Source: Gammaproteobacteria bacterium
GTDB taxonomy: Bacteria > Pseudomonadota > Gammaproteobacteria > Thiohalomonadales > Thiohalomonadaceae
Length of the DNA: 64,000 nucleotides
Direction: 5' to 3'
Assembly: GCA_026196275.1 (NCBI GenBank)
Contig: JAPHTQ010000029.1
Span: 1 to 64,000, forward strand
The position numbers and the translations under genes were made by a program. The notes under the pieces were generated by a model. The model had not been told where the DNA came from. It did not search any database and saw nothing but the letters and a program-made list of their open reading frames with translations. Shown piece by piece: positions 1-64,000 of this stretch (position 1 is the stretch's first letter; each line of letters opens with the position of its first letter).

Positions 1-1696
1 CACTCACAGATACCTGGGTTTTTGGGGTGTTTATATCATCTTGTTCAAGTGCTTCACCCCTTATGACTCGAACGAGTGTATTCAGAGGCAACGATACAGC
101 TTGCAGATTGCCAGATAGTACCGACGCAACATACCCTGGCTTCTCAATACCCAGTCCATACTTTGCGTATGATGAAAGAAATTTCAGCGGTTTCTCAGTA
201 CTCACCTTCACACCGACAATTTGCTTAATTACTCTGCCAACACCTTTAACCACTGAGTTTGATGTTATTTTCTTTTGCTGAAGGGCTTCATCCTTATGCA
301 ATCCAATAATGAGTGAGGCACTAATTGGGTCAGGGTACCAGCGCCAAACAGCCGGCAATGAGTCAGCATCAAGTGGAATATCGACGAACAGCACCTCCTC
401 GATTTGATAAATACCACCACTCAATCCATCTACCAGCCGATTAAGTAAGTGCTCACTCGCAATACCACTAAACAGACTCGCAGCCGTCACTATTTCAGAT
501 AGCCTGTCTACTTTTCTCGGTATTTGTTTCTTTCTTCCCTTGTCATCTAAATAATTCAGGAACCTCTCGCGCATATCTTTAAGCTGGCGATATTTGACCA
601 GTGTTTCTTCACTAAACGGGGAAGCCTCCGGCTCGACAACTCGTATTCTTGATACTCTTCTGAGTAACTCCCCACCACCAGGCATTCTCGCCACAAACCT
701 GTAGAACAGCCTTAAACAGTAGTTTGGCGTGAGCCCCTCACCCTCAGCACCTAGAATTATCCCCTCTAGCATTCCATTAAATGTGCCCTCATAAACCTCA
801 AGCAAATTCATACTTGATGTATGCTCACCGACTACTCTACGGACTATTTCAGAAGCTTTATTCTTTCGCTTTTTACGATAGTCAGACCTAATATCAAGAC
901 CCAGTTTATGACTCTTTATCTTATTTTTTGCGTTCCCATTTACATAGCCTGATGAAGGCATCCTTACAGGGGACGGTAGATATTGCCAACCCATAGCTGT
1001 AAGCACGTCATCAAGATTTGTCCCAATTTTCGGCAAGATATCGATCACTGGGTCAGTCGATGCCATGCCAAATTGGTGGTCTATTCCATCTGTATGTCCA
1101 AGTTGAATTTGAGCCCAATCAGCTCTGTGAGTCTTTCTAACAAGTTCGGTTGCCGCTATATGCCGCATAAAATTAATAGGAAAAGTCCATAGTGATGTAA
1201 GCCTCTTCGCCATCTCACCAGGCTTAATGCTTCTCCAGTCACCAGGACTTTCATTTAGATAGAAAAACAGCGGTAGCTCAGATACGTCACCTGCCACTAA
1301 GCTATTAATTTCTTTAGCAATAGCTCTTCCATTGGGCTCTGCGGACAACCATGCAGATAGCTTTTTCAGATATTCCAGATAACCTTTTACTTGCTGAACT
1401 GCAGTGTTAGGTAACGAGACAAGACTCCAGGCTCGTGCCTCATTAGCGACCTTGTCTGATACCAACAGAAGGCCATTAGACAGATCAAACTGGCGTAATG
1501 ATTGGAACGGGTCGATTACAGGTCTATGAGCTGTGCTAGAAAACAGCAGTGCGAGAATATAGTCTGTATATGCATTATGGCGTTCTGCGATACCACTTTG
1601 CTGCTTTATAGACTGTTCAACAAGCTCTCTACATCCAGTGACCAGTGTCTGAATAGCACTTTTGGATGGATAAACTCCAGTAACAGCTGAGCTCAT
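1..1696 (-). CDS. Divergent tyrosine-recombinase-like protein, C-terminus beyond window
   Basis: An open frame on the minus strand starts with an ATG whose ATGA overlaps the stop of the upstream gene (4-bp overlap) and runs without a stop to the window edge, so at least 565 residues are encoded. The N-terminal third resembles a tyrosine-recombinase catalytic domain: a possible box-I Arg in STAHRPVIDPF, a possible beta-strand Lys in LLVSDKVANE, then NFMRHIAATEL (compare the family RHTFATEL) and QIQLGHTD (compare the family LLGH). Where the nucleophilic Tyr is expected, eight or nine residues after LGH, I read IDHQFG, with Phe. The long C-terminal part is not recognised. Base composition is AT-rich compared with the rest of the window, which suggests transferred DNA. 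It is translationally coupled to its neighbour, so the two probably act together in element mobility. It could belong to the multi-recombinase modules of gammaproteobacterial mobile elements, but I cannot confirm this. Confidence 0.7.
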   Translation of the reverse strand, partial: MSSAVTGVYPSKSAIQTLVTGCRELVEQSIKQQSGIAERHNAYTDYILALLFSSTAHRPVIDPFQSLRQFDLSNGLLLVSDKVANEARAWSLVSLPNTAVQQVKGYLEYLKKLSAWLSAEPNGRAIAKEINSLVAGDVSELPLFFYLNESPGDWRSIKPGEMAKRLTSLWTFPINFMRHIAATELVRKTHRADWAQIQLGHTDGIDHQFGMASTDPVIDILPKIGTNLDDVLTAMGWQYLPSPVRMPSSGYVNGNAKNKIKSHKLGLDIRSDYRKKRKNKASEIVRRVVGEHTSSMNLLEVYEGTFNGMLEGIILGAEGEGLTPNYCLRLFYRFVARMPGGGELLRRVSRIRVVEPEASPFSEETLVKYRQLKDMRERFLNYLDDKGRKKQIPRKVDRLSEIVTAASLFSGIASEHLLNRLVDGLSGGIYQIEEVLFVDIPLDADSLPAVWRWYPDPISASLIIGLHKDEALQQKKITSNSVVKGVGRVIKQIVGVKVSTEKPLKFLSSYAKYGLGIEKPGYVASVLSGNLQAVSLPLNTLVRVIRGEALEQDDINTPKTQVSVS

Positions 1697-3282
1697 TGCG
1701 GGTTCATCATGTCATTTGCAACCATGGCATACATGTCTAACAACTCGTCAACCGTGTGCACAACGTAGTAGCTGAGCATAGGAGCTGCCTGCTTTTCCCT
1801 TCCTGCAATCAAGTGTGTTGCAACAGGATTGCGCCACTTCAAGCTCAGTTCAATCGCCAAGGCCGGTGCTATACGGTCTTGTATGATTCTGAAAAAGAGC
1901 CCATTTTCTCTTACCTTATCTAGGGCTTCTTTGATATGGCCTTTTATCTTCTCAGGAGTCTCACTGAAATAGTGACAGATATTCCCAGAATAACCGCCGA
2001 GCTTGCCAATAACCCACGATCTCAGTGGCTCAGGCAGCGGTAACCCTATCTCACTAATCGAGACCTCAAGATCACTAAGCACTTCAGAGGTTGGCTTATA
2101 TGCATTCGCAGGGGAGGATATGGGACGGTGATAATTGCCCGCCTCGTCAATGTGCTGTCCCGCACCAATATTGAATTTCAGTACCGTTTCAAGATCTTGC
2201 CCAGTGACATACATGAGCCCTAACATGACACCAGCAACTTGCTCATCATGTATTTCACTCCTGATACAACGCCTCAGATAGGCTGAAAAATGGCGTCGCT
2301 CTGGCTTGGTCAGTCGCCCCGTGTCATTTGGAACAATCCGCTGATGCCGGCTAATCCAGTAGGACGACTCCTCAGAGCGTGCATCGATCTCATCCTCTTC
2401 GGGTGTCCCAATGCTATCTGGGGAGAGTGGGTCTGCCTCAAATATGAGGATATTACGACCTGCCTCGCCGACATCTGGGTCGGGATCTTGTATTGGGAGG
2501 TCTGCTACGGTTCCTTCGAGTGTGCTTTTCTCTAATCCACCACCAATTTCTGAATGCTGGTTCTGCCAGCCTTTTATGCGTACTGACCCAGGCTGCACCG
2601 CATCATCACTTTCTACCCTGGGGATGCGCCCCAATCCAACCAGCCTTCTCATTGCTAGATTCAAAGCATGCTCAGCGCCTCTGGCGTCACTCGACTCAAT
2701 GTGATCAAGCGTTGCAGTGAGTAATGGGTGGTATTCAGGGTATGTCGAAAAGGCTGGAAGTTTGGTAACAAAGGCTCTCCGACTAGAAGCTGGTCGAATG
2801 GCCAACCTGAGCTCTTTCGCCTCATTCCCATGTTCTTCGTCTGGCTTTTGGGCAAGTGCTACGATGAAAATATTAAGTAGCCCCTCTGCCTGTGCTGTCA
2901 GGGCATGATCTGGCGGCTGTAACAAAAAGGAGGGAATAGGATAATCTTCATACCTGCCGTACAACGGATTCCCTCCGTCTCGACCAGAGGGACCAGCCTG
3001 CGTCCATTCAGTTTTTTGTAAAGCAGTCGCATGGACTGCCTTAAGTGCCTCAAGCCACTGGTTAATTCGTTCAGGGTTAGGGGCCCCCTTCAGCGCACCA
3101 CTCTCAATAACACCAATAATTGTGGTAACTACGCTGCAGGCGGCTTGTGGGGGAAACTTGTCATCTATCCCGAGCGCTGACTCTATATCAGCAACTGCAT
3201 CCCCATACCTTGTATTCTCCCCAAGGTATGAGGACAGGGTTCCGCGGGGTCTACTGGAACGATTTCCCTCCATGAAGTACAC
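1693..3282 (-). CDS. Second divergent tyrosine-recombinase-like protein (529 aa)
   Basis: A 529-residue reading frame starts at GTG 3282, with an ATG three codons further in. The N-terminal 300 residues match nothing I recognise. The second half has a recombinase-like order: HFSAYLRRCIRSE, then AGVMLGLMYVTGQDLETVL, which sits where families have the box-I TGLRxSEL (the Arg is replaced here). FFRIIQDRIAPALAIEL corresponds to the HxLR box II with Arg kept. HLIAGREKQ then LSYYVVHTVDELL sits where the catalytic Tyr and C-terminal helix fall. It is therefore probably a diverged tyrosine recombinase or an accessory of one. Its last bases overlap the start of the following gene. The 13-bp inverted repeat just upstream (3313-3377) and the tRNA-derived repeats at 3.5 kb support an integration role. 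The family assignment is by motif shape only. Confidence 0.6.
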   Translation of the reverse strand: MYFMEGNRSSRPRGTLSSYLGENTRYGDAVADIESALGIDDKFPPQAACSVVTTIIGVIESGALKGAPNPERINQWLEALKAVHATALQKTEWTQAGPSGRDGGNPLYGRYEDYPIPSFLLQPPDHALTAQAEGLLNIFIVALAQKPDEEHGNEAKELRLAIRPASSRRAFVTKLPAFSTYPEYHPLLTATLDHIESSDARGAEHALNLAMRRLVGLGRIPRVESDDAVQPGSVRIKGWQNQHSEIGGGLEKSTLEGTVADLPIQDPDPDVGEAGRNILIFEADPLSPDSIGTPEEDEIDARSEESSYWISRHQRIVPNDTGRLTKPERRHFSAYLRRCIRSEIHDEQVAGVMLGLMYVTGQDLETVLKFNIGAGQHIDEAGNYHRPISSPANAYKPTSEVLSDLEVSISEIGLPLPEPLRSWVIGKLGGYSGNICHYFSETPEKIKGHIKEALDKVRENGLFFRIIQDRIAPALAIELSLKWRNPVATHLIAGREKQAAPMLSYYVVHTVDELLDMYAMVANDMMNPQ

Positions 3283-3312
3283 TCATATTTCGCCCGGTGA
3301 TAGTGTCACTCC

Positions 3313-3377
3313 ATTTGTGCCATATTTATTTGTTTTGCGCAATAATCCAGTTGTTAAAGCCCATATATGGCACAAAT
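3313..3377. repeat. 13-bp perfect inverted repeat upstream of the recombinase genes
   Basis: ATTTGTGCCATAT (3313-3325) and its exact reverse complement (3365-3377) are separated by 39 bp in AT-rich DNA, 31 bp upstream of the recombinase-like GTG start. This could be a pair of recombinase core or arm-binding sites, or an operator for the recombinase operon. The remaining DNA from 3378 to 3478 is AT-rich with no gene. Confidence 0.6.
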
Positions 3378-3478
3378 ATACATTAACAGATATGCATATA
3401 ATTCAGTAAGTTATGCGTATATATAAAAATAGTGAATATTAAGGTACATTAATACCAAACTGGATATGGCCAATAATT

Positions 3479-3524
3479 ATGCACTCATAATGATGCGCTA
3501 GTTCGAATCTAGCCATAGCCACCA
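3479..3524 (+). pseudogene. tRNA-Met(CAT) 3' remnant
   Basis: The sequence contains an elongator-Met anticodon loop CTCATAA (3484-3490), a perfect T arm GCTAG-TTCGAAT-CTAGC (3497-3513), and a 3' acceptor strand CATAGCC, discriminator A and CCA (3514-3524). The D arm and most of the variable loop are missing, and no matching GGCTATG 5' acceptor strand is present at the right distance (GGATATG lies upstream but gives a molecule of about 63 nt). It reads as a tRNA 3' end left at an integration site rather than a working tRNA. Confidence 0.65.
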
Positions 3525-3690
3525 TATCCGGACGGGGTGCTTTTTAGCATCCCGTTTTTTTTTCGCCCGGACCCCGGCTTGATCTGAGATGGGGTCACAA
3601 GTGGATGCCGGCTACGCCGTCACCCTGCGGGCGCACTGAAGTGCGTCCCCCGCGATGGCGCGGGGTCGAATCTAGCCATAGCCACCATAT
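3503..3690. repeat. Direct repeat pair, candidate attachment sites
   Basis: A 25-bp tRNA-derived sequence, TCGAATCT through CCACCATAT, occurs identically at 3503-3527 and 3666-3690, in the same orientation and 163 bp apart. Its length and its position at a tRNA 3' end are typical of attL/attR core duplications of tyrosine-recombinase elements. The two recombinase-like genes lie immediately to the left. Two copies this close suggest a small tandem insertion scar, or an old and a current boundary. Confidence 0.6.
3533..3563 (+). terminator. Intrinsic terminator after the tRNA remnant
   Basis: CGGGGTGC (3533-3540) pairs with GCATCCCG (3547-3554), with one G-U pair and a six-base loop, followed by nine T residues. 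It has the position and form of the original terminator of the tRNA-Met transcript. Confidence 0.8.
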
Positions 3691-3705
3691 TCCCAAATCG
3701 CGATC

Positions 3706-3735
3706 TTTTCGGGCTGCCTGAAAACAGCCCGAAAA
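3706..3735. terminator. Symmetric hairpin with A/T-flanked stem
   Basis: TTTTCGGGCTG (3706-3716) and its exact complement CAGCCCGAAAA (3725-3735) form an 11-bp stem with an eight-base loop. The T/A ends would let it work as a bidirectional terminator. It lies just beyond the second attachment-like repeat. I see no gene between it and the hipBA control region. Confidence 0.55.
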
Positions 3736-3920
3736 TGCGTCGTGACCATTCTGTGACCACCCTGATTTTTCGGCCATTCTGAATCGCTGAAATTTGAGCA
3801 TATCCCTCATATTTGGTCACACATTGATAATCCATGCTTTTAAGTCACTCCAACAACTAGAGAACCACTTATTAGCTGAGTCGCTGAGCGAAAATCGTTA
3901 CGCTGTTTTGTCTCTTTTTT

Positions 3921-4020
3921 ACGCGGTATAACGTGTAAAAATATAGGTACACGCTTCTGCGTGTATTCTTTACTTTACCCGTTATTGCGTGTATATCTAT
4001 TTAGACACGCTATTCCGTGT
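3921..4020 (+). promoter_or_regulatory. hipBA control region: four operator-like palindromes at 28-bp spacing
   Basis: The half-sites ACACG-N6-CGTGT recur with starts at 3921, 3949, 3977 and 4005, exactly 28 bp apart. The copies at 3949 and 4005 are perfect (the 3949 copy extends to TACACGC-TTCT-GCGTGTA). Those at 3921 (ACGCG) and 3977 (ACCCG) have one changed base in the left half. HipB proteins are known to bind several palindromic operators ahead of hipBA, so I infer cooperative autorepression here. Confidence 0.75.
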
Positions 4021-4044
4021 ATCAAGTATCGCTCGGGGGACACT

Positions 4045-4302
4045 ATGCTGATTCACTCACCAACCCAACTGGCACAGTTTTATCGGGATCAACGCAAGCA
4101 ACGAGGCACCTCCCAATCAGCTGTTGCCCAAGAGATCGCCGTGCGCCAAGACACGGTATCTAAGTTCGAGCTCAAACCCGACAACGTGCGTTTGGACACT
4201 TTGTTTCGCCTGCTTGCCGCCCTTGAGCTGGAATTGCATATTCTTCCCAAAGACCAAACAGCAGCATCAAGTAATCAACAGGGTTGGACTGAGCAGTGGT
4301 GA
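4045..4302 (+). CDS. hipB: HipB-type antitoxin, HTH transcriptional regulator
   Basis: An 85-residue XRE-family helix-turn-helix protein (QLAQFYRDQRKQRGTSQSAVAQEIAVRQDTVSKFE is the HTH core, split here as QLAQFYRDQRKQR and TSQSAVAQEIAVRQDTVSKF). By family, HipB neutralises the HipA kinase and represses its own operon through palindromic operators. I chose ATG 4045 because GGGGGA lies five bases upstream. An upstream in-frame start at 3961 would place coding sequence over the operators. The stop overlaps the hipA start, so the two are coupled. The cassette sits beside an integration site and next to a truncated regulator, which suggests acquisition by transfer. Confidence 0.85.
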   Translation: MLIHSPTQLAQFYRDQRKQRGTSQSAVAQEIAVRQDTVSKFELKPDNVRLDTLFRLLAALELELHILPKDQTAASSNQQGWTEQW

Positions 4303-5621
4303 ACAAAGCTCTGAAGCTTGGCGTATGGATGAATGGTCTACACGTCGGTACACTGAATAAAGCCCCCTCGGGAGCGCTGGCATTCTCATATACACAGGAG
4401 TGGCTGAAAACAGCAGGGGCACGCCCCATATCACTCTCTATGCCGCTTCGACACCAGGCCTACCGTGGCGAGGTCGGCTATAATTTTTTCGACAATCTCC
4501 TGCCGGATAATAAGCAGATCCGAGACCGTATTCAGGCCCGTTTCAAGGCACCAACCTCACACCCCTTTGACCTGCTCGCAGCAATCGGCATGGATTGTGT
4601 CGGGGCAGTTCAAATAGCCCCCGACCGTGAAGCCCCCCGAGATGTGCGTCGGATTGAGGGAGAACCCCTCAGCGATGCCCGGATCGCCAAGATCCTCTCA
4701 AGCTACCGTACCGCCCCGCTGGGTATGGCTGAAGAGGATGACGCAGAATTCCGGATTTCTATCGCCGGTGCCCAGGAAAAGACCGCTTTGCTGTGGAAAG
4801 AAAAAACCTGGCATCGCCCTTTGGGAACTACGCCCACCACCCATATCTTCAAATTGCCTATCGGCAAGATCGAGCATTCCGGCATGGATCTCAGCGAGAG
4901 TTGCGAGAATGAGTGGCTCTGTCTGAAGATCGCTGAAGCCTTCGGACTACCTGTCTGCCAGGCAGAGGTATGCAGCTTCGCGGGAACAAAGGCTCTTGTC
5001 GTTGAACGCTTTGATCGACGTATGGGAGATGGCTGGATCATGCGTCTTCCCCAGGAGGATATGTGTCAGGCGCTCGGCTATTCCCCAAACATTAAATATG
5101 AAAGCGACGGAGGGCCCGGGATCGGAGAGATTATGCGCTTCCTGTTACAGTCACACGGGGCCATACACGACCGTTCGCTTTTTTTCAAAAGCCAGGTGCT
5201 GTTTTGGCTGCTGGCCGCCATTGATGGCCATGCAAAAAATTTCAGCGTATTCATTGAGCCTGAAGGACGTTTCAGGCTGACACCGCTCTACGACATTATG
5301 TCTGCCCACCCTCTGATAGCCAACAAGCAACTACAAACCAAAAAGATAAAAATGGCCATGGCCCTATCCGGGAAGAACCGCCACTATCACTGGCATACCA
5401 TGCAACCCCGCCATTTCATCAGCACAGCAGAAAATGTCGGCTTCAATGTCGAAACATCTAAGATGCTATTCAACGACATGATGGACAAAGTTGGTGAAGT
5501 CATTGCGCAGGTAGAAGCCTGCTTACCGCCCCATTTCCCCGACCACATATCAGTCCCGATATTCGATGGAATGCGCCGGCAGCGCGAGCGCTCTGTGCGC
5601 CCAACTGGCACCGCGCACTGA
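4296..5621 (+). CDS. hipA: HipA-type Ser/Thr kinase toxin
   Basis: A 441-residue protein of the same length and motif order as E. coli HipA, which phosphorylates glutamyl-tRNA synthetase, triggering growth arrest and persistence. Visible motifs are the N-terminal HipA_1 domain, the autophosphorylation loop ISIAGAQEKTALL (Ser near 155), FKLPIG, VVERFDRR, the catalytic IDGHAKNFS (Asp near 310) and the metal-binding LYDIM (Asp near 333). All key residues are intact, so it should be active. The start is GTG at 4296, or GTG at 4299, which gives the common GTGA overlap with the hipB stop and numbering closer to E. coli. The gene ends next to a WYL-regulator remnant. Confidence 0.92.
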   Translation: MVNKALKLGVWMNGLHVGTLNKAPSGALAFSYTQEWLKTAGARPISLSMPLRHQAYRGEVGYNFFDNLLPDNKQIRDRIQARFKAPTSHPFDLLAAIGMDCVGAVQIAPDREAPRDVRRIEGEPLSDARIAKILSSYRTAPLGMAEEDDAEFRISIAGAQEKTALLWKEKTWHRPLGTTPTTHIFKLPIGKIEHSGMDLSESCENEWLCLKIAEAFGLPVCQAEVCSFAGTKALVVERFDRRMGDGWIMRLPQEDMCQALGYSPNIKYESDGGPGIGEIMRFLLQSHGAIHDRSLFFKSQVLFWLLAAIDGHAKNFSVFIEPEGRFRLTPLYDIMSAHPLIANKQLQTKKIKMAMALSGKNRHYHWHTMQPRHFISTAENVGFNVETSKMLFNDMMDKVGEVIAQVEACLPPHFPDHISVPIFDGMRRQRERSVRPTGTAH

Positions 5622-5649
5622 AACGAGAAAATAACGAGGGGTCACTCAT

Positions 5650-5835
5650 TAGCCGGTTCTCTGGATCATCCCCGCGCTGGTTGTGCAGCAGGTCCAGATC
5701 GCGTTTGATGGTCACCCTGGAGACCTCGAAGTGGTCCATCATCTGCCGCAGGGAGAATCCGCTGCCCTGCTTCAGCAGACTATGAAGCGCACAGATTCGT
5801 GTTGTGATGCCCACTGTCCCTCCCTGTTGCGACAA
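5650..5835 (-). pseudogene. Truncated WYL/DeoR-type regulator (HTH part only)
   Basis: The minus strand from a TTG at 5835 (or a GTG soon after) encodes a helix-turn-helix typical of WYL-domain regulators: TRICALHSLLKQG, SLRQMMDHFEVSRVTIKRDL and DLLHNQRG. After about 60 residues the similarity stops, and the frame runs into unrelated residues beneath the 3' end of hipA. A normal member has about 300 residues with a WYL domain. The break lies between the regulator and hipA, so arrival of the hipBA cassette may have cut it. The remnant could still be transcribed, but no effector domain remains. Confidence 0.6.
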
Positions 5836-5921
5836 TACCAGCCATTATTACGCTATCCTTGGTATGCTGCTGTTGCGATCACGATTAGCCTCTCTGCCGG
5901 CAATGATAAAGGAACGTGGCA

Positions 5922-6989
5922 ATGAGTTATTTCACAAAACGCTATCATCCCCCCGGGACCTCCCCTGGCACCCTCGTCACTGAAGGGCAGGAGGAGGATA
6001 TCCGGATCCAGTTGCTGGATTACACCCCCGATGAGTTCCAGGAACTGACCCTGGAACACCCCAGCGAGTGTCAGCCCTACCTTGAGCGAAACAGTATTAC
6101 CTGGGTCCATGTGGAGGGGGTGGTACACGCTGAAACGGTGCGCGCACTGGGCCAGCTGTTCGGCCTCCACCCTCTGGCGCTGGAGGATGTCATCAACACC
6201 GGACAACGACCGAAAGCGGACAGTTACGGTGAACAGCTGTTTGTAGTGATGAATCTACCCACGGTCAATGAGCAAGGCAGGATCGAGACCGAACAGGTCA
6301 GCCTGTTTCTTGGCGAGGGATTCCTGATCAGCTTCCACCGCGGTGACAGCCGTCCTTTTGAACCGGTGGTTCAGCGCCTGCGCAAGCACAGTGGGAAGAT
6401 CCGCGAACGCAAGGCGGACTATCTTCTGTATGCACTGCTTGATGTCACCATCGACCGGGGTTTCCCTGTGCTGGAGTTCTACAGCGAGTACATCGAGGAG
6501 CTGGAAGATGAGTTGCTGGAAAACCCCGGCAAGGAGACGCTTTCCAGAATCCACCAGCTCAAGCGCGAGCTGTTGATGTTGCGGCGCATGCTGTGGCCGC
6601 AGCGTGAGGTGATCAATAATCTGATACGCGAGGAGCAGCCACAGATACGGGCCGAGACCCAGCCCTATCTGCGCGACTGTTATGACCACACCATACAGAT
6701 CATCGATCTCATCGAGGTTTACCGCGAGATGACCTCCAGCATGATGGATGTTTACCTCTCCAGCGTCAGTAACCGGATGAACGAGGTGATGAAGGTGTTG
6801 ACGGTGATCGCCACCACTTTCATTCCACTCACCTTTATCGTCGGCGTCTACGGCATGAACTTCTCGGGCGACAGCCCCTGGGCAATGCCAGAGCTTAACT
6901 GGTACTACGGTTATCCGCTCGTGTGGTTGGTGATGATCCTGGTGACCGGCGGCATGATCATCTACTTCAAGCGGCGGAACTGGTTTTGA
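5922..6989 (+). CDS. corA: CorA-family magnesium/cobalt transporter
   Basis: A 355-residue member of the CorA MIT family, a homopentameric inner-membrane channel for Mg2+ (also Co2+ and Ni2+). The large acidic, helical N-terminal domain (about 1-290) is cytoplasmic. The two C-terminal membrane helices follow, with the signature YGMNF at about residues 310-314, then an acidic/aromatic loop (PELNWYYGYP) and a basic tail KRRNWF. AAAGGA eight bases before ATG 5922 supports this start over the GTG six bases earlier. It is a single gene, with a repeat-filled gap downstream. No Mg2+-sensing leader was recognised upstream. Confidence 0.93.
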   Translation: MSYFTKRYHPPGTSPGTLVTEGQEEDIRIQLLDYTPDEFQELTLEHPSECQPYLERNSITWVHVEGVVHAETVRALGQLFGLHPLALEDVINTGQRPKADSYGEQLFVVMNLPTVNEQGRIETEQVSLFLGEGFLISFHRGDSRPFEPVVQRLRKHSGKIRERKADYLLYALLDVTIDRGFPVLEFYSEYIEELEDELLENPGKETLSRIHQLKRELLMLRRMLWPQREVINNLIREEQPQIRAETQPYLRDCYDHTIQIIDLIEVYREMTSSMMDVYLSSVSNRMNEVMKVLTVIATTFIPLTFIVGVYGMNFSGDSPWAMPELNWYYGYPLVWLVMILVTGGMIIYFKRRNWF

Positions 6990-7034
6990 GTGAGGGCGAA
7001 ACAGTTTAAGGTTAACTGCTTCCCCCCTTAAAAC

Positions 7035-7290
7035 CTCACCGCAGAGGCGCAGAGGCGCAAAGGGTTGAATAAATAAGCGCGTAGGCGAGGTTGCCGCTAC
7101 ACCAACGCCCGGAAGACCGATAGCACGCCGATGACAAAACAATACCCGTAACATCCCTCTGGCTACCTGGCATCTCACCAAACCGCGATGTTGCCACGTA
7201 GCTTCGCAATGTGGCCTACAACTTGGTGTCCACACAAATGCGACCCCCTTGACCAGGCATCCCTTTGCGTCTTTGCGCCTCTGCGGTGAG
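7035..7290. repeat. Long-range inverted repeat with CGCAAAG-type arms
   Basis: Arm 7035-7064 and the arm at 7261-7290 are near-perfect reverse complements (30 bp, about 27 matching), made of short units such as GCGCAGAG and GCGCAAAG. They enclose about 196 bp of unrelated DNA. The same kind of arm recurs around 13.8, 15.5, 34.7, 35.9, 36.9, 41.2 and 41.7 kb. No gene is seen in the 340 bp between corA and the channel gene. Confidence 0.75.
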
Positions 7291-7329
7291 ATAGTTTTTT
7301 CGGGTGGGGCGAGTAGTTACCCTTGAACT

Positions 7330-9726
7330 TTAATGATCTTCCTGTGGCCTGTTCCAACTGCGCACATGGAGATCCCGTTGCGGGAAGGGAATTTCAACGC
7401 CGGCCTTGTGGAACGCAGCGTCAATGGCAAAATTGATATCGCTGACCACCTGCAACCGCTCGTCGATATTTTTGATAAATGCGCGCAGTTCAAAATTGAG
7501 TGAGCTGTCGCCAAAGCCAAGGAACAGCACTTTGGGCTCGGTCATCGAGCCATCAAGGATCACATTAGGGTGCTCGGCGGCAACCTGTAACAAGATCGCC
7601 TTTACCTTCTGCGTATCGCTGCCGTAGGCAACACCAACAGGTACCCGGATCCGGCCGCGGGAATCGTAAAGCATCCAGTTGGTCACCTGCCCGGAGATCA
7701 GTTCAGAGTTCGGCACAATCACATCGGCCCGGTCGAAGGTCTGGATCATGGTGGAGCGGATACTGATGCGCTTGACGTACCCCTCCGTCGTTCCCACCAC
7801 GATCCAGTCTCCGGTTTTTACCGGCCGCTCGAACAGCAGGATCAGCCCAGAGACGAAGTTGTTGACAATATTCTGCAGACCAAAACCGATACCCACCGAA
7901 AGCGCACCGGCAATAATGGCAAGGTTGGTAAACTTGACCCCGGCCACGCCCAGCGCAACGAGAATCGCCACTGCCACGCCGATGTAGCCGGTAATGGTTA
8001 CCATCGCCTCACGCGATCCGCGCTCCATCCGGCTTTGGTTCAGCCAGACGCTCTCCATCCTGCGCCGCAACCAGCCGCTCAGGGCAAGCAGCACAGCAAA
8101 CGCCACTACGGCAATCACCACACGCACCGGGATAATGGTCAACGAACCGATCTGGAAGCCTTCCAGAATATAAGTGGAGATTTTTCCCAGCGTCTCGTTG
8201 GAGATCCCCCAAACGAGCAACAGGCCATAGACCGCAGCGATCCAGACAGTCATTACGGACAGTACGCTGAACCAACCCACCCACGGCATTGATTCGCCCG
8301 CCCCGTAACCCAACAGTCTGCGCAACTGCACCTGCCACCAGAGCCGGCCGTCACGAAAACCGGCGAAAAACTCCCTGCACAGGTGTACTGCCAACCAGGT
8401 GGCAAGAAGGATAAAACCACTCCCCATAATGATGCGCAGTAGCCAGTAAGCGATGTTGCGGTAACCAAACAACTCGGCAAACAGCGTGGCGACCAGCAAC
8501 AACACTGTCACACCGTAAAGCCCGCGTATCCCGTGTTCACGCATCAGCCGTTGCAGGTAATGGGCGACCCAGAAGAGGCACAGCACGACCGTCACCACAA
8601 ACACATCCCGTAACAACAGCCCCGCCGCCTCGGAGATCTCCTGACGCGCATCGCTGGCCGCAACCAGGCTGCCAAAATAGGCCATTGTCACGAGCAACTT
8701 CAGGCTTCTGCCAAGACCCCGGCTGATCGCTGCGGGCAAGCTGAACAGCGGTTCGATGGTCCGGTTACCGCGAAAAAGAAAATGCAGCAGGGCCCAGAAC
8801 AGGAAAAAGAGGGGCAGGGTGGTACCCAACTGATAGGCCAGGGACTCGGGCGCCGCCCCCAGGACAAGGGCGGCGAAGATCGCCGTTGTAGCGCCGGCAA
8901 GCAGATGGGGCGCATAGTAACCGAGCGCCGCAAGCAGCATCAGTGAAAAACGTGCTCTCTCCTCCCGTTTTGCACTGCACCAACGGAAACACTTACGCCG
9001 CAGCAACAGGCCCAGGGCGAGAGCCACCAGCAGCATGACGGCAAGGTTCAGCAGCGCCATTGGGCCTGGCAGCTGCAGCCCGCTTCGATTGACCACGAAG
9101 TCGACCCCGCCGCCTATCCAGCGCCAGCTCAGATCGCCATGCTGTTTGAGCAGGCTAAAGCTCTCCTGCCCGCGGGCAAAGAACTTTTCGGTCAGCATCT
9201 GCTGCCGTTTGGCATCCAATTTCTTATACAGGTCACTGCCCTGCAGCTGCAGCAGACGATAGGCAGCGAGGTTGGCATCAACCAGACCCTTTCTCTCCCT
9301 GATCACGGTACGCTGTTCGGAAATCGCCGCCGGTTCATTTTCCGCCTGCGGACCCAGCGTCTCCAGCTGGTTTTTCAGCTGCGCCTGCCGCGCCTCCAGG
9401 GTCTGGATATGCACCGCCAGCGACTCGCCCAGCGCGCTGATCTCCTGTTGCCAGCGAAGCAGTTGTTCCTCGCTTAACTCCTCCGTCTGCTCCAGTGCCG
9501 CTTCAAGTCCGTCGAACCGCTGTTCCAGCGCACGCCACTCTTCACCGCTCTGACTGGCATCGGCCGAGGATGATTTGCCGACGGGAAAGAAGGTGGCGTC
9601 AAAGGGCGTCTCAGCGGCCAGAATGGGCGGCCCCGGGATGATCACCGCAAGCACCAGTAAAGTCAGCCAACCGGTTATCCGCCGCACTGTATTGCGCTCC
9701 GTTTCGCTCACACTCATCCGTTGCAT
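7330..9726 (-). CDS. Large MscS-family mechanosensitive channel with DUF3772-like N-terminus
   Basis: A 798-residue membrane protein. A secretion signal (TGWLTLLVLAVIIPGPPILA) is followed by a coiled-coil periplasmic region rich in Glu and Gln (about 55-200). Then come about eight to ten membrane helices (about 225-600) and an MscS core. The pore helix ALSVGIGFGLQNIVNNFVSG has the Gly/Ala pattern of MscS TM3. The beta domain GDWIVVGTTEGYVKRISIRST and VIVPNSELIS follow. MscS channels open under membrane tension to release osmolytes. The long N-terminus resembles the MscK/YbdG-like large members. The start could be ATG 9726 or the ATG three codons later. It is the last gene of a minus-strand set with the VIT and DUF211 proteins. 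Confidence 0.88.
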   Translation of the reverse strand: MQRMSVSETERNTVRRITGWLTLLVLAVIIPGPPILAAETPFDATFFPVGKSSSADASQSGEEWRALEQRFDGLEAALEQTEELSEEQLLRWQQEISALGESLAVHIQTLEARQAQLKNQLETLGPQAENEPAAISEQRTVIRERKGLVDANLAAYRLLQLQGSDLYKKLDAKRQQMLTEKFFARGQESFSLLKQHGDLSWRWIGGGVDFVVNRSGLQLPGPMALLNLAVMLLVALALGLLLRRKCFRWCSAKREERARFSLMLLAALGYYAPHLLAGATTAIFAALVLGAAPESLAYQLGTTLPLFFLFWALLHFLFRGNRTIEPLFSLPAAISRGLGRSLKLLVTMAYFGSLVAASDARQEISEAAGLLLRDVFVVTVVLCLFWVAHYLQRLMREHGIRGLYGVTVLLLVATLFAELFGYRNIAYWLLRIIMGSGFILLATWLAVHLCREFFAGFRDGRLWWQVQLRRLLGYGAGESMPWVGWFSVLSVMTVWIAAVYGLLLVWGISNETLGKISTYILEGFQIGSLTIIPVRVVIAVVAFAVLLALSGWLRRRMESVWLNQSRMERGSREAMVTITGYIGVAVAILVALGVAGVKFTNLAIIAGALSVGIGFGLQNIVNNFVSGLILLFERPVKTGDWIVVGTTEGYVKRISIRSTMIQTFDRADVIVPNSELISGQVTNWMLYDSRGRIRVPVGVAYGSDTQKVKAILLQVAAEHPNVILDGSMTEPKVLFLGFGDSSLNFELRAFIKNIDERLQVVSDINFAIDAAFHKAGVEIPFPQRDLHVRSWNRPQEDH

Positions 9727-9756
9727 ACCGTCTGTTGCCTGGTTCGGTTGATACCG

Positions 9757-10332
9757 TCAGGGATTGATAAGATAGATCAGCAGTATCGTCAGCAGCGCGA
9801 TCACCAAGGTGCGCAGTCCGCTCCAGAGCCAATTACTGCCACGGATATTGCCGATCACTATCCCCAGCATAAACAATATTGCCAACGCCACCAGAATAGC
9901 CATCTCCAGGGGGTGCAGCGGCAACGCTACGCCAGCCCGGGCGAGCCACAGCGGCAGTATGATCACGATGCCGATACTGAACGGGGCCAGCCCGTTGACC
10001 AGGGCAATAAAAACCGGAATAGAGCGGCTGGCCTGGCCATGGGCGGTATCACTGAGGTCACGTACCATGGCCCCTTCCAGCTCCTGCAACTCACGTTCGC
10101 GCTCTGCCGATTCGCTGATGTAGGCACTGCTGATACCGCTGATCCCCAAGGCGACCGTCGCCCCCAGGCAGGCGCTGATCACCACCACCAGCGGGGTCTC
10201 GCCGCTGACGTAGAAACCGATATTCAGGCCCAGCAGCGTCAGCGCACCGTCAAAACCGTTCACCACAAAGTAGCGCCGCGCAATACCGTGCGAGCGCGAG
10301 AGTGAGAAGACAAATCGAAGCTGTCTCAGCAT
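9757..10332 (-). CDS. VIT1/CCC1-family membrane protein
   Basis: A 191-residue protein resembling the short VIT (vacuolar iron transporter)/TIGR00267-type family. It has about five membrane helices: GFDGALTLLGLNIGFY, LVVVISACLGATVALGISGI, SIPVFIALVNGLAPFSIGIV, a helix around PLHPLEMAILVALAILF, and a C-terminal helix. The cytoplasmic loop SESAERERELQELE between helices two and three is acidic, as in proteins that bind Fe2+ or Mn2+. Its substrate here is unknown. Six bases separate it from the DUF211 gene, so they are probably co-transcribed. DUF211 and this membrane family are reported as neighbours in other genomes, which suggests linked function. Confidence 0.7.
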   Translation of the reverse strand: MLRQLRFVFSLSRSHGIARRYFVVNGFDGALTLLGLNIGFYVSGETPLVVVISACLGATVALGISGISSAYISESAERERELQELEGAMVRDLSDTAHGQASRSIPVFIALVNGLAPFSIGIVIILPLWLARAGVALPLHPLEMAILVALAILFMLGIVIGNIRGSNWLWSGLRTLVIALLTILLIYLINP

Positions 10333-10338
10333 GACCCG

Positions 10339-10620
10339 TTAAGGCTCTGCGGGCAGGCTCTCTGCCTCACCGAGGATCTCAACCTCATCGATGCTGTGCA
10401 GCGATGCGCCCAGTTCGTTGATCTTCGCCTCCAGCGCAACAAAATCCATATCTTCGGCCTCCACACTGAGAAGCACCGACTCGGTTTTGTCATCCACCTC
10501 CTCCACGCGCATATTTACCCGGTACTCACTACCGAGCGCCGCGATGGCCTTGGCAAATTCAATGATGTTGGGCTGTCGGGGTTTGAGTACATCCAGTACC
10601 AGTCGTTTCATCTTGGCCAT
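10339..10620 (-). CDS. DUF211 family protein
   Basis: A 93-residue protein matching the DUF211 form: a start such as MAKMKRLVLDVLKPRQPNII, then an alternating beta-alpha ferredoxin-like fold with VNMRVEEVDDKTESVLLSVE and IDEVEILGE. The function is unknown; metal or small-ligand binding has been suggested for the fold. It is the first gene of the DUF211-VIT-MscS minus-strand set and starts opposite trkH, sharing a 132-bp control region with it. Confidence 0.75.
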   Translation of the reverse strand: MAKMKRLVLDVLKPRQPNIIEFAKAIAALGSEYRVNMRVEEVDDKTESVLLSVEAEDMDFVALEAKINELGASLHSIDEVEILGEAESLPAEP

Positions 10621-10665
10621 AGCCCGCCTTTGTTATGTTTAAGTTAGCGATACCAGCAATAGTAG

Positions 10666-10688
10666 GTTGCCGCGGCCTCTGCGGCAAC
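10666..10688. promoter_or_regulatory. 8-bp perfect hairpin in the DUF211/trkH divergent region
   Basis: GTTGCCGC (10666-10673) and GCGGCAAC (10681-10688) enclose seven bases. It lies between two divergent starts with no T tract, so an operator or mRNA leader hairpin is more likely than a terminator. Confidence 0.4.
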
Positions 10689-10752
10689 AGCCCTCGCCCG
10701 ATACGGCATTGCATGCTGCCATGCTATGCTTCAACGAAAAAGGGAGCGGACC

Positions 10753-12213
10753 ATGAGCGAGGGGATCCAGACACTACGACACGCCGTCAGACCCACTGTA
10801 CTGGCGAAGTACCTGGGTCAACTCGCCCTGGTACTGGCGATGCTGTCACTGGTGCCCCTGGCGGCCTCCCTCTTTTTTGCCGAATATGGCATCAGCCTGC
10901 GCTACCTGCTGGTGATCCCGGGGCTGCTGCTGCTGTTTTTTCTCTCCCTCAAACTTCCAACGCCGGCACAATTGCAACAAAACGAGGCGCTGGCGATCGT
11001 CGCCCTCGCCTTCCTGCTCTCTCCACTTATCTCCAGCTTCACCATGATGGCCGGCGGATTGGGTTGGGGCGAAGCCCTGTTCGAGTCTATCTCGGCCATT
11101 ACCACCACCGGCCTGAGTACCCTTGACGATCTGCAGGAACGCTCTCACACTTTTCTCTTCACCCGCGCCTGGCTGCAGTGGTATGGCGGACTGGGGATCG
11201 TGGTGCTTTCCCTTGCCCTGATGGCCGGCTATCAGGCCACCAGTCGGCGCCTGGCCGAACCGCCCGCCGGCGAAGGCCTCGCTACCACCACCCGCACCTA
11301 CGCCCGCCATATCCTTGGCGTCTACGTGGCGCTGACCCTGCTGGGGATCGCCCTGCTCTCCTCCCTCGGCATGACACTTTTCGATGCCGTCAGCCACGCC
11401 CTGGCGGCGGTCTCCACCGGCGGTTTTTCGCCCCATAACGAGAGTCTCGGCTATTTCGATGCACCGGCAAAGACGACGGGGGTAGTGCTCATCGGTCTTG
11501 CCGGTGCCGTGCCGCTGCACCTCTACTACCGCTTTCGCCAGCGCGGCCTGACCACCACCCTTCGGGATCCCGAGCTGCGTGCCCTGCTGCTGCTGACCCT
11601 GCTGGTGTGCGGCGCACTCGGCCTGTCTCTGTACCAGCACGGCATGAGCGGGGAGGATGCCTTGTTTCACGGGCTGATTCAGGGTGTCTCGGCGCAGAGC
11701 ACCAGCGGTTTCTCCTCGCTCGATATCGCTGCGCTGGACGACGGCAGCAAGCTGACCCTGATCATTTCGATGTTCCTCGGCGGCGGCCTTGGCTCCACCG
11801 CCGGCGGTATCAAACTACTGCGACTGCTGATCCTGCTGCGGCTGATCCAGTTGCTGCTGCAACGCAGCGCCTTGCCCAGTCATGCCGTCACCCAACCCCG
11901 CCTGTCGGGGCGTCCACTGGAAGAGGGGGATATCCAGGCGGCGCTGCTGCTGATCCTGATGTTTATCGTGATCATCGTCCTCTCCTGGCTGATCTTCCTC
12001 GCCTACGGCTACGCGCCCATCGACGCCCTGTTCGAGGTGGTCTCGGCCAGCGCCACGGTGGGATTGAGCAGTGGCATCACCGGCAGTGCTCTGGAGCCCG
12101 AACTGCAGGCCCTGCTATGTTTTGATATGTTGCTGGGGCGGCTGGAGATCATTGCCCTGCTAGTAGTACTCTACCCGCCTACCTGGCTGGGCAAACGGAT
12201 GGAGAGCACATGA
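10753..12213 (+). CDS. trkH: TrkH/KtrB-type potassium transporter membrane subunit
   Basis: A 486-residue K+ translocating subunit. The four pseudo-repeated pore loops, each with the filter glycine, can be read: SAITTTGLST, AAVSTGGFSP, SAQSTSGFSS and SASATVGLSS. Eight or more membrane helices surround them. AGGGAGCGGA just before ATG 10753 fixes the start; an in-frame ATG at 10726 lacks a ribosome site. It overlaps the downstream TrkA/KtrA gene by 4 bp (ATGA). The pair imports K+ with H+ or Na+, gated by the cytoplasmic ring. Confidence 0.93.
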   Translation: MSEGIQTLRHAVRPTVLAKYLGQLALVLAMLSLVPLAASLFFAEYGISLRYLLVIPGLLLLFFLSLKLPTPAQLQQNEALAIVALAFLLSPLISSFTMMAGGLGWGEALFESISAITTTGLSTLDDLQERSHTFLFTRAWLQWYGGLGIVVLSLALMAGYQATSRRLAEPPAGEGLATTTRTYARHILGVYVALTLLGIALLSSLGMTLFDAVSHALAAVSTGGFSPHNESLGYFDAPAKTTGVVLIGLAGAVPLHLYYRFRQRGLTTTLRDPELRALLLLTLLVCGALGLSLYQHGMSGEDALFHGLIQGVSAQSTSGFSSLDIAALDDGSKLTLIISMFLGGGLGSTAGGIKLLRLLILLRLIQLLLQRSALPSHAVTQPRLSGRPLEEGDIQAALLLILMFIVIIVLSWLIFLAYGYAPIDALFEVVSASATVGLSSGITGSALEPELQALLCFDMLLGRLEIIALLVVLYPPTWLGKRMEST

Positions 12214-12860
12214 GAGCGGTACTGATAGGGGCAGGTTCGCTGGGGGTGATGACCGCACGGCTGCTGCTGCGCCATCGCCATGAGGTGGTACTCATCGACA
12301 CCGACAAGGAGCGGCTCGACGCGGTGGCGGAGGAGCTCGACTGCGGCATGATCTGTGGTGACGGCAGCCGCCCGGCGCTGCTGCGTGAGGCCGATCCGGA
12401 GCACACCGACCACCTGTTCTGCCTGACCAATAACGACCAGACCAATATCCTCGCCTCGCTGGTGGGACGCTCCCTGGGCTTCCCCCATATCGTCACCCGC
12501 ATCGAAGACCCGCAGTATGAACACATCTGTCTGGAGCTGGGGCTGGAAAACCCGATCATCCCGGCTCGCACCATCGGCCGTCTCCTCTCCGACCTGTTCG
12601 AAGGACGCGACCCCCTGGAGCTCTCAACCATGATTCGCGACGAGGCGCGGGTCTTCTCCTTCGTTGCCCGCGATGAAGATCAGGCTCGAGTGGAAGAGCT
12701 GCCGCTGCCGGAAGATGTCCGCGTGATCTGCATCTATCGCAGCGGCACACTGACCATCCCGAAAGGAAAGGATAAAGTGGAGCCCGGTGATGAGGTGGTG
12801 CTCATCACCCACAGCAAGGATCTGGAGAAACTCAAGGAGCGCTGGGCAGCAAAACCCTGA
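12210..12860 (+). CDS. trkA: TrkA/KtrA-type potassium channel gating subunit, single RCK unit
   Basis: A 216-residue protein with an N-terminal Rossmann NAD-binding fold (GAGSLGVMTARLL, then the acidic VVLIDTDKERL) and a C-terminal TrkA_C domain (ELPLPEDVRVICIYRSG, PGDEVVLITHS). E. coli TrkA is about twice as long with two RCK units; this one-unit form is like KtrA. Such subunits form an octameric ring beneath TrkH/KtrB and respond to ATP/ADP or NAD(H). The ATGA overlap with trkH shows translational coupling. Confidence 0.9.
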   Translation: MRAVLIGAGSLGVMTARLLLRHRHEVVLIDTDKERLDAVAEELDCGMICGDGSRPALLREADPEHTDHLFCLTNNDQTNILASLVGRSLGFPHIVTRIEDPQYEHICLELGLENPIIPARTIGRLLSDLFEGRDPLELSTMIRDEARVFSFVARDEDQARVEELPLPEDVRVICIYRSGTLTIPKGKDKVEPGDEVVLITHSKDLEKLKERWAAKP

Positions 12861-12904
12861 ACGTAAAAAACTCACCACAGACGCCACCATGGATGGCTAC
12901 GATC

Positions 12905-13801
12905 TCAGTGGCGTGTGGTGCTTTCCCCCGCCGGCGACACCCCGGCAAAGAGCCTCTCGGCGTCAACCACATCGTAACGGTAGTGGCGGTTGCAGAACTG
13001 GCAGATCACCTCCACCGCACCCTCACTGTCGATAATGCCCATCACCTCGTCACGCCCCATGCCACGCAGGGTCTCCGCCACCCGCTCACTGGAGCAGGTG
13101 CAGTGAAAGGCCACCGGCTGTGACTCGAAAAGACGGATATCCTCTTCATGGAACAGGCGGTGGATCACCTCCTGCTGCTCGAGGGATAGCAGCTCCTCAT
13201 CGGTGATGGTGGCGGCCAGGGTGGTGAGGCGGTTCCACGTCTCGCCATCCTCCAGCCTCTCCGCCGGGAGTTTCTGCAGCAGCAAGCCCGCCGCACGCTG
13301 CTCGCCGGCAGTGAGCCACATGCGCGTCGGCAGCTGTTCGGAGCGCTCCAGGTAGTCGTCGATCGCCTCGGCCACGGAGCTCCCCGCCAGTTCGACGATC
13401 CCCTGATAGCGCTTGCTGCCCGGGCCAGGGTCGACGGTGAGCACCAGATTGCCATTACCGAAGCGACCCTGCAGATCACCCTCGGGCACCTCGCCGCTCC
13501 AACTGGCCATGCCACGGATATGGTAGAGCGGTCCGCCCTCGTCCTCGCCATGGTGCGGGCTGCAGTCGACCACCAGCAAATTGATAGGGCCGTCACCGCG
13601 CACCTGCAAGGTAATCGAGCCGTTAAACTTCATCGTCGCCGCCAGCAGTACACTCGCCACGATCAACTCACCCAGCGGCTCGCGCACCGCCGGCGGATAG
13701 TCGTGCCGCTCCAGCACCGCCTGCCACGAGGCGTCGAGCTGCACCAGCTCGCCGCGCACCGCGGCATGCTCAAACAGAAAACGTTGCAGGGTATCGGACA
13801 T
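12905..13801 (-). CDS. hslO: Hsp33 redox-regulated chaperone
   Basis: A 298-residue cytoplasmic holdase that is activated by oxidation and unfolding. The C-terminal zinc switch is complete: CTC, thirty residues, then CQFC, the Cx1C-x30-CxxC pattern. The N-terminal body contains GELIVASVLLAATMKFNGS and GDGPINLLVVDC, as in other Hsp33 proteins. The start is ATG 13801. Its stop faces trkA. A long-range inverted repeat occupies the DNA just upstream. Confidence 0.95.
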   Translation of the reverse strand: MSDTLQRFLFEHAAVRGELVQLDASWQAVLERHDYPPAVREPLGELIVASVLLAATMKFNGSITLQVRGDGPINLLVVDCSPHHGEDEGGPLYHIRGMASWSGEVPEGDLQGRFGNGNLVLTVDPGPGSKRYQGIVELAGSSVAEAIDDYLERSEQLPTRMWLTAGEQRAAGLLLQKLPAERLEDGETWNRLTTLAATITDEELLSLEQQEVIHRLFHEEDIRLFESQPVAFHCTCSSERVAETLRGMGRDEVMGIIDSEGAVEVICQFCNRHYRYDVVDAERLFAGVSPAGESTTRH

Positions 13802-13815
13802 GAAAAAAACCTTTT

Positions 13816-13970
13816 AACGCAAAGGCGCAAAGACGCGAAGGCCGCAAAGAAAACTATTGCTCAGTTCTCAGTATGGCGACGGTTCATACCATCTATACAG
13901 TATGCAATAAGCACAGCTGCCAGCAGCCACTTAAACCTTTGCGCTCTTTGCGTCTTCGCGCCTTTGCGTT
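13816..13970. repeat. Paired inverted repeat, CGCAAAG type
   Basis: The arm at 13816-13850 (units such as CGCAAAGGCGCAAAGACGCG) and its near reverse complement at 13937-13970 enclose about 86 bp of unique DNA between hslO and gatB. The transcript could fold into a long hairpin. Confidence 0.8.
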
Positions 13971-13980
13971 GAGATCTTTT

Positions 13981-15429
13981 TTAACCTTCCAGCTTGGATT
14001 TGAGGAGCTGATTGACCTGGCCGGGGTTAGCCTTGCCGCCGGTCGCCTTCATCACCTGGCCGACGAAGAAGCCGATCATCTTGCCGCGCTTGTCCGGCTC
14101 GGCACTGCGGTAGTTCTCTACCTGTTGGGCATTGTTGGCGATCACCTCGTCGATCACCGCCTCGATGGCGCCGCTGTCGGTGATCTGCTTGAGGCCCTTC
14201 TTCTCGATCACCGCATCGGCATCACCCTCACCGCTCCACATTGCCTCGAACACCTCCTTGGCGATCTTGCCGGAGATGGTGTTGTCGACGATCCGCTTGA
14301 GCATGCCGGCGAGCATCTCTGCCGAAACCGGGCTCTGCTCAATCGTCTTGTCCTCACGGTTGAGTGCGGCGGAGAGATCGCCCATCACCCAGTTGGCGCA
14401 GAGCTTCGCCTCGGCACCGGAGGCCTCGACCACCTGCTCGAAGTAGTCGGCGATACCGCGGGAGCTGGTGAGAAAACCGGCATCATAGGCGGGCAGACCG
14501 AACTGTTCGATAAAGCGATCCTTCTTCGCATCGGGCAGTTCGGGCAGCGTCTTGCGCAGCGCCTCGATGAAGTCCTCTTCGACCACCACCGGCAACAGAT
14601 CCGGGTCGGGGAAGTAACGGTAGTCGTTGGCCTCCTCCTTGGAGCGCATGGAACGGGTCTCGCCCTTGTCGGCGTCAAACAGGCGGGTCTCCTGCACCAC
14701 CTTACCGCCGGATTCGATAATGGCGATCTGTCGCTCCACCTCGTACTCCACCGCCTTTTCGACGAAACGGAAGGAGTTGAGGTTCTTGATCTCGGCGCGG
14801 GTACCGAACGCCTCCTGCCCCTTGGGACGGATGGAGACGTTCACATCGCAGCGGAACGAGCCCTCCTGCAGGTTGCCGTCGCAAATGCCCAGATAGGTGA
14901 CAATGGAGTGAATCTTGCGCATGTAGGCCGAGGCCTCGGCGCCGGAGCGCATGTCCGGCTCGGAGACGATCTCCAGCAGCGGTGTGCCGGCACGGTTCAG
15001 ATCGATGCCGGTCATGCCGTGGAAATCCTCGTGCAACGACTTGCCCGCATCCTCCTCGAGGTGGGCACGGGTGATACCGATGGTCTTGCTCTCGCCGCCC
15101 TCCAGCTCGATAGCCAGCTGACCCTTGCCAACGATGGGCAGCTCGAACTGGGAGATCTGGTAGCCCTTGGGCAGATCGGGGTAGAAATAGTTCTTGCGCG
15201 CGAAGACCGAACGCCTGCCGATCTCGGCATCTACCGCCAGACCGAACATCACCGCCATGCGCACCGCCTCCTTGTTCAGCACCGGCAGCACACCCGGCAG
15301 GCCAAGGTCTACGGCACAGGCCTGGGTGTTGGGCTCGGCACCGTAGGCGGTGGCGGCACCGGAAAAGATCTTCGATTTGGTCGCAAGCTGGGTGTGGATT
15401 TCACACCCGATAACAACTTCCCATTCCAT
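13981..15429 (-). CDS. gatB: Asp/Glu-tRNA amidotransferase subunit B
   Basis: A 482-residue GatB, the kinase/tRNA-binding subunit of the GatCAB complex, which converts Glu-tRNA(Gln) or Asp-tRNA(Asn) to the amide form. Family motifs are present: [13 protein letters not shown] near the start, [14 protein letters not shown] (here [15 protein letters not shown]), [30 protein letters not shown], and a C-terminal YqeY-like domain ending [11 protein letters not shown] chose ATG 15429 because AGAGG lies nine bases upstream; a longer start would translate the repeat. Gene order on the minus strand is gatC-gatA-gatB, as usual. Confidence 0.95.
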
Positions 15430-15445
15430 TTTAAAAACCTCTTTC

Positions 15446-15602
15446 AACGCAAAGGCGCAAAGACGCAGAGGACGCAAAGAAAGGTGAATGCTGTTTGTTC
15501 TGAGGCAACATTATCATTCCGGAATTCACAGTTAGTGGATACCCTGTTTCAAACACAACCAATGACCCTTTGCGTTCTTTGCGTCTTAGCGCCTTTGCGT
15601 TA
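15446..15602. repeat. Paired inverted repeat between gatA and gatB
   Basis: Arms 15446-15482 and 15568-15602 are of the CGCAAAGGCGCAAAGACGC type and are near reverse complements around about 85 bp of unrelated DNA. It sits inside the gat operon, so it would be transcribed as a hairpin between gatA and gatB. Confidence 0.8.
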
Positions 15603-15615
15603 ATCATTTGTTTTT

Positions 15616-17067
<1,452 letters not shown>

Positions 17068-17083
17068 GCTTAATCCAGTTGCA

Positions 17084-17157
17084 GGTTACAAGTTACAAGT
17101 CGCAAGTCGTTGGGTGGCAAGCTTTCTTGCTTGTAACTTGCCACATTCCACTTGCTA
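17084..17157. repeat. Paired inverted repeat, TTACAAG type, between gatC and gatA
   Basis: The left arm (17084-17109) has tandem TTACAAG units and the right arm (17129-17157) their complement CTTGTAA and variants. It has the same design as the heptamer hairpins at 27.3 and 55.8 kb. The right end touches the gatC stop codon. Confidence 0.65.
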
Positions 17158-17442
17158 CTCGATCACTCTGGGTACCAGGAACAGGCCGTTCTCCACAGCC
17201 GGTGCGTATTGCTGGAAGTGATCGCGCCGGTTCTCCTCGGTGACCACATCTTCGCGTAGTCGCTGGGCCATCTCCAGCGGATGGGCCATCGGCTCCACAC
17301 CGCTGGTATCGACCGCGCTCATCTGCTCCACCAGGGTAAGGATGCTGGTGAGGTTCTCGGCATAGGCCGGAACATCCTCCTCGCTGATGGCCATGCGTGC
17401 AAGGTAGGCAATGCTCTGCACATCGCTTTTGTCGAGTGCCAT
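17155..17442 (-). CDS. gatC: Asp/Glu-tRNA amidotransferase subunit C
   Basis: A 95-residue GatC, the small helical subunit that wraps GatA and Gat[38 protein letters not shown] and [11 protein letters not shown] are typical. I chose ATG 17442; the ORF can extend six residues upstream without a better site. It is the first gene of gatCAB, divergent from mreB, with about 180 bp of shared control region (17443-17620) that holds no gene. Confidence 0.93.
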
Positions 17443-17536
17443 GGTAAATTTACTCCACAATTAGCCGCTGCGGCCGACCAAATCCGGGCGAATCGGCCGC
17501 TAATAGGTAAAAAGAGGAAACTTATCACAGATATGA

Positions 17537-18679
<1,143 letters not shown>

Positions 18680-18766
18680 CTGCCCGGCAAAAATACTTCG
18701 CCGTTACCGCCACGGTACCATTCAAAGCCCGGTACTTCCTGCAAGGGGGGGTGAGTCATAAAACAG

Positions 18767-19594
18767 TTGTTTACCCAGGGCCCGTCGATCACGTTTCGTG
18801 CCGGCCTGCTGCTGCTCGCCTCAATCGCCCTGATGACCCTGGATCATCGCCAGCAGACCCTTGAGGGGATACGCAGCGGTCTCTCGCTGGTGGTCTACCC
18901 GATGCAGTACCTGGTCAACCTGCCCTTCGTCATTGTCGACTGGGCCGACGAAACCCTCTCCACCCACAAAACCCTGCTGGCGCAGAACCGTGAGTTGCGC
19001 AGCCGGCAGCTCAAGCTCGACTTCCGGCTGCAGAAACTGGCGGCCCTGGAGGCCGAAAACGAGCGTCTGCGCGCCCTGCTGCAATCGGCCAGCCGCAACT
19101 GGGAACGGGTCCTTATCGCCGAACTGCTATCGGTCGACTTCGACCCGTTCAAGCACCGGGTACTGCTCAACAAGGGCAGCCGCGATGGTGTGTTCGAAGG
19201 CCATCCGCTACTCGATGCCCGGGGGGTCATGGGACAGGTCATCCACGTCACCCCGATCAACAGCACCGCCATCCTGATCACCGACCCGGCGCATGCCATA
19301 CCGGTACAGGTCAACCGCAACGGTCTGCGGGCCCTTGCGGTCGGTACCGGCGAGAACAATACCCTGGATATCCCGCACCTGCCGAATAACGCCGATATCG
19401 AGGTCGGCGACCTGCTGGTGACCTCGGGTCTTGGGCTGCGCTTTCCCTCCGGCTACCCCGTCGCCACGGTCGATACCATCAGGCGCGATCCGGGGCAGCC
19501 CTATGCGCAGATCAGCGCCACCCCGCTGGCACAACTGGATCACGCACGCGAGGTATTACTGGTCTGGCCGGAGCTACCGGAGGTGCCTGAGTGA
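18767..19594 (+). CDS. mreC: Rod-shape-determining protein MreC
   Basis: A bitopic inner-membrane protein with an N-terminal helix (RAGLLLLASIALMTL), a periplasmic coiled coil (LLAQNRELRSRQLKL, LEAENERLRALLQS) and beta-barrel domains (GVMGQVIHVTPINSTAILITD). It links MreB to PBP2. The start is unclear. TTG 18767 gives 275 residues, but three codons upstream an ATA (18758) precedes AAA CAG, is well spaced after a strong GGGGGTGAG site, and gives the usual MKQLF-like opening. A GTG at 18751 is out of frame. The stop overlaps the mreD GTG start. Confidence 0.93.
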   Translation: MFTQGPSITFRAGLLLLASIALMTLDHRQQTLEGIRSGLSLVVYPMQYLVNLPFVIVDWADETLSTHKTLLAQNRELRSRQLKLDFRLQKLAALEAENERLRALLQSASRNWERVLIAELLSVDFDPFKHRVLLNKGSRDGVFEGHPLLDARGVMGQVIHVTPINSTAILITDPAHAIPVQVNRNGLRALAVGTGENNTLDIPHLPNNADIEVGDLLVTSGLGLRFPSGYPVATVDTIRRDPGQPYAQISATPLAQLDHAREVLLVWPELPEVPE

Positions 19595-20079
19595 AAATGG
19601 TTCACCACCAGGGTGGCTGGGTCATCAGCCTGACATTCATTGCCGCCATGATGCTGACCATGGTGCCGCTACCCGGCTGGGCGGAGTTCCTGCGTCCTGA
19701 GTGGGTCACCATGGTATTGATCTACTGGTGCATGGCTCTGCCGCAACGTGTTGGCGTTGGGGTGGGCTGGGTTGCGGGGCTACTGCTCGATGTCATCCAC
19801 GGCGCCGTATTGGGCCAGTATGCCCTCGCCCTGTCATTGGTCGCCTACATTACCCTGACCCTGCACCAGCGCCTGCGTATCTATCCGCTGGCACAACAGG
19901 CGCTGATCGTATTGCTGTTACTATTGCTGCAGCAGTTGCTGGTGATCTGGATCAAGGGTTTCCTAGGCCAGTCGCCGGACAGCCTGCAATACTGGCTGCC
20001 CTCATTTACCAGTATGCTGCTGTGGCCCTGGATGTTCCTGATCCTTCGTGACGTTCGCAGAAATTTCCGGGTGAGCTGA
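19591..20079 (+). CDS. mreD: Rod-shape-determining protein MreD
   Basis: A 162-residue integral membrane protein with about five helices. It has the family pattern of RPEWVTMVLIYWCMALPQR, then GWVAGLLLDVIHGAVLGQYAL, and a C-terminal PSFTSMLLWPWMFLILRDVRR. It partners MreC in the elongasome. The GTG start overlaps the mreC stop (GTGA), and the next gene begins one base after its stop, so all are translationally coupled. Confidence 0.92.
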   Translation: MKMVHHQGGWVISLTFIAAMMLTMVPLPGWAEFLRPEWVTMVLIYWCMALPQRVGVGVGWVAGLLLDVIHGAVLGQYALALSLVAYITLTLHQRLRIYPLAQQALIVLLLLLLQQLLVIWIKGFLGQSPDSLQYWLPSFTSMLLWPWMFLILRDVRRNFRVS

Positions 20080-20080
20080 G

Positions 20081-21937
20081 GTGAAACAACGCAGAGCGCT
20101 TCTCAAGGACCCGCTCAGGGAGCGATACCTGTTCAACCGCCGTGCCATCGCCGCGGCGGTACTCACCCTGCTGCTGATCGCGATACTGGGCTCCCGCATG
20201 GCCTATCTGCAGGTGATGCGCCACGCCCACTTCACCACCCTCTCCACCAACAACCGGGTTGCCCTGCAGCCCCTGGCACCGACGCGTGGACTCATCTACG
20301 ACCGCAACGGTGTCCTGCTGGCACAAAACATCCCCACCTTCAGCCTGGAACTGGTACAGGAGCGGGTGGAGGATCTGGACGCCACCCTGGCACTCATCGC
20401 CGAACTGATTGAGGTCAGCGAGGAGGATATCGAGCGCTTCCGTCACGATCTCAAACGACAGCGCCGCTTCGAGGCGGTGCCACTGCGCTTTCGTCTCACA
20501 GATCGTGAGGTGGCACTGATCGCCGTTAACAGCCACCGCCTGCCCGGCGTGGAGATCAACTCCAGCCTGACCCGGCACTATCCGCAAGGCGCGCTGACAG
20601 CCCATAGCGTCGGCTATGTCGGACGAATCAACGTGCGTGAGCTCAAGGAGCTCGACCCCTCCAACTACGCTGCCACCACCTATGTCGGCAAGGTCGGGGT
20701 GGAGAGGAGCCATGAGGCGCAGTTGCACGGCAGTGTCGGCTATCAGCAGGTGGAGACCAACGCACGGGGGCGGGTGCTGCGTGTACTGGAGCGCACCCCG
20801 CCGACCCCGGGGCAAAACCTCTACCTGAACATCGACGCCGAACTACAGCGCACTGCCGAACAGGCCTTTAACGGCGAGCGCGGCTCACTGGTGGCGATCG
20901 AGCCGCAAACCGGCGCCGTACTCAGCCTGGTCAGCGTCCCCAGTTTTGATCCCAACCTGTTCGTCAACGGCATTGATCTCAAGACCTATCAAACGCTCAG
21001 CGACTCCCGCGACCAGCCGCTATTCAACCGCGCCCTGCGCGGACAGTACCCGCCCGGCTCCACCACCAAGCCGCTTCTTGGCCTGGCCGGGCTGGAGCTG
21101 AACCAGATCACGGCAAACGATTCACTGTTCTGTCGCGGCTGGTTCAGCCTGGAGGGGGACGACCATCGCTATCGCGACTGGAAAAAGCGCGGACATGGGT
21201 CGATCAACCTCACTGGTGCCATTGTCGAGTCCTGCGATGTCTTCTTTTATGATCTGGCACTGAATCTGGGGATCGACAACATCTCCAGCTATCTGGGCCA
21301 GTTCGGCTTCGGCCGTAAAACCAACATCGATATCGGCAGTGAGGCCTCTGGGCTGCTGCCCAGCCGTGAGTGGAAGCGACGGGTGCGCCGAGAGCCGTGG
21401 TTCCCGGGGGAGACCCTGATCACCGGCATCGGCCAGGGCTTTTTCCTCTCCACGCCGTTACAACTGGCCAACGCCACCGCTGCCCTGGCCGCCGGCGGCA
21501 AGTTGATGCAGCCGCGGGTGGTGGGGGCCACGGAGGATCCTGCCACTCCCGGCCCCGTCCCCACCGCCGCGGTTACCCTCGAGGAGGCCGCGATCAGATA
21601 CCCTGCCAACTGGCGCCGTATCATTCAGGCGATGGTCAAGGTGGTCCACGACAGTCATGGTACCGCCCGTGGAATCAGTTCGGGGCTGCAATACAAGATG
21701 GCCGGCAAGACCGGTACCGCGCAGGTCTTCGGGATCAAACAGGATGAGGAGTACGTGGCCGAGGATATCGCCAAGCGGTTGCGCGACCACGCCCTGTTTA
21801 TCGCCTTCGCCCCGGCCGATGAGCCGAAGATCGCGGTCGCCCTGATCGTGGAAAACGGGGGCAGCGGTGGCGCCGTGGCGGCACCGATCGCACGCAAGGT
21901 GATCGACCACTACCTGCTGGGAGCCAATCAACCGTGA
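20081..21937 (+). CDS. mrdA: Penicillin-binding protein 2 (elongasome transpeptidase)
   Basis: A 618-residue class B PBP that cross-links lateral-wall peptidoglycan. It has one N-terminal membrane helix (about 23-43), a pedestal domain (about 60-240) and a transpeptidase domain with the three active-site motifs: SxxK in PPGSTTKPL (Ser 327, Lys 330), SCD (Ser 384) and KTGTAQ (543-548). It starts at GTG 20081. RodA, its glycosyltransferase partner, follows ten bases after the stop. Confidence 0.96.
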   Translation: MKQRRALLKDPLRERYLFNRRAIAAAVLTLLLIAILGSRMAYLQVMRHAHFTTLSTNNRVALQPLAPTRGLIYDRNGVLLAQNIPTFSLELVQERVEDLDATLALIAELIEVSEEDIERFRHDLKRQRRFEAVPLRFRLTDREVALIAVNSHRLPGVEINSSLTRHYPQGALTAHSVGYVGRINVRELKELDPSNYAATTYVGKVGVERSHEAQLHGSVGYQQVETNARGRVLRVLERTPPTPGQNLYLNIDAELQRTAEQAFNGERGSLVAIEPQTGAVLSLVSVPSFDPNLFVNGIDLKTYQTLSDSRDQPLFNRALRGQYPPGSTTKPLLGLAGLELNQITANDSLFCRGWFSLEGDDHRYRDWKKRGHGSINLTGAIVESCDVFFYDLALNLGIDNISSYLGQFGFGRKTNIDIGSEASGLLPSREWKRRVRREPWFPGETLITGIGQGFFLSTPLQLANATAALAAGGKLMQPRVVGATEDPATPGPVPTAAVTLEEAAIRYPANWRRIIQAMVKVVHDSHGTARGISSGLQYKMAGKTGTAQVFGIKQDEEYVAEDIAKRLRDHALFIAFAPADEPKIAVALIVENGGSGGAVAAPIARKVIDHYLLGANQP

Positions 21938-21946
21938 GAGTGAACC

Positions 21947-23059
21947 ATGCTGCTTAGCGATGCCTCCACCAGTCACAGCCTGTTCCGGCGCATCCATCTG
22001 GACCCGCCGCTGCTGGCCGCTCTGCTACTGCTGGCCGGTGTCGGGCTGGTGATCCTGTTCAGTGCCAGTGGCGGAAGCGAGGCACAGATCTGGCGCCAGC
22101 TCACCCGCCTGGGGATCTCTTTTGGCGTTATGCTGCTGCTGGCCCAGGTGTCACCGGATACCCTGCTGCGCTGGACCCACTGGATCTTCGGCTTCGGCCT
22201 GATCATGCTCATCGCGGTACTCATCGTCGGCGATGTCGGCAAGGGTGCCCAGCGCTGGCTGGCGTTCGGCGGCATCCGCTTCCAGCCCTCCGAGCTGATG
22301 AAGCTGGCAGTGCCGATGATGGTGGCCTGGTATTTTGCGGAAAAATCTCTGCCGGCACAGACCCGGCACTCCCTCGTGGCGCTGGCCATTGTTGTCGTGC
22401 CGACCCTGCTGATCGCCAAACAGCCTGATCTGGGCACCGCGGTGTTGATTGCCAGCTCCGGTCTGTTCATCCTGCTGTTTGCCGGCCTGAGCTGGCGCCT
22501 GGTGGGGTTCGCCACACTACTTGCCCTCCCTCTGGGCTGGCTGCTGTGGCAGTTCGGCATGCACGACTACCAGCGCCGCCGTGTGCTGACCTTTCTCAAC
22601 CCCGAAAGCGACCCGCTTGGCTCCGGCTACCACATCATCCAGTCCAAGATCGCCATCGGCTCCGGCGGGCTCTACGGCAAGGGCTGGCTCAACGGCACCC
22701 AGTCGCATCTGGAGTTTTTGCCGGAGCGTCACACCGATTTCATCTTTGCCGTCTTTAGTGAAGAGTTCGGCCTGATGGGGGTGCTGCTGCTGCTCGCCAT
22801 CTACCTGCTCATCGTGCTGCGCGGTCTCTACATCGCCAGCCAGGCCCAGGACACCTTCTCGCGTCTGCTCGCCGGCGGCCTGAGCATGACCTTTATGGTC
22901 TACGTCTTTGTCAACATCGGCATGGTCACCGGCCTGCTGCCGGTGGTCGGCGTACCACTGCCGCTGGTGAGCTATGGCGGCAGTTCGATGGTGACCTTGA
23001 TGGCCGCTTTCGGTATTCTGATGTCCATCCACACCCACCGAAAACTGCTGAAGAACTGA
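21947..23059 (+). CDS. rodA: Peptidoglycan glycosyltransferase RodA
   Basis: A 370-residue SEDS-family polymerase with about ten membrane helices. It extends glycan strands from lipid II with PBP2. Motifs are GKGAQRWLAFGGIRFQPSE, KQPDLGTA with the conserved Asp, GSGGLYGKGWLNGTQS, LPERHTDFIFAVFSEEFG and PLPLVSYGGSS. It sits between mrdA and mltB with minimal spacing. Confidence 0.96.
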   Translation: MLLSDASTSHSLFRRIHLDPPLLAALLLLAGVGLVILFSASGGSEAQIWRQLTRLGISFGVMLLLAQVSPDTLLRWTHWIFGFGLIMLIAVLIVGDVGKGAQRWLAFGGIRFQPSELMKLAVPMMVAWYFAEKSLPAQTRHSLVALAIVVVPTLLIAKQPDLGTAVLIASSGLFILLFAGLSWRLVGFATLLALPLGWLLWQFGMHDYQRRRVLTFLNPESDPLGSGYHIIQSKIAIGSGGLYGKGWLNGTQSHLEFLPERHTDFIFAVFSEEFGLMGVLLLLAIYLLIVLRGLYIASQAQDTFSRLLAGGLSMTFMVYVFVNIGMVTGLLPVVGVPLPLVSYGGSSMVTLMAAFGILMSIHTHRKLLKN

Positions 23060-23061
23060 CC

Positions 23062-24066
23062 ATGGTGAAAAAACTGTTCATTGCGCTGTTGCTACTCGCC
23101 CCCCTGCCGCTGTTTGCCCAGGACTTCCCGCAGCAATTCCCGCAGAGCCGGGAGTTCATCCAGGAGATGAGTGACAAGCATGGTTTCTCCACCCAGACAC
23201 TGGCGGATCTCTTCGCCCGGGTCGAACACAAGCAGGCGATCATTGATGCCATCAGCCGCCCGGCAGAGAGCAAACCCTGGTACCAGTACCGGCCGATCTT
23301 CGTCACCGCCGAACGCATCCGCCAGGGTGTGGAGTTCTGGCAGGAGAACGAGCCGTTGCTGGAGCGCGCGCACAAGGAGTACGGAGTGCCGCCGCACATT
23401 ATCGTTGCCATCATCGGTGTGGAGACCCGTTACGGTCGTCACAGTGGCAGCTACCGGGTAATGGATGCCCTCAGCACCCTCGCCTTCAACTATCCCAAAC
23501 GGGGCAGTTTCTTTCGCGGCCAGCTCGAGGCCTTCCTGCTGATGACCCGGGAAGAGCAGCGTGATCCGCTGGAATTTCTCGGCTCCTATGCCGGTGCGAT
23601 GGGCATGCCCCAGTTCATTCCCAGCAGCTTCCGCGCCTATGCGGTGGACTTCGACAATGACGGCAGGCGTGACCTGTGGCAGAACACCAGCGATGTCATC
23701 GGCAGCGTCGCCAACTACTTTGCCGAGCATAAATGGCGTAGCGGTGAGCCGGTCGCCAGCCGCGCCACCCTCAGCGGTGAGTCGCCGCAGGCGGCCCTCG
23801 ACAAGGGATACCGGCCTTCACTGACGCTCGCTGAACTCAAGCGCCTGGGCGTGCAACCCGTTGCCAACTATAATGATAACGATGAGGTGGCGCTGATCGC
23901 GCTGGACAGTACCCCTGAGCAGCAGCAGTACTGGGTCACACGGCACAACTTCTATGTCATCACCCGGTACAACCACAGTCCGCTGTATGCCATGGCGGTT
24001 CACCAGCTGGCCGAGGCGATCCGCACCACCCGCGCCACGACACCACGCAAGGACGGTAACAGTTAG
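23062..24066 (+). CDS. mltB: Membrane-bound lytic murein transglycosylase B
   Basis: A 334-residue family-3 lytic transglycosylase that cuts glycan strands to 1,6-anhydro-muropeptides. It has a signal sequence (LFIALLLLAPLPLFA), the catalytic Glu in IGVETRYGR (about residue 121), YPKRGSFFRGQLEAFL and GSYAGAMGMPQFIPSSFR, plus an EF-hand-like DFDNDGRRDL that may bind Ca2+. No lipobox Cys is apparent, so it may be soluble in the periplasm. It begins two bases after rodA. Confidence 0.94.
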   Translation: MVKKLFIALLLLAPLPLFAQDFPQQFPQSREFIQEMSDKHGFSTQTLADLFARVEHKQAIIDAISRPAESKPWYQYRPIFVTAERIRQGVEFWQENEPLLERAHKEYGVPPHIIVAIIGVETRYGRHSGSYRVMDALSTLAFNYPKRGSFFRGQLEAFLLMTREEQRDPLEFLGSYAGAMGMPQFIPSSFRAYAVDFDNDGRRDLWQNTSDVIGSVANYFAEHKWRSGEPVASRATLSGESPQAALDKGYRPSLTLAELKRLGVQPVANYNDNDEVALIALDSTPEQQQYWVTRHNFYVITRYNHSPLYAMAVHQLAEAIRTTRATTPRKDGNS

Positions 24067-24068
24067 GA

Positions 24069-24914
24069 ATGCCGATAAACGCTCTGACAGGCCGATATAT
24101 TGGGCTCGCTGCAGTTGCGGTGATGCTCTCGCTTTCTGCCTGCAGTGCCCACCGCGACAGCGGTCCGAGTCGCCCGGTCAACGTCAGTCATATCCCCGAT
24201 GCCGTGCCGAGGTATGAAGAGCGAACCCGTGCCGGCAACCCTCCCAGTTACGTCGTGCTGGGCAAACGCTACTACGTGATGAAGGAGAGTGCCGGCTATG
24301 TCGAGCGGGGTATCGCCTCCTGGTACGGCAGGAAATTCCACGGCCGCAAGACCTCTAATGGTGAAACCTACAACATGTACGCCATGACCGCAGCGCACAA
24401 GACCCTGCCCATCCCCTCCTATGTACAGGTGACCAACCTGGACAACGGCAAGCGGATAGTCGTGCGGGTCAACGACCGCGGCCCGTTCCATGAGGGGCGC
24501 ATCATCGACCTCTCCTATACGGCGGCGCAGAAGCTCGATATCGTCGGCCACGGCACCGGCCGGGTCGAGGTGCGGGCAATCGAAGCGGGTCAACCGATAC
24601 CGGGGACACCCACCCGTATCGCCGGCGGCGAACGGCAACTACAGTCTGCAACGCTCGCTGACGCGCCCGCCAGGGCAAAACCCTCACTCTACCTGCAGCT
24701 CGGCTCATTCATCAGCATGCACAATGCCGAAACGCTGCGCGCCCGGCTGGCGCTCAACAACGTCGCCGGCGCGGCGGTCAAGCACACCACCGTCGATCGC
24801 CAGAACATCTACCGGGTGCGGGTCGGGCCGCTTCAGTCGGTGGAAGAGGCCGGCAGGGTAGCGAGCCAGATCAATAATCTCGGGATGGGCGTGCCGACGA
24901 TTATCATCGACTGA
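24069..24914 (+). CDS. rlpA: RlpA-like septal lytic transglycosylase with SPOR domain
   Basis: A 281-residue lipoprotein: a membrane helix ending in the lipobox LSAC (Cys about 25), a double-psi beta-barrel (GIASWYGRKFHGRKTSNGE, RVNDRGPFHEGRIIDLS), and a C-terminal SPOR domain (about 205-280; LYLQLGSFISMHNAE, YRVRVGPLQSVEEA) that binds denuded glycan at division sites. In species tested, RlpA cleaves such glycans. The catalytic Asp region NDRGPF is intact. It begins two bases after mltB. Confidence 0.93.
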   Translation: MPINALTGRYIGLAAVAVMLSLSACSAHRDSGPSRPVNVSHIPDAVPRYEERTRAGNPPSYVVLGKRYYVMKESAGYVERGIASWYGRKFHGRKTSNGETYNMYAMTAAHKTLPIPSYVQVTNLDNGKRIVVRVNDRGPFHEGRIIDLSYTAAQKLDIVGHGTGRVEVRAIEAGQPIPGTPTRIAGGERQLQSATLADAPARAKPSLYLQLGSFISMHNAETLRARLALNNVAGAAVKHTTVDRQNIYRVRVGPLQSVEEAGRVASQINNLGMGVPTIIID

Positions 24915-24996
24915 CCAGTGGTCTACTTTTCATTACGCTAAAGCGTTAAAATGGCTTGCCATTCCCTTGAATTATCTACGGTAATCAGTTAAGCCC

Positions 24997-26139
24997 ATGA
25001 TGCGTTCTCTCAAAATATTCACCACGCTACTGCTGCTGGCAGCCTTTTATACTGCGCAGGCGGCCCCCTCCCTGATCCCCTCGCCGCCACGGCTGGCCGC
25101 CACCGGCTATGTACTGATGGATTATCACAGCGGCCAGGTCCTGGCTTCGGACAATGCCGAACAACACCTGGAACCGGCCAGCCTGACCAAGTTGATGACC
25201 GCCTACACCGTGTTTCACGAGCTCAAATCCGGCCACATCAAACTCGATGACGAGGTGCGCATCAGTGAAAAGGCCTGGCGCATGATCGGCTCGAAGATGT
25301 TCATCGAGGTCGGTAAATACGTCACCGTCGAGAAGCTGCTCAAGGGAATGATCATCCAGTCCGGCAACGACGCCAGCGTGGCGCTGGCCGAATATGTCGC
25401 CGGCAGCGAGGATGCCTTTGTGCCCCTGATGAACGCCCATGCGGAAAACCTGGGGCTTAGCGGCACCCATTTCGTCAACAGCACCGGACTGCCGCATGGG
25501 GAGCACTACACCACCCCCATCGACATGGCGCGCCTGGCCGCGGCACTGATCCGCGAATTTCCGGAGTACTACGAATGGTATTCGGAGGAGAAATACACCT
25601 TCAACAGCATCACCCAGTCCAACCGCAACCTGTTGCTGTTCCGCGACGACAGCGTGGACGGGCTGAAGACCGGCCACACCGAGGCGGCCGGTTACTGCCT
25701 GGTCGCCTCGGCCATGCGTGAGGGGATGCGTCTGATCACCGTGGTCATGGGTACCGAAAGTGAGAAGGCCCGTGCCCAGGAGAGCCAGAAGCTGCTCAAC
25801 TACGGTTTCCGTTTCTACGAAACTCACCAGTTGTATGAGGCCAACAAGCCGCTCAAGCAGATGCGCATCTGGAAGGGTGAGCTGGAGCAACTGCCCGTGG
25901 GGCTTGCCGATGCCCTTTTCGTCACCGTCCCCCGGGGGGAGTATCAGGCGCTGAAGGCCTCGATGCGAGTGGGTAAAACCCTTGTCGCCCCGGTCAGCAG
26001 CGGACAGAGTGTCGGTACAGTCAGCATCAGGCTGGGGGACGAGACCCTCGCCGAGCGACCCCTGGTTGCGCTGCAGGAGGTCGCCGAGGGCGGTCTGTGG
26101 CAAAAGCTCAAGGACAGCGCCCTGCTGCTGCTGGAATAA
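24997..26139 (+). CDS. dacA: D-alanyl-D-alanine carboxypeptidase (PBP5/6 type)
   Basis: A 380-residue low-molecular-weight PBP that trims the terminal D-Ala from pentapeptides. It has a signal peptide (FTTLLLLAAFYTAQA), SxxK in PASLTKLM (Ser 62, Lys 65), SGN in QSGNDASVAL and KTG in LKTGHTEAAGYC (Lys 224). The C-terminal beta domain and a terminal amphipathic helix (LWQKLKDSALLLLE) anchor it to the membrane. The 82 bp before it may carry a promoter; no strong consensus was seen. Confidence 0.95.
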   Translation: MMRSLKIFTTLLLLAAFYTAQAAPSLIPSPPRLAATGYVLMDYHSGQVLASDNAEQHLEPASLTKLMTAYTVFHELKSGHIKLDDEVRISEKAWRMIGSKMFIEVGKYVTVEKLLKGMIIQSGNDASVALAEYVAGSEDAFVPLMNAHAENLGLSGTHFVNSTGLPHGEHYTTPIDMARLAAALIREFPEYYEWYSEEKYTFNSITQSNRNLLLFRDDSVDGLKTGHTEAAGYCLVASAMREGMRLITVVMGTESEKARAQESQKLLNYGFRFYETHQLYEANKPLKQMRIWKGELEQLPVGLADALFVTVPRGEYQALKASMRVGKTLVAPVSSGQSVGTVSIRLGDETLAERPLVALQEVAEGGLWQKLKDSALLLLE

Positions 26140-26148
26140 GTTCAGGGC

Positions 26149-27021
26149 ATGAGTGACATCGATAACGGCATCGTCTACCTCAATGGTGAGTTTCTGCCCG
26201 CCGGGGAGGCAAAAATCTCGGTACTGGATCGGGGTTTCATTTTCGGTGACGGTGTCTACGAGGTGATCCCGGTCTACGGCGGCCACCTGTTCCGCTTGCC
26301 GCACCATCTGCAACGGCTGGACCACAGTCTGGAAGGGATCCACATGGCCAACCCGCTGGCCCACAACCACTGGCAGGCGGTGCTGGAGCAGCTGGTCGAG
26401 CTGAACGGCGGCGGCGATCAGTCGCTCTACCTGCAGGTGACCCGCGGTGTGGCCAAACGTGACCACGGCTTCCCACCCGACACCGAGCCTACCGTCTTCG
26501 CCATGAGCAACCCCATCTCGGCGGTGCCGGAGAGTCTGCGTGAGGGTATCGCTGCCGCCACCGTCGAGGACTTCCGCTGGAAGCTTTGCCACATCAAGGC
26601 CATCGCCCTGTTACCGAATATCCTGCTGCGGCAACAGGCGGTGGAGGCCGGTGCCGAAGAGGCGATCATGCTGCGCGACGGCTTTGTTACCGAGGGGGCG
26701 GCCAGTAATGTCTTCATCGTCAACAACGGCGTGGTACTGACCCCACCCAAGAGCAACCTGCTGTTACCCGGCGTCACCCGTGATCTGGTGGTGGAACTGT
26801 GTCAGCAAAACGGGCTCCCCTGTGTTGAAGGAGCGATAAGCGAGATGCAACTGAAAGAGGCCGACGAGATCTGGCTGACCTCCTCCTCCAGGGAGATCAT
26901 CCCGGTCACCCGGCTCGACGGCCTGCCTGTCGGTGACGGTCGACCCGGCCGCGGTTGGCAGCAGCTTATCGCCCTCTATCAGCAATACAAACAGGCCTTT
27001 CGTGAAGGCCGGGTGACATAG
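26149..27021 (+). CDS. dat: D-amino-acid aminotransferase (fold type IV PLP enzyme)
   Basis: A 290-residue enzyme that makes D-alanine or D-glutamate from keto acids. Motifs are VLDRGFIFGDGVYEVIPVY, HLQRLDHSL, the PLP lysine in CHIKAIALLPNIL, EEAIMLRDGFVTEGAASNVF and the phosphate-cup LLLPGVTRDL. The DAT rather than branched-chain assignment rests on the short length and overall pattern. Lying between the carboxypeptidase and the DUF493 gene, it fits recycling or supply of D-Ala for the wall. An aminodeoxychorismate-lyase-like role is less likely. Confidence 0.88.
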   Translation: MSDIDNGIVYLNGEFLPAGEAKISVLDRGFIFGDGVYEVIPVYGGHLFRLPHHLQRLDHSLEGIHMANPLAHNHWQAVLEQLVELNGGGDQSLYLQVTRGVAKRDHGFPPDTEPTVFAMSNPISAVPESLREGIAAATVEDFRWKLCHIKAIALLPNILLRQQAVEAGAEEAIMLRDGFVTEGAASNVFIVNNGVVLTPPKSNLLLPGVTRDLVVELCQQNGLPCVEGAISEMQLKEADEIWLTSSSREIIPVTRLDGLPVGDGRPGRGWQQLIALYQQYKQAFREGRVT

Positions 27022-27025
27022 ACCG

Positions 27026-27292
27026 ATGAGTGAACAAGAGACCCTGCTGGAATTCCCCTGTCAGTTCCCGATCAAGGCCATGGGCCGGGCGGGGGCGGAC
27101 TTCGAGGCACAGATCGTCGCCCTGGTACGCAAACACGTCCCGGACCTGGGTGAAGGCGCCGTCAAGACCCGCGACAGTCAGGGCGGCAGATACCTCTCCG
27201 TCACCGTGACCGTCACCGCCACCAGTCGCGAACAGCTGGACAATATCTACCGTGAGCTGACCGCCTGCGAACAGGTACTGATGGCGCTTTAA
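27026..27292 (+). CDS. ybeD: DUF493/YbeD family protein
   Basis: An 88-residue ferredoxin-fold protein. LEFPCQFPIKAMGRAG, RDSQGGRYLSVTVTVTATSREQLDNIYREL and VLMAL match YbeD. It is usually found between dacA and lipB, as here, and is thought to have a regulatory role in lipoate or amino-acid metabolism. It starts four bases after dat. Confidence 0.92.
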   Translation: MSEQETLLEFPCQFPIKAMGRAGADFEAQIVALVRKHVPDLGEGAVKTRDSQGGRYLSVTVTVTATSREQLDNIYRELTACEQVLMAL

Positions 27293-27295
27293 CAT

Positions 27296-27435
27296 AAGTT
27301 AAAAGTTCAAGGTTTCAGGTTTCAAGATGCGCAGTCTCACCATGTTAAACTTTGACGCTTGCACTGCGCTCACCCCCCGGTGCAGGTGCCACTCTTTGAA
27401 CTTTGAACTTTGAACTTTGAACTTTGAACTTTGAA
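27296..27435. repeat. Heptamer inverted-repeat element with six CTTTGAA copies
   Basis: The right arm is six perfect tandem copies of CTTTGAA (27394-27435). The left arm (27296-27326) has imperfect complements (AGTTCAAGG, TTTCAGG, TTTCAAG). About 67 bp of unrelated DNA lies between. The last copies contain the lipB start codon. Each copy is 7 bp, so gain or loss of one would shift the frame. Confidence 0.8.
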
Positions 27436-28077
27436 CCACTACTAATCCGCCACTTCGGCCTGGTCGACTACCAGACCGCCTTTGACGCCATGCGCCGCTT
27501 TACCGAAAGCCGCGGCCCCGATACCCCGGATGAGATCTGGTTGCTGCAACATCCGCCAGTCTTCACCCAGGGAATGAACGGCAAGCCGGAGCACCTGCTG
27601 GCCCCGGGGGAGATCCCGGTGGTGGCAGTGGATCGCGGCGGCCAGGTCACCTACCACGGGCCGGGACAGCTGGTCGTCTACCTGCTGCTGGATCTGCGCC
27701 GGCGTGGAGTGGGAGTCCGTCAGGTGGTCAGCGCCATGGAGCAGGCGGTGATCGAACTGTTGCGTGACTACGACCTGCAAAGCGAGGCACGCCAGGATGC
27801 CCCCGGGGTCTATGTCCACGGCAACAAGGTTGCCTCACTGGGGCTGCGCGTACGGCGCAACGGCAGCTACCACGGCCTGAGCCTCAACGTCGAGATGGAT
27901 CTTGAACCCTTCAGCCGCATCAACCCCTGCGGCCATCGCGGACTGGGTGTGACCCAGCTGCGGGCACTGGGCATCGACGACTCACTGCAGACGGTGGCGC
28001 AAAAGCTGCTCGAACAGCTCGCCGAACAGCTCGGCATCGCCGCATGGCAACAGGCGCCCGCCGCCCTCCCCGCGTGA
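27424..28077 (+). CDS. lipB: Octanoyl-[acyl-carrier-protein]:protein transferase LipB
   Basis: A 217-residue enzyme that moves octanoate from ACP to lipoyl domains. Motifs are LLQHPPVFTQGMNG, DRGGQVTYHGPGQLV, NKVASLGLRVRRNGSYHGL (catalytic Lys) and the nucleophilic Cys in RINPCGHRGLG. Family alignment requires the start at or before EPLLIRHFGLVDY. The only in-frame start is TTG 27424, inside the CTTTGAA repeat, with an in-frame TGA two codons earlier and no recognisable ribosome site. Translation may therefore be weak or may depend on the repeat. lipA follows. Confidence 0.93.
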   Translation: MNFEPLLIRHFGLVDYQTAFDAMRRFTESRGPDTPDEIWLLQHPPVFTQGMNGKPEHLLAPGEIPVVAVDRGGQVTYHGPGQLVVYLLLDLRRRGVGVRQVVSAMEQAVIELLRDYDLQSEARQDAPGVYVHGNKVASLGLRVRRNGSYHGLSLNVEMDLEPFSRINPCGHRGLGVTQLRALGIDDSLQTVAQKLLEQLAEQLGIAAWQQAPAALPA

Positions 28078-28204
28078 CACCCAGTGCTTTGCCCAATGAT
28101 GCTGTCTCGGGACTACTGCTGGGAACGAAGTTTCGAATCATCTTGCCGCCCTGGCGATAGGCCCTAACCTTGTTACCCGTTCTCCTTGCCCCAATCTCAA
28201 GCCC

Positions 28205-29167
28205 ATGACACAGGACAACGACCTCCCGATCCAACCGCCCAATCCGCTCAAGGGTGAGAGCAAGACGGCCCGCATCCCCATCAAGGTGGTCGCAGCAGAG
28301 AAACCGCTGCCCAAGCCGAGCTGGATACGCGCCCGCTCTCCCAACAGCCCCGAAGTGCTGCGCCTGAAGGCGATCCTGCGCGAACAGAAGCTGCATACCG
28401 TGTGCGAGGAGGCCGCCTGCCCCAATCTGGGTGAGTGCTTCAATCACGGCACCGCCACCTTCATGATCATGGGCGGGATCTGCACCCGACGCTGCCCCTT
28501 CTGCGATGTGGCCCATGGCCGTCCCGAACCGCTAGACCCAGAGGAACCGCAACACCTGGCCGATACCATCAGGGCGATGGGGCTGCGCTTTGTCGTCATC
28601 ACCTCGGTCGACCGAGATGACTTGCGCGACGGCGGGGCAGAGCACTTCGCCGCCTGCATCCGTGCGGTACGCCACACCTCGCCGCAAACCAATATTGAGA
28701 TCCTCACCCCCGACTTTCGCGGCCGCGAGGATAAGGCACTGGCGATCCTCGCCGGGCAGCCACCCGATGTATTCAACCACAACCTGGAGACCGTACCCCG
28801 GCTCTACAGGGAGGCCCGCCCCGGTGCCAGCTATGAGGGGTCGCTGAAGCTGATCCGTCGCTTCAAGGCGCTCTGCCCCGAGGTTCCCGCCAAATCCGGC
28901 CTGATGGTGGGGTTGGGCGAGAGCAATGAGGAGATCATCGAGGTACTGCGTGATCTACGCGCCCATGGCTGCGACAACCTGACCATCGGCCAGTACCTGG
29001 CCCCCTCGCGCCACCACCTGCCGGTACAGCGCTATCTCTCCCCGGAGGGCTTCGATGAGCTGGCCGCGGTGGCCCGCGATCTCGGTTTTAAACGGGTCGC
29101 CTCCGGGCCCATGGTGCGCTCCTCCTATCACGCCGAACAGCAGGCACTCGGCAAAAGCATCCGCTAA
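28205..29167 (+). CDS. lipA: Lipoyl synthase
   Basis: A 320-residue radical-SAM enzyme that inserts two sulphurs into protein-bound octanoate. Both clusters are intact: the auxiliary cluster [12 protein letters not shown] (CxxxxCxxxxxC) and the SAM cluster CTRRCPFC (CxxxCxxC). The C-terminal RSSYHAEQQ contains the third-ligand Ser region. ATG 28205 lacks an obvious ribosome site. The 127-bp lipB-lipA gap has no gene. Confidence 0.96.
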
Positions 29168-29209
29168 CAAAGCCGACTACACTGAAAAAAACATCTGGGG
29201 AGGTTGTCT

Positions 29210-30109
29210 GTGCTCGGTGTAACAAAAGAGGAACTGCTAGCGTCGATAAGCCAGCTTGAGCAGGCTATCCACAACCACAACGAGTGGTTTGAGGCCATTA
29301 ATCGCACCCTGCTCTGCCGGTTGCAACTGGATCAGCGGGAACTAAGGCCGGATGCCCATCGCGAGTGCCGCTTCGGCCAGTGGATCTATCAGTATGCCGG
29401 CGAAAGGCTGCGCGAGCACCCGGCCTTCCGGACTATCGAAAAAGAGCACCAGGCCATGCACGCAGCTGTCTCTGCGATGCTGCACAACCTGGATGAGTGC
29501 GGTGCCGTGACGGCCGACCGTTATGACCGCTTCGCCAACGCCATGAAGCGACTGCGTCTGGAAATCAACAGCCTGAAGGAGGAGCTGCAGAATACCCTCT
29601 ACAATCTGGACAGCCTTACCAGCGCCAACAACCGCATTGGCATGCTGACACACCTGCGCGAACAGCGCGAACTATCCCGGCGCAACAACCAGACATTTAG
29701 TATCGTCATGCTCGATCTGGATCACTTCAAAATGATCAATGACCGCTGTGGCCACCAGACAGGAGACCAGGTACTCAAAACCATCAGCCACTACATCCTC
29801 GACAACATTCGCCCCTATGACCGGCTCTATCGTTATGGCGGCGAGGAGTTCCTGCTGAGCATGCCGCAAACCGCCCTCGATACAGCAACCGCTGTCGCAG
29901 AGCGGCTGCGTGAGGGTATCACTCAACTGTCGTTCGGTCGGTGCAACGATGAACCGGTGCGCATCACTGTCTCCTTCGGCGTGGCCGAGCTGCCCCCTGA
30001 GGGTGACGTGGACGTGCTCATCCAGCATGCCGACAAGGCGCTTTACAACGCCAAACATCGCGGCAGAAACATGGTCTGTCCGTGGGACGCAAGCGAGAGC
30101 CAGGACTAA
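29210..30109 (+). CDS. CZB-GGDEF diguanylate cyclase, DgcZ-like
   Basis: A 299-residue cytoplasmic enzyme making c-di-GMP. The N-terminal CZB zinc-binding domain shows its His/Cys set: HNHNEWFEAI, DAHRECRFGQWIYQ and EKEHQAMHAAV, as in E. coli DgcZ, where zinc inhibits the enzyme. The GGDEF domain (about 130-295) has MLDLDHFKMINDRCGHQTGD, RYGGEEFLLSM and an intact RxxD inhibitory site (RPYD) five residues before GGEEF. GTG 29210 is chosen because GGGGAGG ends six bases upstream; TTG 29204 is too close. It is therefore probably zinc-responsive and product-inhibited. Confidence 0.9.
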   Translation: MLGVTKEELLASISQLEQAIHNHNEWFEAINRTLLCRLQLDQRELRPDAHRECRFGQWIYQYAGERLREHPAFRTIEKEHQAMHAAVSAMLHNLDECGAVTADRYDRFANAMKRLRLEINSLKEELQNTLYNLDSLTSANNRIGMLTHLREQRELSRRNNQTFSIVMLDLDHFKMINDRCGHQTGDQVLKTISHYILDNIRPYDRLYRYGGEEFLLSMPQTALDTATAVAERLREGITQLSFGRCNDEPVRITVSFGVAELPPEGDVDVLIQHADKALYNAKHRGRNMVCPWDASESQD

Positions 30110-30151
30110 ACCACGGCACTTCCAGCTTAGCGCACGGCTCAACTGCTCCTT

Positions 30152-30312
30152 AGGGGGCTGGTCGAAATAATATTTACATCCGGTCGCGCCTGGGCCATCA
30201 CTGCTGTGTTGCGTTTCTTGGCAAGGACCCTGCCACTGCCTGCGAAACGCGCCTTGCATTGATGGCCAAGGCACGCCCTCGGTGTTGACAACATTATTTC
30301 GACCAGCCCCCT
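30152..30312. mobile_element. 161-bp MITE-like palindromic element
   Basis: Perfect 20-bp terminal inverted repeats (30152-30171 and 30293-30312; AGGGGGCTGGTCGAAATAAT and its complement) enclose an interior that is itself an imperfect palindrome: GGGCCATCACT pairs with the region of TTGATGGCC, and TTGCGTTTC with GAAACGCGCC. There is no coding capacity. It resembles a non-autonomous transposable element or a REP-type hairpin. It fills most of the gap between two c-di-GMP genes. Confidence 0.75.
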
Positions 30313-30393
30313 TACGCTTTTGTGATACGGTTATTGGCGTGCCTCCGGCACCCCCCTTAAACTCGACAGACACTCACACTCGAGGTCTTACCC

Positions 30394-32010
30394 ATGCCAG
30401 GCAGTCACCGCCTATTGCAGCGTATCGAAAAACTGACAGAGATCGGGATTGCCCTCTCGGCAGAGAGTGACACTCCACGCCTGCTGGAGATGATCCTGCT
30501 CGGTGCCAAGGCCCTGACCAATGCCGATGGCGGCACACTCTATTCGGTGCAGGAAGACAACACCGTGAAAATGGAAATTGTGCGTACCGATTCGTTGCAG
30601 TTCGCCATGGGGGGGACCACTGGCGAACCGATCCCCTTCGAACCTATCCCGCTCTATGACGAGCAGGGACGGCCTAACCAGCACATGGTCGTTACTCATG
30701 CGGTACTCAACGATGTGACAGTCAATATCCCCGACGCCTACGACACCGAAGGGTTCGATTTCTCCGGCACAAAGAAGTTCGACCGGAGCACTGGCTACCG
30801 CTCCACCTCCTTCCTCACCGTCCCGCTGAAAAACCATGAGGGGGACATCATCGGCGTGCTGCAACTGCTCAATGCCCAGGATGAGCAGAGCGGCGAGATC
30901 ATCGCCTTCGATGATGAGGCCCAGCACCTGGTCGAATCGCTCGCCTCACTGGCGGCCATCGCGCTGACCAACCGCCGCCTGATCGATGATCTGAAGCACC
31001 TGCTCGAATCCCTGATCCAGCTGGTCGCCACCGCCATCGACGAAAAATCCCCCTACACCGGCGGTCACTGCAAACGGGTCCCGGTACTGACCATGATGCT
31101 CGCCGACGCCGCCAGCCACACCACCGAGGGGCCATTGAGGGATTTCAGCATGGACGAGGACGATCGCTACGAGCTGGAGATCGCCGCCTGGCTGCATGAC
31201 TGCGGCAAGATCACCACCCCCGAATACGTGGTCGACAAATCGACCAAGCTGGAGACCATCTACGACCGCATCGAGACCGTCGACACCCGCTTTGAGATCC
31301 TCAAGCGCGATGCCGAGATCGTCATGCTGAAAAAGCGGCAGGCCGCACTGGAGAGGGGCGAACTCATCGATGAGGCAGCACTGCAGCAGGAGTACCGGGA
31401 CACCCTTCATCAGCTCGATGAGGAGCTCGACTTTCTGCACATCAGTAATACTGGTGGAGAGTTCATGTCAGAGCAAGACCGGCAGCGGGTGCATGATATC
31501 GGGCGTCGACACTGGAATTACCACGGCAGCGAACTGCCGTTGCTAACCGAGAACGAACGCTACAACCTCACCATAGAAAAGGGAACACTGACTCCTGAAG
31601 AGCGCGAGGTGATCAACAACCACATCGTCGCCACCATCAAGATGCTCGAGGCACTACCCTTCCCCAAGCACCTCAAGCACGTTCCCGAATACGCCGGCGG
31701 TCACCACGAGAAGATGGACGGCTCCGGCTATCCGCGCGGACTGAAGGGCAGTCAGATGTCGGTGCAGGCACGCACCATGGCCATTGCCGATATTTTTGAT
31801 GCCCTCACCGCCAAGGATCGCCCCTACAAGGAGGGAAAAAAGCTCTCCGAGGCGCTGCGCATCCTCGGTTTCATGAAGCAGGGCGATCACATCGACCCGG
31901 ACCTGTTCGATATCTTCGTAAGGGAACGCATCTTCGAAAAATATGCCCACCAGTACCTCGACAGCAGCCAGATAGACGAGGTGGACCTGGAGAGCATCCC
32001 GGGCCTCTGA
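30394..32010 (+). CDS. GAF-HD-GYP phosphohydrolase (probable c-di-GMP phosphodiesterase)
   Basis: A 538-residue cytoplasmic protein. An N-terminal GAF sensor (about 15-195; ADGGTLYSVQEDNTV, STGYRSTSFLTVPLKNHEGDIIGVLQLLNA) is followed by an HD-GYP domain: GGHCKRVP, the HD pair in AAWLHDCGKITTPEYVVDK, then about 110 extra residues of helical insert, and GGHHEKMDGSGYPRGLKG with ADIFDALTAKDRPY. The metal ligands and GYP are intact. The long insert defines a subfamily. It probably degrades the c-di-GMP made by the neighbouring cyclase. The signal sensed by GAF is unknown. Confidence 0.9.
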   Translation: MPGSHRLLQRIEKLTEIGIALSAESDTPRLLEMILLGAKALTNADGGTLYSVQEDNTVKMEIVRTDSLQFAMGGTTGEPIPFEPIPLYDEQGRPNQHMVVTHAVLNDVTVNIPDAYDTEGFDFSGTKKFDRSTGYRSTSFLTVPLKNHEGDIIGVLQLLNAQDEQSGEIIAFDDEAQHLVESLASLAAIALTNRRLIDDLKHLLESLIQLVATAIDEKSPYTGGHCKRVPVLTMMLADAASHTTEGPLRDFSMDEDDRYELEIAAWLHDCGKITTPEYVVDKSTKLETIYDRIETVDTRFEILKRDAEIVMLKKRQAALERGELIDEAALQQEYRDTLHQLDEELDFLHISNTGGEFMSEQDRQRVHDIGRRHWNYHGSELPLLTENERYNLTIEKGTLTPEEREVINNHIVATIKMLEALPFPKHLKHVPEYAGGHHEKMDGSGYPRGLKGSQMSVQARTMAIADIFDALTAKDRPYKEGKKLSEALRILGFMKQGDHIDPDLFDIFVRERIFEKYAHQYLDSSQIDEVDLESIPGL

Positions 32011-32026
32011 CTCCTCCTGCCCACAG

Positions 32027-32154
32027 TGCACCCGCACGATGCAATACCCTGCCGCTCTGCCCGGATTTGGTGCGGTCACGTGGCGGTGACACGCCGCATG
32101 CCCCCGGGGCGTGAGCACAGAGAGTCTTTTTACTGATGTGGCACGGCGGTTGCT
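32027..32154 (+). promoter_or_regulatory. Sigma-54 promoter with NtrC-like site upstream of nasT
   Basis: TGGCAC-GGCGG-TTGCT at 32139-32154 matches the sigma-54 -24/-12 consensus with correct spacing. About 96 bp upstream, at 32027-32043, is TGCACC-N5-GATGCA, an NtrC-like palindrome whose two halves recur exactly in the next promoter. From the predicted start near 32166, a leader of about 130 nt follows. It contains a short GCCG-TCT-CGGC hairpin and six T residues (32250-32267), possibly a weak attenuator. Confidence 0.8.
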
Positions 32155-32295
32155 GAACAATGCTGTAGGAAACGACTGCCTTCGTGCTGATAAACGGATC
32201 TCTCACACGGCAAGCCATGATGGCATAAGGGTCGGGGCAGGCATGGGTAGCCGTCTCGGCCTTTTTTCATCCTTCACACAAAGACGGTAAATCGC

Positions 32296-32895
32296 ATGGC
32301 GGAGCAGACAGGGCAACAGGGACTGCGCGTTCTCCTTGTGGATGAGAACAGGGGGCGATCCGCCCTGTTGGAACAGGCCCTGAGTGATGCCGGGTACCAG
32401 GTGATTGCCAAGGTGATCACCAGCGATAATCTCGCCCATCAGGTGCAGCTTCACCAGCCCGACGTGATCATCGTCGATCTCGAGTCCCCCGACCGCGACA
32501 CGCTGGAGCACATGCACAGCATCAGCCGCGACCAGCCGCGCCCCATCGTAATGTTCGCCGAAGACCAGGACAGCGATGCGATCCACAAAGCGATCAAGGC
32601 CGGCGTCAGTGCCTACATCGTCGACGGCCTGAGCAGCAAGCGGGTCAAGCCGGTGATGGAGGTAGCCATCGCCCGCTTTCGCGAATACCAGGCCCTGCGC
32701 GACGAATTGACGAAAACCAGGATCACCCTGGAAGAGCGCAAGATCATTGATCGCGCCAAGGGGCTACTGATGAAACGTCAGGGCATGGACGAGGAGGGTG
32801 CCTATCAGGCGCTGCGCAAGATCGCCATGGACCGCAGCCAGAAGCTGGTCGAAGTGGCGCGCAATGTGATCTCGGTGATGGAGTTGTTGGAATGA
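32296..32895 (+). CDS. nasT: ANTAR-domain RNA-binding response regulator NasT
   Basis: A 199-residue antiterminator. A receiver-like domain (about 10-125; VLLVDENRGRS, DVIIVDLESPD with a possible phospho-Asp) is followed by a coiled coil and a C-terminal ANTAR domain (about 138-198; IIDRAKGLLMKRQGMDEEGAYQALRKIAMDRSQKLVEVAR). NasT proteins bind twin hexaloop hairpins in nitrate-operon leaders and prevent termination. NasS holds NasT inactive without nitrate. Here the matching RNA target lies immediately downstream, ahead of nrtA, whereas the NasS-like gene is several genes away. Confidence 0.93.
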   Translation: MAEQTGQQGLRVLLVDENRGRSALLEQALSDAGYQVIAKVITSDNLAHQVQLHQPDVIIVDLESPDRDTLEHMHSISRDQPRPIVMFAEDQDSDAIHKAIKAGVSAYIVDGLSSKRVKPVMEVAIARFREYQALRDELTKTRITLEERKIIDRAKGLLMKRQGMDEEGAYQALRKIAMDRSQKLVEVARNVISVMELLE

Positions 32896-32918
32896 GATTA
32901 GTTGTTAGCAACCAATCC

Positions 32919-33070
32919 TGCACCACCCCGATGCAACATCGCTTCGCCGCAGATCATATTGGGGCACAGAGGGAACCTGCCGACAGGCAGACAAATCTCG
33001 ACATAGTCAGTTAAGCCGTTAATCGGAAAGACATTTCATATCCTCTCTGCCATTCTGGCACGGTCATTGC
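32919..33070 (+). promoter_or_regulatory. Sigma-54 promoter and NtrC-like site for the nitrate operon
   Basis: TGGCAC-GGTCA-TTGC at 33056-33070 is a consensus sigma-54 -24/-12 element. Its predicted start near 33082 falls four bases before the first ANTAR hairpin. An NtrC-like TGCACC-N5-GATGCA lies at 32919-32935, about 120 bp upstream of the -24 element, with the same halves as the site ahead of nasT. Confidence 0.82.
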
Positions 33071-33085
33071 GAAAGCCTAGGTAAG

Positions 33086-33226
33086 CACGTCGGCAACGAT
33101 GCTGGCGTGACAAGGTGATTGCAGATACCCAACGGCGGGTTGCAGTCGCGTTGTAGATAAAACACTTTCTGGACAAAGGCGTCCTTCCGCGCGGAGATTC
33201 TTCGTGGCGGTCGGACGCCTTTTTTT
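33086..33226 (+). promoter_or_regulatory. ANTAR twin-hairpin antitermination leader with intrinsic terminator
   Basis: The first hairpin is CACGTCGGC (33086-33094), loop AACGAT (33095-33100), GCTGGCGTG (33101-33109): nine pairs including two wobbles. The second has core stem ACCC (33127-33130), loop AACGGC (33131-33136), GGGT (33137-33140). Both six-base loops have A at position 1 and G at position 4, the ANTAR signature. The terminator follows, AAAGGCGTCC (33175-33184) pairing with GGACGCCTTT (33213-33222) and a T run to 33226. NasT binding should stop this terminator forming. Confidence 0.85.
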
Positions 33227-33248
33227 ATGGCTCGAGAACGAGGGACAG

Positions 33249-34655
33249 ATGATGAAGAAACGCACCAACGACCAAGGCAGCGGCTTTCTGCGCAAAACCG
33301 GCCTGGCAGTGCTTGCCGCTGGCATCCTGCTGGGCGGCAGCACCGTGTTGAACAGCGCCATCGCCAAGGAATACCCGGAAAAAGAGGAACTGAAATTCGG
33401 CTTCATCAAGCTGACCGACATGGCGCCATTGGCTATTGCCTATGAAAAGGGCTACTTCGAGGACGAAGGCCTCTATGTCACCCTCGAGGCCCAGGCCAAC
33501 TGGAAGGTACTGCTGGATCGCGTCATCGATGGCGAACTGGACGGCGCGCACATGCTGGCCGGCCAGCCGCTCGGCGCGACCATCGGTTTCGGTACCCAGG
33601 CGCACATCATCACCGCCTTCTCCATGGATCTGAACGGCAACGCGATTACCGTTTCCAACAAGATCTGGGATGAGATGAAGCCCTTTGTGCCCAAGGACAA
33701 GGACGGCAAGCCGGTGCACCCGATCAAGGCCGACGCCCTCAAGCCCGTGGTCGACAAGTACAAGAAGGAAGGCAAGCCGTTCAAGATGGGCATGGTCTTC
33801 CCGGTATCCACCCACAACTACGAATTGCGCTACTGGCTCGCCGCCGGCGGTATCCACCCCGGTTTCTATGCCCCGGCCAAGGGCGACACCAGCGGCACCC
33901 TCAAGGCCGATGCGCTGCTCTCCGTGACCCCGCCGCCGCAGATGCCGGCGACCATGGAAGCGGGCACCATCTACGGTTACTGCGTCGGCGAGCCGTGGAA
34001 CCAGCAGGCGGTGTTCAAGGGCATCGGTGTGCCGGTGATCACCGACTACGAGATCTGGAAAAACAACCCGGAGAAGGTGTTCGGCGTCTCCAAGGAGTGG
34101 GCCGACAAATACCCGATCACCCACAAGGCCGTGGTGAAAGCCCTGATCCGCGCCGCCAAATGGCTGGATGAGAACAACAATGCCAACCGTCCCGAGGCGG
34201 TGAAGATCCTCGCCAAGCCGCAGTATGTGGGCGCCGATTACGAGGTCATCGCCAATTCCATGACCGGCACCTTCGAGTACGAAAAGGGCGACAAGCGCGA
34301 AGTCCCTGACTTCAACGTCTTCTTCCGCTACAACGCCACCTATCCCTTCTACTCCGACGCCGTCTGGTATCTGACCCAGATGCGCCGCTGGGGCCAGGTT
34401 GCCGAACAGAAGCCGGACAGCTGGTACATGGATATCGCCAAAAAGGTCTACCGCCCGGACATCTACAGCGAAGCGGCCAGCGAGCTGATTGCCGAGGGCA
34501 AGATGAGCGCCGGCGAGTTCCCCGACTTCGCCAAGGAAGACGGTTTCCGCGCTCCGCAGACCCACTTCATCGACGGCATCACCTATGACGGCCACAAGCC
34601 GAACGACTACCTGAAAAATTTCGACATCGGCCTGAAGGGTAAGGAAAAGATTTAA
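33249..34655 (+). CDS. nrtA: Nitrate ABC transporter, periplasmic substrate-binding protein
   Basis: A 468-residue NrtA/CmpA-family binding protein. It has a signal sequence ([17 protein letters not shown], cleavage near SAIA-KE) and the family features [68 protein letters not shown] and [16 protein letters not shown]. It is expected to capture nitrate in the periplasm. ATG 33249 (or 33252) follows AGGGACAG; the in-frame start at 33204 lies inside the terminator and is rejected. It is the first gene of the operon controlled by the ANTAR leader. Confidence 0.93.
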
Positions 34656-34667
34656 TTTGGATAGTTA

Positions 34668-34774
34668 ACCACAGAGGCACAGAGTACACGGAGATACATG
34701 CAGTGAAAGGGCTGTTATGCGCCCACTCCAGCCAACAGGTTTGGTCTTCTCTGTGCCCTCCGTGCCTCTGTGGT
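34668..34774. repeat. Paired inverted repeat, CACAGAG type, nrtA-nrtB gap
   Basis: The arm at 34668-34694 (ACCACAGAGGCACAGAG and so on) and its reverse complement at 34748-34774 enclose about 53 bp. It would form a hairpin in the operon mRNA between the binding protein and the permease. Confidence 0.8.
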
Positions 34775-34797
34775 GAACAATCAAATACAGCAAGGGC

Positions 34798-35826
34798 ATG
34801 ACCATGAGTACACATATCTTTAACACATGCAGCACCTTCAATGCGCTCTGGCTGGAGCGCATACAGGGTGCCCTGCAGGGTGAGCGGTTCGTCAAAATGA
34901 CCGTCGGCGTCAGCCGCAACCTGTTCATCCCGTTTGTCGCCATTGCCATCTTCCTGGCGATGTGGGGCGCCGCCGCATCGAAGATCGAAACCTCACTCGG
35001 CACCCTGCCCGGCCCGGCCAAGGTGTGGGAGCAAACGGCTCAACTCTACAAGGAGCATCAGGTCTCACAGGAAAAGGAGGTAGCTTTCTACCAGCGCCAG
35101 GAGCAGCGCAACGCCGAACGACTCAAGCACGACCCGGACTATGAACCAAAGATCCGCCCCTACACCGGCGCCCCGACCTTTTTCGATCAGATCGGCACCA
35201 GTCTGCTCACCGTAGCGACCGGCTTCCTGCTCGCCTCGCTCATCGCCATACCCATTGGCATCGTCTGCGGCATGAGCGCCACGCTCTATCAAGCCCTCAA
35301 TCCGCTGATCCAGATCTTCAAACCGGTCTCGCCGCTGGCGTGGCTGCCGCTGGTGACCATCGTGGTCAGTGCGGTTTATGTCAGCGACGATCCACTGTTC
35401 GCCAAATCCTTCGTCACCTCGGCTATCACCGTTACCCTCTGCTGCCTCTGGCCGACCATCATCAATACCACCGTCGGCGTCTCCTCGGTGGACAAGGATC
35501 TGCTCAACGTCAGCCGCGTGCTGCGCCTCGGCTGGTTCACCAAGACGGTGAAGATCATCCTTCCCTCAGCCACGCCGATGATGTTCACCGGCCTGCGTCT
35601 GTCGCTCAGCATCGGCTGGATGGTGTTGATCGCCGCCGAAATGCTGGCGCAGAACCCCGGCCTCGGAAAATTCGTGTGGGACGAATTCCAGAACGGAAGT
35701 TCCGACTCCCTGGCCCGCATCATGGTCGCCGTACTGGTGATCGGACTCATCGGCTTCCTGCTCGACCGCGGCATGCTGTTGCTGCAACGCCGCGTCACCT
35801 GGGACCGCAACGCGGTGCTGCGCTAA
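34798..35826 (+). CDS. nrtB: Nitrate ABC transporter permease
   Basis: A 342-residue membrane subunit. There is an N-terminal helix (LFIPFVAIAIFLAMWGAAA), a long charged periplasmic loop (about 75-125, VSQEKEVAFYQRQEQRNAER), then five helices with the binding-protein-dependent transport signature around RVLRLGWFTKTVKIILPSA and LSIGWMVLIAAEML. The insert between helix one and the core is typical of the NrtB/CmpB group. ATG 34798 or ATG 34804 may be used. Confidence 0.92.
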   Translation: MTMSTHIFNTCSTFNALWLERIQGALQGERFVKMTVGVSRNLFIPFVAIAIFLAMWGAAASKIETSLGTLPGPAKVWEQTAQLYKEHQVSQEKEVAFYQRQEQRNAERLKHDPDYEPKIRPYTGAPTFFDQIGTSLLTVATGFLLASLIAIPIGIVCGMSATLYQALNPLIQIFKPVSPLAWLPLVTIVVSAVYVSDDPLFAKSFVTSAITVTLCCLWPTIINTTVGVSSVDKDLLNVSRVLRLGWFTKTVKIILPSATPMMFTGLRLSLSIGWMVLIAAEMLAQNPGLGKFVWDEFQNGSSDSLARIMVAVLVIGLIGFLLDRGMLLLQRRVTWDRNAVLR

Positions 35827-35835
35827 AAAACAATC

Positions 35836-35924
35836 CTCACCGCAAAGAGGCAAAGGCGCAGAGGAATGCAAAACATGAAACCTACTGAATATCGCAGCGA
35901 ACGTCCCTGCGCCTTTGCGATGAG
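35836..35924. repeat. Paired inverted repeat, nrtB-ATPase gap
   Basis: The left arm 35836-35864 (CTCACCGCAAAGAGGCAAAGG...) and a shorter right arm 35906-35924 (CCTGCGCCTTTGCGATGAG) are partial complements, weaker than the other pairs. Confidence 0.65.
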
Positions 35925-35945
35925 TTTTTTTAAGGAGTTCTAGCT

Positions 35946-36806
35946 ATGAACACATACCTGAGCCTGGAAAACCTGAGCATCACCTTCGACACCGACAACG
36001 GTCCGTTGGATGTGCTCGACGATATTTCGCTGAAGATCGACAAGGGCGAATTCATTTCACTTATCGGTCACTCCGGCTGCGGCAAGTCGACCGTACTGAA
36101 CATCGTTGCCGGGATGCTGCAGGCCACCAGCGGCGGCGTGCTGCTGGAGAACCGCGAGGTCGACGAGCCCGGCCCCGACCGTGCCGTGGTGTTCCAGAAC
36201 CATTCGCTGCTGCCGTGGCTTACCGTGTATGACAACGTGCGTCTGGCCGTGGACCAGGTGTTCAGGAAAACCCGCAGCAAGCAGGAGCGCCACGCCTGGA
36301 CCCTGCACAATCTGGAGCTGGTGCACATGGGCCACGCCATGGATCGCCGCCCCGACGAGATCTCCGGCGGCATGAAACAGCGCGTCGGCATCGCCCGTGC
36401 GCTGGCGATGGAACCCAAGGTGCTGCTGATGGACGAGCCCTTCGGTGCGCTCGACTCGCTCACCCGCACCCACATGCAGGATTCGCTGATGGAGATCCAG
36501 GCAGACCTCAACAACACGGTGATCATGATTACCCACGACGTGGACGAGGCGGTGCTGCTCTCCGATCGCATCGTAATGATGAGCAACGGTCCCTCGGCCA
36601 CCGTCGGCGAGATCCTGAACATTGAACTGGAGCGCCCGCGCAATCGTCTCGCGCTCGCCGACGCCCCATCCTACAACCACTACCGAGCCGAAGTGCTGCG
36701 CTTCCTGCACGAACGCCACGCCCAGTCCGACGTGCCGGTAAAGAAGTCCGCAGAAGAAAGTGCGGAAGAAGTGTTGAAACCGACACTCAAGATAGCCGCC
36801 GGATAA
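35946..36806 (+). CDS. nrtD: Nitrate ABC transporter ATPase
   Basis: A 286-residue single ABC domain. Motifs are Walker A GHSGCGKST, Q-loop VFQNHSLLPW, signature ISGGMKQRVGIARAL, Walker B VLLMDEPFGALD and switch His in MITHDVDEAVLLSDR. It energises NrtAB. It lacks the NrtA-like C-terminal domain of cyanobacterial NrtC, but a free protein of that kind is encoded next. TAAGGAGTTC lies just before the ATG. Confidence 0.93.
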   Translation: MNTYLSLENLSITFDTDNGPLDVLDDISLKIDKGEFISLIGHSGCGKSTVLNIVAGMLQATSGGVLLENREVDEPGPDRAVVFQNHSLLPWLTVYDNVRLAVDQVFRKTRSKQERHAWTLHNLELVHMGHAMDRRPDEISGGMKQRVGIARALAMEPKVLLMDEPFGALDSLTRTHMQDSLMEIQADLNNTVIMITHDVDEAVLLSDRIVMMSNGPSATVGEILNIELERPRNRLALADAPSYNHYRAEVLRFLHERHAQSDVPVKKSAEESAEEVLKPTLKIAAG

Positions 36807-36825
36807 AGGAAAAAAACATGATATT

Positions 36826-36945
36826 CACCACAGAGTTACGGCGTTCACGGAGAAAAACACATGCTGCTACTTCCCGGACGATTAATACCGGCAGTCAATG
36901 CAAAACGACGCCTGTAAATAGTCTTCCTCCGTGCCTCTGTGGTGA
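36826..36945. repeat. Paired inverted repeat, ATPase-NasS gap
   Basis: The arms CACCACAGAGTTACGGCG... (36826-36855) and CTTCCTCCGTGCCTCTGTGGTG (36923-36945) are of the CACAGAG type and enclose about 67 bp within the operon. Confidence 0.75.
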
Positions 36946-36969
36946 TTTTACTAAAACGGTGGAATCGTT

Positions 36970-38289
36970 ATGACTGACAACCTGGAAAAAAGCGAACTGA
37001 GCCTGGGCTTTATCCCGCTGACCGACTGCGCCCCGCTGGTCGTCGCAAAAGAGAAAGGCTACTTCGACAAGTATGGTCTCAAGGTGACACTCTCCAAGGA
37101 GACCTCCTGGGCCAATATCCGCGACAAGGTCGCGCTCGGCATCCTCGATGGCGCGCAGATGCTAGCCGGTATGCCCCTCGCCATGAGTCTCGGCATCGGA
37201 CCGATGACCAAATCGATGGTCACCGCCTTCTCCATGGATCTCAACGGCAATGCCATCACCGTCTCCAACGCGCTGTTCGCACGCATGCAGCAGGCCGATC
37301 CGCAGGTGATGACGCAGCGCCCCCTGAGCGCGCGCGCACTGAAAAAAGTGATCGAAAACAACAGAAAGGCCGGAGGTGAGCCGCTCACCTTCGCCATGGT
37401 GTTTCCCTACTCCACCCACAACTATGAGCTGCGTTACTGGATGGCCGCCGCCGGAATCGACCCGGACGAGGATATACGCCTGGTGGTGGTGTCGCCGCCG
37501 CAGATGGTCGGCCAGCTGGAGAAGGGAACCATCGACGGCTACTGCGTTGGCGAGCCGTGGAATGCGCAGGCAGTGCAGGCCGGTCTCGGCCACACCCTGA
37601 TCACTAAATACGAGATATGGAACAACAGCCCGGAGAAGGTGCTTGGCGTCACCCAGGAGTGGGCCGAGCAGTACCCCAACACCCACAGGGCTCTGTTGAT
37701 GGCACTGCTCGAGGCGAGCCGCTGGCTGGACGAGCTGCAGAACCGTCTTGAAGCGGTCGCGATGATCTCGCGCAGCATTTACGTCAACGCGCCCGAATAT
37801 GTAGTACGTATGTCGATGACCGGCACCTTTCAGTATGCCGCCAATGAGATGCCTCGCGCCCTGCCCGACTTCAATGTTTTTTACCGTTACGCCGCCAACT
37901 TCCCCTGGCGATCACATGCACTGTGGTTCATCAGCCAGATGGTGCGCTGGGGGCAGATCGACAAGGCGGTCGACATGCGCGCCATTGCAGAAGAGGTATA
38001 TCGCCCGGACATCTACCGCGAGGCAGCCGCAGCCCTCGAACTGCTTTGCCCGAGCATCGACTACAAACTCGAAGGCCACCATGACAACAGCTGGAAATTG
38101 CACGAGGGCCGCGAGTCGCTGCTGATGGGCCCGGACCGTTTTCTCGACGGTCGCACCTTCGATCCATCAGGACCACTTGAGTACTTGCGCGGCTTCGACG
38201 TGCACCACCTCTCCATCGACCTCGGCGAACTGGCACAGTTGAACCGGCTGACTAACGCCGCCGACAACGCAGCCAACCCGTCTGTATAG
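36970..38289 (+). CDS. nasS: NasS-like cytoplasmic nitrate-binding regulator
   Basis: A 439-residue NrtA-family protein without a signal peptide: it opens MTDNLEKSELSLGFIPLTDC, directly in the binding fold. Conserved with nrtA are [46 protein letters not shown] and PDFNVFYRYAANFPW. NasS senses cytoplasmic nitrate/nitrite and sequesters NasT when they are absent. This gene is not beside nasT but after the transporter, so it could alternatively be a free version of the NrtC regulatory domain that inhibits transport. Both readings give a cytoplasmic nitrate sensor. Confidence 0.82.
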   Translation: MTDNLEKSELSLGFIPLTDCAPLVVAKEKGYFDKYGLKVTLSKETSWANIRDKVALGILDGAQMLAGMPLAMSLGIGPMTKSMVTAFSMDLNGNAITVSNALFARMQQADPQVMTQRPLSARALKKVIENNRKAGGEPLTFAMVFPYSTHNYELRYWMAAAGIDPDEDIRLVVVSPPQMVGQLEKGTIDGYCVGEPWNAQAVQAGLGHTLITKYEIWNNSPEKVLGVTQEWAEQYPNTHRALLMALLEASRWLDELQNRLEAVAMISRSIYVNAPEYVVRMSMTGTFQYAANEMPRALPDFNVFYRYAANFPWRSHALWFISQMVRWGQIDKAVDMRAIAEEVYRPDIYREAAAALELLCPSIDYKLEGHHDNSWKLHEGRESLLMGPDRFLDGRTFDPSGPLEYLRGFDVHHLSIDLGELAQLNRLTNAADNAANPSV

Positions 38290-38300
38290 GAGTCACGACA

Positions 38301-40763
38301 ATGAAAGAAAAACTGGTACTGATAGGCAACGGCATGGCCGGTGTGCGCACCCTTGAGGAGCTGCTTAAGCTGGCCCCGGGAGCCCATGACATCACCGTAT
38401 TCGGCGCCGAGCCCTACGGCAACTACAACCGCATCATGCTCTCACCAATGCTGACCGGCGAGACGACGCTTAATGAGATCATGCTCAACACCCCCGAGTG
38501 GTACGCCGACAACAACATCACCCTGCACACCGGCACGAAGATCGTAAAGATCGACCGCAAGAACCTCGTGGTCAGAGCCGATGACGGCACCGAGGCCGAG
38601 TATGACCGGCTGCTGCTCGCCACCGGCTCCAACCCCTTCATCCTGCCGGTGCCCGGCCATGAACTGGAGGGGGTGATCGGCTTCCGCGATGTGCAGGACG
38701 TGGAGACGATGATCGCCACGGCGCAAAGATACAAACACGCGGTGGTGATCGGCGGCGGCCTGCTCGGGCTGGAGGCGGCCAACGGCCTGCAGAAGCACGG
38801 CATGAGGGTGCGCGTGGTGCACATCAGCGACACCCTGATGAACCAGCAACTCGACAGCGAAGCGGGCCAGTTGCTGCAAAAAGAGCTGGAAGGGCGCGGC
38901 GTTGAATTCCTGATGGGGGCCAGTACCAAGGAGATCATCGGACGCAAGCGGGTCCAGGCGGTAACCTTCGAGGATGGACGCGAGATCACCGCCGATCTGG
39001 TGGTAATGGCCGTCGGCATCCGCCCCAACATCGCCCTGGCCAAGTCGGCGGGGATCTACTGCGGCCGCGGCATCGTGGTTAACGACACCATGCAGACCTA
39101 CGACCCGCGCGTCTATGCTGTGGGTGAGTGCGTACAGCATCGCAACCAGTGCTACGGCCTGGTTGCACCGCTGTTCGAGATGGCCAAGGTGTGTGCCAAC
39201 CACATTGCCAAACTCGGCTATGGCCGCTACGAGGGCTCCATCACCTCCACCAAACTGAAGGTGACCGGTGTCGATCTCTTTTCCGCCGGAGACTTTAACG
39301 GCGATGAACAGTGTGAGCGCATCGTCTACCGCGACCCCTCCAGGGGCGTTTACAAAAAGGTGGTACTGAAGGATAACCGCATCCAGGGCGCCCTGCTCTA
39401 CGGTTCCACCATGGACGGTCCCTGGTACTTCCAGCTGATGCGCGACGGCTCCGACATCAGCGCCTTCCGCGACAGCCTGATGTTCGGCCAGGGGCACCTT
39501 GCCGATTCCGGCCACGGCGGCGGCAACGCGGTGATGAACATGGCCGACGATGCCGAGGTGTGCGGCTGCAACGGCGTCACCAAGGGCGACATCGTGCGCG
39601 CCATCACCACCGAAGGCCTCTTCACCCTGGACGAGGTGAAGGCACACACCAAGGCCTCCGCCTCCTGCGGCGGCTGCAGCGGCCTGGTGGAGCAGATCCT
39701 CGCCGCCACCGTCGGTAGCGATCTCTCCCACCCCAAGGTCAAGCCGATGTGCCCCTGCACCGAACACAGTCATGACCAGGTGCGCGCGGCGATTCGCGAT
39801 GACGAGCTGACCTCCATGGAGGCGGTATTCCAGCACCTCGACTGGCGCACCCCCAACGGCTGCCCCAGCTGCCGCCCGGCGCTCAACTACTACCTCATCT
39901 CCAGCTGGCCGCAACAGGCCAAGGACGATCCGCAGTCACGCTTCGTCAACGAGCGGGTGCACGGCAACATCCAGAAAGATCGTAGCTACACCGTGGTGCC
40001 GCGGATGTGGGGCGGCGTCACCACGCCGCAGGAACTGCGTGCCATTGCCGATGCGGCGGAGAAATACAACGTGCCGATGGTGAAGGTGACAGGCGGGCAG
40101 CGTATCGACCTGGTCGGCGTGAAGAAGGAGCAACTGCCCGAGATGTGGAAAGACCTCAATGCCGCCGGCATGGTCTCCGGCCACGCCTACGGCAAGGCGC
40201 TACGCACGGTGAAGACCTGCATCGGCTCGCAGTATTGCCGCTTCGGCACCCAGGACTCGGTCGGCATGGGGATCGCACTGGAAAAGCTCACCTGGGCCTC
40301 CTGGACACCGCACAAATTCAAGATGGCAGTCTCCGGCTGTCCACGCAACTGTGCCGAGGCAACGATCAAGGACTTCGGCGTGGTCGCGGTCGATTCCGGC
40401 TATGAGCTGCACGTCGGCGGTAACGGCGGCATCAAGGTGCGCGTCACCGATCTGCTGGCCCGTGTCGAGACCGATGGCGAGGTACTGGAGTATGCCGGCG
40501 CCTTCATGCAGCTCTACCGCGAAGAGGCGCGCTACCTGGAGCGCACCGCCCCCTGGATCGAACGGGTCGGCCTCAACTATGTCAAGGAGCGTATCGTTGA
40601 CGATGCCGAGAACCGCAGGGCGCTCAACGCACGCTTCCTCATCTCGCAGGAGGTGTCGCAAAGCGACCCATGGAACGAGCTGTCGAAAGAGGAACACCGC
40701 CTGCAGTTCGTGCCGATGAAGAATTTTAACTCGAGCGATGACAAGGTCGCCGCCAACAGCTAA
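38301..40763 (+). CDS. nirB: Assimilatory nitrite reductase, large subunit
   Basis: An 820-residue NADH-dependent enzyme reducing nitrite to ammonium. Domains in order are FAD (GNGMAGVRTLEELL), NAD (VVIGGGLLGLEAANGLQ), a BFD-like [2Fe-2S] domain (CGCNGVTKGD and CGGCSGLVEQIL), a second Cys-rich stretch (CPCTEHSHD, CPSCRPALNYY), and a C-terminal sirohaem/[4Fe-4S] domain (CIGSQYCRFGTQDS and VSGCPRNCAEA). All cluster cysteines are present. The small subunit nirD follows after a haemoglobin gene. Confidence 0.96.
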   Translation: MKEKLVLIGNGMAGVRTLEELLKLAPGAHDITVFGAEPYGNYNRIMLSPMLTGETTLNEIMLNTPEWYADNNITLHTGTKIVKIDRKNLVVRADDGTEAEYDRLLLATGSNPFILPVPGHELEGVIGFRDVQDVETMIATAQRYKHAVVIGGGLLGLEAANGLQKHGMRVRVVHISDTLMNQQLDSEAGQLLQKELEGRGVEFLMGASTKEIIGRKRVQAVTFEDGREITADLVVMAVGIRPNIALAKSAGIYCGRGIVVNDTMQTYDPRVYAVGECVQHRNQCYGLVAPLFEMAKVCANHIAKLGYGRYEGSITSTKLKVTGVDLFSAGDFNGDEQCERIVYRDPSRGVYKKVVLKDNRIQGALLYGSTMDGPWYFQLMRDGSDISAFRDSLMFGQGHLADSGHGGGNAVMNMADDAEVCGCNGVTKGDIVRAITTEGLFTLDEVKAHTKASASCGGCSGLVEQILAATVGSDLSHPKVKPMCPCTEHSHDQVRAAIRDDELTSMEAVFQHLDWRTPNGCPSCRPALNYYLISSWPQQAKDDPQSRFVNERVHGNIQKDRSYTVVPRMWGGVTTPQELRAIADAAEKYNVPMVKVTGGQRIDLVGVKKEQLPEMWKDLNAAGMVSGHAYGKALRTVKTCIGSQYCRFGTQDSVGMGIALEKLTWASWTPHKFKMAVSGCPRNCAEATIKDFGVVAVDSGYELHVGGNGGIKVRVTDLLARVETDGEVLEYAGAFMQLYREEARYLERTAPWIERVGLNYVKERIVDDAENRRALNARFLISQEVSQSDPWNELSKEEHRLQFVPMKNFNSSDDKVAANS

Positions 40764-40790
40764 CCACCCAACCAGCAAGGAGAAACAGCC

Positions 40791-41159
40791 ATGAGTACAC
40801 TCTACGAACGTATCGGCGGCGAGCCCGCCATCAACGCCGCCGTCGACCTGTTCTACGACAAGGTCCTGGCCGATGAGCGTATCAACCATTTCTTTACCAA
40901 CACCGACATGGCGCGCCAGCGCGGGCACCAGAAGATGTTTCTGACCTACGCCTTCGGCGGCATGCCCGGCTACACCGGCAGGAATATGCGCGAGGGCCAC
41001 GCCCACCTGGTGGAGAAGCTTGGTCTCAACGACAGCCACTTCGATGCGGTGATGGACAACCTCGGCGCCGCACTGCAAGAACTGAACGTGCCGAATGAAC
41101 TCATCGGCGAAGCCGCCGCCATCGCCGAGTCCGTGCGCGACGACGTGTTGAACAAGTAA
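40791..41159 (+). CDS. Group-I truncated haemoglobin
   Basis: A 122-residue two-over-two globin. It opens STLYERIGGEPAINAAVDLFYDKV (conserved Phe-Tyr of helix B), then NHFFTNTDM and HQKMFLTYAFGG, and has the proximal His in REGHAHLVEKLGL. Proteins of this class bind O2 and NO; several act as NO dioxygenases. Its place between nirB and nirD suggests it removes nitric oxide made from nitrite, or that it is a nitrate-linked sensor. AAGGAGAAACAGCC precedes the ATG. Confidence 0.92.
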   Translation: MSTLYERIGGEPAINAAVDLFYDKVLADERINHFFTNTDMARQRGHQKMFLTYAFGGMPGYTGRNMREGHAHLVEKLGLNDSHFDAVMDNLGAALQELNVPNELIGEAAAIAESVRDDVLNK

Positions 41160-41171
41160 ATCCAAAAACTA

Positions 41172-41256
41172 TCACCACAGAGACACGAAGAGCACAGAGA
41201 AAACCAGATGAGTACGCCTGCCGACACCCCCGCGTACTCCGCGTCTCTGTGGTGAC
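41172..41256. repeat. Paired inverted repeat, haemoglobin-nirD gap
   Basis: The arms ATCACCACAGAGACACGAAG... (41172-41203) and CTCCGCGTCTCTGTGGTGACT (41233-41256) enclose about 30 bp. It ends about 20 bp before the nirD start and could fold next to its ribosome site. Confidence 0.78.
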
Positions 41257-41276
41257 TCATGCATCGGAGAAAAGCA

Positions 41277-41609
41277 ATGTCAGAGTGGATAACCGTTGGA
41301 AGCATTGAAGATATCCCGCGCCTGGGCGCACGTGTCGTCGCCACCGCCGAGGGTGAGATCGCCGTGTTCCGCACCGCGGACGACAAGATCTTCGCCCTGC
41401 GCGATCACTGTCCGCACAAGGGCGGACCGTTGTCCCAGGGCATCGTCTACGGCAACAAAGTCGCCTGTCCGTTGCACAACTGGAGCATCGATCTGCAAAC
41501 CGGCGAGGCGGTCGCCCCCGACAAGGGGTGCAGCCACAGCTACCCGGTGCAGGTGGAAGACGGCGTGGTTGCCATCGCCGCATCCGCAGCTAACATCGCG
41601 GCGATGTAA
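41277..41609 (+). CDS. nirD: Assimilatory nitrite reductase, small subunit
   Basis: A 110-residue Rieske-type protein. The fold is visible in ITVGSIEDIPRLGARVV and FRTADDKIFALRDHCPHKGGPL, with NKVACPLHNWSIDLQTGEAV. The CPH and CPLH sites keep the Cys/His pairs that bind a Rieske cluster, whereas enteric NirD has lost some of them, so this one may carry the cluster. The start is ATG 41277 after GGAGAAAAGCA. Confidence 0.92.
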   Translation: MSEWITVGSIEDIPRLGARVVATAEGEIAVFRTADDKIFALRDHCPHKGGPLSQGIVYGNKVACPLHNWSIDLQTGEAVAPDKGCSHSYPVQVEDGVVAIAASAANIAAM

Positions 41610-41620
41610 AAAACAAATCG

Positions 41621-41960
41621 AACCGCAAAGACGCGAAGAACGCGAAGAAAACACCAATAAAGATACAGCCGGGAGATTATTCCCGGCAATCAATGGCGTT
41701 GATCATGTTTTTCAGGCTGCGACAAGAAACTGAAGCAAACAAACAAGTATTCCTCTTTGCGTTCTTTGCGCCTTTGCGCCTTTGCGGTGAAAAGATTTTA
41801 ATCATGAGTGAAGTTCGTAGGCCGGACATGGCGGGGCGGTGTCCGGCAGAACCTGCCCGATACCGCTACGCTATATCGGGCCTACCTCCTACCACCACAT
41901 CGGGCCTACCGATGCGCAGCCCGAGTTTTCCTTTGCGTTCTTTGCGCCTTTGCGGTGAAT
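41621..41960. repeat. nirD-nasA gap: CGCAAAG pair plus REP-like hairpins and a duplicated right arm
   Basis: The left arm 41621-41650 pairs with a right arm at 41753-41790. A second right arm with its following TTTTAATCATGA sequence recurs at 41932-41975. Between the two right arms lie two hairpins: GCCGGACA/TGTCCGGC (41821-41828, 41840-41847) and GCCCGATA/TATCGGGC (41855-41862, 41874-41881). So REP-like DNA appears inserted in, and bracketed by, a duplication of the nasA leader. No gene is present in this 363-bp gap. Confidence 0.75.
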
Positions 41961-41972
41961 AAGGTTTTAATC

Positions 41973-44693
41973 ATGAAAGAAGTCAAAACAACCTGCCCCT
42001 ACTGCGGCGTCGGCTGCGGCGTTATCGCCTCGACTGCGCCTGACGGCACGGTAACTATCAAGGGCGACCCGGATCATCCGGCAAACTTCGGCCGCCTCTG
42101 TTCCAAGGGCGCGGCGCTGGGTGAGACTCTGGACATGGAGGGCCGCCTGCTGCACCCGATCGTCGACGGACAGGTCAGCGACTGGGACACGGCACTGGAT
42201 AGCGTCGCCTCACGTTTTCGTGCCCTCATCGCGGAGCACGGCCCCGATGCGGTGGCCTTCTATGTCTCCGGGCAACTCCTCACCGAGGATTACTACGTCG
42301 CCAACAAGCTGATGAAGGGATTCATCGGCTCGGCCAACATCGACACCAATTCGCGCCTGTGCATGTCATCCGCTGTGGCCGCCTACAAGCGTGCCTTCGG
42401 TTCCGACAGTGTGCCCTGCAGTTACGCGGATCTGGAGCGGGCCAAGCTCATCGTCATCACCGGCTCCAACACCGCCTGGTGCCACCCGGTGGTTTACCAG
42501 CGTATCGTCCAGGCCAAAAAGAGATACCCGGACATACGCATTGTCGTGATCGACCCGCGCCGCACTGCGACCTGCGAGATCGCCGATCTGCACCTGCCGC
42601 TCAAGCCCGGCAGTGATGCGTTTCTGTTCAACGGCATGCTGCATTATCTCGACCAGCAGCAGGAGCACAACACCCTCTACACCGCCCGGTTCACTGAAGG
42701 GGCCGACGCCGCGCTCGCCGCGGCCCGGGACTCCTCACCAACGATCCGGAGCGTGGCCGAACTGTGCGCGCTGGACGGTGCGCTGCTCGAGCAGTTCTTT
42801 GATCTCTTCGCCCGCACCGAGCGGGTGGTCACGCTCTTCTCCCAGGGGATCAACCAGTCCTCCAGCGGCACCGACAAGGGCAATGCGATCATTAACTGCC
42901 ATCTGCTCACCGGCCGCATCGGTCGTCCCGGCATGGGGCCCTTCTCCATTACCGGCCAACCCAACGCCATGGGCGGCCGCGAGGTCGGCGGCCTGGCCAA
43001 CCAGCTCGCCGCGCATATGGAGCTTGAGGATCCCGGGCACCGCGCCCTGGTACAGTCGTTCTGGCAATCCCCTGCGATTGCCGACAAGCCGGGACTCAAG
43101 GCGGTGGATCTTTTCCGCGCCGTGGAAGAGGGCAAGGTCAAGGCGGTGTGGATCATGGCCACCAATCCCGTGGTGAGCATGCCCGATGCAGACAGGGTCA
43201 AGGCTGCGCTGGAAAAATGCGAGCTGGTGGTGGTCTCCGACAACATGGCGCACACCGACACCGTAGACCTTGCCCACATCAAGCTGCCGGCACTCGGTTG
43301 GGGCGAGAAGGAGGGCACGGTCACCAACTCCGAACGGTGCATCTCGCGGCAGCGCGCCTTTCTCGCCGCACCGGGCAGCGCCAGGGCAGACTGGTGGATC
43401 CTCAGTGAAGTGGCAAAACGCATGGGCTTTGCCGAGCAGTTCGCCTATGCCCTTCCCGCCGAAATCTTTTCCGAGCATGCACGGCTGACCGCCTGCCACA
43501 ACGACGGCACGCGGGACCTCGACATTGGCGGCCTTGGCGGTCTGAGTGCGGAGCAATACGATGTCCTGGCGCCCAGGCAATGGCCCGTGACCGACAAACA
43601 GCCTGAGGGGAGCGTTCGCCTCTTCAGCGACGGCCGCTTCTTCACCCCCAATGGCAAGGCACGCTTCATCGCCGTCGCTCCGCAGCCACCGGCGCATGAA
43701 CCCGACGAGCAGCTTCCGCTCTGCCTTAACACCGGCCGCGTACGCGACCACTGGCATACCATGACGCGCAGTGGCAAATCGCCGCGCCTCGCCACCCATA
43801 CCCGGGAGCCCTACGCCGAACTCCACCCGCAGGATGCCGCACGCCACGGCATCGAAGACAATGCGCTGGTCAAGGTGGAAGGGAAACAGGGCAGCATCAC
43901 CGTGCGCGCCCATCTCAGTGAGCGGCAACAACCGGGCTCGCTCTTTGTCCCCATTCACTGGAACGCGCAATTTGCCAGCGCTGCACGTGTCGATGCGCTG
44001 ATCAGCGCCGTCACCGATCCGGTCTCAGGTCAGCCCGAATCGAAACATGCCCCGGCACGTATCGTGCCCTGTCAGCCCGCCTGGTTCGGCTTCCTGCTTA
44101 GTCGCCGCCGGCTCACCCCCAACGAGGCCAGCTACTGGAGTTGCTCACGCGGCGACGGCCTGTGGCGCTACCAGCTTGCCGGCGATCAGGTCCCCGCCGA
44201 CTGGGCGCAAAGCGCCCGTGCTGTGCTGTGCTCGCCGGAACAGGACGTGGGCTGGATCGAATACTTCGACCCGGCAACACAACAATATCGCGCCGCGCGC
44301 ATCGTCAACGGCAGCCTGGAGAGTTGCCTCCACATCGGCCCCGATCGGCACCTGCCGGCGCACGACTGGATCGAACCGCTGTTTGCCCAGCCAGCCCTCG
44401 GCGGCAACGAACGCATCGCCCTGCTCGCCGGAAAACCGCTGCGCCAGCAACAGGACGCCGGCCCCTCGGTCTGTGCCTGCTTCGGCGTCGGCAGCGAAAC
44501 CATCCGTCAGACGATACGCGAGAAACGCATCACCAGCATCGAACAGATTACCAAGGAGCTCAAGGCTGGCGGCAACTGTGGTTCTTGCCTGCCAGAGCTC
44601 AAAGCGTTGTTGCATGAAGCGCTACATAACAGTGCAGAACGCACCAAAACAACCACCGATCACTCCGCCTTACATGTCACCCAGGGCCAGTAA
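41973..44693 (+). CDS. nasA: Assimilatory nitrate reductase catalytic subunit
   Basis: A 906-residue molybdenum bis-MGD enzyme of the cytoplasm. The [4Fe-4S] motif is CPYCGVGCG with LCSKGAAL; the Mo/pterin domains follow (SNTAWCHPVVYQRI, TNPVVSMPDADRVK, NTGRVRDHWHTMTRSGKS). The C-terminus adds a BFD-like [2Fe-2S] domain (CACFGVGSETIRQTI, GGNCGSCLPELKALL), as in NADH- or ferredoxin-linked Nas enzymes. No Tat signal. I chose ATG 41973 with AAGG upstream; a longer frame from 41808 would translate repeat DNA. Confidence 0.95.
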   Translation: MKEVKTTCPYCGVGCGVIASTAPDGTVTIKGDPDHPANFGRLCSKGAALGETLDMEGRLLHPIVDGQVSDWDTALDSVASRFRALIAEHGPDAVAFYVSGQLLTEDYYVANKLMKGFIGSANIDTNSRLCMSSAVAAYKRAFGSDSVPCSYADLERAKLIVITGSNTAWCHPVVYQRIVQAKKRYPDIRIVVIDPRRTATCEIADLHLPLKPGSDAFLFNGMLHYLDQQQEHNTLYTARFTEGADAALAAARDSSPTIRSVAELCALDGALLEQFFDLFARTERVVTLFSQGINQSSSGTDKGNAIINCHLLTGRIGRPGMGPFSITGQPNAMGGREVGGLANQLAAHMELEDPGHRALVQSFWQSPAIADKPGLKAVDLFRAVEEGKVKAVWIMATNPVVSMPDADRVKAALEKCELVVVSDNMAHTDTVDLAHIKLPALGWGEKEGTVTNSERCISRQRAFLAAPGSARADWWILSEVAKRMGFAEQFAYALPAEIFSEHARLTACHNDGTRDLDIGGLGGLSAEQYDVLAPRQWPVTDKQPEGSVRLFSDGRFFTPNGKARFIAVAPQPPAHEPDEQLPLCLNTGRVRDHWHTMTRSGKSPRLATHTREPYAELHPQDAARHGIEDNALVKVEGKQGSITVRAHLSERQQPGSLFVPIHWNAQFASAARVDALISAVTDPVSGQPESKHAPARIVPCQPAWFGFLLSRRRLTPNEASYWSCSRGDGLWRYQLAGDQVPADWAQSARAVLCSPEQDVGWIEYFDPATQQYRAARIVNGSLESCLHIGPDRHLPAHDWIEPLFAQPALGGNERIALLAGKPLRQQQDAGPSVCACFGVGSETIRQTIREKRITSIEQITKELKAGGNCGSCLPELKALLHEALHNSAERTKTTTDHSALHVTQGQ

Positions 44694-44729
44694 CGCACGT
44701 GTCTTCGCATCCAGGGAAAACTCAATTCC

Positions 44730-44745
44730 TGGCATCAATATTGCA
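44730..44745 (+). promoter_or_regulatory. Sigma-54 promoter upstream of the nitrite channel
   Basis: TGGCAT-CAATA-TTGCA at 44730-44745 differs from the -24/-12 consensus by one base, with correct spacing, and lies 43 bp before the start codon. It suggests a separate nitrogen-controlled transcript for the FNT gene. No full NtrC-like palindrome was found upstream, only a GCACCA half-site inside the end of nasA. Confidence 0.72.
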
Positions 44746-44788
44746 GAGTAACTTTTAGCTTCACTAAACAACCAGAGAGGGAGTTATT

Positions 44789-45607
44789 ATGTCGTACCTG
44801 GAGCCCAGCGAGTTCGTATCAAAAATGGTCGATTCGGGTGAGTCGAAAGTGTTTATGTCCACCAAGGACACCCTGATCCGTGCCTTCATGGCCGGTGCCA
44901 TACTGGGCCTCGCGGCCATTTTCGCCATTACCGTGGCGACGAAAACCGGATCCCCGCTCACCGGCGCCATCCTGTTCCCCGTTGGTTTCATCATGCTCTA
45001 CCTGATGAAATTCGATCTCCTTACCGGGGTTTTCACCCTCGTTCCTCTCGCGCTTATCGACAAACGTCCCGGTGTGACCTTCGGCCAGGTCATGCGCAAC
45101 TGGGGCCTGGTTTTTGTCGGCAACTTCGCCGGTGCACTGTCCGTCGCCTTCATGATGTCCTTTATCCTGACCTATGGCTACAGCATTGATGGCGGGGTTA
45201 TCGCGGAAAAGGTCGGACATATCGGTGAATCCCGAACCCTTGGCTATAAAGAACATGGTCTCGATGGATGGTTCACCATCTTCATTCGTGGCATGTTATG
45301 CAACTGGATGGTCTCCATGGGTGTGGTCGGCGCGATGATCTCCACCTCCGCCAGTGCCAAGATGATGGCCATGTGGATGCCAGTCATGCTGTTCTTCTTC
45401 ATGGGCTTCGAACATTCCATCGTCAACATGTTCCTGTTCCCCTTCTCCATGATCATGGGTGGCGGCTTTACCGTCTCTGACTATTTGATCTGGAATGAGA
45501 TCCCGACGGCCCTGGGCAATCTGGTAGGCGGTTTTGTCCTGGTCGGACTCCCGCTCTATTTCACCCACGTCAGGACCAGTCCGGAACGCGTTCTGAACAA
45601 GGCCTGA
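44789..45607 (+). CDS. Formate/nitrite transporter family channel (NirC-like)
   Basis: A 272-residue pentameric membrane channel with six helices. Family motifs are GAILGLAAIFAITVATKTG, FDLLTGVFTLVPLALID, NWGLVFVGNFAGAL, WMPVMLFFFMGFEHSIVNMF with the central His, and NEIPTALGNLVGG. Context (nasA before, nitrogen promoter) points to nitrite import or export rather than formate. AGAGAGGGAG precedes the ATG. An intrinsic terminator follows the stop. Confidence 0.9.
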   Translation: MSYLEPSEFVSKMVDSGESKVFMSTKDTLIRAFMAGAILGLAAIFAITVATKTGSPLTGAILFPVGFIMLYLMKFDLLTGVFTLVPLALIDKRPGVTFGQVMRNWGLVFVGNFAGALSVAFMMSFILTYGYSIDGGVIAEKVGHIGESRTLGYKEHGLDGWFTIFIRGMLCNWMVSMGVVGAMISTSASAKMMAMWMPVMLFFFMGFEHSIVNMFLFPFSMIMGGGFTVSDYLIWNEIPTALGNLVGGFVLVGLPLYFTHVRTSPERVLNKA

Positions 45608-45624
45608 TTATCCGCCCATGATAT

Positions 45625-45653
45625 CTCGGCTCCATCAGGGGCCGAGGTTTTTT
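45625..45653 (+). terminator. Terminator hairpin abutting the kinase start codon
   Basis: CTCGGCTCC (45625-45633), loop ATCA and GGGGCCGAG (45638-45646) give nine pairs (one T-G) followed by GTTTTTT. It ends six bases before the ATG of the next gene. The only ribosome-site-like bases for that gene, GAGG (45644-45647), lie in the 3' stem, so the hairpin would both end transcription and hide the site. Confidence 0.8.
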
Positions 45654-45658
45654 ACGTT

Positions 45659-47389
45659 ATGACGAAACAGTTACGCATCACCATCGGCCAACACTCCGAC
45701 AGGGGCCGCAAGGCGGTCAACCAGGATTTTCATGCGGCCTCTATCCCGAATGAACCGCTGTTGAGTTCGAAAGGGATAGCCGTGGCGCTCGCCGACGGCA
45801 TCAGTACCAGCGGTGTCAGTCAGATTGCCAGCGAGACCTCAGTCAAAGGCTTTCTGGAGGATTACTTTTCCACCCCTGAGTCATGGTCGGTGAAGACTTC
45901 CGTGCAGCGCGTGCTGCGCGCGACCAACTCCTGGCTTTACGCACAGACCCGTAACGGCCCAAATCGTTACGAGATGGACCGGGGTTATGTCTGCACCTTC
46001 AGCGCACTGGTACTCAAATCTACCACCGCGCACATCTTTCATGCCGGTGATACACGAGTCTACCGCCTCATCGACAACCGCCTCGAACAGTTGACCGAAG
46101 ATCACCGCCTGTGGGTGTCGCGTGAGAAAAGCTATCTCAGTCGTGCCCTCGGCATGCGCGATAGACTGGAGATCGATTACCGATCCCACGCGCTAGAAAT
46201 CGGCGACACCTTCGTCCTGGCGACGGACGGGGTTTACGAGTTCGCCCAGGAAACATTTACCGTCGATACGATCCACGCGCACAGTGACAATCTGGACCGC
46301 GCCGCCCGGGCGATTGTGGAGGAGGCATACCACTGCGGCAGCATGGATAACCTTTCCATCCAGATCGTTCGCATCGATGAACTGCCGCACCACAACATCG
46401 ACGAACTTCACCAGCAGGCGACTGCCCTGCCGTTCCCACCGGAACTGCGGCCCAGGATGACATTCGACGGTTACGAGATCGTACGTGATGTGCACAACAG
46501 CAGCCGCAGTCATGTCTATCTGGCTGTCGACATTGAAACCGGGAAACAGGTCGCCCTGAAGGTTCCCTCCATCGATCTGCGCAACGACGATGCCTATCTG
46601 GAGCGATTCCTGATGGAGGAATGGGTGGCACGCCGAATCGACAATGCGCACGTATTAAAACCGTGCGAACTGACGCGCAAACGCAACTACCTGTACATTG
46701 TCACCGAGTTCATCGAGGGGCAAACCCTGTCACAATGGATGACCGACAATCCCTGTCCTGATATCGAAACAGTCCGCAACATCGTTGAGCAAATCGCCCG
46801 GGGCTTACGCGCCTTGCACCGCCAAGAGATGCTGCACCAGGATCTGCGGCCCAACAATATCATGATCGACAAAACGGGAACCGTGAAGATCATCGATTTC
46901 GGCTCGGTGCGGGTTGCCGGAGTCGCCGAGAACGCCGGCCGCCATGAGCAGCAGATCCTCGGCACCGCGCAGTACACAGCACCCGAGTACTTCCTCGGCG
47001 ATACCGGCACCACCCGTTCGGACATGTTTTCACTCGGTGTCATCGCCTATCAGATGCTGTCCGGGCGTTTGCCCTACGGCACCCGTGTGGCGCAGGCGAC
47101 CACCCGGGCGGCACAACGAAAACTGGTCTACGCGTCGGTGCTCGACGACAACCTAACCATCCCTGCCTGGGTCGATTTTGCGATCAGAAAGGCGGTCCAC
47201 CCCAACCCTTACCACCGCTACGATGAGATTTCCGAATTCATCCATGATCTGCGCCGGCCGAATCGTGCCTTTTTAAGCAAGTCATGGCCGCCGTTACTGG
47301 AACGCAACCCCGTGCTCTTCTGGCAGGGCATCTCCCTGATCCTGCTTCTCATCATTGTGTTGCTGCTCAGCAACGACACCTTGCCTTAA
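45659..47389 (+). CDS. Bifunctional PP2C phosphatase / Ser-Thr kinase, membrane-anchored
   Basis: A 576-residue fusion. The N-terminal PP2C phosphatase (about 1-240) has metal Asp motifs GQHSDRGRKAVNQD, VALADGIS, FHAGDTRVYR, LATDGVYEF and SMDNLSI. The kinase (about 265-530) has VALKVP (Lys 301), an αC Glu in LMEEWVARRI, HQDLRPNN (Asp 395, with Gln replacing the usual Arg), IDFGS (Asp 413) and APEYF. Its glycine-rich loop is degenerate (DVHNSSRSHVY). A C-terminal helix (LFWQGISLILLLIIVLLL) anchors it. Substrates are unknown. Its place between the nitrite channel and cynS suggests control of nitrogen-assimilation proteins. Confidence 0.9.
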   Translation: MTKQLRITIGQHSDRGRKAVNQDFHAASIPNEPLLSSKGIAVALADGISTSGVSQIASETSVKGFLEDYFSTPESWSVKTSVQRVLRATNSWLYAQTRNGPNRYEMDRGYVCTFSALVLKSTTAHIFHAGDTRVYRLIDNRLEQLTEDHRLWVSREKSYLSRALGMRDRLEIDYRSHALEIGDTFVLATDGVYEFAQETFTVDTIHAHSDNLDRAARAIVEEAYHCGSMDNLSIQIVRIDELPHHNIDELHQQATALPFPPELRPRMTFDGYEIVRDVHNSSRSHVYLAVDIETGKQVALKVPSIDLRNDDAYLERFLMEEWVARRIDNAHVLKPCELTRKRNYLYIVTEFIEGQTLSQWMTDNPCPDIETVRNIVEQIARGLRALHRQEMLHQDLRPNNIMIDKTGTVKIIDFGSVRVAGVAENAGRHEQQILGTAQYTAPEYFLGDTGTTRSDMFSLGVIAYQMLSGRLPYGTRVAQATTRAAQRKLVYASVLDDNLTIPAWVDFAIRKAVHPNPYHRYDEISEFIHDLRRPNRAFLSKSWPPLLERNPVLFWQGISLILLLIIVLLLSNDTLP

Positions 47390-47450
47390 CCCCCCTTTCC
47401 AGCACTGGCATCTCCGGGTGCCGGCTCAACAATCCGTAAGGAGCTTGACC

Positions 47451-47891
47451 ATGAAAAAGATAGAAATGACTGAAACCATTCTCGCTGCCAAGACCCAGTC
47501 CGGCCTCGATTGGGAAGCGATCGCCGGGAGGGCGGGGCTCTCTCCGGTATTTCTCACCTCGGCCTGTCTTGGCATGAACAGCCTCAAACCGGAATTCGCC
47601 GACAAGGTGTGCGAGGTGCTTGGACTGCCTACAGAGATCTCAACGGCGCTGCAGCAATTTCCGCACAAGAGCTGGGACCAGGCCATTCCTACCGATCCCG
47701 TTATTTACCGCTGGTATGAGATCGTCGGTGTATACGGAGAGACCATCAAGGAGCTGATTCACGAAAAATTCGGCGATGGCATTATGAGCGCCATCGATTT
47801 TTCCATGCATATCGACAAGGAGGAGAACCCGGCCGGCGATCGCGTCCGGGTGACGATGAGCGGCAAGTTTCTACCCTACAAGAGTTGGTAA
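47451..47891 (+). CDS. cynS: Cyanate hydratase (cyanase)
   Basis: A 146-residue cyanase converting cyanate and bicarbonate to carbamate, which breaks down to ammonium and CO2. An N-terminal helical domain (TETILAAKTQSGLDWEAIAG) is followed by the catalytic domain with Arg/Glu in IYRWYEIVGVYGETIKELI and the Ser in GIMSAIDFSM. All three catalytic residues are present. The start is ATG 47451 after TAAGGAG; the longer frame overlaps the kinase 3' end. It supplies ammonium alongside nitrite reduction. Confidence 0.96.
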   Translation: MKKIEMTETILAAKTQSGLDWEAIAGRAGLSPVFLTSACLGMNSLKPEFADKVCEVLGLPTEISTALQQFPHKSWDQAIPTDPVIYRWYEIVGVYGETIKELIHEKFGDGIMSAIDFSMHIDKEENPAGDRVRVTMSGKFLPYKSW

Positions 47892-47907
47892 CACCCGTTC
47901 TGCAGCC

Positions 47908-47939
47908 TGCCGGGCCGCCAATCGATACGGCCCGGCAGC
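47908..47939. terminator. Bidirectional terminator between cynS and the next gene
   Basis: CTGCCGGGCCG (47908-47918) and CGGCCCGGCAG (47929-47939) form a perfect 11-bp stem with a ten-base loop, between convergent genes. T tracts are poor on both sides, so it may rely on the stem. Confidence 0.65.
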
Positions 47940-47964
47940 TTGTCCACCTCTACCGATCTCCCGC

Positions 47965-48411
47965 TTACTCTTTGGCCTCTTTTTCCTGTTCGGCCTTTTC
48001 CTTCTCTTTGGCATACCATCCATCGGTCGCCATCACCGCCTTGGAGATGAACTGATCGAAATAGGGCAGTAATTCGCCCACATCCCCGGTCTCGGTGCCG
48101 AGACGGAACTCGAATACCGCCACATCCTCGGGGCTGGTGCCGAGGAAGGCGATGCTGTAGGTGATTGGCAGACCGGATTTGTCCGGGTGGTCGTAGACCC
48201 CGGCATGGTCAAACAGCTGATCCTCCAGGGCATCGACCAGTGCGGCGAAGATCGAACCGTCCCCTTCGCTCATCACGGAGAAATCATTGGCGGGCATGGC
48301 GCCGCTGCCCTGGCGGCTGACACGACCGTTGCGGTCCATCAGCAGGGAGAGGACGCTTTTGTCGTCGCAAAGAATATCAATACGGAGGCGCTGGATCTCT
48401 TCTTTTTTCAT
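47965..48411 (-). CDS. Conserved hypothetical protein, acidic with charged C-terminal tail
   Basis: A 148-residue soluble protein I do not recognise. It has an alternating beta pattern (RLRIDILCDDKSVLSLLMDR, VFEFRLGTETGDVGELLPYF), then ISKAVMATDGWYAKEKE and a lysine/glutamate tail. No signal or membrane segment. I place the start at ATG 48411 (MKKEEIQ); the longer frame has a different, Cys-rich composition. A fragment matching its C-terminus lies at 50515-50624, so it once had a neighbouring paralogue. Its job is unknown. Confidence 0.65.
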   Translation of the reverse strand: MKKEEIQRLRIDILCDDKSVLSLLMDRNGRVSRQGSGAMPANDFSVMSEGDGSIFAALVDALEDQLFDHAGVYDHPDKSGLPITYSIAFLGTSPEDVAVFEFRLGTETGDVGELLPYFDQFISKAVMATDGWYAKEKEKAEQEKEAKE

Positions 48412-48643
48412 GATTCCGGGGTTTGTTACGAAATTTCCGGCCATTCTACAGATATTCACCGTACTCTGCCGGGGATCGACCGAACTGCGGCTCCTGCATT
48501 GCCGACAGTCACTGCTGCACGGGAGCGCTTCACAGGCACTCATACAGCAGCCATAGGGGCCATTTTCCACCGGCCCAAGATCTGCTGACGGGCTGTATTA
48601 AACCCGTTACACTGGGCTTCATGTTTTCTATGGAGCCGATGCA

Positions 48644-50512
48644 ATGGACATCATCGAGCTTATCCACAATACCGCCATGCTGGTCGCGCTGGTTGCGCTC
48701 TATCAGTTATTGATCTCACGACGCCTGCCGCACACTCTTGTCGGACAACTCACCTTCGGCCTGCTCCTGGGTCTGGTGGCCGTGGTCGGCATGATGGACC
48801 CGCTCGAGCACTCCCCCGGCATCATCTTCGACGGTCGCTCCATTATCATAGCGATCGCCGGCTATATCGGCGGCCCGCTGGTAGCGTTGGTCAGCGCAGT
48901 GACCGCCGCCGCCTACCGCGCTTGGCTCGGCGGTGGCGGCGCGCCGGTCGGTATTGCGGTGATCGCTGTCTCGGCCGCCATCGGCGTCTATTTCCACTAC
49001 CTGCGAAAAAAGCGCGGGGGACCACTGGGGCCGCTGCTGCTGTTCGGTTTCGGCCTGGTGGTACAACTGGCCGTGCTCGGACTCTTCACCTTTTTGCCTG
49101 ATGGACACGGTCGACAGGTGATCAGTGCCCTCGGCACCAACATTCTGCTGTTCTATCCACTGGCAACCATGCTCATCGCCCTGCTGTTCGAGGATTACGA
49201 AGCACAGGAACGGACAAAGCAACAGCAACACTATCTGGCCTATCACGATTCTCTGAGCGGCCTTCCCAACCGCAGTGCGCTGTTAAGGGAGATCGGGGCC
49301 GTTCTTCAGCATAGCCGACCGAGCGATGATCGGGGGGCCCTGCTGCTGCTCAATATCGATCGCTTCAAACGCCTCAATGATGCCCGCGGCCACACTATCG
49401 GCGACGCCCTGCTTCGCGCCGTCGGCCAACGCCTTAGCCCACTGCTGAGCCGCGACAGCCTGCTCGCCCGTCTCTCTGCCGACGAGTTCGCCTGTCTGAT
49501 AAAAAGCGGAGCACACAAAGATCGTGTTGAGGAGCTCTCCGAGGCGATCCACCACGCCTTCCGCCGGCCACTCAGCGTGGGCGCCGACGAATTCGCCATT
49601 ACCATCAGCGCAGGGATTGCCACCTTCCCCATGGGCGGTCGGGACACCACCGGCGAGATCATGCGCCGGGCCGATACCGCCCTGCACCACGCCAAACGCG
49701 CCGGCGGCAACCGCAGCGCCCACTTTGCCGATGAGATGGCCCGGCATGCCGAACAGCAGTTGCAGATGGAGCGCGAACTGCGCTCCGCCGTTGAGGCGGG
49801 GGAGCTGCGACTGTTTCTCCAGTCACAGGTCGACGGCCAGGGGCATATCGTCGGTGCCGAGGCGCTGGTGCGCTGGCAACACCCACAGCAGGGGCTGCTC
49901 GCACCCGGGCACTTTATTCCCATCGCCGAGGAGAGCGACCTTATTGTTGAGGTGGACCGCTGGGTGATCAACCAGACCTGCCGATTGCTGACACACCGCA
50001 CAATAGTGGAGAGCGGTACGCGACTGTCGGTCAACATCAGTCCGCGCCACTTCCACCAGCCCGGTTTCAGTGTCTGGTTGCGCGACACCCTCGTCGAACA
50101 CGGCGCCGATCCGCGCTTGTTGACCCTGGAGATCACCGAAGGGCTGTTGATCGAAAACCTGGCCGATGCGGCGACCAAGATGCGGGAGCTGGCAGCCATT
50201 GGACTACGTTTCTCGGTGGACGATTTCGGCACCGGCTACTCTTCGCTGGCCTATCTCAAGCAACTGCCGATCCATGAGCTCAAGATCGACAAGATCTTCA
50301 TCCAGGACGCCCCCAATGACGCCACCCTGGTAGAGGCCATCCTGGCCGTGGCCGAACGGCTGCGCCTGAACATCGTGGCCGAGGGGGTGGAGACCGCCGC
50401 CCAGGCCGCCCTGCTTTCGGCGCACAGCGGCGTCTATCAACAGGGGTATCTCTATAACAAACCCGAACCTGAGGCGCAGTGGCTGCAGCGCCTGCAGGCC
50501 AGCCGGCCATAA
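48644..50512 (+). CDS. 5TM sensor GGDEF-EAL protein, probable c-di-GMP phosphodiesterase
   Basis: A 622-residue inner-membrane protein. About five or six N-terminal helices (residues 5-185) resemble the LytS-type 5TMR sensor (GRSIIIAIAGYIGGPLVALVSAV). A GGDEF domain (about 200-360) is degenerate: SADEF replaces GGDEF near residue 280, so cyclase activity is unlikely. The EAL domain (about 380-615) keeps EALVRW, SVNISPRHF, DDFGTGYSSLAYLKQL, KIDKIFI and EGVET, so hydrolysis of c-di-GMP is expected. GGAG eight bases before ATG 48644 supports the start. Confidence 0.9.
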   Translation: MDIIELIHNTAMLVALVALYQLLISRRLPHTLVGQLTFGLLLGLVAVVGMMDPLEHSPGIIFDGRSIIIAIAGYIGGPLVALVSAVTAAAYRAWLGGGGAPVGIAVIAVSAAIGVYFHYLRKKRGGPLGPLLLFGFGLVVQLAVLGLFTFLPDGHGRQVISALGTNILLFYPLATMLIALLFEDYEAQERTKQQQHYLAYHDSLSGLPNRSALLREIGAVLQHSRPSDDRGALLLLNIDRFKRLNDARGHTIGDALLRAVGQRLSPLLSRDSLLARLSADEFACLIKSGAHKDRVEELSEAIHHAFRRPLSVGADEFAITISAGIATFPMGGRDTTGEIMRRADTALHHAKRAGGNRSAHFADEMARHAEQQLQMERELRSAVEAGELRLFLQSQVDGQGHIVGAEALVRWQHPQQGLLAPGHFIPIAEESDLIVEVDRWVINQTCRLLTHRTIVESGTRLSVNISPRHFHQPGFSVWLRDTLVEHGADPRLLTLEITEGLLIENLADAATKMRELAAIGLRFSVDDFGTGYSSLAYLKQLPIHELKIDKIFIQDAPNDATLVEAILAVAERLRLNIVAEGVETAAQAALLSAHSGVYQQGYLYNKPEPEAQWLQRLQASRP

Positions 50513-50514
50513 AT

Positions 50515-50624
50515 CTATCTCACCCCTTGCCCTGCTCCTCTTCGGTGGCGGACCTTCTCCGCCACATACCACTCGTTGGTCGCCATCATCGCCCTGTAGG
50601 TGAACTGGTCGAAATAGGGCACCA
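50515..50624 (-). pseudogene. C-terminal fragment of a paralogue of the 47965-48411 gene
   Basis: The minus strand encodes PYFDQFTYRAMMATNEWYVAEK followed by a basic tail and TAG, split here as PYFDQFTYRAMMA and TNEWYVAEK. The intact gene has PYFDQFISKAVMA and TDGWYAKEK. The nucleotide match is about 80% by eye over roughly 60 bases. No upstream coding part is found, so this is a gene relic between the EAL gene and the decarboxylase. Confidence 0.7.
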
Positions 50625-50649
50625 GACGCCTTCTTCCGCCTGGCACCAC

Positions 50650-51861
50650 TCAGCCGAGCAGCGGCACCACCTCGCACTCCTCGCTGACCAGCTCATTGAT
50701 GGCAACGATCTGCGCCTTGCGGAAAAAGTTGAACTCGGTGGCGCTGGCCCAGGTGTAGGCACCCATCATGCGACCAATGATCAGGGCACCGCACTCCAGT
50801 TGCGGCAGCATGATCGCATCGTCGATCACATCGATACTGTCGCAGGTGGGACCGGCCAGTACGCTCGGGCTGCGTTCACCGAAGAAGTCGAGGCAGTCCA
50901 CCGGGTAGCTGGTGTGATCGAACAGCACCCCGCTGTAGGAGCCGTAGATACCGTCATCCAGGTAGTACCACCAGCGCCCCTCGCGCAGCGCCTTGCCCAT
51001 CACCGAAGAGACCGCGGTCACCGCCGGAGCGGCAATGAAACGGCCCGGCTCGGCGATCAGGCGCATCCCCTGCGGCAATTCGGCCAGCGCATCGCGGATC
51101 GGCCGGCAGAAGCTGTCGATAGAGGCCACCTCTTCGCGGTAGTCCACCGGGAAGCCACCGCCGATATCCAGTATCTCCAACTGCGCCAGTCCCTGCTGCC
51201 GTGCCACTTCAATAATGTCACGGCAGGTGCGGATCGCCTCCACATGCTTGCGCGGCTCCAGCGCCTGCGAGCCGACATGGAAGGAGAGCCCCTTGATACA
51301 GATCCCTGCGGCGGCCGCCTGCTGCAGCAACCCCGGCACCGCCTCAGGGGTACAACCGAATTTTTTCGACAGGTCTATCTTGGCATCGGGGCTGCGGAAA
51401 CTCAGGCGCAGCAACAGCTCTACCTGTCCGGCATAGGGGACAAACTTGGCCAGCTCGTCCGGGTTGTCCACTACAAAGGTGGTGCAGCCGTAGTCGAGGG
51501 CATCACGGATATCACGGTCGCGCTTGATCGGGTGGCTATGGATGGTCCGTGCCGGGTCGACGCCCAGGCTGGCAACCAGCTCCACCTCGCCGGTGGTGGC
51601 AAGGTCAAACCAGCCGCCCTCCTCCATCAGGGTGGTGACCACCGCCGGGTGCGGCAGCGGTTTGAGGGCGTAGTGCAGGTCGACGCCGGGCAGCGCCGCA
51701 CGCAGGGCGCGGTACTGTCGTCGTACTGCGTCGCAATCGAGGATCAGCAGCGGCGACCCGTGGATCGCCACCAGACGGCGGATACGATCGGCCTCGGCTT
51801 CGGCCGAGACACGCTCAAGCAGAGGGGGTGAAGAGACGGATTCAATCTTGCTATGGGCCAT
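50650..51861 (-). CDS. Ornithine/lysine decarboxylase-like PLP enzyme (eukaryotic-ODC fold)
   Basis: A 403-residue fold-III PLP decarboxylase. The PLP lysine is in LHYALKPLPHP. GLSFHVGSQA, ILDIGGGFPVDY, AEPGRFIAAPA, and the active-site Cys in AGPTCDSIDVI fit ornithine decarboxylases making putrescine. Diaminopimelate decarboxylase is less likely because of length and the CDS(ID) motif. I chose ATG 51861 (MAHSKIESV); an upstream frame to 51963 has atypical sequence. The DNA upstream carries a MITE-like hairpin, so its promoter may be near or inside it. Confidence 0.85.
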   Translation of the reverse strand: MAHSKIESVSSPPLLERVSAEAEADRIRRLVAIHGSPLLILDCDAVRRQYRALRAALPGVDLHYALKPLPHPAVVTTLMEEGGWFDLATTGEVELVASLGVDPARTIHSHPIKRDRDIRDALDYGCTTFVVDNPDELAKFVPYAGQVELLLRLSFRSPDAKIDLSKKFGCTPEAVPGLLQQAAAAGICIKGLSFHVGSQALEPRKHVEAIRTCRDIIEVARQQGLAQLEILDIGGGFPVDYREEVASIDSFCRPIRDALAELPQGMRLIAEPGRFIAAPAVTAVSSVMGKALREGRWWYYLDDGIYGSYSGVLFDHTSYPVDCLDFFGERSPSVLAGPTCDSIDVIDDAIMLPQLECGALIIGRMMGAYTWASATEFNFFRKAQIVAINELVSEECEVVPLLG

Positions 51862-51939
51862 CAGGGTCCTCCCGCAACCTTCGGGTTGCAGAATAAGTGT
51901 CGGACGAGCAGCTGTATCGAGCGGCAACGAGTACTCTCC

Positions 51940-52082
51940 AGCAGGACGCTGAGAAACCCTCATGCGGCACGATACGGCGTTAAAATTCGTCTCAAAATGC
52001 TCATTTACGCTATGTAAACTGCGCTTTTTCGACGAATTTTGCCTTGTCTAGCACTCGCCTGAGGCTTTCTCAGCATCCTGCT
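51940..52082. mobile_element. 143-bp palindromic repeat (MITE/REP-like)
   Basis: The outer 23 bases on each side are inverted repeats with few mismatches (AGCAGGACGCTGAGAAA against AGCAGGATGCTGAGAAA read from the other strand). The complementarity resumes inside, with AAAATTCGTC matching near the centre (GTTAAAATTCGTCTC and GGCAAAATTCGTCGA). The whole element folds as one long hairpin and has no coding frame. Confidence 0.72.
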
Positions 52083-52306
52083 AAAACAGTCGAATTCACT
52101 CTTGCGAAGTTACTCGTCGTCACCGGCAACCATCCACGGGACGGACACTGATTGGCTATCAGCAAGAAGCGCGCGCATTATGCGCCAACGGGCGACAGAC
52201 GCAACTGTTTTTTTGTGCGTTAAAATGCTACGGAGGCTGGGGAATTCAACGGGGAAGATGCGGGGCGATCCCGGTGGCGTGTCGGCGTCACCGGGTAGTG
52301 CATGGC
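52083..52306. other. Gene-free gap with a hairpin beyond ybiT
   Basis: There is no gene here. CCCGGTG (52270-52276) and CACCGGG (52289-52295) form a 7-bp hairpin 11 bases beyond the ybiT stop, possibly a transcript-end stem, without a T tract. Confidence 0.45.
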
Positions 52307-53911
52307 TCAGGCGGCCTGCAGGCTGTTGAGGTAGTCCTCGTAACTGCCGCTGAAGTTGACCACACCCTCGGGGGTCAGCTCGATGATACGGGTGGCCAGC
52401 GAGGAGACGAACTCGCGGTCATGGCTGACGAAGATCAACGTACCGGCATAGTTCTCCAGCGCCAGGTTGAGCGACTCGATCGACTCCATGTCGAGGTGGT
52501 TGGTCGGCTCATCCATCACCAGTACATTGGGTTTCTGCATCATCATCTTGCCGAACAGCATGCGCCCCTGCTCACCACCGGAGATCACCTTGACCGACTT
52601 TTCGATATCCTTCTGCGAAAAGAGCATACGGCCGAGGTAACTGCGCACCACCTGCTCATCATCACCGGGCTGCTTCCACTGCCCCATCCAGTCGAGCAGG
52701 TTCATATCGCGGGAGAAATCGGCGGCGTGGTCCTGGGCGTAGTAGCCGATATTGACGTTCTCCGACCACTTTACCGTCCCGCTATCCGGACTCAACCCGC
52801 CATAGGCCTCACCCACCAGGGTGCGCAGCAGGGTGGTCTTGCCAATACCGTTGGGGCCGATGATGGCGATGCGCTCGCCGACCTCGACCATCAGGTCCAG
52901 ATCGCTGAGCAGCGGTGTGCCGTCGTAGCCCCTGGCCAGCCCCTCCACCTCCAGCGCCAGGCGGAAAAGCTTCTTCTCCTGCTCGAAGCGGATGAAGGGA
53001 TTCTGACGGCTGGAGGGCTTGATCTCCTCCAGCTCGATCTTCTCCAGCTGCCTGGCCCGCGAGGTGGCCTGCTTGGCCTTGGAGGCGTTGGCGGAGAAGC
53101 GGCTGACAAAGGTCTGCAGCTCGACGATCTGCGCCTTTTTCTTGGCGTTATCCGACAGTTGACGCTCGCGCACCGCGGTGGCGGCGGTCATGTACTCATC
53201 ATAGTTACCCGGGTAGAGGCGCAACTCGCCGAAATCCAGATCCGCCATGTGGGTGCAGACGCTGTTGAGGAAGTGGCGGTCATGGGAGATGATGATCATG
53301 GTGGCATTGCGCTCATTGAGCACACTCTCCAGCCAGCGGATGGTATTGATGTCCAGGTTGTTGGTCGGCTCATCGAGCAGCATGATGTCGGGGTCGGCGA
53401 ACAGCGCCTGGGCCAGCAGCACACGCAACTTGAAACCCGGCGCCACCGCACTCATCAGGCCGAAGTGCTGCTCCACCGGAATATCCAGCCCCAGCAGCAG
53501 CTCACCGGCGCGCGACTCGGCAGTGTAGCCGTCGAGCTCGGCGAACTTCACCTCCAGCTCGGCTACCGCCATGCCGTCCTCCTCGCTCATCTCGGGTAGC
53601 GAATAGATCCGATCGCGCTCCTGCTTGACTGCCCACAGCTCCTCGTTACCCATGATCACGGTGTCGATCACCGTATAGCTCTCGTAGGCGAACTGGTCCT
53701 GGCGCAGCTTACCCACCCGCTCGTTGGGGTCGACCATCACGTTGCCGGCACTCGGTTCCAGGTCGCCGCCGAGGATCTTCATCAGGGTCGACTTACCGCA
53801 ACCGTTGGCACCGATAAGACCGTAGCGGTTACCGTTGCCGAACTTGACCGAGATGTTTTCAAACAGGGGCTTGGCCCCGAACTGCATGGTGAGATTGGCT
53901 GTAGCGATCAC
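52307..53911 (-). CDS. ybiT: ABC-F ATPase YbiT
   Basis: A 534-residue ABC-F protein, close to E. coli YbiT in length and sequence ([39 protein letters not shown]). Two ABC domains: Walker [10 protein letters not shown] and GPNGIGKTT; Walker [13 protein letters not shown] and [12 protein letters not shown]. The first signature is a variant ([12 protein letters not shown]) and the second [10 protein letters not shown] linker helix pair (about 240-300) would reach the ribosomal E site. Such factors ease stalled ribosomes. The gene is transcribed alone. Confidence 0.95.
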
Positions 53912-53980
53912 GAACTATTCCGGAATAATGGTTGCAAGAGGTATCTTCAGGCCCTCCAGAGAGCGCCAGGGAGAGGAAGC

Positions 53981-54244
53981 CTAGCGGCGGCCCCGCCCTT
54001 TGAGTTTCGGTTTTTCATCACGGACCTTCAGGTTGCTCTCCATGAAGGATTTGCCGTTCAGGGCTGACATGGCGGCGCGCGCCTCGTGCCCCTCCATATC
54101 GATAAAGGCGAAGCCTTTGTTGCGGCCGCTGAAGATGTCGCGCGGCAGCTCAAGCTTGCGCACCGTACCGTATTCGGAAAAGAGTGCCTTGAGTTGGTCT
54201 TCCGTTGCCTGTGGCGCGATATTACCGACGAAAAGCGTTTTCAT
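53981..54244 (-). CDS. Small RNA-recognition-motif protein
   Basis: An 87-residue single RRM. RNP2 is LFVGNI and RNP1 is NKGFAFIDM, with a basic tail KPKLKGRGRR. Bacterial RRM proteins bind single-stranded RNA and are often cold-induced. Here it follows a cold-shock gene on the same strand, though a strong hairpin lies between. The start is ATG 54244; an upstream frame to 54292 adds unlikely residues. Confidence 0.88.
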   Translation of the reverse strand: MKTLFVGNIAPQATEDQLKALFSEYGTVRKLELPRDIFSGRNKGFAFIDMEGHEARAAMSALNGKSFMESNLKVRDEKPKLKGRGRR

Positions 54245-54337
54245 GCCTGGTCTCCATTTACTATGTCTGACATGTGACCGTGGCAGCCACACAGGGGTTC
54301 CCCGTGGATGGGTGGAACGGTTGGAAGGGAGAAATAA

Positions 54338-54394
54338 GAAACGGGCCAGTGCTTCGTACCCTCCGCAATGGAGGGGGAAGTCACGGCCCGTTTC
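54338..54394 (-). terminator. Long stem-loop between the cold-shock and RRM genes
   Basis: GAAACGGGCC (54338-54347) and GGCCCGTTTC (54385-54394) form a 10-bp outer stem. An inner hairpin CCCTCC/GGAGGG lies in the loop. Read on the minus strand it ends the cold-shock transcript, with TTTCTTATTTCT following. Confidence 0.7.
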
Positions 54395-54449
54395 TTTGAT
54401 GATAAGTCCTCGACGTGCCCGATGGCACGCCGGCTTATCGCATCATGCT

Positions 54450-54653
54450 TTACTGTGCAACGACGTTGCTGGCCTGAGGACCTTTGGGACCATTCTCGAC
54501 GTCAAAGCTGACGGCTTGACCTTCGGCCAGGGTTTTGAAACCTGAGCCGGTAATCGCGCTGAAGTGTACAAACACGTCTGCACCGCCATCGTCCTGAGAG
54601 ATGAAACCAAAGCCCTTGGATTCGTTAAACCACTTTACAGTACCTGTAGCCAT
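54450..54653 (-). CDS. CspA-family cold-shock protein
   Basis: A 67-residue OB-fold single-strand nucleic-acid-binding protein: [17 protein letters not shown] (RNP1), DVFVHFSAI (RNP2), [18 protein letters not shown]. The start is ATG 54653 with AAAAGG upstream. It acts as an RNA chaperone. Its long AU-rich leader (54654 to about 54800) suggests post-transcriptional control by temperature. Confidence 0.95.
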
Positions 54654-54800
54654 GAATATTTTACCTTTTAAAAACAAACAAATAGATCGGGTTGAGCATA
54701 CAGGTAATGAAGAGGTGTATCGAGAAGTAACCGGAAGGAACTGCTGAAACTGCCAATAACAATATCTGTAGCTCGACTAACTATAGGCTAATAGTCTGTG
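54654..54800 (-). promoter_or_regulatory. AU-rich 5' leader region of the cold-shock gene
   Basis: About 150 bp of AT-rich DNA with no gene lies before the csp start, matching the long structured leaders of cold-inducible csp genes. It contains short inverted segments (such as GCTAATAG against CTATTAGC overlapping itself). No exact promoter was defined. Confidence 0.4.
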
Positions 54801-54892
54801 TTAAGCCAGTACTATTTGAAAATAATTCACGGGGGGAACAGCAGGGGTCAAATCCTTTATACTGGGCCGCTCGAACCACCGGTGAGTAATCT

Positions 54893-55339
54893 ATGCATAT
54901 CTGGGTCGACGCCGACGCCTGCCCGGTAACCATCAAGGAGATCCTGTTCCGCGCCGCCGAGCGCAAGCAGGTCATGCTGACCCTGGTGGCCAACAAGGCG
55001 CTACATGTACCTCGCTCCCCCTGGATCAGCACCCGGCAGGTGGGCCACGGCTTTGATGTGGCGGATGACTATATCGCCGACCAGGTCGAACCGGGAGACA
55101 TCGTGATCACCGCCGACATCCCGCTGGCTGCCGAGGTGCTGAATAAGGGCGCCTACGCCATCAACCCGCGCGGCGAACGTTACAGCCACGACAGCATCAA
55201 CCAGATCCTCGGCATGCGAGACTTCATGGACACCCTGCGCAGCAGCGGTATCCATACCGGCGGCCCACCGCCGCTGAACCAGGCGGACCGGCGCAACTTC
55301 GCCAACGAACTGGATCGCCTGCTGGCAAAACATCGCTAG
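54893..55339 (+). CDS. DUF188 (YaiI/YqxD) family protein
   Basis: A 148-residue protein matching DUF188: opens [18 protein letters not shown], has [25 protein letters not shown] (the acidic PIN-like motif) and [22 protein letters not shown]-like nuclease activity has been suggested from the fold but the function is not known. The start is ATG 54893. Its neighbour downstream is the DUF4405 gene. Confidence 0.9.
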
Positions 55340-55376
55340 ATTTACCGCTATAACCAGACTCAATACGGGTACTACC

Positions 55377-55796
55377 ATGAAACGCGCCACCCTGATCAGC
55401 CTCATCGATGTCGTCGCCTTTATCGCCTTTCTGTTTCTCACCAGCAGCGGGATCCTGCTGCGCTATATGTTACCGCCGGGCAGTGGACGCTGGAGCGAGG
55501 TGTGGGGCATGAGCCGTCACGACTGGGGAACAGTGCATTTCTGGCTTTCCGTCGTGTTCTTCGCCGTACTGACCTTTCACCTGCTGCAGCACTGGCGCTT
55601 TGTGCTGGGACTGTTCCGCGGCCACCTCAAGGAGGGTGTGCGCCTGCGCGTGGCACTGGGTCTGGTGGGGCTAGTGGCGGTAATACTGCTGGGACTCGCC
55701 CCACTGCTCAGTCCGGTGGCCGTGGATGAGAACCGCCAGGATCGCCCCTTCCGCGGTAGCGGACAGGGGCTCCACCAGCCGCTGCAACCGGAGTGA
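55377..55796 (+). CDS. DUF4405-type small membrane protein
   Basis: A 139-residue protein with three membrane helices (LIDVVAFIAFLFLTSSGILL, VHFWLSVVFFAVLTFHLL, VALGLVGLVAVILLGLAPLL). His residues in SRHDWGTVHFW and FHLLQHW are placed as in haem-b ligands of cytochrome-b-like membrane proteins, so electron transfer is possible. The tail is soluble. It lies 175 bp before feoB and could be linked to iron reduction, but this is inference from position. Confidence 0.7.
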   Translation: MKRATLISLIDVVAFIAFLFLTSSGILLRYMLPPGSGRWSEVWGMSRHDWGTVHFWLSVVFFAVLTFHLLQHWRFVLGLFRGHLKEGVRLRVALGLVGLVAVILLGLAPLLSPVAVDENRQDRPFRGSGQGLHQPLQPE

Positions 55797-55807
55797 ATGT
55801 CTGTTTA

Positions 55808-55934
55808 AGGTTCAAAGTTGAAAGTTGAAAGAGGCGCTTTGGGCTAGTCATCTATGTTCCATCCAATACGCGCCCTATCAAACGAAACCTCGACCCCTGG
55901 GCCTTGAACTTTGAACTTTGAACTTCCCCCCCCC
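55808..55934. repeat. Heptamer-arm inverted repeat and C9 tract upstream of feoB
   Basis: The left arm 55808-55832 (GGTTCAAAGTTGAAAGTTGAAAG) and the right arm 55902-55926 (CCTTGAACTTTGAACTTTGAAC) are near complements using 7-bp units, as at 27.3 kb. They are followed by nine C residues (55926-55934), 37 bp before the feoB ATG. Confidence 0.75.
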
Positions 55935-55971
55935 TTGTTTCCACTCTTTGGCTGAAGAACAATAGCTCTCC

Positions 55972-58023
55972 ATGAAACCCTCCCCGACAGAGACCATCGT
56001 TCCTCTCCGCGGTCCGCTGTTCCGCGGCGAGCGCCGACTGCGCATCGCGCTGGTGGGGATGCCCAACAGTGGCAAGAGCACCCTGTTCCAGGCGGTCTCC
56101 AGCACCTCGATCCATACCGGTGAGCTGGCCGGCACACACCAATCCTATGGGGAGTGCACCGTACAGATCGGCCTCGACGAGGCGAGTCTGGTCACTCTGC
56201 CGAGCATGCACTCGCTGCATCAGATGCAGCGGAAGGATGTTGGCGCCCTCAAGTACCTGCTGTGGGGAGACCGGCTGCCACCGGTCTCCGAACACGAACC
56301 CCAGGGACCCGCTGCGCCCTTCTCGCCGCCGGATGTGATCGTCCAGGTGGTGGACGCCACTGCCCTGGAGCGCCACCTGGAACTCACCCTTGAGCTGAGC
56401 CAACTGGGCAGGCCGGTGGTGATCGCCCTGAATATGATGGATGAGGCACGGGAGAAGGGACTACACATCAACACCCGCGCTCTGGAGAGACTGCTCGGTA
56501 TGCCAGTGGTGCCGACCATCGCCATGATGGGCCACGGGGTTTCCAAACTGTTCAGCACCGCAGTGGAGGTGGTACGTGAGAAGAGCTGCCCGCTGCCACA
56601 GCCTCCGAGCCGGCACATCCAGGAGGCGATCAGGCCGCTGGCCGAGGAGCTTAACTGTCCGGCGATCCGCGATGCCTTCGATGTCCCTCACGCCTTTCTG
56701 CTGACACAGCTGGCCGAGGGCAATCAATATTTTCTTGATGAGATGCGGCAGCACTTTCCCGAGCTAATGAGGCAGCTGTTGTACCTGCGCGAGCAGGCGG
56801 AGACGATGCTGCCCCGCCCTCTTGACGAGGAGTTGCATGCCGATCGCCACCACCAGGCAGCCACTCTGTTCGAGGAGGTCACACGCATCGGTGGCCCCTA
56901 CGAGGGTACCCGCTGGCGTTACTGGCTGGATGAGCTCTTCCTGCACCCCCAATGGGGGCTACTCGGCAGCCTGCTCGTCTTTGCCACGGTGCTGTTCGTC
57001 GTTTTCGAGGTGAGCGCCTGGATCGATTCGATAACGGCGGCCCGGTTAGTCGACTGGGCCTCCACCTGGCAGCCGGAGGGCGCCTTCGGGGTAGTTGCCC
57101 GGGCGGTGCTCGATGGTCTGATCGGCCTTATCGGGATCGTACTGCCCTACATGTTACCGCTGGTGCTGCTGCTCGTGGCGCTTGAGCAGACAGGGGTGAT
57201 GCAGCGCATCGCCTTCGTCGTCGACCGAGGCTTCCACCATATCGGGCTGCACGGTGGTGTGGCGGTCTCATTTCTGCTCGGGCTGGGTTGCAACGTTCCG
57301 GCGATCTCCGCCGCGGCCAGTGCCAGCAGCGGACGCGATCGGGTGGTGGCCTCACTGCTGATCACCTTCGTGCCCTGCTCTGCCCGCTCGGCGATCATCC
57401 TCGCTCTGGCCGGCAAGTACCTCGGTGGCCTGGGGGTCTTTGCTATCTTCGCCATGACGATTATTGTCATTGCCGTGATGGGCAAGCTGCTTACCCGACG
57501 CTATCCGGAGACCGGGCCCGGGCAGGTACAGGATATCCCGCCCTACGCCATCCCTGGCTGGAGACCCCTGCTGAGTAATACCTGGGCACGCACCAGCGAT
57601 ATCCTCACCATCGTCACGCCATTGTTGGTTGGCGGCAGCATCGTGCTGGCGTTACTCAGTTATGTGGGAGCAGACGAGCTGGTCAACACCCTGCTGACGC
57701 CGATCACCGGCTGGTGGCTGGGGCTGCCGATCGTGCTGGGTGTGCCGATCCTGTTCGGCATCCTGCGCAAGGAGCTCTCACTGCTGATGATCTACCAGGC
57801 GCTGGGCACCTTCGAGATCGGGCAGTATCTGGATTGGGTGCAGATCATCACCTTCCTGGTTTTCCTCACCTTCTACATCCCCTGTGTCGCCACCTTCGCC
57901 GTCATGCTCAAAACCATCGGCAGAAAGGAGGCACTGTTCTCCATCGGTCTTTCGGTAACGGTAGCGTTACTGGTCAGCGGGGTGATCCGTTTTGTGCTGG
58001 AGGCAGGGCGGTTGGTGACATAA
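55972..58023 (+). CDS. feoB: FeoB-type ferrous iron transporter with atypical G domain
   Basis: A 683-residue Fe2+ transporter. Its N-terminal G domain (about 20-205) has G1 GMPNSGKST and G4 NMMD. The G3 motif, normally DLPG, reads TLPSMHSL, and the G5 SA is AMM. There is an extra loop (WGDRLPPVSEHEPQGPA) ahead of VIVQVVDATALER. The membrane core keeps the gate signature GLGCNVPAI and FVPCSARSAI. The G domain may not hydrolyse GTP in the usual way. FeoA is absent; the DUF4405 gene lies upstream instead. Confidence 0.88.
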   Translation: MKPSPTETIVPLRGPLFRGERRLRIALVGMPNSGKSTLFQAVSSTSIHTGELAGTHQSYGECTVQIGLDEASLVTLPSMHSLHQMQRKDVGALKYLLWGDRLPPVSEHEPQGPAAPFSPPDVIVQVVDATALERHLELTLELSQLGRPVVIALNMMDEAREKGLHINTRALERLLGMPVVPTIAMMGHGVSKLFSTAVEVVREKSCPLPQPPSRHIQEAIRPLAEELNCPAIRDAFDVPHAFLLTQLAEGNQYFLDEMRQHFPELMRQLLYLREQAETMLPRPLDEELHADRHHQAATLFEEVTRIGGPYEGTRWRYWLDELFLHPQWGLLGSLLVFATVLFVVFEVSAWIDSITAARLVDWASTWQPEGAFGVVARAVLDGLIGLIGIVLPYMLPLVLLLVALEQTGVMQRIAFVVDRGFHHIGLHGGVAVSFLLGLGCNVPAISAAASASSGRDRVVASLLITFVPCSARSAIILALAGKYLGGLGVFAIFAMTIIVIAVMGKLLTRRYPETGPGQVQDIPPYAIPGWRPLLSNTWARTSDILTIVTPLLVGGSIVLALLSYVGADELVNTLLTPITGWWLGLPIVLGVPILFGILRKELSLLMIYQALGTFEIGQYLDWVQIITFLVFLTFYIPCVATFAVMLKTIGRKEALFSIGLSVTVALLVSGVIRFVLEAGRLVT

Positions 58024-58077
58024 GTTCAAAGCGCTCGCGCAAAACAGGCCTCGTATTGTTCAAGAGGCCAATTCCGC

Positions 58078-61000
58078 TCAAAGGACCCAGCCTTGGCCTT
58101 CTTTCCGGGCCTGATGCAGAGCAACGAACTGATCTGCCTCAATGGGCCGACTAAACAGATAACCCTGCAAGGTTTGACAGTGATGTTTGCGCAAGAACGC
58201 ATGCTGACCTTGCGTCTCCACGCCTTCTGCCGTGACCTCGAGATGCAGCGCCTTCGCCATAGCGAGTACTGCCCGTACTATGGCGATATCATTGGCATCA
58301 TTGGGCACATCACGGATGAACGAGCGGTCAATCTTCAGCCGATCAATATCAAACTGCTTCAGGTAGCTAAGGGAGGAGTATCCGGTACCAAAGTCATCCA
58401 CCGCCACCTTGACCCCGAGTTGTTTCAGTGCACGCAAGACCGCTGGTGCCTCGGTACGGGTTTCCATCAGAACGGTTTCGGTGATTTCCAGTTCCAGGTT
58501 GTGTGGCTCGAGTCCGGTAGTGTCCACTATTTGCGTCACATAGTCGGCAAGGTCACTATTCCCGAACTGGCGCCCGGAAAGGTTAACGGACATCACCAGG
58601 GACGGCAGGCCGAGTTCTCGCCAGGCGAGAGCCTGTTGGCAGGCCTCGTGCAACACCCACTCACCGACCGGCTCAATCAGGCCGGAGTCTTCCAGCACCG
58701 GAATGAACTCGACTGGCGGTACCAGGCCACGTTCGGGATGTTGCCAGCGCAGTAGCGCCTCGGCCCCCACAATCTCGCCCGAGTAGACGTCCACCTGCGG
58801 CTGGTAGTGCAGACGAAACTCATTGTGTTCCAGGGCCCGGTGTAACGACTGCTCCAAACGCACACGTTCGGTAAACCGTTCACCCATCTCGGCCCGATAG
58901 CTCTGAACCCGGTTTCGGCCGGTATGCTTGGCATGGTACATCGCCGTATCGGCGTGCCTGATTAGTATCTCGGCCTCCTCCCCGTCGTCGGGAAATACGC
59001 TGATCCCGATACTGCTATTGACCACCAGTTGTTGGTTATGGATCTGGTAGGGTGAAGCAAGAGCGAGCCGGATCTTCTCCGCCACATTCTGTGCCTGCTC
59101 ACACTGCTCCAGATCTTCGAGCAACACCATGAATTCGTCTCCGCTGAGGCGCGCCACAGTGTCCATCTCTCGCACAGACTTGCGCAACCGCTGTGCCATC
59201 TGCCGCAGCAGCTCATCTCCAGAGGCGTGGCCGAGGGAGTCGTTAATCATCTTGAACCGGTCCAGGTCGAGGTAGAGTAGCGCCAGCTTGGTATTGCTGC
59301 GACGGACCCGCGCCAGCGCATGTTCTATGCGATCGTGAAACATCACGCGGTTGGGAAGACCGGTGAGCAGATCATGGTAGGCCATGTGCGCAACCTCGCG
59401 TTCGGCCTGCTTACGCTCGGTGATATCGTACAACATTACCAGCTGTGCCGGCGTACCCTGCCACACGGTTTCAGTCACCAATACCTGCGCCACCCCCAGG
59501 CTACCATCCAGACGCCGTATATCCAGTTCGGCATCACCCTCGCGCAACATATCCAGCGAATTGCATCGGCCCTGGTCGGACCCGGATGACTCGCCCAGCA
59601 TGGTGCGTCCGGCAGCATTGCAGAACAGGCTGCCCCATTCACGATCTACTACGATGATTCCCGTGAGGTTTTGTTCAACAAGGCTACGGAAGCCGGCCTG
59701 GCTCGCCTGCAGTTTGCTCTCCATCTTTTTTCGATAGGTAATATCATTACCGAGCACATAGATGTCTTGTCCATCGCCCCCTTGCTCATTTGCCGGCACC
59801 AGGGTCAGTTGGAGCCAACGCGTGATGCCATCAGCACACGGAAATTCTGTCTCAAAGGTTGTCTGTTCACCGGCAAAGGCCTGTTCATAGTAGGGGCGAA
59901 TAGCGGTGAACCGCTCTTCGCCCACCAACTCGCGGAGATGACTTCCCAGGATGGACGCTATGGGAGCACCGAACCACTCGGCAGCTGTCTGGTTGACAAA
60001 GCGGGAGCGATAGTCTCGGTCAACCTGCATCACGAGTCCCGGTAGGGCATTGGTAATAGTACGCAACTGCTCCTCGCGTTGATGCAGCGCCTCCCCGGCC
60101 TGTTTGAGTTCGGTCACATCCTGGGAACTGACAACCACCCCGGCAACAGCCCCGGCCTGGTCATGAAAGGGGAAATAGGTGACGTGCATGAAGCGTCTGC
60201 CGCTGCCCGGAAAATCAAACCAGCCCTCGTAGTTAACCGTTTCGTCGGTCAGGCAGCGATCCAGGTTCTGCCTGACCTGCGCCTGAAAAACCTCTTCGCC
60301 CAGCAGCTCCGCCACCGGTTTCCCCACGATCTGCCCAGGCAACAGGTCGTGGGCGCGTAGATAGGTTTCATTAACGATACTATAGGTGTAATCGGGGTCG
60401 ATCAGCGCAAAGTGATCGGGTGAGGTAGAGATGATGGTCCGATAACGGCGCAGGCGCTTCTCCAGCTGCTGACGGGCTGCGATCTCCCTGGAGAGCTCTC
60501 CTACCGCCTGCTCGGCCCGGTTCCTCTGTCTCTCCAGGGTACGTGCCGTATCACGCACCCGGTAGAATGCCAGCCCTGCCAGGCCCATGGCCAGAACACC
60601 CAAAAACAGCAGCCAGGCTAATGCCCAGGTTGCCGCCCGCTGTTGTGCCGTAGCCGTGGTCTCCATACTGTTGGCACCCGCTGTCGCCACCGCGGCCATC
60701 CCCGCTACCGCCCTGTTGGCCACGGCCAGCCAGCTCTCCTGGTCCACCGGGTAGTCACCGCTTTCGGCGGCGGCCAGAATCATCTGGTACATTTGCACGA
60801 ATTCAGCCGGGAGGACCTTGTCCAGTTCCCGAATGCGCTGGCGTAACTCGGTTGCATCCTCCAGCCGAGGCTCAACCTCGTGCAGTAGCTCGATGTGGTG
60901 CTCCACCTCATACCGGGAAGAGTGGATTTGATACCTGACCTGCGGCGGGATGGGTTCCCTCGCACCGATATAGTAGGTCAACAAGCCACGCACCTGACCC

Positions 61001-61599
61001 GCCTGTTCACTGACATGCGAGGCCCATTCGCTGATAGCCCATTGATTGCCCTTTGCGCCGGCTTTCCCGACCGTCAGTGCCTTTGCCGTCATATTGAGAT
61101 GTTCGGCATGTCCAATGGCCCGGGTGAAGATATCGAACACCTCCACGGGCTCCAACGGCTGCAACCGTTCGTTGGGAGTCTGGTCCAGTCTCCCCCTCAG
61201 GCGCCTTAGTGCCAGGTGGTGTTTCTTTTCCTGCGCCAGTTCAACCTCGAGGACAAAGTCATCGGGCTTTTTATGGAGCCACTCCTGCACTGCCTTGATC
61301 AGATTTTCCCGCACCTCGTCACCGGCAAGGCGGACCTCCCGGAGTTTATGCTGGAGGTCACGCTCCGCCCGTTGACCGAGACTAAGGTGAGCCATCGATA
61401 GTGCCCGCTCCATCGCGCGCGATGTCGCAAGCCGCACGGCCAATGTACCGATTCGGCTTCCTAGCACGTGATGCCCGGCGGCATTTCTCTCTTGCCAGGC
61501 TTGCCAACCGCTATGGCCGATAAAGAGCAGCAGCAACAGAGCCAGTACGAGGATTGCGCTGATAATGAATTTGCTGGGAGAGAATCTTCTTAAAAACAT
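58078..61599 (-). CDS. Large PAS-GGDEF-EAL membrane sensor
   Basis: An 1173-residue protein. Two membrane helices (about 10-32 and 330-350) enclose a helical periplasmic sensor of about 300 residues, shaped like a nitrate/nitrite-sensing (NIT) domain but not certain. Three PAS domains follow (about 380-745; SPDHFALIDPDYTYSIVN, ALPGLVMQVDRDYRSRFVN, NLTGIIVVDREWGSLFCN). GGDEF has LDLDRFKMINDSLGH, RxxD and SGDEF (near 817). EAL has EALLRW (near 946), DDFGTGYSSLSYLKQF and EGVET. Both enzymes may be active. A c-di-GMP riboswitch lies in its leader, giving feedback. Confidence 0.92.
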   Translation of the reverse strand: MFLRRFSPSKFIISAILVLALLLLLFIGHSGWQAWQERNAAGHHVLGSRIGTLAVRLATSRAMERALSMAHLSLGQRAERDLQHKLREVRLAGDEVRENLIKAVQEWLHKKPDDFVLEVELAQEKKHHLALRRLRGRLDQTPNERLQPLEPVEVFDIFTRAIGHAEHLNMTAKALTVGKAGAKGNQWAISEWASHVSEQAGQVRGLLTYYIGAREPIPPQVRYQIHSSRYEVEHHIELLHEVEPRLEDATELRQRIRELDKVLPAEFVQMYQMILAAAESGDYPVDQESWLAVANRAVAGMAAVATAGANSMETTATAQQRAATWALAWLLFLGVLAMGLAGLAFYRVRDTARTLERQRNRAEQAVGELSREIAARQQLEKRLRRYRTIISTSPDHFALIDPDYTYSIVNETYLRAHDLLPGQIVGKPVAELLGEEVFQAQVRQNLDRCLTDETVNYEGWFDFPGSGRRFMHVTYFPFHDQAGAVAGVVVSSQDVTELKQAGEALHQREEQLRTITNALPGLVMQVDRDYRSRFVNQTAAEWFGAPIASILGSHLRELVGEERFTAIRPYYEQAFAGEQTTFETEFPCADGITRWLQLTLVPANEQGGDGQDIYVLGNDITYRKKMESKLQASQAGFRSLVEQNLTGIIVVDREWGSLFCNAAGRTMLGESSGSDQGRCNSLDMLREGDAELDIRRLDGSLGVAQVLVTETVWQGTPAQLVMLYDITERKQAEREVAHMAYHDLLTGLPNRVMFHDRIEHALARVRRSNTKLALLYLDLDRFKMINDSLGHASGDELLRQMAQRLRKSVREMDTVARLSGDEFMVLLEDLEQCEQAQNVAEKIRLALASPYQIHNQQLVVNSSIGISVFPDDGEEAEILIRHADTAMYHAKHTGRNRVQSYRAEMGERFTERVRLEQSLHRALEHNEFRLHYQPQVDVYSGEIVGAEALLRWQHPERGLVPPVEFIPVLEDSGLIEPVGEWVLHEACQQALAWRELGLPSLVMSVNLSGRQFGNSDLADYVTQIVDTTGLEPHNLELEITETVLMETRTEAPAVLRALKQLGVKVAVDDFGTGYSSLSYLKQFDIDRLKIDRSFIRDVPNDANDIAIVRAVLAMAKALHLEVTAEGVETQGQHAFLRKHHCQTLQGYLFSRPIEADQFVALHQARKEGQGWVL

Positions 61600-61792
61600 A
61601 ATAGCCTTAGTCCTTCAAGCGCATACCTGTGTGCAGAAGAACCGGGAGTGATACTGCACACGGCTCCTCCATTCCACTCAGACAGATGCGTCCGTCAATG
61701 GGTCAGCTGGGCAAAGGATCGGTGTGAGGGGGCACTCATTCTGAACCCGACAAGGAAGAGACTTTCAATCAGCGAATGATTCTTTCGAGTCT

Positions 61793-61867
61793 GGCAGCCC
61801 CGCCGTCTTGGGTCGTTAAACCTTTAGACCGGTAGCTTTGCGCCCCCACCTTTCGGCCGGATTTGCC
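61793..61867 (-). promoter_or_regulatory. Cyclic-di-GMP class I (GEMM-I) riboswitch
   Basis: On the minus strand the order is GGCAAATCC, GGCC-GAAA-GGT, GGGGGCGCAAAGCTACCGG, a GGTC/GACC stem, then AAGACGGCGGGGCTGCC. This follows the GEMM-I consensus, with the GNRA loop, GCGCAAAG core, tetraloop receptor-like segment, and GGCA/TGCC closing pair. It lies about 190 nt upstream of the GGDEF-EAL start. Downstream, AGACT/AGTCT and AATCA/TGATT stems may form the expression platform. Confidence 0.85.
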
Positions 61868-62077
61868 TTTTCAGCTGACGCCAGCTTACTTGGTTATTTG
61901 CTTATTATCAATAAGTTATGCGGAAATAGCTTGTCGATTCGTTGCGTGGCTTGATGCAAAAAACCGTGCCGACAGAGGTATCGGGCAGACCGGAATCCTC
62001 TGGTCACCGGAAGTGGATCGCCTCACTCATTTCGGGCTGGAGGGCGGGTAGCTACTTACGGTTTGCTGCTTGCCGGG
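61868..62077. other. Gene-free gap between ribE and the riboswitch
   Basis: This is about 210 bp with no gene. It probably carries the promoter for the riboswitch-controlled sensor transcript. I see no repeat or terminator that I can support. Confidence 0.4.
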
Positions 62078-62698
62078 TTATCGCCTGTACCACTCCCTTT
62101 CCGCCATCACCCGCTCGACGGTGTCGACGATCGCCTGGGTCTGCGGATCGATCTCAATGTTAATGCGATCGCCGACCTGGCGGCTGCCGATGTTAGTCCG
62201 CTGCAACGTCTCGGGGATCAAATTGACATTAAACTCATCCCCCTCGACCTCACCGATGGTCAGGCTGATGCCATCGATACCGATGTAACCCTTGGTAAAA
62301 ACGTACTTGCGCCACTGCGAGGGGATTCGGAACCAGATCTGACGATTGTTCTCAGACTCGATCACCCGTGAGACCTCGGCGGTACAAAGGATATGGCCGG
62401 ACATGGCGTGGCCGCCGATTTCATCGCCAAAGCGGGCGGCGCGCTCCACGTTGACCCGGTCACCCACCTTCAGTTCGCCCAGGTTGGTCACCCTCAGTGT
62501 CTCCTGCATCAGATCAAATGAGACCCGCGCACCCTCGATCGCGGTAACCGTCAGACAGCAGCCGTTGTGCGCTACCGAAGCACCCGGTTCAAGTCCCGTC
62601 AGCAGCGCCTCGGGCAGTCGCACCACGTGAGTACGAAAATGCAGCTTTTCGTCGATCTCCACCAACTCGGCGGTGCCCTGTACGATACCTGTAAACAT
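62078..62698 (-). CDS. ribE: Riboflavin synthase, alpha subunit
   Basis: A 206-residue trimeric enzyme that makes riboflavin from two 6,7-dimethyl-8-ribityllumazines. The two lumazine-binding repeats start [16 protein letters not shown] and [28 protein letters not shown] and [14 protein letters not shown] are typical, and the sequence is close to E. coli RibC. No FMN riboswitch was found in the upstream gap. Confidence 0.95.
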
Positions 62699-62985
62699 CC
62701 GTTACCCCGTTGCTTGTCACACCTGGAATGGTTTACACCACTCAAAGATTGAAGGACACCTTAACCCATTGCAACCTCTCGCTCCGCTCCTGCCCAAAAG
62801 GCTGACAGGAGCAAGGGTTTTCTGTATATTCCGATCTACTGCTTAACCACACTCCCCCCGTGTGTACTGTCGTGGCTTATATAACAGCCTACTTAATGCA
62901 GGGATGCCCATGTACTGCACCACTCCCGGAGGGCTCGGAAAGCCCCCAAGAGTGAGGCAACACAATTAGAATAAATGGGCTACCA
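62699..62985. other. Gene-free divergent region ribE / hydrolase
   Basis: This region is 287 bp without a gene. It contains GCTCCTG/CAGGAGC (7-bp hairpin near 62797-62823) and GGGCT/AGCCC near 62929-62946. It does not match the FMN or c-di-GMP riboswitch patterns. Two divergent promoters are expected here. Confidence 0.4.
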
Positions 62986-63864
62986 ATGCCAAAACAAGTT
63001 CTACTATTTTTTAAAAGATTATTGTTTGTGCTCTGGATTCTTCCCGCCATCACCCAGGCGGGGGAGATCTCACTGGCAATGCCGGGTAATCTCAAGGCAT
63101 TGGCTGATTATCACTCGGGCGATCCGGACAAACCCGCGGTCCTCGTGTTACACGGTTTTCTGCAGACCCACAACTTCAGTACCGTGCGTCTTATCGCCAC
63201 TGAACTGGCCGATGCCGGCTATGCGGTCCTCAGACCGACGCTGACCCTGAATATCGATCAGCGCAAGAACAGCCTCGCCTGTGACGCGGTCCAGAACCAT
63301 ACCGTCGAGCATGCCACCAAGGAGATCGCCACCTGGGTTGCATGGCTAAAGCAGCATGGCCATGCGCATATCGTCCTTATCGGACACAGCACCGGCAGCA
63401 ACAATCTGCTGAGCTATCTGCACAGCGGCCCGGACAGCGCGGTATCCGCCTTGATCGCCACCAGTGTCGGTCCGATGCAGAGCGGCGATGATCACAAAGA
63501 GAGCGACCGTCAACAGGCCGAAGCCAGGCGCCAGCTAGCCAGCGGCGATAGCGTACTTAAACGCTACACACTGGGCTTTTGCCGGGAAAACTACGTCACC
63601 CCCCCCGGTCATTTCCTCAGTTACATGCAGTGGGACAGGGAACGCCTTCTGGACTACCTCAGGAGCAGCCCGGTACCTACCACTGTGGTGCTCGGCGAAT
63701 CCGACAAATGGTCGCCCGAGGGTTGGCGTGAAACCCTCGAACAGACAGACATTCCGCTACGTGTGATCGCTGAGGCCAACCACTACTTCAGCGGCACCAG
63801 TGAATTCAGCTTCCAATCCACCATCCTCTCACTGGTTGAGAGTGCCGATGACCGCGCGGGTTGA
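62986..63864 (+). CDS. Secreted alpha/beta hydrolase
   Basis: A 292-residue protein. A signal sequence (RLLFVLWILPAITQA) is followed by an alpha/beta fold: VLVLHGFLQTHNFST (oxyanion strand), the nucleophile elbow IGHSTGSNNLLSYL (Ser), GESDKWSPEGW (likely Asp) and EANHYF (His). Catalytic residues are in order, but the substrate is unknown. ATG 62986 has no strong ribosome site. The next gene starts five bases after the stop. Confidence 0.8.
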   Translation: MPKQVLLFFKRLLFVLWILPAITQAGEISLAMPGNLKALADYHSGDPDKPAVLVLHGFLQTHNFSTVRLIATELADAGYAVLRPTLTLNIDQRKNSLACDAVQNHTVEHATKEIATWVAWLKQHGHAHIVLIGHSTGSNNLLSYLHSGPDSAVSALIATSVGPMQSGDDHKESDRQQAEARRQLASGDSVLKRYTLGFCRENYVTPPGHFLSYMQWDRERLLDYLRSSPVPTTVVLGESDKWSPEGWRETLEQTDIPLRVIAEANHYFSGTSEFSFQSTILSLVESADDRAG

Positions 63865-63869
63865 TAGCG

Positions 63870-64000
63870 ATGAAACGGCGACTACAGAATTTACTGCCCC
63901 TACCCATCTCCGCCTATCTGGGCGGCTTTTTCTCGGTCTCGCTTCTGCTGTTCATCATCATCGGCGGCTGGATGCTGCTGCAGATGAACAAGGTCACCAA
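63870..64000 (+). CDS. Partial membrane protein, N-terminus only
   Basis: The frame opens MKRRLQNLLPLPISAYLGG and continues with a membrane segment (SVSLLLFIIIGGWMLLQMN), then runs off the window. The basic start and single long helix are typical of membrane-anchored sensors. Only 43 residues are visible, so no family can be assigned. It is probably co-transcribed with the hydrolase. Confidence 0.6.
   Translation, partial: MKRRLQNLLPLPISAYLGGFFSVSLLLFIIIGGWMLLQMNKVT

Follow-up and report, generated by a model that had tools for sequence, protein, structure and literature searches.

A leader with three tandem A1/G4 hexaloop hairpins behind a predicted sigma-54 promoter: a probable NasT attenuator of the NalA/P11 type before a nitrate assimilation operon

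A question raised by the assimilatory nitrate cluster in the window (the whole stretch of 64,000 nucleotides of gammaproteobacterial DNA that was analysed) is "By what means might nitrogen status and nitrate together decide whether the operon is transcribed?" A first-pass annotation had answered with a sigma-54 promoter feeding straight into an ANTAR twin-hairpin attenuator, an AND gate held within about 160 bp. We conclude, with high confidence, that the leader is a NasT attenuator of the NalA/P11 type under sigma-54/NtrC control, although its hairpins are three and the one that competes with the terminator is not among the two originally named.

The nitrate cluster and its regulatory genes

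The cluster lies on the plus strand in the order nasT, a 353-bp gap, nrtA, nrtB, nrtC/D, a NasS-like gene, nirB, a truncated globin gene and a nasA-like gene, and the gap contains an NtrC-like palindrome, a sigma-54 promoter and a 145-nt leader with a terminator at its end. The genes are as follows:

32296..32895, plus strand: nasT, receiver plus ANTAR RNA-binding protein (ANTAR PF03861, E 5e-21; Response_reg PF00072, E 3e-13)
33249..34655, plus strand: nrtA-like periplasmic nitrate-binding protein, first gene past the terminator (PF13379, E 8.5e-101)
34798..35826, plus strand: nrtB-like permease (TIGR01183, E 1.4e-46, under cut-off)
35946..36806, plus strand: nrtC/D-like ATPase (TIGR01184, 343.6 bits, above cut-off)
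36970..38289, plus strand: NasS-like cytoplasmic nitrate/nitrite sensor candidate, by similarity
38301..40763, plus strand: nirB, assimilatory nitrite reductase (TIGR02374, 957 bits, above cut-off)
41808..44693, plus strand: nasA-like assimilatory nitrate reductase (strong match to the NasC/NasA models NF047855 and NF041323, under cut-off)

The nasT gene, 300 bp upstream, is the sole ANTAR match in the genome, and its product is 63-72% identical to the NasT of other family members; RpoN and NtrC are both encoded in the genome, above curated cut-offs. The NasS-like protein starts at the mature region; it lacks the N-terminal extension of 38 residues present in NrtA and is 46-47% identical over 250 aa to the nasT-adjacent protein of Onishia and 48% identical to NrtA. 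Similarity alone makes it a candidate NasS, and it could be a second transport protein; if it is NasS, its place within the operon that it helps to control would create negative feedback.

Directly upstream of nasT are genes for a CZB-GGDEF diguanylate cyclase and a GAF-HD-GYP phosphodiesterase-type protein (29204-32010). According to work cited in a review (PMC12830290), c-di-GMP binds NasT in P. putida and impairs antitermination; from these adjoining genes a local input of c-di-GMP is therefore conceivable. Among the relatives examined the HD-GYP gene is kept upstream of nasT only in locus L008. A c-di-GMP-I riboswitch (73.3 bits, above gathering score) is found elsewhere in the window, at 61790-61877 on the minus strand.

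Two predicted sigma-54 promoters

The cluster has two promoters of the sigma-54 type, each preceded by an NtrC-like site:

32027..32043, plus strand: NtrC-like site before the nasT promoter, TGCACCCGCACGATGCA
32139..32154, plus strand: nasT sigma-54 promoter, TGGCACGGCGGTTGCT, 0 mismatches, predicted +1 at 32165
32919..32935, plus strand: NtrC-like enhancer site, TGCACCACCCCGATGCA, 1 mismatch to TGCACCNNNNNGGTGCA, 137 bp upstream of the sigma-54 site
33056..33071, plus strand: nas operon sigma-54 -24/-12 promoter, TGGCACGGTCATTGCG, 1 mismatch to TGGCACGNNNNTTGCW, predicted +1 at 33082

The nas promoter has the GG-N10-GC core with consensus -24/-12 elements, and a start at 33082, four bases before the first hairpin, had been correctly predicted, the HP1 stem beginning at 33086. 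Could such a site have arisen by chance? The window holds three sigma-54 matches at no more than one mismatch (1.02 expected); at two mismatches it holds 11, fewer than the 13.35 of the shuffles, and we rejected the consensus by itself as proof. What lifts the nas site above chance is its conserved position in close relatives: in L007, L009, L010 and L011 the HP1 loop follows the predicted +1 by 11-13 nt, and a sigma-54 site also lies 11-13 nt before the HP1 loop in L004 and L005.

The coordinate at which the annotated element had been started, 32919, coincides with the NtrC-like palindrome. At one mismatch the window is expected to hold 0.40 such palindromes and holds three, of which one precedes the nasT promoter and one the nas promoter. 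In L007, L009, L010 and L011 the NtrC-like sites are weaker (2 mismatches) and lie at -104 to -106; the distance of -137 here, relative to about -104 in these relatives, counts against the site. We infer an NtrC site from the consensus, and initiation by sigma-54 polymerase with phosphorylated NtrC would be in keeping with that site and with known biology.

Does nitrogen status act only at the operon? A sigma-54 site (0-1 mismatch) precedes nasT in L007, L008, L009, L010 and L011, and nasT is under NtrBC control in Paracoccus (PMC5424462). Because nasT here has its own sigma-54 and NtrC-like sites, nitrogen status probably acts twice, at the regulator and at the operon. An AND of nitrogen status and nitrate is the best reading of the locus and is established for the orthologous NalA/P11 leader (PMC12830290, PMC3973561), but the two signals reach beyond the roughly 160 bp that had been supposed, since the sites before nasT are at 32027-32154 and the NasS-like gene lies inside the operon.

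The nasT leader itself (32165-32295) has a terminator-like hairpin at about 32227-32266 (-21.7 kcal/mol, T6), between promoter and start codon, and the predicted nasT leader is much shorter in L007 and L008. As a second ANTAR target the region was rejected: it has no A1/G4 hexaloop and its fold is unremarkable (z -0.48).

Three hairpins, one terminator and their conservation

Downstream of the nas promoter the leader contains these elements:

33086..33109, plus strand: HP1, 9-bp stem, hexaloop AACGAT (33095-33100), A1/G4, fold z -4.08
33127..33140, plus strand: HP2, the middle hairpin, 4-bp upper stem, hexaloop AACGGC (33131-33136), A1/G4, fold z -3.66
33171..33184, plus strand: HP3, putative antiterminator hairpin, GGAC-AAAGGC-GTCC, hexaloop 33175-33180, A1/G4
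33175..33226, plus strand: intrinsic terminator, AAAGGCGTCC (33175-33184) pairing with GGACGCCTTT (33213-33222), T7 at 33220-33226

The leader as a whole folds far better than its shuffles (z -5.97; none of 200 as good), and the lower stem of HP2 reaches about 33112-33152. The two loops with A1 and G4 and the strong terminator behind them (10-bp outer stem, -31.7 kcal/mol, z -4.69) had all been recognised from the start. The description of the element as a twin, however, overlooked a third A1/G4 hairpin at 33171-33184, of a type expected 0.01 times in the window at no more than one mismatch. There are thus three tandem A1/G4 hexaloop hairpins, with loops at 33095, 33131 and 33175, of which the last overlaps the 5′ side of the terminator.

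Which hairpin, then, competes with the terminator? The loop and 3′ stem of HP3 are the terminator's 5′ arm (33175-33184). In the MFE structure of the leader HP1, HP2 and the terminator all coexist, and HP1 and HP2 alone therefore cannot exclude the terminator by pairing. When growing transcripts were folded, HP3 was in the MFE structure for 3′ ends from 33187 to 33215 and was replaced by the terminator by 33219; forcing HP3 in the full leader gave -56.8 rather than -71.2 kcal/mol, a cost of 14.4 kcal/mol, so that a protein would be needed to hold it. In these folds HP3 behaves as expected of a protein-held antiterminator, and it would be the competitor of the terminator. The known ANTAR motif has two A1/G4 hairpins, and published ANTAR leaders work because the second, P2, overlaps the 5′ base of the terminator (PMC3369931). 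The attenuator layout first proposed stands in part, with HP3 as its competing element. That HP1 and HP2 are themselves the ANTAR pair, and that bound NasT blocks the terminator without any competing hairpin, we consider quite improbable: they are the most stable of the hexaloop hairpins and each has A1 and G4, but they coexist with the terminator, whereas no element of the class is better conserved than HP3, which does not vary among 29 Pseudomonas leaders and corresponds to the terminator-overlapping hairpin of the published model (PMC3369931).

Four loci of the same family (L007, L009, L010 and L011; NasT 69-72% identical) follow the order of the window: sigma-54 site (0-1 mismatch), HP1, HP2, HP3, terminator. 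The Onishia loci L004 and L005 keep the sigma-54 site, HP1 and HP2 (A1/G4), and have GAAGAC, without A1, as HP3 loop (about 9797-9813), so that the A1 rule has exceptions at HP3. Loops at the HP2 position among relatives are AACGGC, AATGGC or AACGAC. In a seven-sequence alignment all pairs of the three helices are kept in every sequence, and 6 of the 14 pairs have changed on both sides (2.7 in shuffles, 0-2 in slid controls); HP1 and HP2 are each 100% paired, and two-sided changes affect 4 of 6 pairs in HP1 and 2 of 4 in HP2. HP3 is invariant, and support for its pairing is consequently sequence conservation and not covariation.

We also scanned the fetched loci for a sigma-54 site plus an A1/G4 hairpin overlapping a terminator and obtained 56 leaders, some from windows that overlap in origin, and because the selection rule required both the promoter and an A1/G4 HP3, neither can be counted as an independent finding in this set. 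Upstream of HP3, A1 and G4 occur together in 66 of the 96 hexaloop hairpins, compared with 2.0 in shuffles, and in 48 of the 77 distinct ones. Nearly all the leaders are followed by nirB, nrtA-like, nasA-like, cobA-like or other nitrate-assimilation genes; the same layout is found before nitrate/nitrite assimilation genes in the relatives and across Gammaproteobacteria. In L165 and L167 the gene behind such a sigma-54 plus ANTAR leader encodes a cobA-like uroporphyrinogen methyltransferase, an arrangement suggesting that NasT controls how much siroheme is available to NirB. Neither the P11 model nor the RGACAAMGGCGTCY pattern revealed another NasT target within the genome of the window.

The leader matches two Rfam families, each under its gathering score. 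The model of P11 (RF00625), which Rfam names 'Pseudomonas sRNA', aligns end to end over 33044-33219, at 30.7 bits, under its gathering score of 70 (E-values 4.7e-5 in 411 bases and 7.1e-5 genome-wide). Of 80 genomes in the family to which G180 belongs, 52 contain P11, which precedes nirB in the loci examined. Since the model starts with a sigma-54 promoter (UUGGCACAagcaCUGCa), it includes untranscribed DNA; it ends in the terminator of the nirB leader (L036, L079-L107, L157-L167). By its position before nirB and its promoter, P11 is the NalA leader, and P11 is reported to regulate a nitrogen assimilation operon (PMC12080996). The NalA/P11 order of sigma-54 promoter, HP1, HP3, terminator and nitrate-assimilation genes is that of the window.

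A second family, narK RNA (RF03032), has a consensus that includes a sigma-54 promoter and a GACAAAGACGTC hairpin. The window scores 17.2 bits with its model, under the gathering score of 43.2. The best genomic member, L176, has a sigma-54 site, an AACGGC hairpin and CGAC-AAAGGC-GTCG, followed by a narK-type transporter gene. Judged by sequence, narK RNA looks like the two-hexaloop version, unlike the window with its three, and both families look like sigma-54 plus ANTAR leaders.

A proposed mechanism and its relation to known systems

How might these elements work together? In nitrogen shortage, phosphorylated NtrC bound near 32919 would activate sigma-54 polymerase at 33056, with transcription starting at about 33082. 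If neither nitrate nor nitrite is present, the NasS-like protein would hold NasT, and, free NasT being absent, HP1 and HP2 would form, HP3 would last until the 3′ arm of the terminator emerged and most transcripts would end at about 33222-33226. With nitrate or nitrite NasS would release NasT, which would dock on the HP1 and HP2 hexaloops and then pass to, or also bind, HP3. By holding the 4-bp stem of HP3, NasT would make the terminator's 5′ arm (33175-33184) unavailable, with readthrough into nrtABC-nasS-nirB-nasA as the outcome.

In Pseudomonas P11 the middle hairpin is CCCG-ANNGAN-CGGG, and in 26 leaders the loop has A1 in 24 and G4 in all 26 while position 2 takes C, T, G or A and position 3 A, C or T; such constancy of A1/G4 beside varying positions 2 and 3 is, at the sequence level, what marks a loop read by a protein. 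Position 5 is mostly A, so the loop may be conserved partly for other reasons or by descent, these Pseudomonas sequences being related. Covariation supports the middle hairpin well in the window's family (both sides changed in 2 of 4 pairs) and modestly in Pseudomonas (1 of 5).

Might one of the three hairpins nevertheless be superfluous? The true two-hairpin motif could be HP2 with HP3, or HP1 with HP3, the remaining A1/G4 hairpin being a functionless spacer or relic. Two-hexaloop leaders are common in the same class (L038, L040, L104, L105, L113, L165), with the caveat that the division into twin and triple depends on stem cut-offs and some Pseudomonas leaders are wrongly split, and NasR binds two-hairpin RNA at full affinity (PMC7496416). 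Against a spacer or relic are the A1 and G4 of the Pseudomonas middle loop, kept while its positions 2 and 3 take three or four bases, and the HP2 stems of the window's family, in which compensatory changes accompany an unchanged loop. We regard this alternative as unlikely, though deserving of attention.

We propose instead, tentatively and at somewhat less than an even chance, that the leader is a three-hexaloop ANTAR array in which HP1 and HP2 recruit NasT early and hand it to HP3, with docking sites no more than about 45 nt apart, and that Pseudomonas P11/NalA is alike. The crystal study of EutV argued that one dimer is unable to contact both hexaloops at once, proposed recruitment by the first hairpin and hand-off to the antiterminator hairpin, and reported that a 20-nt longer linker abolished action (PMC8934654). 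By analogy, a third hexaloop between a distant pair would be compatible with such a relay. Adjoining loops are 36 and 44 nt apart here (HP1 to HP3, 80 nt), adjacent loops in triples in general 18-44 nt (HP1 to HP3, 40-80) and those of two-loop leaders 18-62 nt. We rejected spacing as proof: it fits a relay but does not demand one, as two-loop leaders of 50-62 nt exist. No account of a three-hexaloop leader was found in a literature search that stopped short of Romeo 2012, Nie 2024 and Marogi 2024, and an earlier description is possible.

The closest known system is the NalA leader of Pseudomonas nirBD, which is described as sigma-54/NtrC-dependent and as needing NasT (PMC3973561; PMC12830290, citing Romeo 2012 and Nie 2024). 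NalA/P11 shares with the window the sigma-54 -24/-12 promoter, an AACGNN HP1, a middle ANNGNN hairpin, GGACAAAGGCGTCC overlapping the terminator and a nitrate-assimilation operon. It differs in hairpin spacing (23 and 18 nt, relative to 36 and 44), in its middle loop (ANNGAN, where the window's family has AAYGRC) and in preceding nirBD and not nrtABC-nasS-nirB. The Klebsiella nasF/NasR system likewise has an ANTAR protein, A1/G4 hexaloops and nitrate-responsive antitermination (PMC3369931, PMC7496416), features deduced here from sequence, but its leader has two hairpins and NasR is a one-component NIT-ANTAR sensor, whereas the window has NasT and a separate NasS-like sensor. Paracoccus denitrificans resembles the window, as read from its genes and sites, in NasT/NasS control, a leader hairpin needed for NasT action and NtrBC control of nasT (PMC5424462, PMC3795266); there NasS-NasT dissociates on nitrate or nitrite and NasT binds the nasA leader (PMC3795266). 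However, no sigma-54 site is described for its nasA leader and its nasT and nasS are adjacent, while the window's NasS-like gene is within the operon. Enterococcus EutV has A1/G4 hexaloops, the last of which (the second in EutV) overlaps the terminator, and the proposed hand-off (PMC8934654); unlike the window it has two hairpins with a strict linker, is driven by phosphorylation and serves ethanolamine genes. The AND gate of nitrogen limitation and nitrate is established biology in Pseudomonas and Klebsiella, and the window joins that kind.

Is the short terminated transcript itself the functional product, a trans-acting sRNA to which attenuation is secondary? RF00625 is classed as a gene in Rfam, and a trans-kingdom role in C. 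elegans has been reported for the P11 RNA of PA14 (PMC12080996). The element, however, is in every case immediately followed by nitrate/nitrite assimilation genes, what is conserved in it is precisely the set of ANTAR and terminator elements, and NalA is treated as a leader where the review discusses it (PMC12830290). We judge this reading highly improbable; a trans role of the terminated RNA in addition to cis attenuation may exist.

Taken as an attenuator, the leader has consequences beyond this locus. Identification of the true antiterminator hairpin means that the right bases can be mutated, and a leader with a conserved third hexaloop is a natural system in which to test the EutV hand-off model. 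P11, which Rfam files as an sRNA gene, and narK RNA, two families for which no mechanism is stated, would be unified as sigma-54 plus ANTAR leaders. In C. elegans, inherited pathogen avoidance is reported to be driven by P11. If P11 is the terminated product of an attenuator, its level would be predicted to go up with nitrogen limitation and to go down relative to nirB mRNA with nitrate.
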